Below, piece by piece: positions 1 to 64,000 of a DNA stretch of 64,000 bases. A program made the translations under genes and the position numbers. The notes under the pieces were generated by a model. The model saw only the letters and a program-made list of their open reading frames with translations. It had not been told where the DNA came from and ran no database searches. The stretch covers positions 5,537,031 to 5,601,030 of the forward strand of contig CM034142.1 of assembly GCA_019914995.1 (NCBI GenBank). The letters are read 5' to 3'. Position 1 is the first letter of the stretch; the number at the start of each line of letters is the position of its first letter. The DNA comes from Acanthochlamys bracteata. Taxonomy: Eukaryota; Streptophyta; Magnoliopsida; Pandanales; Velloziaceae.

Positions 1-560
1 GGGTCAGGCATAACGACTTAAGTGGAGGAACTGATAATGGGCAACAAATTAACTCCTTGAGATTGTAATGACTTATTCAAAATTGCAATTTATTCTAACA
101 AGTACTACATTAACTTCTTGAGATTGTAAAGCATCTTTTTATTTGAATTTTAGATATGTTTAATGTGATTTTTGTGATTGCACGAGATTGAATTTAGTGT
201 TTTATAATTACATAAGTTGTACTCAAATTGTGATCGTCACATTCCTATTGTGTAGTTAGTCTTGGTGGGAGCACTTGAGTAGCATAGTTATTCTTGGTGA
301 TTAAGATCTGAATGGACCTGATGGTGATTGTATTTGCTTTTATAAACTGTGTTGTGTATTGCTTCTTAATTCTATTCTTTACATTAAGTGTGCTACTAGT
401 TTGTTTTGGCTGTTGAGTTCTTGTTTGATGTTGCTCGTTATTGTTTACAGTAGTATGAGTTCTTATCCTTTAGCCTATTAGCTTGCGTACAATAACTAAT
501 TTTCTAGAACCAAATTCACAACCCGATGTGACCCGATGTTCTAATTAACCTGATGCAACC
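1..560. other. AT-rich stretch, no gene seen
   Basis: No convincing open frame, RNA gene or repeat was recognised. It lies on the downstream side of the minus-strand exon at about 3 kb, so it could be intron of that gene, but nothing in it shows this. Confidence 0.3.
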
Positions 561-976
561 CAGGCATATTTGGGTCAGCATCAACAGTCAGCAGCACAGA
601 CAAGCAGATTGATCAACAAAAACAACCACAGGCAGTAGCTTTGTTGGCAATGCAGGCAGCAAACAGAGAAGGGACGGCACCAGTTGATACAGCAATCAGC
701 AACATAAACAGTGGAATGCAAATTGCAGGAATAGGCAGCATAAGCAGGCAGCAACAAGCAGCATCCAAAGAGCGGGATACAGCATTCAGCAGAACAGCAA
801 TCTTATTACAGCAATTAAGCAGCATCACCATGCTCATGCGCTTGGCATCCAACCCGCAACAATCAAAAGAGCAAGTTGCATCAGCATGCACAAATGATAA
901 ACTTGAAATTACTCAGCATCAAGCTAAGAAGTATATTAGAATCAGGAGAAAGCAATGGAAACCGAGCTTTCTATAA
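561..976 (+). repeat. CAG/GCA-rich low-complexity tract with a 111-aa open frame
   Basis: Interspersed CAG, GCA and AACA motifs keep frames open on both strands (641-976 plus, 613-891 minus), giving Gln/Ala/Ser-rich peptides with no recognisable domain. A tract of similar composition in the opposite orientation (GCTGCT-rich) lies at about 34140-34540, so a dispersed repeat is more likely than a gene. A Gln-rich coding exon cannot be excluded. Confidence 0.35.
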
Positions 977-2904
977 TCTACTGTTTGAAGAATTCCTTGA
1001 GGAGGACGGGCAATTAACTCCAAGCTAATCTCTATAGAAACTTGCTTGCCACCAGAAACTCTATCTTTGTTCTAATCATCTCTACTAATTGCAAGCTCTT
1101 TTCAGAAAGGTTGAAGGAGTTTAACTTAACGTTTTGATGCAATGCTTAAATTAGTATTTTTACCAAAATAAAGGCAAACAAGTAATTTTATTAGAGAAGC
1201 TACTTCTAGAAATATTTTACGAAGATTATAAATCTCAAACAAGAAACCAGAAGAAAGTGTCTTAGAAGCGAAGATGTACGTACTTCAGAGAGAATGGAAC
1301 CTGTCATCTTCAATGCCAGCTTCAACTCTTGAGTAATTCTCAAACTATCAAGTGTAGTTCATCTACTGGTCCTAAAGTGAATAAGCTAGAGCCTTATGTT
1401 AAGCATAATTAAAATAGATTATCTATAATGTGTTATGTCTTCTTGTAATATTCAGTTAGAACTTTGTGCTTTTCCATTTAAAATTGTTGAAATTTGATCC
1501 ACCTGGATCAAGGATAGGTTTATATATATGGTTTCTTCCAACTTGTAAGAAAATATGGGCTATGTTTTATCATCAATGCTGACACTGGAGATTCATATAG
1601 CTTTACTGAGGATTATTGCATTAACCCATTTATCATAATTCCTTCCTAGTTTTTACAAATAATCATACTACCTAAAATGTCTTGCATACTGTAAAACACC
1701 ACCTACCACACACAAAATAGCATGCAAACTGACTCTACCACCAGCATTACACAGCAAGCAACCATGTCCACATTTCCATACCACAACTCAAGACATACTG
1801 TAAATGTAATACCAGTAATATGTTACGTAAGAATCAACTTTCACAGAACCAAATGTATAACAGGACCTCCATCTTGTAATGCTTCAGGATGAACTTGCCA
1901 CTACTTAATTGGAACTAACTGTTAGGTTGTGGTGATTATTGCAATGTGATACTAACCTATGATTCACAAATAGATCAAACCTCAAGTGATTGAACCATTC
2001 CGATGATGTCATAGTTCCTTAATAGCTAACAATAATTTGTATTCATAGAGATAGATACCTAGATTCCATCTATTTCATTAAGAAAACAAAACAAAAGAAG
2101 AAAGAAAAAATCAAATATCAGACTTCAGCATCACTAGCGTGCATCTTAAGCTATACACACTACATGGAAACTGTCACTCTAGACCTCATCCAGACAACTA
2201 CATAAACATTATGCTACAAACTTCAGACTGTTCTTAGACCAAATTCATACAAGCCCTTAACCATACTATGAACGAGGGTACTACAATATAAACAGCATTA
2301 TGACTTCAAAGTTTAGTGTCTTCAAAAATCACATCCACAGGCCACATCTACTAAATTAAGGTCATATTGGAATTACCCAAAGTTCCAAGTTTGGTCTACC
2401 TTCAATAACCATTTTACTTATCCTGCTCATGCACTTGCAGATTACAATTAGACATTTCTTGCACTGAACTTTCTACAAATTCTGAAATAAAAAATCTAAT
2501 CTGATTCAGACCTCTACTTTCTAATAATTATTAATTTATAAAACTTTTTCTAAATATAAAATAAATAAATAAATATTTTTTAAATATTAAAAAACAAAAA
2601 ACAGCAACATCTAACTATGTCGATGGTTAATAGACCATCAAAAGAAAAGTTAATAGCCCATCAAACAGTCTTCCAAACTCTAACCTAATAGATCCAGTGA
2701 TAACATACTGATTCCTAGAAACAATGCCATGAATCAAGTTTAATGAAATTTCAAGAAAGCTGCTGGAGACTTCCGATATAATCCATTGGAAATTGTTGGT
2801 AGAATTTTTAATTAACACAGAAACATATGTCTCTTTCAGATATTATCAAACCCCTAAGATTAAAAACGTAATAAATAAAAAACGAAACAGATAGAGAAAA
2901 CACT
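977..2904. other. AT-rich sequence, possibly intron of the minus-strand plastid-protein gene
   Basis: No coding exon could be assigned with confidence. On the minus strand near 2700-2790 an open stretch reads WIISEVSSSFLEISLN, loosely like the second exon expected after the exon at 2905-3205. No AG acceptor precedes it and the similarity stops after about 20 residues, so it is not annotated as an exon. Confidence 0.3.
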
Positions 2905-3205
2905 TACCGGAGCGAAGGGTAGAAGAAATAACCAGATAATATAAACAGCCTCAGCACCCCACAATACTGCCTGCAGAGCTCGCCGGCTCATAACACCGCC
3001 GCTGCTCTCCGTCGCATTACCACCACCGCCATCTCGACTTGCCTCGAGTCTAGCAAAACTTCTTCTACTGAGAACAAACGAGGGTGCAAATCTTCTTCTG
3101 AAGCTGCTCTTCTTCTTGTTGCTGTTGTTGATTTGAATCTTGTTTTCGGTATTGCTGTTCATTTTGTTGTGATTGAGTTGGAGGAGATGGGTGGAGGTGC
3201 TGCAG
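2905..3205 (-). CDS. First exon of a probable plastid-targeted membrane protein (partial)
   Basis: Reading from the Met at about 3205 on the minus strand, the exon begins MACLLLLCSTSTHLLQ, continues through an Asn/Lys/Ser/Arg-rich segment with few acidic residues typical of a chloroplast transit peptide, and then enters a hydrophobic segment, GAEAVYIIWLFLLPFAP, that looks like the start of a membrane helix. It ends at a textbook donor, CCG|GTAAGT, at about 2905. The GAEA-YI-WLFLLP-AP pattern resembles, from memory, conserved uncharacterised plant and cyanobacterial multi-pass plastid proteins; their function is unknown to me. No convincing downstream exon is present between 2905 and 1, so the rest lies beyond the window after a long intron or has been lost. 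An upstream in-frame Met (3294) also exists, but the start at 3205 gives the better transit peptide. Confidence 0.45.
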
Positions 3206-3507
3206 AGAAGCAGCAGGCAAGCCATTAGTTGTTTTTGTTTACGGATTTTGCTTTGGATGTCTGGTCTGTTTTGGTTCAGAAGGGTTTTACGCACTGTTTA
3301 GATTGAGTTCGGAATTTTTTTGAAATAAAATTTTTTTAACGAAAAATAATTTTATTATATTTTAAAAAATAATAAAAATAATTAATAATAAAATTTTATT
3401 ATATATAATTTTGATATCTCCTAAATTATTAAATAAATTCAATATAAGATTGTGGAAACTTTATTGAAGATCATAGAATAAAATGAAGCTTTTAGTTAGT
3501 TTATTAG
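3206..3507. other. Probable 5' flank of the minus-strand plastid-protein exon
   Basis: Very AT-rich sequence (runs of A and T at 3330-3440) upstream of the exon on the minus strand. It would hold the promoter if that gene is expressed. No individual TATA box is convincing in so AT-rich a background. Confidence 0.25.
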
Positions 3508-4869
3508 TGCGTTGGATTGCATAGTAATAAAGAAAAAAAAATAGAATAGAAATGAGAAATAGGAAAGAACAAAAGAAGATAGATAAGAGTAAATATTTGA
3601 TAATATTTGAATAAATTAGTAAAAAAAATATAATAATAAATTGTGTTTGGATTAAAAAAATAATAAAAATGAAATTGTGAGTAAAAAATTAAAATGCTCA
3701 TTTTTTATTTATATAATATTTTAAATAATTATATTTATTATTTTATTTATAAATATTTTTGTTTCATATAAAATTTAACTTATTTTTTAATTACTGAATA
3801 AGTACTTATTTTTTTAATTACTGAATGGTGCATATCTAATATTTTTTAACAAATTAAGAAATATATTACCAACAAAAAGAATATGCACAACATGATTAAT
3901 AAATAAAATTAAGAGCAAGCATGGAAAGGCCGAAAGACGACAAATATGAAGATTAGTGATTTACCGTATTTAAATACATTAGTAAGAAAAAAACTTTAGT
4001 CGTATATAGATAAAACAACAAATTAGTAAGTAACAAAAACAATTCTGCTAAAATTTAAATATTTGTTTACCTATATCAATTTAACATAATATGATTGTAG
4101 GTTTTATTGATATAACTTTAGATTGATTTTATTAATATAACTTTAAATAAATTTTTTTATATTATCTAATTTAGATTAACATTAGATATAATTTAATAGA
4201 ATACATTAGTTACTTAATATAAAAATATTACGTATATGATTCATTACTTTTCTACCAATTAAAATCAATTAAAACTAAATTAAATATAAAAATTACAAGC
4301 TATTATAATAGAAACAACACCTGCAAATTTTTTAAGATTTGACAAAACCTCTATGTATAATGATGGAAAAAATCTATACAATCCTATAGAAATCCATATG
4401 TTAACAAAAAAATAACTCAAATGGAATTGCTAACATGATTTACCAAACACAACTTTTACGAACTATCCGTAGCCAACTGTACCTTTACATCTTCAAAAAT
4501 AAATATAATGTAGCTTTAATTTAGAAAATGTAATTACAACTCAAAATCATATATAATTTGTCAAGTCTCTCGGTAACTACAGAATCATCTACATAACAAA
4601 ATAAGGTAACATGTCGATACTCTCAGCTTAAAACTTCGGTCTTATAACTCTATTTTATCTATAAAATATCTTACATTGTTAATATGTAAAGTATAAGCAC
4701 AAGCAAAACTAAAAGTTACTGTAATCATATCAAACAACATATATTTGAGGTACATAACATTAGCCTCAACAATATCAATTAGTAAAAATTTATAAATAAC
4801 AATAAGGTAATACCGCAATGCTCTTAAGTAGTAGACACTAGATGATGGAAAAGGATGAGTCATTGATAC

Positions 4870-5760
4870 CATCTTTATAAAAAGACTCTTACGTCGTTTT
4901 TGTGGATAAGTAAGTGATGCTGTTAACTTAGTATAGCATTCTTCATGAAGATGGTCGTCAATCTCGAGTTCATCTAAAGAGCCACAATCTCAGACTCTCT
5001 TATCTGAAGGGGTTGTTACCACTAGTCATATCATGTGCAGAGTTCTTTGTAGCTGTAACAATTTTTTCATAACTTCTTTCAACCCCTTTAATTAATCTCT
5101 TGCAAGGACATTCTAATATTTGTGATTGTTCATTAGTTGGTTCACTTAAACGTCTAGCTTCAGGATTTGCCTAATTATTAATATGGAAACCCTTTAATTA
5201 AATCAACACAAATTTCAGCTATCAATTCTTTAATTTCCTCGATAGTGTCTTAAGTTATTGCTCTCTCAAACCAGCTCTCATCTTAGTCAGAGTCGAAAAA
5301 CTACAACATTTGTGGCCCTATCACCCCCATAAACTATGCTCAATTTATCAAAGAGGGAAAATGATTTGTTCCTCTATTCAACAGTTTCAGGAGTTTGCTA
5401 AAAATTTCAATAAAAAAAACATGTATGTAAGGTCAATAAAAAGAAATTAAAATAAATTATTAAAGAAAAAATATATTTGAATTAGTGGTTCTTATATATC
5501 AGACTCAGCTTCAAGTTTACAAGTGAACACTATTCAAAAAACCCACTTAATCCACTCTTATATACGTCCCAAACGGGAGCAATTTTTCTTCATGTACTTA
5601 ATGTGGTTGTGGACTCTATTCTTGTCTTGCGGTTTATCAAAAAGGTGTTCCATTCTTTTCTTAAGTATATTATCATAAAGTCTATTAACAGTTTCCTCGA
5701 TTATGTTAATGCAAGAAGGCATAGATAACAGTATCATCCATAACAAAAGTTCATCTAACG
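4870..5760 (-). pseudogene. Harbinger ORF1 (Myb/SANT-like partner protein) remnant
   Basis: The segment at 5558-5746 reads KDKNRVHNHIKYMKKNCS-like, matching the N-R-x-K-x-L-K-K pattern of the plant PIF ORF1 SANT domain. Further along the minus strand, at about 5290-5370, is FPLFDKLSIVYGGDRAT, the counterpart of the FPLYEQLSELFGGDRATG motif common in that family. The parts lie in different frames and are separated by stops, so the protein is broken. In active elements this protein partners the transposase at the element ends. Assignment rests on these two motifs, recalled from the family rather than aligned. Confidence 0.55.
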
Positions 5761-6059
5761 AGATCGCTCCTTAACATGCCTTTCGCTTTTGTGACATATT
5801 GAAGTCTTCTTTGATGAAAAATGCAAATAAATAATAAGATGGACTTATCAAATTCAAGACCTACTAATACAACATGTAAGTTAACATGAAAGTTCATTAG
5901 AACAATAAAAAGAAAAAAAACAAATAGATAACATTATCTAGTGTAATCCCTAATTGATTTTTCTTGTTGTGTATCTTTATCGTGATCACCGTCATTGTAA
6001 TTGTTGTTGATTCATTAGGTTGGTTAGCAAGTTCATCATCTACTTCTCTAACAAGAACA

Positions 6060-7100
6060 TCATCCACGTCTTCACTCATAAGGTAGTTATGCATAATGCA
6101 ATATGTTATTATAATTTCGTATGGCTTTTAACATAAAAGAAAGATTCATTTAAGCTTGATAGAATGAAACGCTTTTTGAGTACACCAAATGCTTTGTCAA
6201 TATTGTATTGTAATGATGCATGTTGAAGGTTGAACAATTCTTAATAATTTATTGGTGGATTTGTTTATGCTGGTGTAAATAATATTAGACCCTTTTATAA
6301 TGTGCAATTAGCACACTCCTTATCATAAAATCAGCGCCAATAAGGTATAATTTTCTAAAATCTAGATATCATTCATATATTATTAGAAGGATTGAACTTA
6401 ATATATATATTTATTTTAATTCATTGTTATCTATTGGTATTCTTGATGGACATCGTCCTCTTAATATATCGTTTATAATATTAGAGTCATATACTAATCC
6501 TTCCAAATTTGCTAAAATATATACGAATTAGAGATCAAAAGTACAAGCAGTTAGAACATTTTGTATTGGATATTTCTTTCCATAGTGATATCTAGGAATA
6601 ATTGTATGAGAAACCTAGCTTGAATATATATTCCATCAACCAACACAACACTTCACAATTTGTTACTTAATTAGTTATGTAAAATAAATTCATTGTAAAT
6701 AATTACATAGAAATTATCTTCAAATTAAAATATGCATAGTATCTATGGCTATTGTAGATTTCTTTCAAAACTCATGATCCAATCGTACTGTTGCAAAAAT
6801 CTTTTTTATTTCAGTGATAGCCCTTAAAAAGTTATAAAAGTGACAACTAATAGTATCTCTGGATCATTACAAGATACTTTGTAGGAAATGAGTTTTTAAT
6901 TTTGTCCAATAATATACATAAATTTAATAACTTTTTTTTCTACCTAACCCGCTATGTAAGTCAAATACTGTCATAAGTTACTGTAATGTCACACCATTTA
7001 GCAAACACCAAAGGACTAATCCGACAAATGCCATGACATCTAGCCACATTAGCCAGAGAATTATATGATTCTTTCATTTTCTTAAGTAACTACGTCTAAT
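6060..7100 (-). pseudogene. Harbinger-type transposase (DDE_Tnp_4 / HARBI1-like), decayed
   Basis: Reading the minus strand from high to low coordinates, three blocks of a plant HARBI1-like nuclease appear in the right order. First, about 6440-6600, RYHYGKKYPIQNVL and LEGLVYDSNIINDILR, equivalent to the RY-GRKG-PSQNVLA and GWEGSAHDSRVL segments. Second, about 6140-6260, ELFNLQHASLQYNIDKAF followed by GVLKKRF, the very characteristic NLRHSSLRNVVERAFGVLKKRF block. Third, about 6050-6110, an LHN-like MHNYL segment followed by an acidic tail. Stops and frame changes separate the blocks, so it is inactive. The acidic VDDVLVREVDDE tail is typical of the C-terminus. Confidence 0.75.
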
Positions 7101-8929
7101 CCTTTTTCTTTTATAAATAACTTCAGGATCAATTTCAATTAACTTTATCTTATGTTAGTTTTGCAACATCAAGCAGTAAGCAACAATATAAACAATATAT
7201 ACCACAGTCAAATGATACAAAATACAGTACACTTATTATCCATATAGGATATGAATATAATCTGCAAAAAACTCTGTAAAAGAACCCATCAAGTAGAAAA
7301 GATAAAAGAAAAATAGAAACCAACTTAAAACACTACAAAATCAAATAAATATATAAAACACTTTAGTTTGGACGTTGTAGTTAGATTATAGATTCTCGAG
7401 TACTTACATCAAATAACAAATTACGATTACAAAATTGGAGGGCCAAATGCAAACTACTTCCTAAATATTTTCTGTAATCCTCTACAAAAATTAGATATGA
7501 CCAATTAGAATATAGAAAGAGAAAATATAAAACAAGTTTCAAATTACATCATAGAGAATTCAACACATCTCACTATGAGTGATGTATTAACCTTTAAACA
7601 ACTATATATCCATACTTAAGCGTTCTCTATAATATTTCATAATTAAGTATTTTCTATATGTTTCAACTTAAGCACAAACAAAGGATAGCTCTTTGCTGGT
7701 GATAAACAAATACCTTTTATAATCAATTCATCTCATATCCATACTAACACAATAAAGCTTGACAAGCAGCATTTTTACTTCAAAATATAAGTCTAATTCC
7801 TATCAAGCTCTATAGAAAGTTAACTAGGTCATTAAAATAAAAAGCCAACTACTTAGAAGTTACACAAAGACAAACATAAGATTCTTTCAAAAAGAAGTCC
7901 TATTGAAATCGATTTATGCAGAAACGTGTGTAAACTAACCACTTCTCATTTTCTTTCATAGTATGAAACGCATCTTAATGATAGGATGCTTTTAACATGG
8001 TTTTCTAACACTTATAAAGTGTTAAAAGACTCCAAAGAAAGCATATAAATATTTTCTCATGAACTAGTGTCTAGTTATTAAAAATTAACTAGAACATTAC
8101 TCAAATCAATAGAAACAATTCGAATTCATAGAATGGGCAATCAAACTTCTTCAGCATTTACAGTATAGAACACTATAAAAACTATAATCTAATTTTTTTA
8201 AAAATGAAAAGCACTCAAACAACTTTTTTTCAACCACACAACAAATATGGGAAGAAAGGAGTTACCAATAACTAAAAACAATGACAATAATAATTACAAG
8301 TTTCAATCAAATAAAATTTTTCATGTTTGTTTTTCTTAACAAATGGCAATGAAAAACAAAAAATAAATCAAAGAATGATTCTTATATCTACTTCCATTCT
8401 CTTCTTAGAAAAAGATCATTAGTAATACCACGACCAACAACAAATTTTCAAGAAAAATTTCTAAAACAAATCAGGTCAAAATTTAAAATAAAAATTTGAA
8501 AGAAAAAAATATAAAATAGCCAATACGGCAAAAAAAAAATGAAGCGAGTGAGCGACAGACAGAGAAAGAAATCAACAAAGAGAAGAAGGCTAGAGGACGA
8601 AGAGGAGGAGCCCGATGGATGGGGGAGAAAGATTGGTGTGAACGTTGGACTATTAAGTGAGGTCGCACGAGAGAGAGAGAGAAAAAAATAAATAATGCAG
8701 TGGAGGAGGATAGAAGTGGAAGAAATTTGTCCCTACATATATTGCACACGCATTTACACACAAAAAAATGGGAAGAAAGGAGAACTACTTAATAAGAAGT
8801 TTCTAAACATGGGTAGTGGTGGAGAAATGCTTCACATTTCTCCTTCCTCATCACTACTCATAATCCAAACAAACGTTCAAAGGAGTGGACTTAATAGAGG
8901 ACCCATGCAGCAAGTTATCTAGCTAAAAA

Positions 8930-10640
8930 AACTACAAATTAAAAAATTTAGATACGAATTATAAACTCTAATACAAATTTAAAAGCTAAAAAAGCTAGAT
9001 GGGTTCAAATAATAATAATTAGAACACTTGCTATTTTATTATTCTTGATTCAGAAAATACCAAAAGTAATTTTGATAATAATATGAGATGGCATTGTCTC
9101 TAAAGCACAAGCACACCTTTTTTTTGTCTTAGTCTGTTATCTCCTCTCAATTTCTTCTACACTTTCTAAGAAGTCAATTGACTCAAGCTTTTAGCCTTAA
9201 GGATCGCTTCTGAAAATCTGGAAGAACAAAACTTTATAGTATAGAAGATGATTGAGGAAGGCCTACATATTTCATGAAAGCTCGATTTTGAAAATATGAA
9301 GTATGGATCTTACCATTTCTAATTGCAGATTTTTAACCTCCTAGCTAGAATACTTAGCTTTAAATATCATAAAGAGAATTAGAAAATTTCTATACAAAAT
9401 TTTATCTTGAATAGTTAGATGGTGTTGAGATATCGGATGATTAACAGTTCTTTTGAGATCTAAATTGTTAGATGAACCTTTAGTAGAACTCAACCTAAAA
9501 GCTAGTTCAAGAGCTTAGACTGCATAACTCATATAAAATCAGCTTGGTAGATAGGAAATTTTAGATAATTCAAAACAATCATACTTGCAGGTCACACACA
9601 ATCCTCTTAATAGAGTCAATCATCTTTAGAGTTAATTCCTACATACGATCTGATCTGTTATCATGTTAGGTGAACATTTGTATAGAACTCCCCAAAAATT
9701 AGCTCAAGAAATGATGAGAGTGCCCAAACCCATAGAAACAGCCAATCAGCTTGGCAAAACAACTAATTTAGAACAATTCAACATAAATAACTTATCATTA
9801 CTAAAATTAAGAAATTTAAAAAGGAATAGATAAAGATGAATGATATATCTAGTAATTTCAATGCTAGTAATCGATCACTATTATGAATGTTCTATGGCTA
9901 TGTAACTAAGCCTTGAATTTACTAAAATTTGCCAGTAGTTTTGTCGAGTTTTGTGAATTCATGATTTATTATAAGATTCAAGTGATTTTTTAAAAAGATG
10001 ACTTACTAAAGTTCCAAAGAAGTTATTAAAGTAATGTTCTCTATTACTTTAGAAGTACATATTGAGTTATTTTTCTGTAGCGTATAGTTTTGAGAAAGAA
10101 ATCTAATTATGGAGGTATATTGTTAGAATTTCCCAAAATTAGTTTTTTTTAGCTAGAAAGAGGAAAGAAGTATGAAAATGTTAGTATAAGTGACCTTTAC
10201 AGATTTGAATTCTTTGGAGTTATATTTTTCTTCCATAACAAATTGATTTTATTGCTAAGATGTAAATCATTTTTCTTCTAAATCTATCTCATTTTATTGC
10301 AGAAATTTTTGGATCTGCAATGGCTAGAAAGAATTTGTGTTGAAGTAAATACAAACTGGATGTACAATTATAACTTGGTTCTTATAATTAAGTGGCATCA
10401 TAAACTCAAAGGCAAATTTGTCTACTCTCGTTAGTCATTTCCTTCATGTACTAAATCTATTGTTTTAGTAGAATAAAATTAATCATTATTACGTATTGTT
10501 TATTATTATAGTCAACTCCATTTATGTTACTAAATTTACATTTCATAGTTCAATAGAGCAAAATTGAGAAGCATAATATACACACATCTTCTTCCGAATA
10601 ACTTTTGAAAAGGGAGCTCGTAAGGATAAGAGAAAAGTAA
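8930..10640. other. AT-rich sequence with one diverged tandem duplication
   Basis: No gene was recognised. A segment starting GTTAGATGAACCTTTAGTAG at 9467 recurs as GTTAGGTGAACATTTGTATA at 9665. The two copies (about 198 bp apart) continue to align through AGCTCAAG-, AATCAGCTTGG- and AATTCAACA-like blocks to about 9780. The rest is unassigned. Confidence 0.4.
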
Positions 10641-10649
10641 CTGACTACA

Positions 10650-11520
10650 AAGCACAAAAATTCTTTATGATCAATTATGAGATTTTTACATTAATTAGCT
10701 CACATTTTTTATTTTCAATGCAAGCTTGTGCAAAATTGGTTTAGTAATCTGCTTAGTGTAACAAAATCATCAATTTACTCATTTATGATAAAAACGATAA
10801 TGAATTGAAGAACTAGTTCTGATAAGTGTTGCTATAATATGCTTTCTTATGCTATAAATCACAGTCGTATAATTCAATTAAACAAACCTAAAGAGCATGA
10901 GTTCATGAATGAAAATCTTCAAAAAGGAGAATTACTAAGATAAAACATAAACAACCACTGATAAAGCATAATTAATTCTTTTACAATAGATTATTAGACC
11001 CTTATATTGACATTACCTCACATGTTTTACTTTTAAAGGCAATCTTGTTTAATATTAATTTAATTATCTAATTTGTGTAAAATAGTCACCAATTGCTCAT
11101 TTATGAACCTAAAACAATAATGAATTGGAGAATTAGTTATTAAAAGTGTCGCTATAATAAGTTTTGTGTATAGTCTGAATTGTGGTGTAGTTATCCAATT
11201 AAAATAAAATTGAGGAGGAAGAAGAGATATTTCCTTCATTAACGAATAAATTTCAAATGGAGAACACCTACTATAAAATACATATAACCCACTAATAAAG
11301 TACAATCATTTATTGATGTTCAAATATCGAACTCTTATACAAATGTCAATCTCACATTTTTTATTTCAAAGGGAAAGCTTGTGTGGTTTTGTTTTAAACA
11401 TCTCCTTTAGTGTAAAAAATCCATTAGTTTAGTCATTTATAAATCAAAATAATAATGAATTGGACTATTAGTTTTTATAAGTGTCACTATAATAAACTTA
11501 GTTTAAAATATAGTGCCTTT
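10650..11520. repeat. Three-copy tandem repeat, unit about 316-339 bp
   Basis: Three diverged copies follow one another. The shared landmark TCATTTATGA-or-AA, then AATAATGAATTG-like sequence, then AAGTGT(T/C)(G/A)CTATAAT occurs at about 10778, 11094 and 11433, spacings of about 316 and 339 bp. A second landmark, CTCACAT(G)TTTT followed by a GCAA-CTTGT block, recurs about 80-100 bp before each. The unit has no open frame. Divergence is high (roughly a quarter of positions by eye), so the array is old. Confidence 0.7.
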
Positions 11521-14100
11521 TATGATTTATGTTGTATAAAAAGTAAAATTCAAACTAATAGTTAATGTTTGCTAAATACCAAATGATAATTTATTTTCAG
11601 ATATAAAAGTTTCCAAGCTATGGTTTCAAAACTCACGCTCTATCGAAAGATAAACAAAAGAAAAAATTTCCTTATTATACAAAATAATTAGTTTTTATTC
11701 GATTAAAATTTTATATTAATAAATCATATTATTAGTTAGGTTATAAGCCCAAATAAGCTCTCAATATAATAATAATTCAAGTATTTAATGAAGTGCTTAT
11801 AAGCCGCTTATAGGACTTATTAGAGTTACCTATTGAAATTAACTCCTTATTTCTAAGCCCGGTGTTGATAATAAATGCCTTACTCTAACAATTTAAAAAT
11901 AACGCCTATATTTCTAAATTTTAGGCAAAATGTACATGGTTATTTGAGATTGACCCCAAAATAAATATATAAAAGTTCAAGTTTATTTACATATATGTAA
12001 TTATAAAAATATTTATAAATAAAAAATTTAATGTCAAAATATTAATTATTATTAGAAACTTTAGAAATTAACTATGTTAAAAAATATATTCACAGTAAAG
12101 AAAAATAGATTATATACGAAAATGGATCTACAAATCTAACATATATTGCCCAATATATATTTAAACACATTTTAGTCATTTATATTGTCCTTTATTATAT
12201 AAACATTTTTTATCTAAGTATAATCTTTGGTTATAATTTAAGTAACATATTTTTTATACAAACACTTTTATAAAATAAATTTATTATTTGAATTAACATA
12301 ATTTTTTAGATAACTGGAACATCCTCGAAGAAGAAGAAGAGAGGAGGCACGATTTTCGAAATGATCCATTCTATAATGTATTTTTTGTTTTATTTTTTCT
12401 TCTAGGGAATATTTTAATACCACCAAACTCACTATTTTTCTACGTATGAGTTCGGATCACTTCACATGTTTTAATTGCTAATTGAAACTCTACTTTATTT
12501 TCACACCGAACTCCACTTTCACCAAAACTCCACTCTAAATTTTACTTCTTATGCTTCAGTTAAACCTCGTATTCTACTTTTACTGAATTTCACTTCTCAT
12601 CCAAATTAACTTTTACAAAACTTATTTTAGTAAAAATCACTTTCATGCATTTAAACACGTTTTTAATGGGAAAGTCACTTTCATGCATTTAAACACGTCT
12701 TTAGTGTCTCCGCGTATGATTAATGACATTCTATATTTGTAGGGAAAAGATGTGGGGTTTGAAAATTTTTACGCACTAATGGACACATGGCACAAATTGG
12801 ATAGAATTGATCTTTACCCATAGCAAAAGCATTTTGGAAAGTCCCACACCAATGATACATATGCCTGGGTATTAATCTAATTGGAAAAGATAAACAAAAC
12901 TCTTCTCCAATCGAACGTTTTTTTATTAAGCAAGCCATTTAACCTTTCATTTATTTTTTAATACTTTTCAAAATACCTTTTTCTAATTATCTTGTCTAGC
13001 ATTTTGATTAGAAATGATCAAAGTAACTTTCATTTAGTTTTAACACTAATCTGATCTCACTTACAAACTAAAAACTGATTTTTGCAATCTTGCTGAATGA
13101 TTTTGAATGCATTCGTGAAAATCTCAAGTAAGTATTAATTGAAAAAAATATCATACGTGTTACTTGAAGAAAAAATAACATCAAATGTAAGTTCGACTAT
13201 AATAAAAATTTGCTTGAAAGTTGATAAAAATAAAAAAATTCTGTTAAATACGTACGGGTTCATCAAGGTTGCATAGGAGTGCACAAATTTAATTTATAAT
13301 AGACATTCTAAAATATTTCATGCATCTCTATAGTCTAATAAAGATAGTGATTTCTCATTTAAGTCTTATTAAGATAACTTTTTTTAACATTTTCCTAATA
13401 TTACTCTAAATGATGACTAACTGTGATTTTGTGTTAGATGTAAGTGCGATCCTATTCTATGCTCCCAAGTGCGACCCCGAGTTGCTTGCTCTTGCATTGG
13501 TTGCACAATACAAGGTCATAGTATTGAAAAACTTAATACAACCCATGGTTACACTAGTTTTTCACTAGTCACAATTGGGTTCAATAGGATTGCACGGCAC
13601 AGGGTACGATCCTTAGACTTTTAGATAATAAATCACTATACTTACTAGTTAAAATACAATAAATTTTTGAAAGATTTTAGAATGTTTATCATAAATTAAA
13701 TGTGTGACCTTGCATGTGTGTATTTTTTTAGAATTTATTGTACTTTTATCAACTTTTTCTTTGAATTTTTACTATAGCCAAGCTTTTTTTTAGAATTAAT
13801 TTACTATAGATAGGCATCCCTAATATGTTTTTTGAATTAATATTTATTCGAAATCTTTCGTAGATGCACTCGGAACATGCAAGAAGCTTGAATATTATCA
13901 ATTTTGAGTATTGGAGAGGGCTCAAATTAGTGTTAAAATTTGAATGGTACTTTGATCATTTCTCATCAAAATACTATATAAGATTATTAGATAAAATTAT
14001 TTTAGAAAGATGGCTAGGAAAAACAAAGTTAAAGAGATAAGTGTTTGCTATAAAAAAAAAAAAAACTGTAATCTACTTAAAATCAAACAATGATCTGCTG
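11521..14100. other. Unassigned AT-rich DNA with a short direct repeat
   Basis: No gene was recognised. A 28-bp segment containing TCACTTTCATGCATTTAAAC is duplicated at about 12640 and 12674. A minus-strand frame at 12720-12938 (72 codons) has no recognisable domain. At 13440-13610 short inverted segments (GCGATCCTATTC and AATAGGATTGC) bracket about 150 bp and could be the ends of a small decayed element. Confidence 0.35.
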
Positions 14101-14149
14101 CTTCTCCTCTTGAAAAAGATAAACTGATTTGATAATCAATTTCATTCTC

Positions 14150-14381
14150 TTGAATAACAATGATCTGCTGCTTCTCCTCCTCCGCGTATGATCCCTTCTG
14201 CACCGTTCGCCGCCCTACGCCGTTCTCCGGCGCGCCATGGCGCTGCTCTCGCAGGCAACCACAGCGATCATGCCGGGACAGAGCGTGGTACAATCCCGAC
14301 GGCAGGCGGGTCCCACCGGCGCCCGTCAGGCGTTGGATCGAAGCTGAAAATCTCTGTTCGGTTCCCTTCTCCACAAGCGGT
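14150..14381 (+). other. GC-rich exon-like island ending in a strong splice donor
   Basis: About 200 bp of clearly higher GC content stand out from the AT-rich surroundings. Two overlapping frames are open: one from the Met at 14160 reads VRRPTPFSGAPWRCSRRQ and then YNPDGRRVPPAP; the other starts at 14188. The island ends at a consensus donor, AAGCG|GTAAGAA, near 14381. This is the look of a first coding exon. The Arg/Pro/Gly-rich peptide is compatible with the disordered N-terminus of plant CCR4-like exonucleases, so it could be exon 1 of the gene at 27-41 kb, but the peptide has no diagnostic motif. An exon of an unrelated lost gene is equally possible. A 24-bp segment just upstream (AACAATGATCTGCTGCTTCT-) is duplicated at about 14086 and 14157. 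Confidence 0.35.
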
Positions 14382-14589
14382 AAGAAGTATTCTCAGATGG
14401 AGCCTTAAAATCTGTAAGTTCGTGGTTTTAGGCCCCAATTGGCTGCATCAATGGGCAAGCTTCAGTAAGTAAAAGCGTGGCTGGTAAAGGTGATTCTAGA
14501 GAAGCAGATTCATTTAGCTTCTCTTAACCGTGGTTTCAACCACATTGTAGATAATGCAGGACGTTAAATGTGGTTTAAGAAATGACTAA

Positions 14590-15060
14590 CCAAACACCAA
14601 TAACAACAACAAACTAAGCCTGTATCCTACTTGAGTGGGGTGGGCTATATGAATATGTTTTTTTTCTTTCTGTTCGATAATAAATTAGATTATCTAATCC
14701 TCTAAACCCTTTGCCACCACTCTAGGCCAAGCTAGTTTTTGTCTACCCTTTGTTCTCCTAAATTGTTTGATAGAATCACATCATTTTTATACATTGCAGC
14801 ATTTTGATATCTACGCAAGACATGTCCGAACTACCTAACCCTACTTTTCCTTAGCTTGTTTTTTATCGGCCCAAAAACTGTTTGTTGGCTTATATTTTTA
14901 TTTTATATTTTGTATATTCTAGTGACTTACTCATCCATCTTAGCATTCTCATTTTCTATACGTTTTATCTTATGGACATTTTAACATTTGATAGCCCAAG
15001 ACTCATTACTCTATAACATTAAAGGCCGAAAGGTGTTCTATAAAACCGACATTTATTTTA
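14590..15060 (-). mobile_element. RTE-type LINE 3' end, truncated
   Basis: On the plus strand the segment begins with CAATAACAACAACAAACTAA and then a GAGTGGGGTGGGCTATATG motif. Read on the minus strand this is the familiar plant RTE 3' terminus, a CCCACT-containing segment running into a (TTG)n tail. Upstream on the minus strand, at about 14930, MRMLRWMSKSLEYTKY-like sequence matches the MRMLRWM motif near the C-terminus of RTE reverse-transcriptase ORFs. Stops are frequent. Only the last few hundred bases of the element remain, as expected from 5'-truncated target-primed insertion. Confidence 0.7.
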
Positions 15061-17014
15061 TCGTTAAAGGATTTTCTTATTATATAAAATTCTTGTAGCA
15101 CCTCGTCATTTCATTAATTATTGTTTAATCTTATGTATAAGATCTTATTCAGTTCTTCTTTATGAATAACCAAACCTAAATATTGTGATTTATATCTCTC
15201 ATGAGTCATGTTTGTGGTTTCTTTTCTGAATTTTTGGACAATTGTTTAATTCTTGTCCAAGTTTGTGAAATTCAAGTTAATATATCTATGTGTGTGTGTG
15301 TGTGGAGATTCATTTATTTTCTATTTTTCTGAAAGGTTTTGGGTAGTTTAATTGTTGTGTTATTACTACGGTTGGGAATAAACATGTTTTCTAGTGAAAT
15401 CAAGAGCAGAAAATATTCAGGAATCAGGTGACTTGCCATGAACTTGTAGATAGCTACTGCTAGAATATGCTGATCACTATGTTTCAAATTAAACACAAGG
15501 ATATTTGTCGAAGTAATATGGAGCTGGAAAACTATTTGAAATATCAGAGATGTTTAAATAGTTAATAAAAAATACAAATAGATATTAATCTTAAAGTTGA
15601 ACTGAGAAACATAATGCAAGTTAAATTCAATACATGTTGCAGTAAAACTAAAAAGAGGAATTAATGGTAAATCAGAGGTTGATAGTTTGGAAAACTGTAA
15701 TTAATATCCTCCTAGATACTTAATTGGGGTGTAATGCAAGGTGGTCCTCAAACCTCTCCTAGAGATACACTAATCCAAGCTAAATGTAGCATGGAATGGC
15801 ATTGGTCTTAGAATCTAGTTCGCAATTGTTAGATTAGAATAGATTTGCTCGAAAAGCAAGATAGACCATATTTTTTGTGAATGCAACAAAAGTGTAGAAC
15901 TAGCTTTTATAACTGAAATTGATTCAGCACCCATAATCGAAGTGGAGGAGACAATATATAGTATGGGCTCAATATGAGATTGAGACTTTATTTGGTTTGA
16001 GAGGAAATGAGGGAAAAGAAAATATTCTCTTTTTATGGTTTGGTTGAGGAGAAATAGGAGGAGAAAAGAAAAGAATTCTCCTTCTAACATGATAGAGATT
16101 GGACTAAACCAGTATTCATCCATTGGATTAATTGATATTAAGTTAGACTAGAGTCTAATTATTTACGTGTTTTAATTGCTCTAATTTATGTTAAGTTAGA
16201 CTAAGGTTCAATTAGTTGGGAGTTTTAATTTGTTTAGAAGTTTCAGTTGTAACAGTTGTTGGTATTCTAGTTTCATTTGGTTTAGAAGTAGTATTAGGAT
16301 ATTTAGGAAGTTAGCAAATTTATTTAAAGAGTTGTAAATTTGTACTCATGCTCGATTAACGAATTCTTGAGTCTTTGTTAAGAATAAGGAGGTGCTTACT
16401 CTCTTTAACGAGTTATAGGTGTGGTAAAACCTTAATCTTCGAGATGTAGACTCGCTCCAATGAGTTGAAGGTGAAATAGTGGCCTAAAATCCTATATATT
16501 ATTTGGATTTTCTTTCAAGAGGGAGTGAAAAGTTAATTTCTTTAAGTAAAATAAAATTGTCTCATCACTTTGAAATCAATAATATCTCTCTATCATATGG
16601 GCAGAGTCTTCAATAGACCAAACTGGTGCTGAATGATGTTTCTTGGGAAGCCTTAAACTTCTTTAGGACAAAGAATCCTAAGCTTTCTAGTTGTCTTTAA
16701 CTTTCTTCAAGACTCTTAAGATCCGCTTAAAGATAAAAAATCTTAAGTAATAGTGTAGATGAGTATACAAGCTTGTTAATTATGACTTATTGTAGGACTA
16801 ACTCTTCAAGCCACTTCGATTTTTCCCCCTGCGCTAGTCGAAATCACCTAAGTCAATAAAACTTAAATCTTTGAATCAACTTCTTATTTTGCAAATATAA
16901 GGGATGAATGAAGTTTAGCTGGTTTGCTTCCATGAGTTTTGAACATAAATACTTGTAACAAAAATTAACATAGAGTGGGGTTTGCCCCTATCCCCAAGAA
17001 ACTAATATATCTCT

Positions 17015-17095
17015 CTATATATATATACATATATAGATATATATATATACATACATATATATACATATATATATATATATACATACATATATGGT
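17015..17095. repeat. (TA)n microsatellite in the left arm
   Basis: Alternating TA/CATA sequence lies exactly between the outer and inner parts of the left arm. A larger (TA)n tract sits at the mirror position of the right arm (23836-23942), so the tract was present before the arms were duplicated. Confidence 0.85.
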
Positions 17096-17499
17096 AACCG
17101 CTATGTACACATTGTGCACTGTTCGTGCATATTGTGTACATTAATTCTCAGCCGTTCGATCACGAGCGAGCGGCTGAGATTCAACAAACCACGGACGCGG
17201 GTTTGATCCCGTTCGAAGGGCACGCTGGTCATTTCGCGTGCCATTCTGATGGGATTTTTTTTTTTCTTTTTTCTATTTTCATTTCTTCCCTTCACGCGTT
17301 CGTCTCTCCCTCCGGGCTCCCGCGATCGCCCGGAGGGAGAGACGAAACCCCTAGCACCGAATGTTTCTCCTAAAATCATCTTATTTTTTCGATTTTCAAA
17401 CCCATTTTCTCTTTTCAAGCAGCCGATTGAAACCCCTAGCACCGAATCCCGCGGCGAAACATCGTCGTTACCGGCCGACGATCGTCATTAGGAGCACAA

Positions 17500-17966
17500 A
17501 AAGTTCTCTTCCCCAACTTCTTCTAATCGTGCTCGATTGATCAATTTCATCAATCGCCGCACTGAGCACATTATTCGCTGCGGGATCCGGTAAGCTGAAA
17601 TTTTTTTTTTTATTTTTAATTACTTTCATCTATTTCGTTCTTAGTTGATTAATTTCATCATGATTCTACTAATTTGCATTCTTTTTTATATTTTTCTTGA
17701 ATTTTTGTGTTTTTTCAGCTCGGGTGGCTCTGAGAGTGGGGTAGAAGAAGATGCGGGTATTTCAATTTCAATTGCAGGCATTTGATTTCGATTTCTGTTT
17801 GACGTCAATTACCTTTTTTCATCTGTTTGATTTTAATTCCAATAGAAACAAAATTTTCATATCATTCCTATGTTTTCTGCAGATGAACGGATATAGTAAA
17901 GATAAGATGAAGACTGGAACGGAAGAGCCTATTGCTTTTGTTTTAGATTTTTTCTTTCTTTCATGA
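17500..17966 (+). promoter_or_regulatory. Exon-like leader sequence in the left arm, pointing into the element
   Basis: Within the left terminal repeat, consensus splice sites define a leader pattern: GGATCCG|GTAAGC at about 17591, TTTTTTCAG|CTCGGG at about 17719, and CTGCAG|ATGAACGG at about 17882 followed by the short frame MNGYSKDKMKTGTEEP that closes at 17966. The mirror copy in the right arm points toward the transposase gene, where it could serve as promoter and 5' leader. This left copy points into the core from the other side, with only repeats ahead of it. Transcription is inferred, not shown. Confidence 0.45.
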
Positions 17967-18089
17967 TTTTAGGAATTCAGTTGTGGAAGCTGTCCAGTGA
18001 AAATGGACACTAGAAACTGTCCAGTGAGCGTCCAATTTGTTGATAAGGTTCTTTCTATGTATGTTTTTAAGGCTGTCGATGTTAATTAA

Positions 18090-18730
18090 ATGGTCCAGTG
18101 AATGTTTTATTTGATTGTAATGGTTCAGAAAGTTGTTGGCTTGGCATTTGAATGGAATGTAAATGGCTTTGACATTTGTAGTGGATGTAATTATTCTCTT
18201 CACGTGAATGCATCAGTGAATGTTCAGTGTAGAATGCACATGTTCTGGATGAGTGTATGTTTGAACAGAACAGAATATTTGAATGCATGCCAATGTTCTG
18301 TTTGAGTGAATGTTTAAATAGAACAGAACTTCTGAATGCATCACTGGCTATATTCAAGTGGAGCTAAATGTGCAGTTCAGTGAATTTGAATGAAAAATTT
18401 AGGTGAATGCATCATTTTGAGCTATGTAATTGTAAATACAATGCTCAAGTGGAGCTATGTTTAAGTGAATGCAAGTGTGAGCTATTCAAGTGTGAATGCT
18501 CATTGTGAGCTATGTAATTGTAAATGTAATGCTCAAGTGGAGCTATATTTAAGTGAATATAAGTGTGAGATATGCAAGTGAATGTAAGTGTGAATGCTTA
18601 TTGCGAGTTATGTAATTGTGAATGTAATGCTCAAATAGATCGGGTTTTAGTGAATGCAAGTGTGAGCTAATGCAAATGAAGTTCAAATATGAATGCAATG
18701 CTCAAGTGAGCTATGATTAGTGAATACAAG
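18090..18730. repeat. Subterminal minisatellite of the MULE core
   Basis: Degenerate repeats built from AAGTGTGAGCTATG, GAATGCTCATTGTGAGCTAT, TGTAATTGTAAATGTAATGC and TCAAGTGGAGCTAT motifs run for about 350 bp (18380-18730). They are preceded by TGAATGCATCA-type repeats and paired ACAGAACAGAAT segments. Related TGATGCATTACA-type repeats in the opposite orientation lie at 22690-22850 beside the right arm, so these are paired subterminal repeats of the element. Confidence 0.65.
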
Positions 18731-18744
18731 TGTCAGGCATAGAT

Positions 18745-19612
18745 TTTTAGATCTTTTTTTTTCTATTTTTTCATTTAATTGGTTTTTTTATTATTTTTCT
18801 TTCACTTTTTTTTCGCTGTTTTTTTTCACTTTTTTATTTCACTGCTTTTTCTACTGTCTATTTTTCATTGTCTTTTTTCAATGTTTTTTTTTCCCACTTT
18901 TCCCATTTCACTGCTTTTTTCATTATTTTTTTTCAATTCTTTTTCCACTATTTCTTTTTCATTTTTATTTTACTTCTTTTTTTCACTTTTTTTTTCATTG
19001 TCTTTTTTCACTCTTTTTTCCCATTTCACTGTTTTTTTCTCTTTTTTTTTATTTCATTGTTTTTTTTTCATTTTTCCCATTTTACTGTTTTTTTCTTTTT
19101 TTACTTCTTTTTTCACTGTTTCTTTTTTATATTTTTATTTCACTGTTTTTTCCATTTTTTTTCATTGTCTTTTTTCACTATTTTTTTTTCTTTTTTCCCA
19201 TTTCACTGTTTTTTTGTCTTTTTTTTATTTCACTATTTTTTTTTCATTTTCCCATTTTACTGTTTTTTTCTTTTTTTTACTTCTTTTTTCACTGTTTCTT
19301 TTTTATTTTTTTTATTTCACTGTTTTTTTCCACTTTTTTCCATTGTCTTTTTTCACTGTATTTTTCATTTTCTTTATATCACTGCTTTTTTTTTCCACTT
19401 CATTTTTCATCGAGTTTTTTCACTGTTTTTCTTTTTCATTTTTTCCGTTTCACTGTTTTTTTCTTATTATTTTTATTTCACTGCTTTCTTCCACTGTATT
19501 TTTTCCACATTTTCCATTTCACTGTTTTTTTTAATTTATTTCACTGCTTTATTCACTGTTTTTTTTTCACTGTTTTGGCTTAACTTTTTTTTTATTTCAC
19601 TTTAATTTTTTT
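18745..19612 (+). repeat. Pyrimidine (T/C)-rich minisatellite, TTTCACTG(T)n motif
   Basis: About 870 bp are made almost entirely of T runs separated by CACTG, CATTTCACTG and CATTGTC islands. One block starting CCCATTTTACTGTTTTTTTC at about 19076 recurs almost unchanged at about 19251, showing a higher-order period near 175 bp. The absence of A-starting stop codons keeps three overlapping frames open for 245-287 codons of Phe/Ser/Leu; these are artefacts of composition and not proteins. On the minus strand the tract is an A/G-rich sequence immediately downstream of the transposase gene. Confidence 0.85.
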
Positions 19613-19752
19613 ACTTTTTGGAAATGCACATAGAAAGTATAATAATTGAACATCACAGTTGCATATAACAAATTGTTCCTATACAGTGCAACTTAATAAG
19701 ATTGGATACAACATCCAAATGCTTTCAAAAATGTCAAAATAAATTCATCATC

Positions 19753-22173
19753 TTACTCTAAATTAATAGCTAGCTCTTCTTCTTCACTAGTATCTTCGCA
19801 TTCACCATCATCTCTATTTTTGTCCTCAGCATAATCTCTTCCAAAAACTATCAATTAAAATTGATAACAAATGTTAAGAAAAAAGTTTGAATTAAAAAAA
19901 GAAGGTATATTACTAATCAAAGCTAAGGAAACAATTATACTTACTTGTCTTATTCTTTCTATTTGGATTTTCAGGACAATTTCGTTTGTCATGTTGAACA
20001 CCATACTTGTTACAGTACGTGCATTTTCTGCCTATCTTTGCTTTTGCTTTTACAGTGGCTTTCTCCAAACCTCCTTTTATTCTATTATTACTCTTATAAT
20101 TTGTTCCTTCTTTTTTTCTTCCCTTAGTTTGTGAGATATGAGGATTCAATAGTAAGACTTGAGATGCATAAACTGAAACTTGTAAATTATCATTGGCAGT
20201 ACATGAGTTGGCAACTGGAATGCTAATATGGACATTAGTGTTCTTTACTTCTCTAAGCCGCTTTGTTGTTTCTTCTAATGCTTTTAATAAAATTTTATAC
20301 CCCTCGTCGGTTTCAACGGCTTCGTAAACCAATTGGTTGCAAACCATCTGTAGATGTGTTGTTCTCAGTAACTCAACATTTTTATGCCCACTTACAGAAC
20401 AACAATCATATTTAGCTCTATATTTATTTGCCCCCTTCTTCCAACGCTGAAGATTAAAGTGATTTGGTATTTCTATATCTCGATTTAGAAAAACCTTCAC
20501 AAGATGTCCACAAGGAATCCCCATAAACTCAAAAAGTTTGCATTCACAGTTACCTTTCTTTGTTGTTGGATTGAACTTCACCTTCCACTCACGCAGATCA
20601 CCTTCCAGTCTAGACTTATAAATATAAGTCGTGTAGCCGTCACTATCCTTTTCATCGTCATGCAGAACATACTCGATTTGAGCTTTTTCAAATTCTTGTT
20701 TGAACCTATCATACACATCTCTCGTGTACAATTTTGCTGCACTTTTTAAGATAAATGCATTCCTTTCAACAATGCGACACGAGTGTTCACTCGTATAATC
20801 TTCTTTCTTTTCTTTCTCAGTAATTTTTTTCAAGCACTTTTCATTCTTCAACACAAACTCTCTAAGAGTTGTTGTCGACCGGAAAATTTTTTTGTAAATA
20901 CCATTCATACCTTCGGAGCGTCCGGTAGTATTCATACCGGCATAGAAAGTATCCAAGTGATAGACGGGTGCCCATTTTTGTCTAATCTCATATATTTCTT
21001 TGAGCCACATATTCTCATGCAATCTATATGTACACAGTAATTTTTTCCACTGAATCTCAAAAATGCTAGGAGTATAACTTTCTCTAATATAGCTCTTCAT
21101 GTCTTTTTTGAATTTTGAGCTTTTGAAATACACATGTGAAAATTTTTCGGCAAACTTTTTCATAATATGCCACAAACAAAATCTATGACGTGTATTAGGG
21201 AATACCTTCGCAACAGCTGCAGTCATAGCTCTATCTTGATCTGTGATAATTGAACATGGAGTATTACCGTCCATAGCTGCAAGCCATGTCTCAAAGAGCC
21301 ACTGAAAGGATTCTTCTGTCTCATCTAAAAGTAGTGCACAACCAAACTGGATTGATTGCATATGATGGTTGACTCCAATGAATGGTGCAAATAGCATTTC
21401 GTACACATTCGTGCGGTATGTAGTGTCAAAGAATACCACATCACCAAAATACTGAAACTGTGTGCGTGATCTACCATCTATCCAAAAAAAATTAATTGCC
21501 CTTGACTCTTCATCCATCTGTATTGCATAAAAAAAATTTGGGTCTTCTGTACACTTTCTTTTAAAGAAATTCAAAGCTGCGGTGCCATTGATAGGTTTTT
21601 TGTATTCCTTCGAGCGACACAAATGATTCCAACAGTCTCTGTTATCAAAACCATGCTGAGGTCCGTCAAATATATCAGCAATCTTAGTGACGGGTATGTA
21701 TCTCGAAATGAATCGATCAATATTTTAGCTGCAACGGGCAAATTTTTGCAAACAGGCATACGCATTCTTTTAGCCGGGCTAACTAGGTCATGATTGTGCT
21801 GACCTTCATAACCTACCACTTTCCACAATCCATTAATTTGCTTTTTCACTCTCATTGTTGTAGAGCATCCGCATTTCGCCGTACTTGTGTTTCTGTTTCT
21901 TTTTACTTCTTTCTCAAATCCATCATTTGTCTTTTCCGATCTCCGGCTTCTGTGGTGTCCATAACGATCACAAGTCATTTGACAGATAGTGACTTCATCA
22001 GAATGAGATCATGTCTTTTCCGTAGATCGGGTAACAGCACTAAATCCCACGGCTTTCCCATAATTTATATAGAATTATTTTGCAACTTCAAGACTTTCAA
22101 ATGTCATCCCTAAGCACGGTGACTTATCGTTCTCGTTGCGTATGTTTAGAGTTGGAAGGAAAGAAGAATCCAT
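19753..22173 (-). pseudogene. FAR1/FRS-type MULE transposase, two in-frame stops and one frameshift
   Basis: The start Met at 22173 follows a TTTTCAG acceptor-like site; the protein begins MDSSFLPTLN. An N-terminal FAR1 zinc-binding domain (GMTFESLEVAK, then AKCGCSTTMRV and GQHNHDL) runs from 22110 to about 21780. The MULE transposase core (FFDTTYRTN with the first Asp, SIITDQDRAM with the second Asp, CLWHIMKKF, then TTGRSEGMN with a likely catalytic Glu) spans about 21430-20880. A SWIM finger (CECKLFEFMGIPCGHL) lies near 20500 and a zinc knuckle (CTYCNKYGVQHDKRNC) near 20000. A 97-bp intron (19848-19944, GTAAGT...GATAG) joins in phase to a last exon encoding an acidic tail (CEDTSEEEELAINLE). 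Defects: TAA at 22077-22075, TGA at 22011-22009, and a frameshift at about 21705-21716 between the FAR1 part and the core. Apart from these the reading is excellent, so inactivation is recent. FAR1/FHY3-type plant transcription factors derive from this family, but the terminal repeats and stops mark this copy as a transposon. Confidence 0.88.
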
Positions 22174-22849
22174 TTGACAATCTGAAAATTCAAAAAAAAA
22201 AAAAAGTGTAAGCAACATCGTCTCTTTGTCAACAGTGAAGGAAATATAGGATCGTGAATTTCATGTCTTGGACGTGAAATACCTGTGTTGAAGTGTGCCA
22301 TTGGAGAGGAAGAAGAGAAGATAATGAAAAAAATAAAATAAAACAGAGATGAATAGAGAGCTGAACAGAGAGCAAAAACAGAGAGCTGCATCCTTCCCGC
22401 GCAGGAACAGAGAAGAAAAAATTTCAGCGGGAAAGAAATGCATGTTATTGCTAATGATATAAATACCCTTTATAAGTGATGTCTTCTCTGTTCTGTTTTC
22501 TTCTTTAGTTTCTCATCTTTCAATTTTTTCTTTGTTACGTGAAAGAGTAACCCAGATATGTACATCCGTTCCATGCACAGCTATATTGAAATCTTAACAA
22601 TCCATTGCATTGAAAACTATATGTAATCTCCACCATATCAAACAAGTTTTGAACAAAAACAGAATTTTTATTTCATATAACATTACATTTCATTCGCTGA
22701 TGCATCAGAAGCCCAATTGGAACAAAAACAAAACCTTTTATTTAACATTACTTCATCGATGATTACATTCACTGATGCATTACATTTTTCAAACAAAAAC
22801 AACACATTTACATAGCATCATCTTCACTGATGTATTACAATTTTCAAAC
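22174..22849. other. 5' region of the MULE gene with subterminal repeats
   Basis: This interval separates the transposase start from the right arm. At 22690-22850 it contains imperfect tandem units of about 60 bp, CACTGATGCATTACA followed by TTTTCAAACAAAAACA, which mirror repeats next to the left arm. It probably holds the intron joining the leader in the right arm to the TTTTCAG acceptor at about 22182. The AT-rich 22440-22560 segment shows no clear core promoter. Confidence 0.4.
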
Positions 22850-23850
22850 AAAAACATACAGAAAGAATTTTCACTGGAAAGAACCTTATCAACAAACTGC
22901 ACGCTCACTGGACAGTTTCCAGTGTCCATTTTCACTGGACAGCTTCAACAACTGAATTCCTAAAATCATGAAAGAAAGAAAAAATCTAAAACAAAAGCAG
23001 TAGGCTCTTCCGTTCCGGTCTTCATCTTATCTTTACTGTATCCGTTCATCTGCAGAAAATATAGGAACGATATGAAAATTTTGTTTCTATTGGAATTAAA
23101 ATCAAACAGATGAAAAAAGGTAATTGAAGTCAAACAGAAATCGAAATCAAATGCCTGCAATTGAAATTGAAATACCCGCATCTTCTTCTACCCCACTGTC
23201 AGAGCCACCCGAGCTGAAAAAATACAAAAATTCAAGAAAAATATAGAAAAGAATGCAAATTAGTAGAATCATGATGAAATTAATCAACTAAGAACGAAAT
23301 AGATGAAAGTAATTAAAAATTAAAAAAAAAATTTCAACTTACCGGATCCCGCAGCGGATAATGTGCTCGGTGCGGCGATTGATGAAATTGATCAATTGAG
23401 CACGATTAGAAGAAGTTAGGGAAGAGGACTTACGGTTTTTGCGCTCCTAACGACGATGTTTCGTCGCGGGAATCGGTGCTAGGGGTTTCGATCGGCTGCT
23501 TGAAAAGAAAAAATGGGTTTGAAAATCGAAGAAATAAGATGATTTTAGGAGAAACATTGGCCGGCAATCGCCAAATCGTGCCGAGATCGATCGGGCGCGG
23601 GCGATCGCGGGAGCCCGGAGGGAGAGACGAACGCGTGAAGGGAAGAAATGAAAATAGAAAAAAGAAAAAAAAAAACTTAATCCCGTCAGAAGAGCACGCG
23701 AAATGACCAGCGTGCCCTTCGAACGGGATCAAACCCGCGTCCGTGGTTTGTTGAATCTCAGCCGCTCGCTCGTGATCGAACGACTGAGAATTAATGTACA
23801 CAATGTGCACGAACAGTGCACAATGTGTACAAATGTATATATATATATTA

Positions 23851-23922
<72 letters not shown>

Positions 23923-25647
23923 GTGTATATATATATAGAGATATATTAGTTTCTTGGAGATAGGGGCAAATCCCACTCTATGTTGATTTTTGTTATAAGT
24001 ATTTATGTTCAAAACTCATGGAAGCAAACCAGCTAAACTTCATTCATCCCTTATATTTGCAAAATAAGAAGTTGATTCAAAGATTTAAGTTTTATTGACT
24101 TAGGTGATTTCGACTAGCGCAGGGGGAAAAATCGAAGTGGCTTGAAGAGTTAGTCCTACAATAAGTCATAATTAACAAGCTTGTATACTCGTCTGCACTA
24201 TTACTTAAGATTTTTTATCTTTAAGCGGATCTTAAGAGTCTTGAAGAAAGTTAAAGACAACTAGAAAGCTTAGGATTCTTTGTCCTAAAGAAGTTTAAGG
24301 CTTACCAAGAAACACCATTCAACACCAGTTTGGTCTATTGAAGACTCTACTCATATTATAGAGAAATATTATTGATTTCAAAGTGATGAGACAATTTTTT
24401 TTACTTAAAGAAATTAACTTATAAACTTTCACTCCCTCTTGAAAGAAAATCCAAATAATATATAGGATTTTAGGCCACTATTTCACCTTCAACTCATTGG
24501 AGCGAGTCTACATCTCGAAGATTAAGGTTTTACCACACCTATAACTCGTTAAAGAGAGTAAGCACCTCCTTATTTTTAACAAAGACTCAAGAATTCGTTA
24601 ATCGAGCATGAGTACAAATTTACAACTCTTAAAATAAATTTGCTAATTTCCTAAATATCCTAATACTACTTCTAAACCAAATGCAACTACAATACCAACA
24701 ACTGTTACAACTGAAACTTCTAAACCAATTAAAACTCCCAACTAATTGAACCTTAGTCTAACTTAACATAAATTAGAGCAATTAAAACACGTAAATAATT
24801 AGACTCTAGTCTAACTTAATATCAATTAATCCAATGGATGAATACTGGTTTAGTCCAATCTCTATCATGTTGGAAGGAGAATTCTTTTCTTTTCTCCTCC
24901 TATTTCTCCTCAACCAAACCATAAAAAGAGAGAATATTTTCTTTTTCCTCATTTCCTCTCAAACCAAATAAAGTCTCAATCTCATATTGAGCCCATACTA
25001 TATATTGTCTCCTCCACTTCGATTATGGGTGCTGAATCAATCTCAATTATAAAAGCTAGTTCTACACTTTTGTTGCATTCACAAAAAATATGGTCTATCT
25101 TGCTTTTTGAGCAAATCTATTCTAATCCAACAATTGCGAACTAGATTCTAAGACCAACGCCATTCCATGCTACATTTAGCTTGGATTAGTGTATCTCCAG
25201 GAGAGGTTTGAGGACCACCTTGCGTTACACCCCAATTAAGTATCTAGGAGGATATTAATTACAGTTTCCCAAACTATCAATCTCTGATTTACCATTAATT
25301 CCTCTTTTTAGTTTTACTGCAGCATGTATTGAATTTAACTTGCATTATGTTTCTCAGTTCAACTTTAAGATTAATATCTATCTGAATTTTTTATTAACTA
25401 TTTAAACATCTCTGATATTCCAAATAGTTTTCCAGCTCCCTTATTACTTTGACAAATATCCTTGGGTTTAATTTGAAACATGGTGATCAGCACATTCTAG
25501 CAGTAGCTATCTACAAGTTCATGGCAAGTCACCTGATTCCTGAATATTTTCTGCTCTTGATTTCACTAGAAAACATGTTTATTCTCAACCGTAGTAACAA
25601 CACAACAATTAAACTACCCAAAACCTTTCAGAAAAATAGAAAATAAA
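22850..25647. repeat. Right arm of the 10.3-kb palindrome
   Basis: Inverted copy of 15313-18068. The inner part (about 22850-23830) ends in GCACAATGTGTAC, mirroring the left terminus. It contains the leader pattern on the minus strand: CCG|GTAAGTTG at about 23341, TTTTTTCAG|CTCGGG, and CTGCAG|ATGAACGG at about 23050. The outer part (23943-25647) mirrors the LTR-like left outer arm. Similarity ends at 25647. Just beyond, GAAAACATGTTTATT (25651) repeats a segment inside the arm (about 25568), a microhomology at the junction. Small indels and substitutions (roughly 5%) separate the arms. Confidence 0.9.
23836..23942. repeat. (TA)n microsatellite in the right arm
   Basis: Long pure and interrupted TA/TG run at the mirror position of 17015-17095, between the inner and outer halves of the arm. 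It is longer than the left copy, as expected for microsatellite drift after duplication. Confidence 0.85.
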
Positions 25648-25659
25648 CTGAAAACATGT

Positions 25660-25832
25660 TTATTTCTGTCATTTTGATCAAGTGACCAGATGAAAATAAA
25701 TTCGTGGTCCGATTGAGCTGAAATTTTATGGGTACGTTTATAACTCATAATTGTTCATATCCAATGGTGGAGATTAGATTTGGAGGTAATTCCGGCCATA
25801 AATCGAAAAGGGAGTGCTCGAGAGTGCCCATA

Positions 25833-25873
<41 letters not shown>

Positions 25874-25908
25874 ATATATATTAGCTTTATGGGGATAGGG
25901 GCAACCCG
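25660..25908. repeat. Diverged half-copy of the adjacent foldback MITE, with a (TA/TG)n run
   Basis: The segment TCGTGGTCCGATTGAGCTGA through TCCAATGGTGGAGATTAGAT and GGGAGTGCTCGAGAGTGCCC resembles the right arm of the 25909-26275 element (TTCGTATTTCGATTGAGTTA, ATAACGGTGGAATATTGAAT, GGGGGTGCCTCATAGG). It appears to be a second, incomplete copy. A (TA/TG)n tract occupies 25832-25881. Confidence 0.5.
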
Positions 25909-26275
25909 CTTTTAGAGGCACCCTTGAGGCACTCCCCCTGTTTAGATTGCTCAAAATTCAATCTACACTGTTGAATATGAAAAATAGATTAGAATTTTGT
26001 GAAAAAATTTCAGCTCAGTTGGAGTATGAATCGACTTTCATCCGGCATTTTGATTAAGATTAGAGAAAAGGAAAAAAACTAAAACAAATATATTGCTTCT
26101 TAATCAAAAAGTTAGATGGAGGTCGATTCGTATTTCGATTGAGTTAAAATTTTTTCCATCAAAATTCCGACTCATAATCCTCCATATATAACGGTGGAAT
26201 ATTGAATTCAAAAGCATTCTAAGTAGGGGGTGCCTCATAGGTGGCCCTAAAAGGTAAGAGTGTCCCTGTTTCATA
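25909..26275. mobile_element. Foldback MITE (long-palindrome element)
   Basis: The left half starts CTTTTAGAGGCACCCTTGAG and the right half, read on the other strand, starts CTTTTAGGGCCACCTATGAG. Similarity continues inward almost to the centre (left AATTTCAGCTCAGTTGGAGT, right complement AATTTTAACTCAATCGAAAT; left GGCATTTTGATTAAGAT, right complement CTTTTTGATTAAGAAG). The element is thus about 365 bp with almost no loop and no coding capacity. The transposase family that moves it is not evident and no target-site duplication was resolved. Confidence 0.65.
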
Positions 26276-26520
26276 TATATATATTATATATGTACATGAA
26301 AATACATATATATGTACATGTATATACATATACATATGTATATGTGCATAAACATATACATATATTCTAGATACTCAAGAATGTTGTATACAATGTTAAC
26401 CTTATAATGATATAATATATATTTCATATTCATCTATATCTTATGATGTATACTAAACAGATACATGTTGAGCGAGGAGGGCAAAAACACAAAACATACA
26501 ACCATTGGATCAACTAACAA
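26276..26520. repeat. (TA)n / TATACATA low-complexity sequence
   Basis: TATATATA and TATACATATACATATG runs occupy about 26270-26370, followed by unassigned AT-rich DNA. Nothing coding is visible. Confidence 0.6.
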
Positions 26521-26707
26521 GTGTCAACATTTCTGACTATAGGAGGATTCTTCTTGACTTCATGGACAACAAAATCTTTGTTTCTTAGGACACTAAAGTT
26601 TCCCTTTTCCAAAATCTATTCCTTCCTCTCCTCCCGATCTCCTCATTCTGATTTGTTGCATTATTATTTTGAGTTATTAATGTGGCATGCTTCATGTTCT
26701 GCTCCTT
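26521..26707 (+). CDS. Candidate upstream exon of the CCR4-like gene
   Basis: An open frame ends at a consensus donor, CCTT|GTAAGT (exon end 26707), in phase 1. This is exactly the phase needed to join the exon starting at 27170 (AT AGG TTT GTC). The joined reading would be SCSAPY followed by RFVVVSYNIL. In related plant proteins the catalytic domain is preceded by a W-x(10-12)-RF segment, and a Trp does occur here (LLMWHASCSAP). The rest of the peptide is not recognisable and the exon start is unknown, so this is a phase-compatible candidate only. Confidence 0.3.
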
Positions 26708-27169
26708 GTAAGTAATGGTGCAAGCTTCATGTTACTATATGTGTTTCTGGATGATCAATTTTAGATGTTATACAGTAAGAGCTTAATGAAGGAAAGTGTT
26801 GTTGCAAGTTAATAAATGCTTATACTGAACTAATGTTTAATACCTGTTAGCTTACTGTGGATCAACCAAGATTATAAACCCATCACTGTGGAACAACCTA
26901 TAACATTCTTCATATTTTCTATATAAAGGGGTTGCCTAAGTGAATAATATACATTAGTATTAAGAATACATATTCCTTGCATTACCATTGCGAAATGCTC
27001 TATGATCCACAAATTGATATTGTAGTATCAATATCACCTTCTTCACTTTGATCTTTGGTGTTTTATCCTATCTAGTTGTTTATCTTGTAATTCCAATCAT
27101 CTCTTTCAATATAAAGTGAAAAAAATATTTGAATCATGTTTGATGATCTTTTCATTAATTTGGTTGCAG

Positions 27170-30100
27170 ATAGGTTTGTCGTTGTTTCTTATAACATCTT
27201 GGGTGTCCATAATGCATCAAACCATCGCGATCTTTATTTGGATATTCCTTCAAGTGCAATGGATTGGAACTCACGAAAAAGACTAATTTGTGAAGACATT
27301 ACAAGATGGAAGACTGATGTAGTATGTCTTCAGGCAAGTATGCCTTACATGATAGTAGTTCCATGTAGGCATATGCAGTTTCTTTGTTTAATTGTCACTA
27401 TCTGATTATTTTTATATGGTTCCTCTACTCTGACAAATGTTGGCTGCTTTTTTTTTCTTAGGAAGTAGATAGATATTATGACATTTTGAACATCTTGAGC
27501 AAACTAGGCTATGTTGGAAGGTTTAAGGTATTTATTACTTCATGGGAGAAATTCTTTTTTGAATTTCTATAAGTTTCTTATTTAGAGTTACTTCATCCTG
27601 TCAAGAGGCGTACTGGGGAAGCTAGAGATGGTTGTGCAGTGTTTTGGAAAGAAAAACGGTAAAAGCCTCTTCACATTCTTAATTTTTGTTACTGCAAGTG
27701 TTTTCTTGGCTAAAAGTGTTTATTATTTTAGGTTTCGTCTAATTGAAGATGACAGCATTCAATATTCAAAAATTGGCTTACGAGATAATGTTGCTCAGTT
27801 GCTTGTTTTTGAGGTACCAATTGGCATTCTTAATCATTTTCTTTCAATTATCTTTTCACACTTGACGTATAACAATACTTTTTAAGTTTTTAATTTGCCT
27901 TTTTACCATTTTCAAAGAACAATGCTGCGACTTCTAGTTTTAATTTTATTTTATTTTAGTTTTGTGGTTTGTTTTGTTTACCAAAGCAAGATAGTTATGT
28001 GTTTCTTGAGAATGGACTTTGTGTAAGCCTAGTTTGTTGTCCACTGTTAGACATGTTGCTCAGTTCTAGTTAAAGTTTTGGTAACGATACTATTTAGATT
28101 ATTTTGCTTTGCTAGTAGGGTTTGAACAATGTTTGATATATGCAAGTGTTGAACTCAAATTACAACAGTAGGTGAAAAATGGATGCATTATTGAAATGTA
28201 ATGAGAAGGCCCATTTAACATGGGTGCAAGTAGACTTATAAGTGGCTCATAACTAATGCTAAAATAAGTTAAATACGAATGTAACTACTTCCACCATAAA
28301 AACAAAAATGTGCAGGTAATACAACTACCTAAAGAAGTGGGCATGTAATGGAACTACTCCAGCCTACTTATAGAAGAAAAGAAAAAAGAGGCACACGGAG
28401 GATGGCAGAAATATTCTGCAAAGGAGAAATGAGAACAGAGAAAAGAAAAGATGGAGAAGACTATGGTGAAGTCCACGCAAGACCATCTCTCCTTCCATCC
28501 TTCGGACTCCATACACACCTCTTTCTGGAGACAAAAGAAATGCATTAAAAGAAGTTTGTACCATTCTTCCTTGCATTCGCACTCAATTATGTCTAGTGGT
28601 AGCTCTAATGACCTTACTGAAGTTTTATCAAGTTCGGCATGAGCTCGATTATCAGTTATCGGATCTTTTGCTCAAAGGGACTGGGTGTTACCATCTGATC
28701 TCACTTCAAAGGTCATGCATAATTGATGCTTTGCCGTCTAGTCCATTACTCCAAATAAGGATAACATAATTTGTAATTTCATCTGCTGTCACGATAGGGA
28801 TGCGGTGGCACTACTGCCCAACCCATAATTATTGATGCTGTGATGCATTCGTCCCCGTCCATCAAGGATTAGGAGGTTTTCATCTCTATCTGAAGTTCCT
28901 TCAAACAAGGATGCAGTGATACATTCATTCGACCTACTGTTGATGTGGGGTTTAGCCTCTCCTTCCCACTAAAAGAAACAAAGAACAGATGGTTTAGGGT
29001 TTAGGCTTTGCCATCTTCTTCGAGACTGCATTTGTTCTGTTCGTCCCCTACGTTTTGCAGCTTTGAAGAGAATTATTTGATATTCATTAAGATAACAAAA
29101 AAATGATCCTCATCATAGCTTGGGTACATGAGTCTTCTTTCCAACAAGCGTTCACATAAATTTTTAGCACTCTCTGTTAGAAAGCACAATTGAACAGGAA
29201 GTGCGCAATCTTTCTAATTTGCTATAAGTATGGTTGGCAACCTCAATTTCGGTGATCAATTTATATCAGTGAAGATATCAGATATGAAAACCATTAATTT
29301 GTTGTATACAAGTCATCTTTCCAACGAGTACTACTTGTATGAACACACCTGGTTCAAAATATAAAATAATGAACAGACAGTGTACAGTCTTTCAGCCTGC
29401 TGGAATGCCGCGAAAATCTGCAATTTCGGTGATCAATCTTCCTCGGATCGGACATTGAATGACAACTCGACATCTTTGTGATGTTCCTGTGTGAGTCTTC
29501 TTTCCAAGGAGTGCTCATGATCTTATCACACCGAGTTTGAAAGATATCGATCTTGGAATCGACAGTCTGCAGTCTTTCAGTCTGCACCTCAAACATCTAC
29601 AACTTGGTGATCAATCCTGCCCAGATCAGGGTGTGGATACACAAACCGACATTTAGTTATGTTCCTTACTGAGTCATATTTCCGTAGAGTCCTAATAGGT
29701 GATCTTAGGACACCTAGTTTGAAAGATATGAAGTTTTGAACTGAAAGTGTGCAGTGGTTCTACTTGCTGAAAATGCTGTAAGCAACATCAAATTCGCTTA
29801 ACAATTGGAACCAAATCAGAGGTATTACGTGTAAACGCCCCAAAATGTTATGCATATTCTTGCTTCTAATGAGTACTGTTATGTGATTTTAGCACACTGG
29901 GTTTGGAAGATATGAGTTTTGAATCGATAGGCCCCGGTCATTCTGCTTGCTAGAAATACAGTAACCAACAGTGACTTGGAGTGCTTGGAAGATCTAAGAT
30001 CAGGATAAGCAAACTAACACTACCATATTTTGCATAACTATATCCTCTTTCAAACAACCTCTTATACTCATTCCTAACCCATGCGGTTTAAAAGATATGA

Positions 30101-33100
30101 ATTTTTATTTTTATATGCTGTGTGAAGACTCCACTTGCCAGCAGCTCAAAAACCATAACCATTCCTTTTCCTTATCCTGTAAATAAAAGCCATCAAATTT
30201 TAATGAGTATGCAACATTCATATACTTTCAGAGTCTATTAAGATTCAATGGGGGAATCTAATAAAACCATCTATATATTATTAAAATGTGGATGGTATAT
30301 TCGAATTCAATTATCAAGTTCTTTTCCTTGAAAGACTGTATGCTTACTCATTCATTTCTATGGTTCATATATGGGCCTCATTTTTTAAGCCCCAATAGAT
30401 TCAGATCTTGTTATTATATATCTATAAAGCAATAAACTCGCTGATTGAATTTAGAAAGATGTAACTATAAAAAGACATAACCTCCTAGTTATTGATGCTT
30501 ATACATTATAATCGCTACTTTTGTAAAATGTCATATAGCTCTTTAATTGAATGTTCCCTTTAAATTCAAACTATGGAATCTAAATATAAGAGCTTGCCCT
30601 TTGTGGAAGCTCTTATCTGGACTACGATCTCATCTTCGGTCCGTTTCGGAGGTTAACTCTCAAGCGTGTTTGAATATAAGTCCTTATGTTGCGATTTTAG
30701 TGTAGCCACTCCAGCAAAGACGAAAGCTGCTCCTATTTGGTTCTTTGACTCGGTTTTTAACTTTTTGGGCTTTTAGTTATCTGAAACTCTAATTGGAATT
30801 TGAAAGTCCGATCATGTTTATTAGGAAGGGATTAGACTTTACTATAATATGTGCAATTGCCCAAATTATAACCATTTTAGCTTATTGAATGAGCTATTAT
30901 TGTTTATCAATTTTTCTCTTTATTATAACAATTACGTAGTAGATATTACTGAACCTAATGCTGTAACAGTTGTTAGTTGTCAATAAGATCCATAATTTGA
31001 TTGGATTGTTTTTCACATTGAATTAGAAGCTACTTTTCTCTACACTTCGTTCTACTTTTATCTGTTATAGAATGTTCATTGTTGCATCATAATCATTGAA
31101 TTTTTTGTATTCCACTCAGTTCCCGTTTGAATTACCACATCAGAAGTTCCCTTTGTAATGCATTTTTGACTATTGATGATTATAAGACTAAATAAAACAA
31201 CATTTGATTGAGCATTCATACTAATCTTAGTTCTTTTGTAGATAGTCATGTAGAATTGTATCACGAAGAATTGTAGTTGGCAATGTCCATGTTCTGTTTA
31301 ACCCAAAATGTGGTGATATCAAATTGGGTCAGGTTAGGTACCTTGTGTCTTCCCTTAACTCAAGAAGGTAATACATACCTATGACATTCTTATATAGGTC
31401 CTTCAGGATAGTGCATAATCAGATCAATTCACTATACGAGTATACAAAGAGCATGTTCATATATTGCTACATTTTTAATAGTAGATTTGGTTTTATAAAC
31501 CAGTGAATACTAATTGTATGTACATAAGGTCTGTAGTTTGCTCTTTCTTCTCCAATTTGTTTGCATCATTTGTGATGGTGTAGCATATGTGCAGTGAGAT
31601 TTTGAGCATAGATGTAGTAGCATTATGCTTGATGGCGGAACCAAACTTTGTCCTGGGGTTAACAAATTTCATAAGATAATGAAAAATTATAATGCGTTGG
31701 CACCAATACCATATTTATATGACTCAAAACAACATTTTCAGTTAGTAATATTAAATGTTAGAACTTAACATATCAATAAAGAATCTACAATTTTTCATCA
31801 TAGAAACTTAAAACAACAATGTTCATATAAAAACTTTAAAATAGCAAAATTAGCCAGGAAAATCATCACAATTAGATTGGATGTCAACCTCTTATGCTTT
31901 CAAACAAGATTGTCAAAATACTCAATTAATAAGAAGTACAATGTTGCAATTGTTAAAAAATATTGTATAATGTCACTATTATTCAATAAAAAATGTAAAC
32001 AAACATTTTACAAATTACAATCTATTTTGGGTTCACAATAACTAGGCTTTAACATTGTCATGTATTAGCTACATCGCATAGCATTTTCAATAGTTGGTTA
32101 GCATCTAATTCGCTACTTTCCCGTCGACGATGTTCTCAAAGTGAAGTGTTATATATACATCAGAAGGTTTGAACTTTAAATCTCCCTTACCGCGGCTCCT
32201 AATGAAATTATGAATAGCCATGTAAGCAATCACAATTTAGTTTTTATTACCATAATGTACGAGCACATTCTTGTCGAGATATTTCTTCCTTAATACTCCC
32301 ATATAAGCTAATCCTTCTAATTACCTCTGTATCTATTTTTGGATATATAAAAAGGTCCCTTTATTGAAAAGTAAATTGTCACTGTAGCACCCTTCATCTT
32401 TTTATACAAATAATTTTCACATATCCTAAGATAGAGCCTGTAAAATGCTAGTGCCATTCACTATCTAATTGCAGTATTGTCATATCTTGCCATACCTTGA
32501 TTTAATCTTTACACAATTCCTTTGTCATTTTTTTATCTTTGTATAGTGCTGGCATATGGGTTGTCTCTCCATACTCACTTTCCTCATTTTCACTGTTGTC
32601 TTAAAGTTTGTTGTAACAGCCTGACTAGAAGGTTGAGGGATGGAGGTTCTCGTAGGTCTACTTGTGTGTAATATTGACGGTTGTGTGGAACTTGCATTTT
32701 GTGAAGTATCGGGATCGTTATTCAAACTAAGGATATAAGTCCATTTTTTGTTCCAACAAATTAGAAACTACAGATAACAAGATTTTGATTTAGACATGCA
32801 ATGCTTGACATGACAGAGAGCAAACATGAGCCTAATATGGCATAGCAAGAACATTTGTGCAAAGAACAAAGTTGGAGGAAAGTTATGACTCATTAGTCAT
32901 AACAAAATATAATGCTTCATATTTCTTGATAATTGATAATTTCTAAGCGGATTAAGACCACATCCCAATTAAAACTGTTTAACAAGAATAGAAAATTTAC
33001 CAATAAGCATAAACCAAAATACCTTGGTACTCAATAACCAGAAAGCAGACATGATTGTGAATCATGTGATATCTGTAACGTAACTTTCAATAAATATCAT

Positions 33101-36100
33101 TGAAGCTCCATCCATATCCATTAGAATGATCGGTTTCTAGAGGCACAAAAACGGACAGTCTGGCCAGGCTTGAATGGGTCAAAGCTGGACTGGTCAGCCA
33201 GGTTGTCTTGGTTTGGGTGAGTGAAATCTAGCCTGACCTTTTTTCCCCATTTTATTTAATTTATTTTTTTAAAAATAAGTAACTAAATATGTAAGAAGAA
33301 ATTATTTTTAAAAATTAATCAGCAGTAACCTGGCTGCATGGGAGCCTATCAGGCTAAAAAACTTGGCCAAATTCTGTCTGGTCAACTATACCGTGTTGGC
33401 ATTTATCTCGATACTATTCATGGGCCAGACCGGGTCACTATCAGCTCCCCTGAATTGGGCCAGTGGCCGACTCGTTAGCTCGGTCTATATTTACATCTTT
33501 ATTGATTGCTTTTGGCCAAACAATAAAGAAATTCATTGCTGAGAAACAAATTTACAATTTACAGAAACCACACCACCGATCAATGCGGAACATCCTCCGG
33601 CCACACAGGACGTTGCACAGCAAAGACACATGTTGTGTTATAGTATGTCCACATGAATTGCAACTCCTTTTTGCATGCATGATTTCGGGCATTAACACCG
33701 ACTTCTATATATAATATAGGAATGTATATCGTGTAGTGTTGTAGAAATTTCTGCAAGCATGATATTCTTTTGCACAACGTCAATAACCTCTAAGTAGTCA
33801 TTTCCAATTCAATGTTTTAAATCCCATCTCCAAGCAGAATTTCAGACTTTCTTTGATTTTACAAGCTTCCGCAACCAGTACAGAGGGAATGATGTATTGG
33901 CAGAGCTAATTTCTTTGAATCTCCTTGAAATTTCGCAGGATTATCTCAATAGCCCCTACTTGAGACTCCTTCATGCAAGAAGCATCAATATTGACCTTCA
34001 GGTACCTTGTAGTGGAGGCTTCAAACTTTTAGGGTTCTCATAGTGATAAAATGAGCTGCAAGCTGGACCCAATGCATGAGAAATTACCATAATCCTCAAA
34101 CGGAGCCAAACATCTTAACTGGTTTTCTTAGAAGAGAAAAAGACTTCTGCTTGCTGCTGCTTTTGTTCTTCTCCTTGTTGCTCTGATTCACTTTTTTTAT
34201 CTGTTACTGATCCACCACGGTTCTGTCAAGATGAGCTACCTTGCTGCTGCTGTGATTCAGCTGGTTGCCGGCTGCACCACTTTTGCTCTTGGTTGTAGTT
34301 AGCTTGCTGCCTAGCTTCATCTTGCTTGCATTCTACTTCTCAATGCCTTTTTCTGCTTTCTTCACTCCTTTTTCAATGTGCACTTGCAGCCACTACTGGT
34401 GTTATCTTCAGCTTGATGATGGCCTCTCCCTCACCCTCTTCTGTTTGCTGCACTGCTGCTGCTGCACTGGTTATTGTTTCACGTTGACGTAGCTTCTATG
34501 TTTTTGCTGTGGCTACCTGCTTGCAATGCCTTTCTACGGCTCTTAATGTTGCTTTTTTTAAAGCCCAAAACTGTAGGTCTATTTGACATAGTAAAATGTC
34601 ATCGCTAGAGATATTTCAGGTAATATTAGCAAAAAATTAGGATAGTTTAGGGACTTGATCAAGCTATAATTCTTGGCTCATCGATAGCGTAGTTCTCACA
34701 AACATTAAGTCAATGAGATGAGATATCTTAACTAAAGCATAGTCAAGTTAAACTTTGATAGAGGACTCGATGAAATTCCACCCAAATCAATCAATAAGCT
34801 GATCCTACTTAAGCACGCTTATCAAAGTGGTGCAAAGTTTGAGCCTAACATTGGGATTATATGATTTTAACCCTATCTGTTTCTGAACCTTGAGATTTGT
34901 TTATTTGGCTAGAAGATTATCAACTCGATGAAGCCCTTGCTGAGGAATATGTATAGTTTGAATCTTACATGTCTTGTGATTGTTAAAATAGTTGCCTTTT
35001 TGTGGATCTAAAATGTTTGTCTTACTCTGACATTCTGAGTGTTCTCTGTTCTATAATGCTTGTTTTGTAATTCTATTTTTCTTCTCAGCTTCGCTTGCTG
35101 TTGTTGAAGGCTCATGCTCTTTCAGAAAAATGGGGTGGTGCTCCTGTTTTACTTGCTGGTGATTTCAACAGCACTCCAGATGTAAGTTAATGAGGTCTCT
35201 CTAATGTCTGTAAACTTATGAAAAGAGAATCTATACTCTAAGCGAGCTAGCAACTTGACAGGCACTCACATTATTCTGAGTGCATGTCAAGTTGATTCAC
35301 GTACTGGCATTTAGTAATCGACCTTGTCAAACATACTTAACATGGTGTATACTGTATGTCAATAGGATTAGTTGGTCCATCTGCTTTCTTATACTTGCTT
35401 TCACATTGAGGATTAGTGCTTTAGGATTCCATCAAAATAAATTTTGGAAGAGTATGTTGGGACCGGTTATAAGATTAGTGAGCAAATTTCTGCAGCTAAA
35501 TAAGTAGTTTTCTGATTTTCATAGATGTTCATAGAACCTACATATGCTTTCCAGATAAAGCTTGTTAAAGCCTTGTATATACATTCTAAAGTTTCCCCCT
35601 TCTTTTCCTGCAGAGTGCAATCTATAACTTTTTATCAACATCCAAGATTTGCTTTTTACATACTCTATTAGGTCATAATGTGTTGAACATGGTTTTGTCA
35701 ATTTTTTGTTACTTGTTAAATGAGTAAGACTTAAAATATCTACAGACATGTTCTCTCTTTTTTCCTTAGCAGCTGAACATATCCACATATGACAGAAGAT
35801 ATATCTCAGGACAGGAAAGACATCATCATAAATCATTCGTTATGGCTAGGTAATAAACATCTGGGTCTCTATACGCTTTATCTGTGTGATTTGCTGGTTT
35901 ATGATGTATATGTTTCACTTCTTCAGACCAATAAACTACTATTGGACTGATGAAGAATTAAAAAATGCGACTGGCAGTTCTGGATGCACCGTACTTGGAC
36001 ATCCATTGAAGCTGCATAGTAGTTATTCTAGCATAAAGGTCCTTACTTTAAAACCTATATGGTCTCCATTTCTCACCTTTGTTAAAGACATTAAGATGCA

Positions 36101-39100
36101 ATAGTTTGTCATCAGGGTAATTCATTGGCTAGAGATCGTCATGGGGAACCCTTGGCTACTACTTATCACTCAAAATTCGTAGGAACTGTGGACTATATTT
36201 GGTAAGAACTCTTTTTCATTGTCAACTAGAAGTTTTAATGTGACGACAACCATGTTTAAGCATCTGCTATGAAGGTATTCGAGTGGACTTTCGTGTACAG
36301 GGGTCTTAAACACACTTCCAGTATACACTTTAAAAAGGATTGGTGGCTTACCAAACAAGGTACGAATTGTTTTTTTTTTTTTAATATTTAATTTTTGCTT
36401 GGTGAATACTGAACTTATCCATTTATTCAATTATTGTGTTTTCGTTTCTTCTTTTTTTACCTTTGTTATGTTGATATGGTCAGTTGTTTCATTTTAAAAC
36501 TTTGAACTTGTGCTTTAAAACTTTGGTACAAGGTTCAGTACAAGATATACATTAGTTACGAGGTTTGGAGAATTACTACACTTCCCAGCTCAATGTTACC
36601 ATTTTTGGAATCTATAATTACTTTTCCTTTGTCATCATTCGACCTACTCCATTAAGATGATAACACAGGATTAGCTGCTTTACAATTATCTTGTAATCTT
36701 CTTATGTCTAATTTTTTATATTTGTTTGTATATTGTTTACAATTTTTCTTTATCCTATATATTTGTATTATTGTGACATTCATACAATTTCTTTACGAAA
36801 AACAAAAGATTGATTCCTTAATTGTTTTTGTATCTCTATTTGAGTAAATTTATCTCGATGGTAGTCATATGTGTATATAATTCTAGTTCCTATTCCTAAT
36901 TTTAATTTTTAGAGTTAGGTGTTCAATTTCATTTTAAAAATATTTCTTGTTCTAATAATCCTTGTAATTTTTAAAATTATTTATAATAATTTTTTATCGA
37001 AAGATTTTCTGGATTTTGCTGCCAACTTTATGTCGTTATTTCTAAATTGTTCTATATATTTCCAATTTTCTATGGTAAGTTTATCTTATCTGCTAGAGCT
37101 TGATTTTGATATGTAGTATTTTGATCTCTAGTATGGCCTATGTCTCATGTTTTACTACTTTTGCAAAATTAGTTAGACAGTTATTATACCATAAATCGTA
37201 TTATTTCTCCTAAAAGAATTTCTAAATAAGAAACCATTTTTCTTTACTAGTCATAATTATACCATGCTTTGACTGCATTAGTTTTCCATCTATTTATTGC
37301 TTCTAGTCATACTTTGGGCTATGTTTTAGTAAATCTAATGTAGTTCATTGGTCAGTTGCTCTTGTTAGATATGAAATACTGTCTAATGGTTGTCTTTTAC
37401 CATATCTTTTATATCTATGTTTACGGTCTGTTGGAAACTCTAGTGTCAATTAAAGATTCTCTAATGCCTGGTTTATAATTCGTGTGCATAAGCTATTGTT
37501 TTAGGAATATTATGAATTGGTCTAGTACAATTTCTATTAGCAGCTGCAGTCGTACTTTGTGGTTGTTCACTCATAGGCGCGTCATTCATTCTCACGTCAT
37601 TGTATACACAATGATTTACTTTGTTTAAGCTGTTCTTGATCATATTGACTTATTTCATTTGAATCTATATCATTAGTATGCATTAATATGTTTGTAGGAA
37701 ATTTTGATGTTTTATTTTCTTCATCTTTAGATTCTTCAGATAAATAGTGTTTCATTACAATTTAACCAATCTGTATATTCTAAACTTTAGTTCTAACTCT
37801 GCATTATCATCTAAAAATGTTAGCTACTCATTTATTTTAAAATCAATAAGTGATCGATCATAATACATTATTATTATGTATTTCATTTTTCTTATTCAGA
37901 TTCAGTGTCACTTGTTTTAGATGATCTCTCTTGGTTGGCATGTGTAACTTCCAAATCTTGTACTTGTATTACCATCTTTATTATGAAAAGTATTATTTGT
38001 TTAAGGTAACTAGAATTGTTTGTCTACTAGATTTTTGAAATGCCAATCTAATTCTTAGTTTATTTGGATCTATTTTCTGAGCCGAAATTGTTGTTATTCA
38101 TTTTGTTCGTAAATTTTGTATCAAATGTTCAATTTGTAATTTATATTTTGTTTACCCTTATGTAAAAAGTTTCCTATATATCCCCTACATATCAATAAAT
38201 TTTCTTCATCACATTTTAATTCATATCATGTTGGTTTCATATAATTTTAATATTTTTATAAAGTATAGGATGCCTCCCTAGTTTGTCATATGTAGTTCTA
38301 TACTTCCTACTAAGCTTTGTTTAACACTAGTAAATCTATTGTCATATAAACAAATTAAAACATTAGTTCCTAGATTAGCTCTATGTAACACTTTTACTCC
38401 TATTACTATTAGCCTTAGATGTACTAATGATAATTTATTCTCTCTTATCTGCTTAAAGCTTGATTCTTCTATTAAATCGGTTTTATTGTTTGGTCCTCAT
38501 GAGTACAACTAATATTTCTTTCACAATGATGTTTATAGATATATGATTACAATGAACACTAACTTTTTTATAAGAATAGTAGGTTGTATAAATAAGTGGA
38601 GGAACAGAGACTTATAGTTCTGAAGGTTTCTGTTTGTTGTAAACGTATTTATTAGTTATTTTATTCGTAAATCATCATAAGAATTATAGAAGAATCAAGC
38701 GCATGAGCTATACAATAAAATTATGAGGAGGATTATTGAGCATAGATTAAAATTAAAATGTAATTCGAAGATTTCGGATAGTCAATCTGTTTTATGTCAG
38801 AAAGATCTACTATGGAAGCGATTTATCTATTAAGAAGATCAATGGGACAATATAGAGAAAATGAGAAAGACTTACATATGATTTTTATAGTCTAAAAAAC
38901 CTTAAGATATGGTAACTAGAGAAATTGACAATGAAATTGTGTATGCACTTGCATGTTGTGCTTTTGTTGGCACCAATATTCAAATCTCTTGTTCATAATT
39001 TCTATAATACATTTCATCTATCCTCTTTTAAATACCAATCTAGCTTCAACTTTTTATGACATAGTATTAAGATTACATATAGATATTTATTAAGACCAAT

Positions 39101-40862
39101 ATTTGCTTCCACCACTATTCATAGAGTATTGGAAGTGCATAGGTTTCCAAGTCTCGTAGGAAGTCAAAACAAATTAAAACTCTAGGGCATAGTACTTAGG
39201 AGATGTATGGGAGTACGTACTAAGTATGTTGGTTATCCTATCATTAATCATTCATGAGTTTTTTCATTATGCATATTTTTTGTCTAAGTAACAAAAATTG
39301 TATCTAAGAGTCTAAGTAACAAATATTGTATCTAAGTGAAAGAAAAGGAAACCAAATATTGTCGCAGCAATGCGTGGCCACATATGCTTGTTAAGTACCA
39401 TAACAATCATGATTGACTGTAATAGCAACTATTGGAACTGACTAGTTATTAGTCATCTTAAGATAAATCAACTTTATTGTTCATGTAACTACACCTAATG
39501 ATGTGCATTAGATGATGTGTCAACATCGTCCAAATGACTACAGTAGCATTATATCAAGTACTTGTGGGATAAGTCAATGCTATGGTTGGTAGTACTATTC
39601 ATCAAGGTTGTCAAAATAGGGATTCTAAATAAGAATGTTCGCCTAGGTGAAATCGTAAAATCAAAATTTTTAGATAAAATCGTGAGATTTTATACTGATA
39701 CATTTTAATAAAATGTTTTTAATACCATAAACAATCTTTTATAAATTTTTAAAAATATTTTAATAAAACATTTTTAGTACATTTACAAATTTAGAAATAA
39801 ATCTTTTAAATTTTATAAAAAATCTCTTTATATTTATAGAAAATCACTCAAAAAATATACTTTTATAGAAAACCTCCTTAAAATTTGCGGATTCAACCTC
39901 AAGTTTAGTTAATTACAAAAATTCATTCAAAAGTAAAATTGTATAAAATCACAAAAAAAAAATTTGAGATTTTATTAATTTTAAGATTTAAATTGAGATC
40001 CGGGTGCAATTTTACTCATAAAAAGATTTTACTTGAAATAGAATTGTTTTGGTGATGTGAAATCATAAAATCGTAAGATTTTAAAATTTAAGTCGGAAAT
40101 TTGATAACCTTGCTACTCATAATGACTATTTTATCGAATTGATCATAAGAATTTGAGGTTTAGGTTCTGAGCTGTTTATGAAACTTTTGATAAACAGAGT
40201 GGTTTGAGACCTCAACACCTCTGCTGATTGGCTGGCAAACATTTTAGGATGAAATTATTGGGATTGGGATCACTTGTTTCGTAACTATATGAATCGTTTA
40301 TTGTGAAATTAAGACTGCAGTTACTGTTCTGCAATAATTGGGTACATTAGATAGCTATTAGCAGATACTGAAGTCCAAAATGCATCATGATTTAAGACCA
40401 AATTGCTAAGTTTTGGTGGATCATTGAAAGAGGGTCTCTTTCATTCCTGTTGCAAAACCGATTGATGATGGCACCAAGTTCATAAAAACTCCTTCAAACA
40501 TTGTCGTTGACATTATAAGGCACTCCAGTTGAACGTTGTTCTAACCTTTACATGCAAAGACAACCAATCAGTATAAATAAAAGTTCTTGGGTCATTCTTA
40601 AAATCAAAATCCACAAAAAATGACATATACTGAGTATATGACTTTAAAATAATAAAATTGCTAACACATCCAATACTCTTTCAAATGCAGTATTTTTGGA
40701 AGCGACCATTTGGCTCTGGTCTCAGAATTTGCCTTCACAGAAGAAAGTTACCGTCAACATTGCCCACCACATGGTTCTAAAGAGAAAAGCAAGAGCAAGG
40801 ATCGACAGAAGCTGACAATTGAACAATCTCAATCTCTAGTCCAGCTAGTTCAACAAAAATAG
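27170..40862 (+). CDS. CCR4/nocturnin-like endonuclease/exonuclease/phosphatase family protein, 12 exons, probably decaying
   Basis: Plant CCR4-homologue family (closest by memory to the CCR4-3/CCR4-6 type), predicted Mg-dependent poly(A) 3' exonucleases. Exons: 27170-27333, 27462-27527, 27606-27658, 27732-27813, 31246-31332, 35089-35181, 35614-35646, 35773-35849, 35927-36038, 36116-36201, 36275-36359, 40691-40862; all join in phase except the last. Diagnostic segments in order: RFVVVSYNILG, VVCLQ|EVDRYYD (metal-binding Glu), RRTGEARDGCAVFWK, LRDNVAQLLVFE, RRIVVGNVHVLFNPK, VLLAGDFNSTPD (catalytic Asp/Asn), SAIYNFLSTSK, RPINYYWTDEELKNATGSS, STKFVGTVDYIW-like FVGTVDYIW, GSDHLAL (catalytic Asp/His), C-terminal Lys-rich tail ending LVQLVQQK. 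Oddities: intron 27334-27461 is GC-AG; the donor after 35646 is AT instead of GT; the last exon is +1 out of frame, which would lose the SDH motif. Upstream exons are missing or only tentative (26521-26707, 14150-14381). Introns of 3.4, 3.8 and 4.3 kb hold repeats. Family certain; functional status doubtful. Confidence 0.85.
27814..31245. other. Large intron (3.4 kb) of the CCR4-like gene
   Basis: Runs from GAG|GTACC to GATAG|TCATG. Apart from the tandem array at 29120-30170 it contains only small chance frames (for example around 28348-28640) with no recognisable domain. The choice of acceptor at 31245 is fixed by phase: the nearby alternatives, GTAG at 31239-31240 and GTAG at 31251-31252, would bring in a stop or break the frame. 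Confidence 0.6.
29120..30170. repeat. Tandem array, about six diverged units of about 183 bp
   Basis: A landmark of the form (G)TTTGAAAGATATGA(A)TTTTGAA followed by an ACAGT(G)TGCAGTCTTTC-like block and CTTGCT(G/A) recurs at about 29178, 29351, 29538, 29718, 29909 and 30086. The spacings are 173, 187, 180, 191 and 177 bp. Other shared blocks include GAGTCTTCTTTCCAA(C/G)GAG and GGTGATCAATC. The unit length is in the range of plant satellite monomers. The array lies inside an intron of the CCR4-like gene and does not encode a consistent peptide. Confidence 0.75.
33135..33495. mobile_element. Small non-autonomous element with degenerate inverted ends
   Basis: The left end, TCTAGAGGCACAAAAACGGA followed by CAGTCTGGCCAGGC, is loosely mirrored at the right end by GGCCGACTCGTTAGCTCGGT followed by CTATATTTACA. 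A similar end, TTAGAGGCACAAATATAGGC on the minus strand, occurs alone at 50347-50398. GC-rich ends with GGCC-type direct and inverted motifs around an AT-rich centre recall plant hAT-derived MITEs. No target-site duplication was found. Confidence 0.4.
34140..34540. repeat. GCTGCT/CTTGCTGC-rich low-complexity tract
   Basis: Repeated TTGCTGC and CTGCTGCTG motifs within intron sequence. Composition resembles the complement of the tract at 561-976. The open frame here (34265-34492) is Leu/Cys-rich and not recognisable. Confidence 0.4.
38695..38925 (+). mobile_element. RTE-type LINE reverse-transcriptase fragment
   Basis: Conceptual translation with frame changes gives MSYTIKL, then RRIIEHRLKLKC, ISDSQSVLCQ, and DLHMIFI. 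These match in order the MSHTMKLWERVIEHRLR, VSENQFGFMPGRSTMEAIYLLR and DLHMVFIDLEKAYDRVPREI blocks of plant RTE reverse transcriptases. Only about 230 bp remain; it is a dead fragment in an intron. Confidence 0.65.
39603..40112. mobile_element. 510-bp MITE with terminal inverted repeats and 8-bp target-site duplication
   Basis: The left end, CAAGGTTGTCAAAATAGGGA, is mirrored by ...ATTTGATAACCTTG at the right end. The flanks are CTATTCAT (39595-39602) and CTACTCAT (40113-40120), an 8-bp duplication with one change. That length fits a hAT-type element. The interior has repeated AAATCGTAAAATC / GATTTTA motifs in both orientations and no coding sequence. Confidence 0.7.
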
Positions 40863-41417
40863 ACATTCAATTTGTAATTTGCTGGCTTGTGTTTCACTGC
40901 TGTCAAACTTGGCTCTCTTAACTAAGAGTCTGGAGGAGTGTCTGAACGGCTAGCTCTCTTCTCATTGGTGACCTCAATCATGTACGACAACATCAAGTCG
41001 ATTAGCTGCGTCAGCATCAAGATTATAATGAACGACTCAATAGGTCCAATGCAACATTATTTTTGTACAAATATTATTTCTTGCGGTTATGAAACTTACT
41101 ACTTGTAAGTGTTTGTAAAACCAGACAACTCACATGATTGCCCAAAGCAATTTGCTTGCAGGCAAACTGCATAACAAAAATAACTGCCAGTCAAATAATG
41201 TAAAAAAGATGGGTGGGGTGATCGATCTACTATTGTATTCTCCTTATCGATGCTAACAGATGCCATTCTTCTAAATCTGGTTTGACAGTATGAGATCGAT
41301 CCTAACAAGTACAGTTGTTCTAAATCTGGTTTGACAGTATGAGCTTCTTATGTTTGTCATTCGTCTACATAGCAACAAATTTTCGAGTGTTCAATCTATT
41401 TGGTTTGGAATGTAACT
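40863..41417. other. 3' flank of the CCR4-like gene
   Basis: Probable 3' untranslated and flanking sequence. A 26-bp segment beginning TTCTAAATCTGGTTTGACAG is present twice, at about 41268 and 41324. No gene recognised. Confidence 0.4.
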
Positions 41418-41422
41418 AGAAA

Positions 41423-41807
41423 TGTTGGAATTGTTTAATACAAATAAATTAATGATGGTTGGATAACTAATTCCGATTGTAATTCTTTTTTTAAGAAGTA
41501 TTTTGAATTAGTTGTTAAAATTAATTGGATAGTTATTGGTAGTTTTACATGTTTGAAAGAGTGTTTTGAAATGTTGGCAAACCTTTATGAATTAGGAATG
41601 TTCTTTGAGATCCAAGTAACATAGAGTTTCTTTACTTTTGCTTTTTGCAAAAACTCCTAGAGAAGGTTTGTCATACCACAGAAACGATTTGCATTGAGAG
41701 ATACAAAAGCAATCTTTGAAAGGGTGCAAATAACACTTTAAGGAAAATGTATCATATACGTATTTCAAGTCTTCATTTTTGAATTGCTATTTCAATATTT
41801 TCTAACA
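41423..41807 (+). repeat. 5' LTR of the Ty1/copia element
   Basis: Starts TGTTGGAATTGTTTAATACA and ends TTTTCTAACA. It aligns along its whole length with 45517-45917 (shared blocks include GAAAGAGTGTTTTGAAAT, TTTACTTTTGCTTT-TGCAAA and CATATACGTATTTCAA), but with many substitutions and indels, so the insertion is old. Confidence 0.85.
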
Positions 41808-42162
41808 ATGTTAAAGCATTATTTGATGGAGATCGAAACTTCTGCTGCCATCGTCAAACTGGTGAATTATGATCTTATTCCTCTTCCGTTTTGATGAAAT
41901 AAATTTCACTTGCAAGAAAGATAAAATAAAATCATTCTAATTGCTTTGAAGATCTTTATATGCTTGATCCGAATCTAGGACAAATTGCAGAACCTACTCA
42001 CCAAGATTCTGCATTGAAAGTTGAAAAAATTAAGCGATAAGAAGATGAACTCATGTGTTGTCGTTATATTCTAAATGTGTTGTCCGGTCATCTTTATGAT
42101 ATCTACACAAGTACTATTTTTGTATGAGAATTTTGAAAAGCTTTAGAATTTTAATCCAAATC

Positions 42163-42883
<721 letters not shown>

Positions 42884-43639
42884 TAGTAGAAGGTACAAAA
42901 AAGTTTTTAGTTTAAAAATATTGTGATTTTAAAATGTTTGTGATAAACTTATTTTGAGTCAAGTACATGAATTGTAATTTATTATTAATAAATTGAGGGC
43001 TATGAAAATTGAACTTCTTAATGCTTCTCAAATGGGTGCAATTATTAAAATTACCACCAACTTGAAAGACTTAAAAATACCAAATTAGATCCTAAAGAGA
43101 TGTGCACTTTTGTAGGCTCTACAATAGCAAAGCATATAGACTCTTAAATTTGGAGTCTACAATGATAATAGAATTAAGAGATGTGGCATTTTAAAAAATT
43201 TATTATCTTCTGAAAACAAATCTCAAACCCTTATTATGAGAGATTTTAATGTGAGACTTCTATTAGTGGAAGGTCACTTGTGGAGACATCTCAAAACGTT
43301 GTTGAACAACCTAGTAAACCTCAGAAAAGCAAAAGAATCTAAAGGTAGAAGATAGGATCATAAGAGATTGATTTTCATCTTATTCTTTTTATTTGATAGA
43401 AGAGAATAGAGAGAAAATTATAAAACCAATTCTTATTATTCTTCAAATTGAAAAGCATCCTAAAACTTATAAGGAAGTTATATCTTCATGAGATTCTACT
43501 TTTTTTGAAATGATGCAATAAATGATGAAATTGATTCTATTATGACAAACTATATTTGGAAACTTGTTGATTTACCTCTAGGTTGTAAACCTAATGGATG
43601 CAATAAGTGTTTAAAAGACAATAACATACTGATGGTCTT

Positions 43640-44940
43640 CCAAATTTAAAGCGAGATTAGTTGGCAAGAATTAAAAAAGAAAAGAAATTAATTATTTTGA
43701 TACATATTCTCATGTGGCAAGAATAACAACAATTAGGATTTTGTTTGCTTTAACATCGTTTCATAATATTTATGTTCATCAAATGGATATAAAAACATCT
43801 TAAATGGTGATCTTGATGAGAAGTCTACATGTAACAGCCAGAAGAGTTTGCTCTATCTGGAAATGAAAATAAAGCATTAAAACTTGTTAAGTCATTTTAT
43901 GGTTTAAAGCAAGCACCTAAACAATGGCATGGAAATTTGATTCTGCTATTCTTTTCAATGGTTTTATAAATAACATTTCTGATAAATATTTGTATACTAA
44001 GGTGTGCAATGAATGTAATATTTTTCTTTACCATTCTGTAGATGACTTGCTAATTGTGAGCAATGACATGAAAGGCATAATAGAAACAAACATGTTACTA
44101 TATTCCACAATTAAAATGAAAGATTTTAGACAAGTGGGTACCATCCTATGTTATCAAAAGTAATAAAAATAGTGGGGGTTCTCTATTTAGCCAACACACT
44201 ATACAGGGACAGTACTAAACAAGTTTAGTTACTTGAAAATTAAAAAGACTAATACGGCTTTGGTTCAATATAAAACTTGTTTAAAATGATGGAGTGCAAC
44301 TATAAAACTTGAGTAGGCAAATGTTATTGGAAATTTAATATATGTAATGCAATGTACAACACCAAACATTGCTTTAGTTAGTATATTAAGCAGATTTACT
44401 AACAATCCAAATGTTGAATATTGAAAAGCCATTGGTAGAGCTCTTGGTTATCTTAAGAAAACTAAGAATCAAGATCTACAATATTCAAAATCTCTGCTAT
44501 CTTGGAAGAATATATAGACTCTAGCTGGATATCGAGTATAAGTGATAATAAGTCCACCTCAGGTTAGGTGTTACTCTTGGAGGATGTGAAGTTTCTTGGA
44601 ACTCTAAAAAATAAAGTCCACTCCACACTCAACTATGTAATCAAAATTTATTGCTATATGGTAGATATATGAAAAGAGTTGAATGGCATAGGGATCTTAA
44701 TTTAGAAATCCCTATGACTTCTAAAGATATATGCTCTAAATCTATTCATTATGATAGTCGAGCTACTTTAACTCGTGCATTAGCAAAATATATAGTGGAA
44801 AGTATAGACATATTAGTTTAAGACATGATTATGTGAGAAAATTGATTAATAGTGAAATTATTTCTCGCATATTTGTAAAATCTAGGGTTGATCCTTTCAT
44901 CAAGCCTCTTATAACAGAATTAGTAAGATGGACATCATGA
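43640..44940 (+). pseudogene. Copia reverse transcriptase-RNase H remnant
   Basis: Recognisable blocks: FDTYSHVARITTIRILFA, HNIYVHQMDIKT, then a frame from 43924 reading WKFDSAILFNGF and FLYHSVDDLLIVSNDMKG (counterpart of the catalytic YVDDML motif, here HSVDDLL with Tyr replaced), MKDFRQVGTILCYQK; then IGNLIYVMQCTTPNIA and ALGYLKKTKNQDLQYSK from the RNase H part. Stops and frameshifts interrupt it throughout. Confidence 0.85.
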
Positions 44941-45516
44941 AGGATGAGATTAGAATTAATTAATTAAAGTCCGCTAATAATGACAATCTAACGTAATAAT
45001 AGAAAGTGGCTAATATAATGGAAAAAATAAGTTTTTAATACGTGATAAATTTAGCACTAAATAGTATATAAAGTCCCATCAAGGACGTATATTGCTGGTC
45101 GTTACAATTTTAGAGTTAAATGTTTAAACTTTTAATGAGGTTTAGTCAATCATGACAAGTATCTTTATGTGACGAAGATGCCACAAGATCTTCACCTATG
45201 TGAACTTAGAGGAAATGAAATTTGGAGTTTATCTCAATAAAATTCATGAAATAGGAAGAACACATCGCCATTAAAAGTGCTACGCGAGTTTAGCATAAAA
45301 AGCAAAGAAAAGATAAATGATTATGTATGTGGTTCAGTCAATGCTATAAAAGGGAATATAATATATGGTTCAAAGTTATTTACTACTTGAGATTTCAGTA
45401 GAAACTTTGTGATACTTACAATAAGGTGAGGTTCAAAAGAAATATATTTTACTTTATACATAAATATTGTAATTTTCTTATTGAAGTTGATTTATTTATA
45501 TTAACAAGTGGAGGAT

Positions 45517-45917
45517 TGTTGGAAATGTTTAAATACAAATAAATAAATAATGGTTTCACAAATAATTTAGAGGAAAGTTATTTTTTGAAAGAAGTATTTT
45601 GAGTTAGTGGTAAAAAACAATTGGACAGTTATTGACCTAGTAATTATTAGTAATTGTATGTTCGGAAGAGTGTTCTGAAATATTATACAGCTATAATAAA
45701 ATCGGAAATATTCTTTGAAATCCAAGTAAGTGAGAGCTCCTTTACTTTTGCTTTGTGCAAAAAATTCTAAAGAAGGCTCGTTATATTCTAGAAACAATTT
45801 GTATTAAAATATTCAAAAGCAATATTCGAGAGATTGTAGATAACTATTTAGAAAAAGCGTATCATATACGTATTTCAACTTTCTATTTTTTAATTGTTAT
45901 TTTAATGTTTCCAAAAG
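45517..45917 (+). repeat. 3' LTR of the Ty1/copia element
   Basis: Starts TGTTGGAAATGTTTAAATAC immediately after a polypurine tract (AAGTGGAGGAT). It is the direct counterpart of 41423-41807; the exact end is uncertain because the terminal CA is not conserved. Confidence 0.8.
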
Positions 45918-47875
45918 AGAAATGCACCACTGAAAGGAAAGCAGATTGATAGCTGATTGAGATATTCGTCTTTTGATTTCTTCGAGAACTTGTGGTTGAT
46001 CACTTAAAAATTCAGCAATGCATGTGCGTTATGATAAGAATGGCATGAATTTGTAATATGGCATTATTTGAGTAGCTAAAGTAACCAAAGCTATGGGAAC
46101 TAAATTCATTGGTAACATGTTGCATTCTTGTATTTCAAATACCACATACAGATTTCACGTTCCAAGAATGAAACATAATTAGTTGAAATTTACAAGTTTG
46201 CATTTGCATACTCGAGATCTATATAATCTCGTGATGTTTGGGCATATTTGAAGGCTCCATCAACATTACTTGGATGTGTTTTAGGCTTTGTTAATGTTTA
46301 TTACTTTTAGATATATTTCATGTATTTTTTATTTATTTTTTGTTTTATGATGATGAAAGATTTAAAACATATCCAAATGACGTGAATTGGACTTGAATTA
46401 AGAATGTAATAGCGAAATCTTCGAAATTGTAGCAGTACTGAAAATTTTGCTTTGTTTGAGCATGAACGTAACTTATGCTAGTTTTCTTATTGTACCATAA
46501 TTAGGCACATGAATACGGTTTTCAAGAAAATACTAATCATTGTAAAATATTTATTTTGATAACTATTGCTATAATTATTTTAAAGGTTCCTGTATTTGGA
46601 ATTACTAAATAGTAAATATACTTTTTAATATTTCAAAATTTTCCATAGGCACCTTAATAATTATTGTTATAGTTATATTTTACAATAATTAAAATAAATC
46701 CGTTATTTAAAACTTTCAAGTTTCAACTATTGTATTGTCTTCCCCTTCTCCAATAAAGTATCTTAAACTATTTAATTCATAATAGATAGTTGTGATTTTG
46801 GTAATTACTTCGTAAATAAATTGATAACTTTCGAAATTAAGAATGTAGTGGTGGATAATATACTTCAAAAATAAAGCTAAGCTTTTAACGGGAGCAGATC
46901 TGCCAATTCAATCTAGTTCAATTAATGAATGAAATACTAAATCACAACTTCACAAAAACTTTAATTAAGTTTCATTTTCACAATTCTAAAAAAGTTATTG
47001 GTTTTTTAACTTCTTTTATTGATTTTAGTTTATCATTACCTTTTCTTTTTCAAAATTAACTTAATTAGACAATGAAATGTGAATACATCTTAATTTTTTA
47101 AATTATATTTGAAAATTTTCATATCATCTTTATGTTATAAGTTTAGTTTAATAATTATATTCATTCTGTTCGATTTTAATCACTTTTAGTTCAATCAGCA
47201 GTTGATCAGTTCAGTCACCAGTCCAATTTTAAATAATGGCTTTAAGAGTATCAGTTATTATTATTGCAATTTTGTGGTTGTTTCAGAATAGTTATTACAA
47301 TTTTAATCATAATGATAGTAATATTTAAAGTAGTTAGGTAAAGAAATAATATCAGTATTAGTTATATAACTATTATTGCTATTACTAATGGTTCAAATTT
47401 TACTAATAAAGTTTCAGAAAATAATGATAATGATAATTTGGTAATGTAATTTAGTCATTATTAAGTGGGAATAATATTTTATTTGATTAGTTATATAGTA
47501 TAGATTAAGGTAGTTAGGACGATACAAATTCTTCGGAAATGTTTTGTCCCATACTTCAATAATATCTAATATAGATAAGTCTACGTGAGCCAAATTGCCT
47601 TTCTAAAAGTCTTAATAATTCCATTAATTTCAGGATACGCTTGAATAGTCCACTGCTCGGCTAAAAGGGTTCGGACAATAACCAGTCTCGCCGATGAACA
47701 GTGATCGAATCAAGTCGATACGCTCTAGTCGTCAGAAAGTATAGGGTCAAGCTGTCTGGTCACTATGTATGTTGATCGTCAATATGATCGATTAATATTG
47801 ACCCGTGATCTGTTTAGTGTTGATAGTTGATCGGATTATATAGGTGAGATGAAGTTAAAAAAATATATCAATAAT

Positions 47876-47987
47876 GGTTTGCTAACTGTTGGCTGACATC
47901 AACGATCTGCTAACCTTTGCCTGACATCAAAGATTTGTTGAGGAATGCTGTTTGACAAAGATCTGTTAACATTAGGATGACGTCAAC
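47876..47987 (+). repeat. Four-copy 28-bp tandem repeat
   Basis: Four consecutive units at exact 28-bp spacing start at 47876, 47904, 47932 and 47960. The general form is GATCTGCTAAC-TTTG-CTGACATCAAC. Unit 3 is the most diverged. Confidence 0.8.
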
Positions 47988-50329
47988 TAAAGCTCGTAGA
48001 TTTTTACTTTTTAGTTGATTTTTAAATTTGAACTTAAAAAGTACCTCCTGTCTTACTACAAAGTTTACATAACAAAATTTTATTTCTCATTTTCATTCAA
48101 AATTTCAAACTCATGCAAAATTTCAAATTCTCAAAGTCACGTTCCCTTAATAACATTCTTAAAAAACTTTATAGTTTTCTTATTTCTTCCTTTAAATTGA
48201 TCCAAATGTTGGTATTATAATCTTGAAATGAATGATTATGAAATAGATAGATAATCAAAACTTAGAGTAGATGACTATTATATTGCCCGTATGGAAGAAG
48301 GCAATGGAGTTCCTCCAATGAAAAAATAGATATTTTCATCAAAGATGTGATGAACTCATTAAATGCTAAGTGTTGTAAGTACTTCGACTTCAGCGTGGGC
48401 ATCGACAACAAAAAAAGTCTTCAAAAGCAATAACTTTTGGAGCATAAATTACTTCATCGTCGAAATACAGTACAAAATAAAAAAAGTCGAGATATACATT
48501 TGATAAAATTCTTCTAATTGCTAATCATAGTGCTAGAATCTTACATTTACCCATAGTACAAATGTTTTGCGAATAAAGAAGTTGAGATGGAGCCTTCACA
48601 AATTTAACTTCAATTCAATACGTATGGTTTGTTAACTATTTGGTCTTATAACTCTATATATGTACTTGGAGAATCTCTAATCCGTGTGATTTGTGTTATA
48701 AATTTGCGTATTAATTTTGGTAAGTTGTATTTTTATGTAGAACATATTAAATGATCATATTATCCACGTTTCAAGAAGCTAGAAGAATAACTATTAGAAA
48801 TTATGTTATATAAAATACATACTACATTAAAATTTGAAATGATTGCATTATCTTTTTCCATTGCACTAACATCGATATTTGAAGCGCTATAGCTAAACAA
48901 GTATTGCTGCATATTATTTAGATTCACATTATCAACTTAATTGTGTAATCAGGTATAAAACTGGTAAGTGAAGATTATTACTAATATTTGATTTGCTATT
49001 TCTTAGCTTACTAGTTTAAAGTAATATTTAGTTGAATTTAAGAAGTATTGCATAGCGGATCATTGGAGGTTTCGAAAGTTTAAACTTAATATACCAGTAA
49101 TATAAAATTCTATTTTTAATTCAAAAAATATTTTAGATTATATAAATATAATTATAATTTTTATAATATAATAACATATTTACTAAAACTCACTAGATAA
49201 TTGCTGCAAAATTTGTGAGTTTTTAGAACTTCTTTATGATACTACTGTTATATTATTTGAAATTTACTATCCTACTTTTTCATTATTTTTATATTTGATT
49301 CTTAGAATACCATGTTGCATTCATATATAGTAGATGAATTACTTCAACTCATAGTTACAATAATAAATTTTTAAAAAAATATTTAGACTGAGATTCCTCT
49401 TTTATATTATATTCTTTTATGTTAGACCATAAATTCAATTTCAGTACTTCTTTAATACTCTTATTTATATTAGTATGCATTCGAATATTTTCAATATTCA
49501 ATCACAAACTACTAACGCCTGTAATAAGTTGTACAAAATTTATGATTTATGAGGATATGTTTGGCAACTTAATGGATCAATAACAACTATCGACAAAGGC
49601 CAAACTCGTTAGAGTAAAAAGAAAAAAAATGATCGGGTGGTTCTTTATTTCATCAAGTCTGGCTCAACATAAACACCAATTAACTTCAAGTGGCATCCAA
49701 TTTTCATCGAATTTGAGCTAATACTTTGACGTAGATACTGTCATCATCGATGACAACGATAATTCAGAAAACTTTATTTTTTTGAATTGGGGAAAACACA
49801 CGTTCAACAAGATATACGGTTCTTTCTTAATTAGCACGTGATATCTTGAATATTCATATCTCAATAGTCCACAACCGGCCCAAAAGGTAAGGACCTTTCC
49901 TTTACCTCTGGGGGTAGGAAAATCCTGATCGGGACAGAAAACTCTCTAACAAGGTCCATCCTAGAAGGAAAAATGTGTTTTCAGAATTGTCATTTAACAC
50001 AGCTGGAAGAGTCAATTGAAACCGAAAAAGATAACTAATGAGTGAAATGGTTGAGGTGCTAATTTGTCTCAAAAGTTGAAAATTTGAATTTAAAAGATAT
50101 AGCATACAACTCATAATGAATACATGATGCAACAATTTTCGAAGTTATTTAAAGAAAAATGTTCTAACTACAAGCGAAAATTTATAATTATGTAAATATC
50201 GTAGTAAAGCCATTTATGTTTTACTTTTATCTTAATGAAATTTTATTTCACTTGTTTTCTTAAATGCTTTGTAGACAAAAAAAAAAAAAATGCATACGAT
50301 AGAACTAGCTATAGAAATTTTTACTAGAC

Positions 50330-50400
50330 CGGATTGACTCAACTCAGAGCTCGGGCGGTTTGGCCTAGTCGGCCTATATTTGTGCCTCTAAGCTTGTATC
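50330..50400 (-). repeat. Terminal fragment related to the element at 33135-33495
   Basis: The minus strand reads TTAGAGGCACAAATATAGGC then CGACTAGGCC, matching the AGAGGCACAAA-A...GG-C end of the element at 33135. The other end was not found nearby. Confidence 0.35.
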
Positions 50401-51234
50401 ATAGGTTTTTTTACAAGACAATTCTTTTTTCAATCTAAATTTATTTCTAACTCTTCTTTTCAAAATAGGTTTTCCTAATCTACTCTTTTATTAAAAAAGA
50501 GTAAAATACTCTCCGAACTCTTTCTCCTATTATAGGTGTATCTTAGATTTGGATTGGGTAGAGAAAGAGTACAGATTATTAAAAGAACTTATCTTGAGAA
50601 GAAAAGTTAGAAAAATAAAGTCAAAAGAAATAATGATTCTTTTGTAAAGAACCCTTATCTCATTATAAGTATATACTCTTTAAGGGGCTATTGGAGATTG
50701 CCTAAAAAGTAGAATGCTTAGAAAATAGAAGATTTTTAGAAAACAAATTTGCTATTTTTTAAATTAAAATAAAAGTTTACTCTTTAATGTACAATTCAAC
50801 CCGTGTCTTTCAAATTACAAATTTTAGATATTAAAAAATTAATGAAGTAGCCAGAATGAGACCATACTGTTTCTAAATGGCCTTCCTAATCGAAAATTGG
50901 TTTATATTTACGAAGTAACCGGAAACAAGATAAGAATAGAATACGAATAATACGAGAAATAGATAGAACAATGTGATAAATAAATGAACTAAAAAAAAAA
51001 AATAAACAAACAAGACTAGAATATTGAACAAGATAAGAAATAGATGAACTAGAAAAAGATAAAAAAATAAAGAAAATTGATTACCATTTTATTGATCTTA
51101 TAAGGTTTGTACCTTTTATTTATAATTAGAATTTATACATTATGGATAGAGTTCTAAATTTAATACAACTCTTTTTCAATTACAATTTCAACCTAATTTG
51201 TAAAACCTAATATCTAAAAAAAATAAATAATAGT

Positions 51235-51400
51235 TGTTGGTATGAGTCAACACATATTTGAAATATATTATCTTAGATATATTTTGTTAGAATTATATTA
51301 TATATTTTAAATATTTTTTTATTTATTTTGTGTTATAAGTAATCTATATATATGTACTTGTACGAGTATTCAAAAATATAGAGAATAAGATTGAAAGATT
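51235..51400 (+). repeat. 5' LTR of the second copia element (end uncertain)
   Basis: Aligns with 56285-56406 through CACATATTT-AAATATATTAT, TATATATGTACTTGTA-GA-TATT and ATATAGAGAATA blocks. The boundary with the leader is not clear; the LTR is short. Confidence 0.6.
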
Positions 51401-51960
51401 TTATTTTGCTTCTAGAGCAAAACTCTAAATCTGTTCGTCGCCGTCGTGGAGACAACGACTGTGACGATCAGATTCCGATTAAACCATCCGGCTATTATCA
51501 TGGATATATGATTGCAACAGTTCGAAACTCCGACCATATCAGTTTGAACAAATTCGGCCGGACTAGATCAATAATAAAAAAAATTCCTTCCGCCGCCGCT
51601 GTCTCAGCCAGACTGTCAACAAGACCGGCTTTCTCGCCACCACTGCTGCTTCATCGTCAGACCTCATCTGCACTGCATCTGCTTCCTCCTTCCGCGCTGA
51701 TTCACCGCTGCTTTGGAGAGGATAGAACCACACGAGCAGTTGCCCTGCTCAGGTGCTTCACTATCTTTTGCACGCTGCCGCCGCTCGATTTACCACTGTT
51801 CGTCGCCAATTTGACTACCATTGTCCTTCTACTATTGATTCGCCGCGGTCAGCACATCGTTGTCACTCGACCACAGCTCGCTGACGTCGATCTGCATCGA
51901 TTTCATCAGACCTTGCCGATGCAGATATCCGACCTGAACCTGATGAGCCCAGCTTGCTGA
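51391..51960 (+). other. GC-rich 189-codon open frame in the leader of the second copia element
   Basis: The interval between the 5' LTR and gag carries a markedly GC-richer segment (51570-51950) with a continuous frame rich in Arg, Leu, Pro, His. It contains frequent GCCGCC, TCGTC and CACCGCTGC motifs. No domain was recognised. Its base composition differs sharply from the AT-rich element around it. It could be a captured host fragment or a normal GC-rich leader of this copia lineage. Because the rest of the element has decayed, the intact frame is notable, though composition alone can keep it open. Confidence 0.35.
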
Positions 51961-52059
51961 TCGGGCCCCTAAAAAAAGAAGAAAGGTTCAAGTGCGCTAT
52001 TATCCACTGCCTCAATGACTACTCATATTATCAGCGTACAACGTGATTTATCCTCCGCT

Positions 52060-52790
52060 ATTAGTGTTAAGTTAAATAGTTTCAACTATTCTATTTGGTC
52101 TTAAGTTGTTGAGATATATATTGTGAATAAGATGCATTATTTGACCGGAGAAATAGCATGACCTCAAGAAACTAATCCTAGTTATACCCGGTGGAGAACT
52201 GACAATGCTATCGTCAAAATTGATTGATCAACTATATAGAACCAGTTGTGATGGAACTCTTTATCCGACTTCCCAATGTGAGATACGTTTAGACTGTTAT
52301 GTACAAAACTTTTCATGATAATTTTGGTTTGTCTCAGATATATGAATTAACATGTAGGGCTTTTAAACTGAAGTAAGGTGGAAGGCCCATTATGACATAT
52401 TATTCAGAATTACAAAACATATAGCAAGAATTAGATTTTCGCAGTCCAATCAGAATGTATTGTGCTAATGATATATTAACTCAATAATATGATATTGAGA
52501 GTGAACGTGTCTATGTCTTTTTATCTAGACTTGATGATAACTTGATAAAATCCGTAGTAGTCTACTACAAACAGATGTGTTTTCTAGATTAGAAGCTTTT
52601 TATAATTACATTCGTCGTGAGGAGCGATGTCAAGTAGTTATAATAGGATCTAACGATATTGGTACTAAGAGTTGTTGCTGTTGTGGCCTCTAACAATCTT
52701 AAAATCCAAGTGAAGCAAAAAGCACAAAAATGACAGTGTATTCATTGTGGTAAAGTTGAGCATAATCGAAATTCATGCTTTCATCTTAAT
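52060..52790 (+). pseudogene. Copia gag remnant with zinc knuckle
   Basis: The frames read LNSFNYSIWS-VVEIYIVNKM, then RWRTDNAIVK, and at about 52735 CIHCGKVEHNRNSCFHL, a CCHC knuckle (C-x2-C-x4-H-x4-C). Multiple stops. This matches the UBN2/Retrotran_gag type of plant copia elements. Confidence 0.8.
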
Positions 52791-54959
52791 TGGTTTGTTA
52801 TCTTAATTAGTGGGAGGACTTGAAGAAGAAGAAAAACAAGACAAAATTTTTTTTGATGTAATGATTAGTCTTGCGGGTCTCACATTAGCTGATCTTTCAT
52901 CTTCTACATTATCGGTTGCTCCTTCACCAGTTCTATGTTTGATGTCTCAAGTTAATTAAGATTTTCCAATTTCATGTAACTAAAACTTTGCATTTACTAT
53001 TTTAGATTCACAACGGGATACATGATAGATTTTAGATTTAACAGCTACATATCATATGACATTTAATCCAAAAAATTTCCAGACCGAAAGTGCTTCAATT
53101 AAAAATAATATAATATATACCAATGGAGAAAATTATTCGATGACAGTTGTTAATACAGTAGCATGATCATCATATCTATCTGTATAAGATTGTTTATTTG
53201 TTCAATCTTTATCACATAATTTTTTATCTATAAGATAATTTATTGAACAGTTGAACTCCATTATTTTTATGTATTCCTATTTTTGCTTGCTTCAGGATAT
53301 CCAGACATACAAGATAATTGGGCGTGATACTAAGAGAAGGGTTTATACTATCTCGATGATGTTAGTTCAGACAGATTTTGTAGTACTAGTGAACCCAACA
53401 TTGAAAAAAAAAAAAGTTTGACTTTGGTACCGATGCCTAGGTCATGCGTCTTTTTGTTACTTCAATATTTATTACCATATTTATTTTTAGGTCTCAAAGA
53501 GTCTGAGTTTCAGTATGAACTAGATCTAAGTCTGTATTTTTGCTAAGAGTTATCGAGTGCCATATTTTCTTGTTATCAATAAAAGAACAACTTTTTTTGA
53601 ATTAGTCCATTCGGATGTTTGAGGACCCTCTCCCGTTATGACTATTACTGTCATTTAGATTGTTTACAGTATTTGTATATAATTGCACAGGCATGATATA
53701 GTTACATATTTTGAATAATAAAAATGAGATTGGTGATATCTTTGTACGGTTTGATAAAATGGTACAAACTCAATTTTTCTTCCTATTTGAATTTTTCGTT
53801 CTAATAATGGTGGAGAGTATATTAATATATCTTTGAGCTCTTACATTCACCATCATAATATTATTAGTAAAACTTATTATCCACAAACACCTCACCAAAG
53901 TAGAGTAGCTTAAAGAAAATATCGACACATATTAGAATCGCCTATGCTTTATTATTTATAGCTCATTTTCAAAGCATTATTGGGCAGACGCATTTCAGTC
54001 TACAGTTTATGTAATTAATTGTATGCAATTTAGAATTCTGAGCTTTCGGACACAACTTGAGATTTCATCTATATTTGTCCTCTCACTCTCATATCGTATT
54101 TTTTGTTTTGTTGCATTAGTATATTTGCAAAAAATCAAATAGATAAATTGAATCCATGTGTTTGAGGTGCGTGTTTCTCGAGTATGGTCCTGACCAGAAA
54201 GATTACTACTACTATTATCGACACACTAAAATTTTGTCACTATAAATGTGACAATTTTAGAATCGAAAAGGTCAGATTAGCATCAGATTTAGACTTTTAG
54301 GGAAAGTTAGAAATTACGGAAGATCTAAGTTTGCTTATAATTGAACTCACTACACACATTGAGAAAGGTAAGAGGTAATGTGTGAATCATGACATAGGTC
54401 TAGGTGAGGTTCGAACTACTAAAATTGAATTAAAAGAAACATAATAGATAGAAACTACTGAAGTTGGAGAAAAAATTCCCCTCTCTCATCCTGCAGTATC
54501 CACTCGAACTTTTGAAGATATCCTTGAGGTAAGTATTGAAAATTCAGAATATTATTATGGATACATCTAATATTGTCAACAGGAGTTATCAGTTGCCATA
54601 CAGAAAAAATTATGAAAAATCGTTTGAGAGATATTCAGTAGAAGTAAAAGTTTTCAAGTATCATATTGCTAATTATGTATTTTTTCTCAGGCTGTCTCCA
54701 TCATAGACAGCTTTCATTAGTTAGGTAACAGCTGTGACTCTTTCTTATAACATAAGAGAAATCTTATCCGATCCTAAATGGACCAGGCCTATGAATGAAG
54801 AGATAGATGCTCTTCAGAAGAATTTAACTTGAAAGATAATGTCACTATCAGAAGAAAAAAAAAACAGTTAGTTGTAAGTGGGTGTATATCATCAAATACA
54901 AAACAGATAAAACGACTGAAAGGTATAAGACAAGGTTAGCGTAGTGTCCAAAGGATACT

Positions 54960-56240
54960 TATAAACTTATGAGTGAATTATCACGAGAATTTTGCTCCAG
55001 TTGCAAAAATATTTGCTATCAAGTATTGTTATATCTTGCAGCAAAATTTGATTGGTCCTTGCAACAGTTTGATGTAAAAAATACATTTCTTTATGGTGAG
55101 TTAGAAGAAGAAGTATATATGAAGCTTCCGCTTGATTATAGAGTATCCGAAAGAACCGACTATGTCTGCAAACTAAAAAACGCTTTATATGGATTGAAGC
55201 AATCTCTAAAAAAATAGTTTGGTAGATTTAGTCAAGGCTTGAACAGATATGGTTACCGATAAGGTAATACTGATCATATATTATTTTTCAAGAACCAAAA
55301 TAATAAGGTAACTGCTTTGATAATCTATGTTGATGATATAAATATCAAAAGTAATGATCATAAAGAAATTTAGATATTAAAAACGTATCTAGCCTTTGAA
55401 TTCGAGATTAAAATTTTTAGGGAATTGAAATATTTCTTGAGCATTGAGGTGGCAAGGTGTAAGTAATGTATTTTTTATCACAAAAAAAATATATCTTTAA
55501 CTTATTGTATGAGATACGGATTTCAGATTGCAAACCTATCAATATATTAATTATTGAGTATCATAATTTAGAATAACATCTTGATCAAGTACTAGTATCT
55601 AAGGAGAAATATCAATAATTACTTAGTAGATTAATTTATTTATCACATATTTATTATGATATAGTCTATGTAGTAAGTGTTGTCAATTAATTTATACATC
55701 ATCTAGGTATGGATCATTATGAAAATTATAAATAGTTGGAGATATTTGAAGTCAACACTAGACAGAGAATTACTATTTAGAAAGTATAATCATCTGAATA
55801 TAGATGCATATACTGATGCAGATCGGGTAGAAGATAAGACATATAGATGCTCAACGTATGGCTATTTTATATTTATTGATGGTAATCTAGTTACATAGAG
55901 GAGTAAGAAATAGAAATTAGTTGCTTGATCGTCTGTTGAGGTTGAACACCGAGAGATTGCACATAGAGTTTCTGAACTATTAAAGTTTTGAATGTTATTA
56001 ACGGAACTTAGTTTTTCTCCTAAAAATTTTATAAAATTATTTCGTAATAATAAAGTTGTAATAAATATTGTTATAATCTAGTGCAGTATGATCGCACTAA
56101 AAATGTTGATATAGATCGACACTTAATCAAAGAAGAATTGGAGTAAATTTTGATTGAATTATCTTTTGTGAGTTCAGAAGTATAGCTAGCAGACTTATTG
56201 ACAAAATATATCTCGTGTAAAATTTTTCATGACTCACTGA
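54960..56240 (+). pseudogene. Copia reverse transcriptase-RNase H remnant of the second element
   Basis: In one open stretch (54969-55217) the RT reads AAKFDWSLQQFDVKNTFLYG, LEEEVYMKLPLDYRVSERTD and LKNALYGLKQS. A later block, TALIIYVDDI-, carries the YVDD catalytic motif. The RNase H part includes NVDGYTDAD-type and SAEAE-like segments near 55790-55980. Stops interrupt every frame. Confidence 0.85.
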
Positions 56241-56411
56241 ATAATTTGGATATCGATGTATCTTTACATCAACTTGAAGGATAGTGTTAGTTGAGTCAAA
56301 CACATATTTTAAAATATATTATTTTAATTAATATAGAATTCTTATTATTTACTATTATAAAATATATATATACTTGTATGAATATTAAATATAGAGAATA
56401 TTAAATATAGT

Positions 56412-57202
56412 TTATAGAGTAGAGCTAAGATATTAGCCATCCAAACACAAACGACATGTTTACCTTGATAGAAAAATGAGTAAAATAAGTTTTTTTTAAA
56501 CTCACTTAAAAAAATTAAATTAAAAATTAAAAATATTTAATAAAAATAAAATTATATATTAATATAGTATTTATAGTAAGTTTTAAAAATAAAATTTTTA
56601 AAAATTTTATTAATAAAAAATTTTGTTTTAATTTTTATATATTTTTATATTAAAAATGAGTTTCAAAAAAATTAATTTAGAATGTTGGTAAATACGTCTA
56701 AAGAAATTTCAATACCACCACAATACTGCCATACGAAGGTTGTCCAACAAAACACTTTTAAGTTGCGTAAAATTGATCCAAATAAATGAAAAATTCGGGA
56801 CTCGACTTTGGGATTTCTTGGAAGGAAAATTTATTGATGAAAATGGCCAAACACCCTTCTTCAATTTCAAATCGTTCAAGAAGATTTAACAATACAAACA
56901 AAATAAAGACTTTTCAACACAAAACCCTCTTTCCAAACAAAGTTAAATCACCCAAAAAGATAAAGAAAAAGATAAAAGAAAAACAAACAGAACTTCCAAA
57001 GATATTATTACAAACGGTCCACAAAATTTTCTGGACGATACTGTTTTCATGAACCCACAGCGTACGCGTCACTAGCTTGATGGAGAGTTCAGGACACTGA
57101 TCGAGAACATCCTTCTTCTACCAACACGTCAGTCTAGGCACTTGATCATCTGCCAGAGTCGGTCACTGTGCTACAAGATAACCATGTACCTACAGTAATT
57201 AC
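56412..57202. other. AT-rich sequence downstream of the RING gene
   Basis: Contains probable 3' flank of the minus-strand RING gene. The plus-strand 88-codon frame at 56786-57052 is Lys/Asn-rich, has no domain, and is likely chance. Confidence 0.4.
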
Positions 57203-57835
57203 CTATGCATCGTTCATGTGTAGCTTGTAATGCATGCCCGTCTCTGTCGTCCGTTTAAAGGGGAAGACTATGACCTGCCTTTTACAGACAGGGCATAGAA
57301 AAGAGCGCAAGTAGATCCACGCATCGATGCAAGCTCTGTGGTACATATGTCTGCACGTAGGAAGCACCCTTAGCTCCTCTTCGTCAACGAAATCACCTAA
57401 ACATATCACGCAACGCTCCTGCTCTTCCCCTGTGGAGTTACCGCCGGTGTACTTGATCACCGGTACAGAATTCAGTTGCTCGACGAATTGTCTCTCGAGA
57501 TCAAGAGAAACATCTGCAGTAGCCGTTGGCCTGAATATTGCACTAACGCTGCAGCTGTTGCGGTTGCTGCGGCAACTACGCTTGCATGAAAACATGATAA
57601 TAAAGAAGATACTGGTAAGAGAAACGAGCGCGATTGAACTGACAGCTAAGAAAGTGTAGTCATGGTGATCATGACGGAGAGAAATTGGTGGTGAAGAAGG
57701 CGGCGTCGGCAGAGTCAGAAAGTGTTGGATTGCTCGATCCGGCGGGTTCTCGAAGAAGAGTTCTACACAAATAAAGTTAGTAATACTAATAAATTTAGAA
57801 TAAAGCAGCGGACGAGACGCGTAAACGAATTGCAT
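57203..57835 (-). CDS. RING-H2 finger membrane protein, probable E3 ubiquitin ligase
   Basis: About 210 residues. A hydrophobic segment at roughly residues 65-86 (TFLAVSSIALVSLTSIFFII) is a single membrane helix, followed by a basic, Cys-containing stretch (CKRSCRSNRNSC). A C-terminal RING-H2 finger runs from about residue 140: CVICLGDFVDEEELRVLPTC, RHMYHRACIDAW, then CPVCKRQV, giving the C2-H2-C2 ligand pattern C-x2-C-x14-C-x1-H-x2-H-x2-C-x10-C-x2-C. The layout (TM helix then RING-H2) matches ATL/RMR-like plant ubiquitin ligases acting on E2 enzymes at membranes. The start is uncertain: a TATA-like TATAAAT lies only about 10 bp upstream of the first Met, and a good acceptor (TTTGTGTAG|AACTC, 57762) lies inside the N-terminal part, so the true 5' end may be spliced from an upstream exon. 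No internal stop; likely functional. Confidence 0.75.
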   Translation of the reverse strand: MQFVYASRPLLYSKFISITNFICVELFFENPPDRAIQHFLTLPTPPSSPPISLRHDHHDYTFLAVSSIALVSLTSIFFIIMFSCKRSCRSNRNSCSVSAIFRPTATADVSLDLERQFVEQLNSVPVIKYTGGNSTGEEQERCVICLGDFVDEEELRVLPTCRHMYHRACIDAWIYLRSFLCPVCKRQVIVFPFKRTTETGMHYKLHMNDA

Positions 57836-60338
57836 CAATTTATATCCAAGGAGGGAGAGACTAGATTTTCTAATTTATTTAATAAATTGGTTCATTGTTG
57901 TCGGTGTTGTTGGTTTTTATTTATTAATCAATTGAATCTGGGTAGATTGATGGTTGAAATGACGTAGGATTTGGTAAGTGTCACGTGTCCGTGTGTGCAA
58001 AGAGATACGTATCACATCTTTTTTCTAATATTATACTTAAAAACTTTCCTGGAAACGATTAAAGATTTCTAGAAATAATACTATTGAAGTAATAAGAAAT
58101 GAACGCTGTCGATTCAGATATTATTCCTCGCGTTAGTGTTAAGAATCGAATCTTTGTAAATATTGTAATTATTATGTAAATGGTGTGGGGCAAGTTTGCA
58201 GCTGGAAGAATGAAGTGACGAGAAACTGCCTCGACGGAGCACGCGTAGGATCAGTTCAGCAGGAGGTGAGAACGTCTGTTGGCTTCCGAGGGTGAGAAGC
58301 TGCGTCCAAAGTGCCAATGCCTGCACCATAGAATAAAGAGTAATACGTTACTAACAGAAAAATTTGCCAAATATGAACTCAGAAAATAAGAGTGAATTAA
58401 GTATGATAAAATTAAAATAAACATTCTAATTTTTGAAAAACAGTCATGAATCGGAAAGTAATCAACCGATTAGGAGGTTACTAATTAATGACTGAATGTG
58501 AACCGTATCCTACACCAAATTATTAGTAAAATATAATTTAAATAAAATATATACAAGTATTAAAAGATCTAAACCAACCAGCACATTAAAAACCTTTGCG
58601 TGATTTGATACCACAGTATCTACATTTATATTATTGGACATAGCAAGTGAAATCTATAATAATCAAGATTTGATATTTTGCAAAATACTTTCATCTCAAT
58701 CGAGTCTCATCGTAAGGACAACTTACACTAGCCTTACTACTATGCAAGGTCCATCTGAAGACAAATGTGCACGCTTTTGTAGAAGCCTACCGTAAACCTC
58801 TAACTTAGATCTAGGTCAGCAATCCGAGAACTTGAAAATTTCCTACAATACTTTTCAAGATTACAAGTATTTCATCAGGTTAAGCGCAAGTGATCTCGCT
58901 TACAATGATTTCTAATCACTCACAATAAAGCTCAAGTGTTCCACACAAAAGAAAAAAAGAAGAATTAAAGCTTAAAGAAGTGATTTCGGTTGGTGTTGTT
59001 CTCAAAGGGCAGCAAGATGATGACTCGTTAAGTGTTTGGAAAGCATATTTTTCTGTCTTCTTTACTAGAAATATATAGCTAAAAGCCCTCCTTGATCTCA
59101 GGATAAGGACTACTCAGATTGATTAAGGATACAATGGTTAGAAGAAGTGCAATGTCAAGATCTAATTTAAACAGCTAGTCTGAAATTTTTTTGATTTATT
59201 TCATTGAATTGGCCAATGATAGCTGATCATCTACAAAGTCTCTGCAACTTCAAATTTGAAGTGGATCAGCTCAGATTTGATGCAGCAAAATCATCCAACG
59301 GTTCACAATATGCTTTAGCATTTCTGCTGCTCTGTTATTCAAATTTTATGGCAATTTTTTTCTAATAATTAATATGATTGCTCTCCATAGAATTAGCTTT
59401 CATGAATCTGCATGTAGAAATTATGCCGAAATTCAAACGGAAGGTTGAGATATAGGCATTTGATCTTGATTGGTATAGGGTTGTATCCAATCTGGATACT
59501 TTCTATATTTGAATATTTGCTTTATATTTTCTAATATCATCTCATATAATCTAGATATAAATATTCAAAAAATCTTCTTTATTGATCTAGTGTCTTCAAA
59601 ATTTAGCTGCAACTAATTAGAATGAGTAGGAAACCAAAATAGCTCGGCGCACATAACTAGCATTGTTATGTATAGTCTAGAATGCAATTTGTAGATTATT
59701 TTAAATTTTGTTAGCGGATGTATTTGTTTTTGATTTGGACTGTAATAGCTCTTGATGTTAGGTTCTAGTAGAAAAAAATTGGATTTTTAAAATATGATTC
59801 AATTTGAGAAATATGAAGTTTGCACATCCCTGTTCAGGTTGGGTCAACTCGGGTGCACCCAAAATTGGCAAGTGCAAAATCAAAATCTAAATTTTTGTAA
59901 AATTCGTTTCTTTATAGAATGACTTGATTTTTTGAACCGTAGAAATTTCAAAATTCTTTGAAATATAGAAAAATTTGGATAATGAAAATATTACCGAATT
60001 AGATAGATATCGCATTTATAAGATTGTTGTCCAATGAACAACAATTTGATCTGCCAAATGTTTATGCAATCAACAAAGTTCAAGAATTTTTTTTATCTTT
60101 GATACTTGATGAATTCCTTCGAACTTTGAGTTGATTTATTCTTTCACATACCACCATTCAACTGTAGACATACCGTCATTCAACTGTAATAACAAAATTC
60201 CCAATTTGCTGACTATGTAGAAAAATATTCAGCTCTAATAGCTTTCGATAGATATAAAACAGTTGCTAAAATTTAATCCTAATCCTATCTATCCACCACA
60301 TCATTCTATCCAAAACTAAAAAATAATTCTCAAATATG
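57836..60338. other. Intergenic sequence upstream of the RING gene
   Basis: A minus-strand 71-codon frame (58114-58329) beginning MVQALALWTQLLTLG sits about 280 bp upstream of the RING gene start. It has no recognisable domain and could be a 5' exon or chance. The rest (58400-60338) is AT-rich without identifiable genes. Confidence 0.35.
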
Positions 60339-60629
60339 TGTTAGCATCAAAATAATTGGAGATTTCCAATAATTGGAAAGTGTATTCACTATGAGAGTTG
60401 TATATTGACAAGAATATTATGTTTAAGTTTTCTTGTGGCATTAGATTTATCCAAACAGTCTTTTAGCAGCTCTAGAATTATAGGAGTCGAGCTCTATAGC
60501 TATAAATAAGTAGTGTCAGGCACTTTATAGAGCATAGAAGAACTAATTTTATTACCAATTTTGCACTTACATTATCATAATTAGCATATCAGCAAGCTTG
60601 CACAATTTGATTGAGCTCAAATCGTAACA
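60339..60629 (+). repeat. Putative 5' LTR of the gypsy element
   Basis: Begins TGTTAGCATCAAAATAATTG and ends CGTAACA, giving TG...CA termini. It contains a plausible promoter (CTATAAATAAGTAG at about 60500). It is followed immediately by AATGATACTAGAGCC (60630-60644), a close match to the TGGTATCAGAGC primer-binding site. The absence of a second copy means the LTR limits rest on these signals only. Confidence 0.65.
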
Positions 60630-60646
60630 AATGATACTAGAGCCAT
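60630..60646 (+). other. Primer-binding site (tRNA-Met-like)
   Basis: ATGATACTAGAGCC directly after the LTR CA terminus corresponds to TGGTATCAGAGCC, with a few changes. Its position fixes the LTR end. Confidence 0.65.
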
Positions 60647-61339
60647 CAACCATATAGAACCATCTAGCTCAAACAAACCACGTTCACCAACTTTGTAGTT
60701 TTCTCTGCATGACATACGCACCATCACCTTTCTACAAATATCCACCACCCCTAAAAAGACATACACCAACCAGTAAGTAAGTAATGCCAAAGGCTTCAAC
60801 TAATATGAGCTCTTCATGACTTCAATGAATCAGCTTGGCTGTCCAATGACTGATTTGATGGAATTGGTAAGGGCATACCTACCCCTTTAGCCAATTCGAG
60901 AAGTATCGGGATTCACAAATCTAAATCTTATGCCCAACTCAAATCCTATGCCTACCACCTAAAATCAAGCCATGCCTACAGGACGAGTACGTATCGGCTG
61001 TAATAATGTCCAACTTCAACAATAAGTCTCCATGATAATTAACCCTAACTACTATGATATTATTATCCTAAACATAAATCGTGATGCCAATATTTCACCG
61101 CTCACCAAACACCTCTGCCTTGGTTAAAATTCTTGCCTAATGTCTACAATTAATACCTCGTCCATTATTATTGTCAGAAGTTGTCCTTGGCTCCATAACC
61201 TGCACAGGTGAACCACTACAATAATTACCTACCAGGCCAACCCAAGTACCCAGCAGGAAACTAAAAGTATGCATTGCCTTCAGGTGAACTCCTGCTTCCC
61301 GTTCATAACACATACAAGCCATAGCCAACTGCAGAAGGA

Positions 61340-62530
61340 TCATTATCGATTCCCAAATTTCAATGGAAAGGATTGACATGAGTAGTTATATTGTGTGGAG
61401 AAATACTTCACATAATATCGCACAAATGCCACGACAAAGCATCACAGCTGCAATGTACTTCCAAGGAGAGGCCAATAGGTGGTATAAAAATTACGACGCG
61501 ACACTCGTGGAGAGATTAATAGAGGGTCTCCTTCGACGATTTAGATAGACAATATTTTACAATGGCAGCTTTTGTTTACAACAACATAAGTAAACAAAAA
61601 ATGTGACCGAATACAAATTGCGCGAAGACCTATGCTATCGGCTGGATCTCATATTAGAGAAAGATTTAATTGGGCAATTTGCGGTGGGTTATCAGAGCAA
61701 ATCTCTATGGATGTCATTGCTCTGTAGCTACTGAATCGCAGCAAGCTTACATGATAACTAGGATGTTTGAACAAAAGCTAGGGATAAAGATCAGCAAGTG
61801 GTGCAAAAGGACCGCTCTCGAGTAGCAACATCTTGGTAATATTCTAAATAGAGCGGGTCTTTTATGGCTCAATTGTTTGGACATCAAGCATCAAATATTA
61901 CTATTTTTTTGTCACCACAGAATCACGATATTCTTTGTACGTGGTAGATATTAATGAGAGGAGAGCAATGGGCATTTGCTTATATTGTGATGCTAAGCAT
62001 TACAAGGGACACAAGTGCTCTACTAAGTTATATGCATTAGAGAGTGCACAGACTAGGACACTGATTATGATTCAAATAGTGAAGCAGCAGGAGATGTTTG
62101 GGCTAGATGCTATGCTTTCATTGAGTGCTCTGCATGGCCTTGTAGGACCATATGCGCTTCTAGTTATAGCAAAGATTAAGAAGCAAGAAATGTTTATCCT
62201 CATTGATACCAAGAGCAGACATAATTTCATCGCTGACCAGTTAGAGAGACATTTGCGGCTACACTCACAAGGTGTGCGGCCTTTAAAAGTGGAGTTAGTG
62301 GATAGAGGACCACACTAGATTGAAGTCATTTATAAGGAGATGTCATGACAAATACAAGGAATAAGCTTAGTTTTTTGTGGCTATCCATTTTCACTTGCAA
62401 GTATGGATCTTGCGCTTAGCATTCAATGCTTAGAAAGCCCTGGCAAAGTCATCTACTCTTGGTGTCGTTTTGACATCCACTTCTCTATTCAAGGCCGTCA
62501 ATTCATCTTGCAAGAAACTCGCGAAGGCTG
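61340..62530 (+). pseudogene. Gypsy gag-protease remnant
   Basis: Gag reads FPNFNGKD-, then AAMYFQGEANRWYKNY (61440-61490, the LEG-A-WY--Y motif), LRRFR and, after stops, GLSEQISMDVIAL. The open frame 61935-62318 carries the linker and CCHC-like ERRAMGICLYCDAKHYKGHK, then the retropepsin, whose active site reads FILIDTKSRHNFI where the family has LIDTGSTHNFI. The catalytic D-T-G is changed to D-T-K, so the protease would be inactive even without the stops. Protease sequence continues to about 62530 (VIYSWCRFDIHFSIQGRQFI). Confidence 0.82.
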
Positions 62531-63540
62531 AGTGTCTCAACTCACAACTCTACATTCAGGAAACATGTTATGTTCCTTACCGTTGGTAGCTATTTTTAAC
62601 TATAATAGAGCCAAACACCAAGGAAAATAGGAAATACCTATGAGCTTGTAGCCACTTATACACCAATGTCTCATAACGACATGATGGTGGCTCCATACGG
62701 GAACTGATTGTATCTCGCCTGAAGATTATTGTAAAAATTGAAGATATTTACAACTACTGATTTCTCCCCTACACTTCATTTGTCCCCCATTGAGGGATGT
62801 ACACTATCGAAAGGTTTAAGCTAGTAGTTGAAAAAATTTCTTAATTTTTAGGTACTGTGATCCCACCTGCACTTTGTTTGTCCCCCTCAAGGGGATAGCG
62901 GGTGTAGTTAAGTGATTGGTTTTCTCCCCTACACTTCGTTTGTCCCCCTCAGGAGGATGACGACTAGCTAATGGTATTCGGAGACCCTTATGCTCCTTAG
63001 GGAATGTTAGGGATTGAAGGTTTCCAATAAGTAAGAGAAGAAGTAGTTTTATGTAACAATGATTCTCCCCTCGCTAATGGTATCCAGAGAGTTGTATGGA
63101 GAACTACTTCTACTTAAAAAGCCAACGAGAGCTGGGGCTAGTCAAGCGTCACTTATGCGGTAGATTTCACCTGCGCACTTTAGTGCACCAAGGTCATACT
63201 CTCTCAACTACTGCCTTCTTGTCTAGTTTCTGTGCGTTTCTAGTAAACTAGTCTTTAAATTATGCATCGAATGCGAGATTCAAACTTGGAGATCAGCTAG
63301 ATTAGAGAGTGAGAAAGAGCCCAGCGATATTTACAAAAACTGATGTTCTTTCACAACGGACGATAAAAGTAGGATTAGTAGTCATATATGTATTTTTACA
63401 GCTTCGAATCAATAGCACTCATGCTAACTAGCTCTTAAGCGCTAATGAAATCTACTTCCGAAGAGGTAATGAAAAAACACTTGCTAAAAAGACACATTAC
63501 CAACCGCTTCCTAAAATAGTAAAAATACTGGAAACAACCT
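62531..63540. repeat. Unassigned DNA with three copies of a short motif
   Basis: The motif TCTCCCCTACACTTC(A/G)TTTG followed by TCCCCC(T/A) and a GAGG(G/A)AT-type end occurs at about 62763, 62866 (variant CCCACCTGCACTTTGTTTGT) and 62926. The sequence GCTAATGGTAT(T/C)C(G/A)GAGA recurs at 62967 and 63075. No coding sequence was recognised. Confidence 0.5.
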
Positions 63541-63544
63541 ACAA

Positions 63545-63945
63545 TTAATCTAAATGGATGGGGAAGGGCACTCTAAAACAACAAGGGAGTGCAACGTCTG
63601 AAGGAGGGAAACAAATAAAGGAGTGAAAGGACCGATAAAAATAACAAGAACAAGGGAGTTGACCGACCGAAGGAGGAAAATGACCAATACAACAAGGGAG
63701 TGAAACGACTGACTTGAGGAAGGACTGAAAGGACCGATAACACCAAGTACGAGAGGAACCGATAGAAGGAGAGAAATGACCATTCAAAACAATAAGAACA
63801 AGGGAGTTGACCAATAGAAGGAGGGAAACGATCGATAACACTAAGCAGTGAAACGACTGACTGAGTAAAGGAAGGAGTGAAACGACAGATACAGCAAGGG
63901 AGTGAATCAACAGAAGGAGAAAAACGATCGATAAGACCATCTAAG
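63545..63945. repeat. Minisatellite, AAGGGAGTGAA / GAAGGAGGGAAACGA motifs
   Basis: About 400 bp of repeats built from AACAAGGGAGT(T/G)GA, CCGA-AGAAGGAGG-AAA and TGACCGATAACA units, roughly 18-20 bp each. A higher-order period of about 142-157 bp shows in AACAAGAACAAGGGAGTTGA (63646 and 63788) and GTGAAACGACTGACT (about 63689 and 63847). The periodicity keeps three minus-strand frames open, which are not genes. Confidence 0.8.
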
Positions 63946-64000
63946 GGACTTGCAACAATATGAAAATCGGTATTCCTATAGTTACAAGACAAAACAATAT

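Follow-up and report, generated by a model that had tools for sequence, protein, structure and literature searches.

We consider it likely that a single local templated repair event, of the fold-back or template-switch kind, acted at the right end of a MULE transposon in Acanthochlamys bracteata and copied the left terminal repeat, together with its host flank, to that end in inverted orientation. The element lies in the 64,000-nucleotide stretch of DNA analysed here (the window), and this reading draws on the two long arms, the lack of any other full copy of the flank, the indistinguishable divergence of flank and repeat, a 12-bp patch at the inner edge, a filler word at the outer junction and a missing foldback half.

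The palindrome and the element within it

The palindrome formed by 15313-18055 and, inverted, 25647-22877 is real and lies within a CCR4-like gene, in intron 1, which is 12.8 kb long. The features of the locus, in positions of the window, are the following:

14160..14379, plus strand: exon 1 of the CCR4-homolog gene
15313..17005, plus strand: outer left arm X, host DNA outside the element and probable template; full copies in the two arms only
17006..17092, plus strand: left (TA)n target microsatellite, 87 bp
17093..23852, no strand: MULE proper, 6,760 bp
17093..18055, plus strand: left terminal inverted repeat; the family tip GGTAACCGCTAT is intact, and the final 12 bp (18044-18055) belong to left-type interior
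19913..22008, minus strand: transposase, with MULE (PF10551) and SWIM domains in frame 19913-21724 and a FAR1 DNA-binding domain in another frame, 21571-22008, as an intron or a frameshift would explain
22877..22888, minus strand: inner switch point; the innermost 12 bp of the right arm (TAAGGTTCTTTC) are left-type interior, beyond which the interior is right-type
22877..23852, minus strand: right terminal inverted repeat, probably copied from the left one; tip altered to GGTAA then tatatatatatacattt instead of CCGCTAT
23853..23945, minus strand: right (TA)n tract, 93 bp, probably copied from the left one
23946..25647, minus strand: outer right arm X', which repeats 15313-17005 in inverted orientation
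25650..25664, plus strand: 15-bp filler of the outer junction (GAAAACATGTTTATT), repeating 25569-25583 exactly
25663..25835, plus strand: right half of a high-copy foldback element; left half and loop not found alongside
25836..25904, plus strand: (TA)n, then TTAGCTTTATGGGGATAGGGGCAA (25881-25904), which corresponds in inverted orientation to X at its inner end
27170..27333, plus strand: exon 2 of the same CCR4-homolog gene

A preliminary description had estimated arms of about 2.75 kb matching at roughly 95% by eye. This was borne out by self-BLAST, which paired 15309-18055 with 25652-22877 in inverted orientation at 94.4% across 2,791 columns (E=0), and a global alignment running inward from 15326/25647 gave 2,598 identical columns out of 2,786. 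The outer edges given there, 15313 and 25647, coincide with the outermost word common to both arms (15313-15331 and 25629-25647), while the inner ones, 18068 and 22850, had to be corrected to 18055 and 22877. A single 4.8-kb interior stands between the arms. The palindrome, about 10 kb long, could fold into a hairpin; no Rfam match at gathering cut-offs was obtained in the whole window.

The MULE transposase domain PF10551 was detected with E=1.3e-32, along with FAR1 and SWIM domains. The terminal repeats, at about 0.96 kb, are long and common to family members (28 other loci examined), and correspond to the inner 0.95 kb formerly taken as the true terminal repeat; similarity ends at or within the (TA)n tract in all 28, three of them ending before the tip. 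The tip itself, once placed at about 17103, lies at 17093 (GGTAACCGCTATGTACAC). A TA run was found no more than 16 bp from GTACACA in 17 of the 21 other ends scored, these being the ends that passed a tip score cut by which 7 of the 28 other loci were removed. The element, itself sitting in (TA)n, the usual target of the family, belongs to the (TA)n-targeting MULEs. Because the insertion lies within (TA)n on both sides, no 9-bp (8-11 bp) target-site duplication is recognisable; the earlier remark that none is visible was correct, but the absence is uninformative. The left and right (TA)n tracts differ in detail.

Origin and age of the outer arms

When the 195.5-Mb genome (557 contigs) was searched, X was recovered in full in the two arms only, with no third full copy on any contig. 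All else that the search returned was 17 fragments of 64-157 bp at 71-84% identity, and the proposal that the outer sequence is an LTR-like dispersed repeat was rejected. When at most two mismatches are allowed, the inner end of X, read on the minus strand (TTAGTTTCTTGGGGATAGGGGCA), matches only at 25881 in the right arm and, elsewhere, at two weak places. Searches with the flanks for an ancestral empty site returned none, their matches being dispersed repeats that cover parts of both flanks.

The preliminary description had left the choice between exceptionally long terminal repeats and an inverted duplication that took in both terminal repeat and flank, perhaps through template switching, and had proposed looking at where the homology of other copies starts. 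None of the 28 other loci has similarity left of 17005, that is, outside the (TA)n tract. Among the seven two-ended copies compared, palindromic flanks were present only in the one at the palindrome locus; five of the other six were without any flank match and one had a 76-bp match at 80%. Genuine terminal inverted repeats of 2.75 kb would account for inverted homology that continues unbroken through the (TA)n tract, but with similarity ending at or inside that tract at every other locus, and with the outer arm in full only here, this option is refuted in this genome and we give it practically no credence. The second option fits an outer arm that is local and absent from the other 28 loci. The preliminary description is thus partly supported and the present account stays near its second option; the direction of copying (probably left to right), the junctions and the equal-age test are new.

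Comparison of divergence along the arms, also proposed earlier, did not distinguish the outer arm from the terminal repeat. Counting substitutions only, 41 of 1,674 sites differed in the outer arm (15326-17000; 2.4%) and 31 of 881 in the terminal repeat (3.5%; p=0.13), the latter taken without the tip and the rearranged stretch 17333-17367. Non-CpG substitutions numbered 36 and 24, respectively (p=0.41). Since the divergence of both parts is not distinguishable, outer arm and terminal repeat were probably duplicated together. In addition, changes common to the left and right repeats and absent from seven sibling ends, among them a 5-bp deletion, were observed, and the right terminal repeat was probably copied from the left one. 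Likeness of the repeats was rejected as proof in its own right, because the pair of the element at 7.56 Mb of C7 is at least as alike (25 mismatches in 1,150) and has no copied flank.

Long palindromes are hard to assemble, and a haplotig placed in inverted orientation, or a chimeric read with its join at the MULE, might in principle produce such a structure. We regard an artefact of this kind as very improbable: the outer arms differ by indels in addition to the 41 substituted sites, the interior is present once, no contig carries a third full copy, and the outer flanks belong together, since exons 1 and 2 of one gene enclose the palindrome.

Junctions and a possible course of the repair

At the inner junction, 12 bp of left-type sequence stand just past the right repeat and are followed again by right-type interior, and therefore copying probably ran from left to right, a direction that draws on this patch and a few siblings. 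The patch is absent from all four alignable right-type sibling ends (C1, C6, C4 and C5), five further right-type loci having been left out of the comparison for their weak alignment. As for the five left-type sibling ends, the exact 12 bp occur in one (C1) and with one difference in two (C4 and C16); C17 (4.37 Mb) is without the stretch and C5 resembles a right end. The left arm's TTTGTTGA, which adjoins the 12-bp stretch, is right-type in appearance as well; to explain this, an older conversion or retained ancestry has to be assumed.

At the outer junction, GAAAACATGTTTATT had been suggested as a microhomology at which templates were switched. Because both copies of the word persist, 81 bp apart, a templated filler is more likely than an annealing site; the filler test was passed by 23 of 5,000 positions drawn at random from the window. 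The junction falls at the centre of a foldback element whose partner half was looked for alongside and is missing. Such a partner lies 20-36 bp away in 45 of the 48 plus-strand halves counted among 98 transcribed rows, the other three also being without one. The right flank as a whole is a series of foldback units with (TA)n between them. Alternative transposition of the MULE, either between sister chromatids or with reversed ends, might also generate an inverted duplication, and Ac/Ds reactions are described in the excerpts of PMC4270019 and PMC3744419 as yielding duplications and composite insertions. Nevertheless, neither outer edge (15313 or 25647) shows an element terminus, and the duplicated flank is short with filler-like DNA at its far edge, which makes this origin extremely unlikely.

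For the repair event that we favour, we infer the initiating lesion, the pathway, the direction and the singleness of the event. A FAR1/Jittery-type, (TA)n-targeting MULE would have entered the (TA)n tract in intron 1 of the CCR4-like gene, a tract that probably belonged to a foldback element and lay in its left arm. Its right end may later have broken or stalled, by excision or by replication trouble at the hairpin, with loss of the original right terminal repeat. A free 3' end in the right interior would then have started synthesis on the left terminal repeat, which is homologous and inverted, and been extended outward in a single tract of about 2.75 kb that took in 12 bp of left interior, all of the terminal repeat, the (TA)n and, from the left flank, 1.7 kb. 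The resulting end would have been joined, by way of the 15-bp templated filler, to the right-hand foldback hairpin at its base, and the left half and loop of that hairpin would have been lost.

The palindrome might instead be older than the insertion. Breakage in the foldback's left arm would have allowed the (TA)n to fold on itself and to prime copying of the left flank, so that X-(TA)n-X' arose, and the MULE would have inserted later near the centre, the likeness of its terminal repeats having a separate history. (TA)n is self-complementary as well as being the target of the family, fold-back inverted duplications are on record (excerpt of PMC3907307), and the product would look nearly identical. 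However, this order needs the coincidences of an insertion near the centre (87 versus 93 bp) and of terminal repeats indistinguishable in age from the flank arms, as well as an independent left-to-right conversion bearing the 12-bp patch, and we judge it unlikely.

Related systems and significance

Judged by description, the element resembles MuTAnT of Medicago, which together with AutoMuTAnT comprises (TA)n-inserted MULEs and alongside which maize TAFT and rice Micron are named (partial text of PMC4486113). There, too, the MULE lies in (TA)n with TA repeats on both sides, so that target-site duplications are hard to determine, foldback non-autonomous relatives exist, and 36 of 218 copies are in introns or UTRs, the element here being intronic. 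The transposases are also comparable, Jittery-like in MuTAnT and with FAR1/MULE/SWIM domains here. In contrast, the MuTAnT terminal repeats are shorter (mean 47 bp versus about 0.96 kb), and no case of a flank copied to the opposite side is described in that partial text. The right flank, also by description, is reminiscent of the SaTar microsatellite-targeted MULE arrays (excerpt of PMC5907723).

The human fold-back inverted duplications share with our locus an inverted copy spaced from its template and inverted homology at the switch (excerpt of PMC3907307). Their spacers measure 766-70,466 bp (median 3,428), compared with 4.8 kb here, but they are large chromosomal duplications, whereas here 2.75 kb were rejoined locally. 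Among the matches listed from the open-access literature, by their titles and abstract beginnings, none describes a terminal repeat plus flank copied onto the opposite end. The partial text of a paper on multi-TIR MULEs (PMC3310237) is free of the words "palindrom", "gap repair" and "gene conversion", and both of its "flanking sequence" passages concern methods.

The layout also recalls Mu killer of maize, an inverted duplication at a MULE with both terminal repeats derived from one element end, for which a hairpin RNA made by read-through from a flanking gene has been proposed (excerpt of PMC3440606). Mu killer duplicates transposase sequence, whereas at our locus the duplicated parts are terminal repeat and host flank, on either side of one interior; the arms stop at 18055 and 22877, short of the transposase. 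It is conceivable, although we think it rather doubtful, that the palindrome is a natural master silencer of the Mu killer type, in which CCR4-gene pre-mRNA extending across the intron would form a hairpin of about 2.7 kb and, once diced, give rise to small RNAs that match the terminal repeats of family members elsewhere; a product of aberrant repair would then hold the (TA)n-MULEs in check.

A transposon end and its host flank have seemingly been copied jointly onto the opposite end, with both junctions still readable, and the case separates giant terminal repeats from copied flank, which are easily confused in repeat annotation. Without transcription, it would be a neat case of a transposon that underwent templated repair. 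In this intron a hairpin RNA could form and, if transcribed, the palindrome would be a natural counterpart of Mu killer in a small genome. If the silencer reading were true, MULEs would more generally be able to give rise to such silencers through fold-back between their terminal repeats with host flank copied along.

Palindrome and gene setting

In a self-comparison of the window, 15309-18055 matched 25652-22877 in inverted orientation with 94.4% identity over 2,791 columns, and the outermost word common to both arms was found at 15313-15331 and 25629-25647. The arms are therefore 2,743 and 2,771 bp long and enclose an interior of 4,821 bp, with outer edges at 15313 and 25647 as proposed in the preliminary description. 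On either side lies an exon of a gene homologous to CCR4:

14160-14379, CCR4-homolog exon 1, left of the palindrome
27170-27333, CCR4-homolog exon 2, right of the palindrome

The best named protein relatives of this gene are from flowering plants. Since the exons join in frame and homologous proteins span both (e.g. Dillenia, 44% identity over 100% of the query; Dioscorea, 51% over 96%), the palindrome lies in a 12.8-kb intron, and its outer flanks are original neighbours. Flanks that are two exons of one gene argue against a misassembly. Exon 2 is apparently followed at 27334 by a GC donor (CAG/GCAAGT) instead of GT, and a dispersed repeat of about 590 bp occupies 14593-15184 (at least 39 matches, 70-76%).

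Extent of the MULE and of the outer arms

The genome searched comprised 195.5 Mb in 557 contigs, the window being part of contig 17. The start of the terminal repeat had at least 52 matches (40 of 70 candidates scored), and 30 loci were returned for comparison, including both ends in the window itself. None of the 28 others resembled the left arm at positions below 17005, beyond the (TA)n tract, so that a family homology starting at 15313, as had been considered, was not found; in three (L017, L025, L028) similarity ended short of the tip, the outermost bases of the element. The tip GGTAACCGCTATGTACACA is common to near relatives, with one or two changes in some. Because other loci match no further than (TA)n and near relatives diverge past the tip, the MULE proper is delimited at 17093-23852 (6,760 bp). 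After 7 of the other loci had been dropped for a poor tip score, 17 of the remaining 21 ends directly adjoined a TA run; the family thus targets (TA)n, as described for MuTAnT (PMC4486113). Within such a tract a 9-bp target-site duplication cannot be recognised. The coding capacity of the element is as follows:

Transposase of the MULE: MULE and SWIM domains in one frame, FAR1 domain in another frame

A pyrimidine-rich tract with internal repeats at 18744-19619 holds three open frames that overlap one another (251-288 codons); they are Phe/Ser-rich, of low complexity and probably non-coding. The right tip (23822-23852) is altered, retaining GGTAA with tatatatatatacattt in place of CCGCTAT, which may leave this end immobile.

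Among 19 genome matches of the outer 1.7 kb, only the two arms are full-length, the remaining 17 being fragments of 64-157 bp. Palindromic flanks were present in one of seven two-ended MULE copies compared, that of the window; for the other six, no flank-to-flank match was found in five and 76 bp at 80% in one.

Origin of the palindrome

Left and right differ at 41 of 1,674 sites in the outer arms and at 31 of 881 in the terminal repeats, a difference in divergence that is not significant (p=0.13; p=0.41 with CpG transitions excluded). Taking 7e-9 substitutions per site per year, the age of the arms would come to about 1.7 million years. The element's two repeats have changes in common, including a 5-bp deletion, that are absent from 7 sibling ends, and those of the contig 1 sibling show 59 differences in 909 sites. 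With 25 mismatches in 1,150, one pair on contig 7 (7.56 Mb) equals or exceeds the window's repeats in similarity, so similarity of repeats alone is no proof. The left repeat carries a private rearrangement at 17299-17366 with the appearance of a small template switch: it holds the nearby CTCTCCCTCCGGG stretch copied in inverted orientation, and CCCCTAGCACCGAAT a second time. In the right repeat the family sequence is unchanged there.

Half of a high-copy foldback (at least 215 genome matches) makes up the right flank from 25663 onward. Among 98 of these matches, mainly higher-scoring ones, 48 plus-strand halves start at the centre, and 45 of these have an inverted partner 20-36 bp away. For the half at 25663 partner and loop are missing and the arm stands there instead; the best inverted counterpart of this half within the window covers 65 bp of the following unit (26004-26068) with 74% identity. 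Arm and half-foldback are separated by a probable 15-bp filler, GAAAACATGTTTATT (25650-25664), identical to 25569-25583; a match of this quality occurred at 23 of 5,000 random places. The arm's inner end and the far side of the half-foldback share, in inverted orientation, (TA)n and about 25 bp, and a pattern for the latter part of these, allowing 2 mismatches, matched the three places concerned and two weak ones. This is most simply explained by an insertion of the MULE into the left arm of the same foldback. Foldback units run with (TA)n between them through 25663-26270, reminiscent of SaTar arrays, and the family is common: a first look gave 1,437 candidates in the genome, of which 40 were scored.

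In our preferred account, the right end folded back or switched template onto the left terminal repeat, copying proceeded outward into the left flank, and end joining with filler closed the repair. The main rival, a flank palindrome around (TA)n made before the MULE inserted, draws on the ability of (TA)n to fold on itself but requires additional coincidences. The direction of the favoured switch was judged from the sequence just inside the repeat in left-type and right-type sibling ends. Right-type ends on contigs 1, 6, 4 and 5 show TTGTTGAC and then a TGGCAGTGTC-like stretch just inside the repeat, a comparison of alignable ends from which 5 further right-type loci were dropped for too weak an alignment. 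Among five left-type ends, TAAGGTTCTTTC is exact on contig 1, has one difference on contigs 4 and 16 and is lacking on contig 17, while the contig 5 end resembles a right end. In the window's right arm, TTGTTGATAAGGTTCTTTC comes first and right-type CAGTGAAAATTC after it; this arm thus contains 12 bases of left interior, so copying probably ran from left to right, the right arm probably being a copy of the left with the switch at 22877. In the left arm, TTTGTTGA has a right-type look, for which we assume either an older conversion or ancestry that was retained; the direction is the least secure part of the account.

Possible hairpin RNA

Pairing between the arms is perfect in 38 stretches of 21 bases or more, totalling 2,069 bases, and 28 of the 66 other loci fetched, a set with some overlap among its members, contain 21-base words of the terminal repeats. 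For Mu killer, a small-RNA route is proposed and both terminal repeats derive from one element end (PMC3440606); such an origin would apply here if the right repeat is a copy of the left. We hypothesize that, given intronic transcription, the arms could produce small RNAs against the MULE family.
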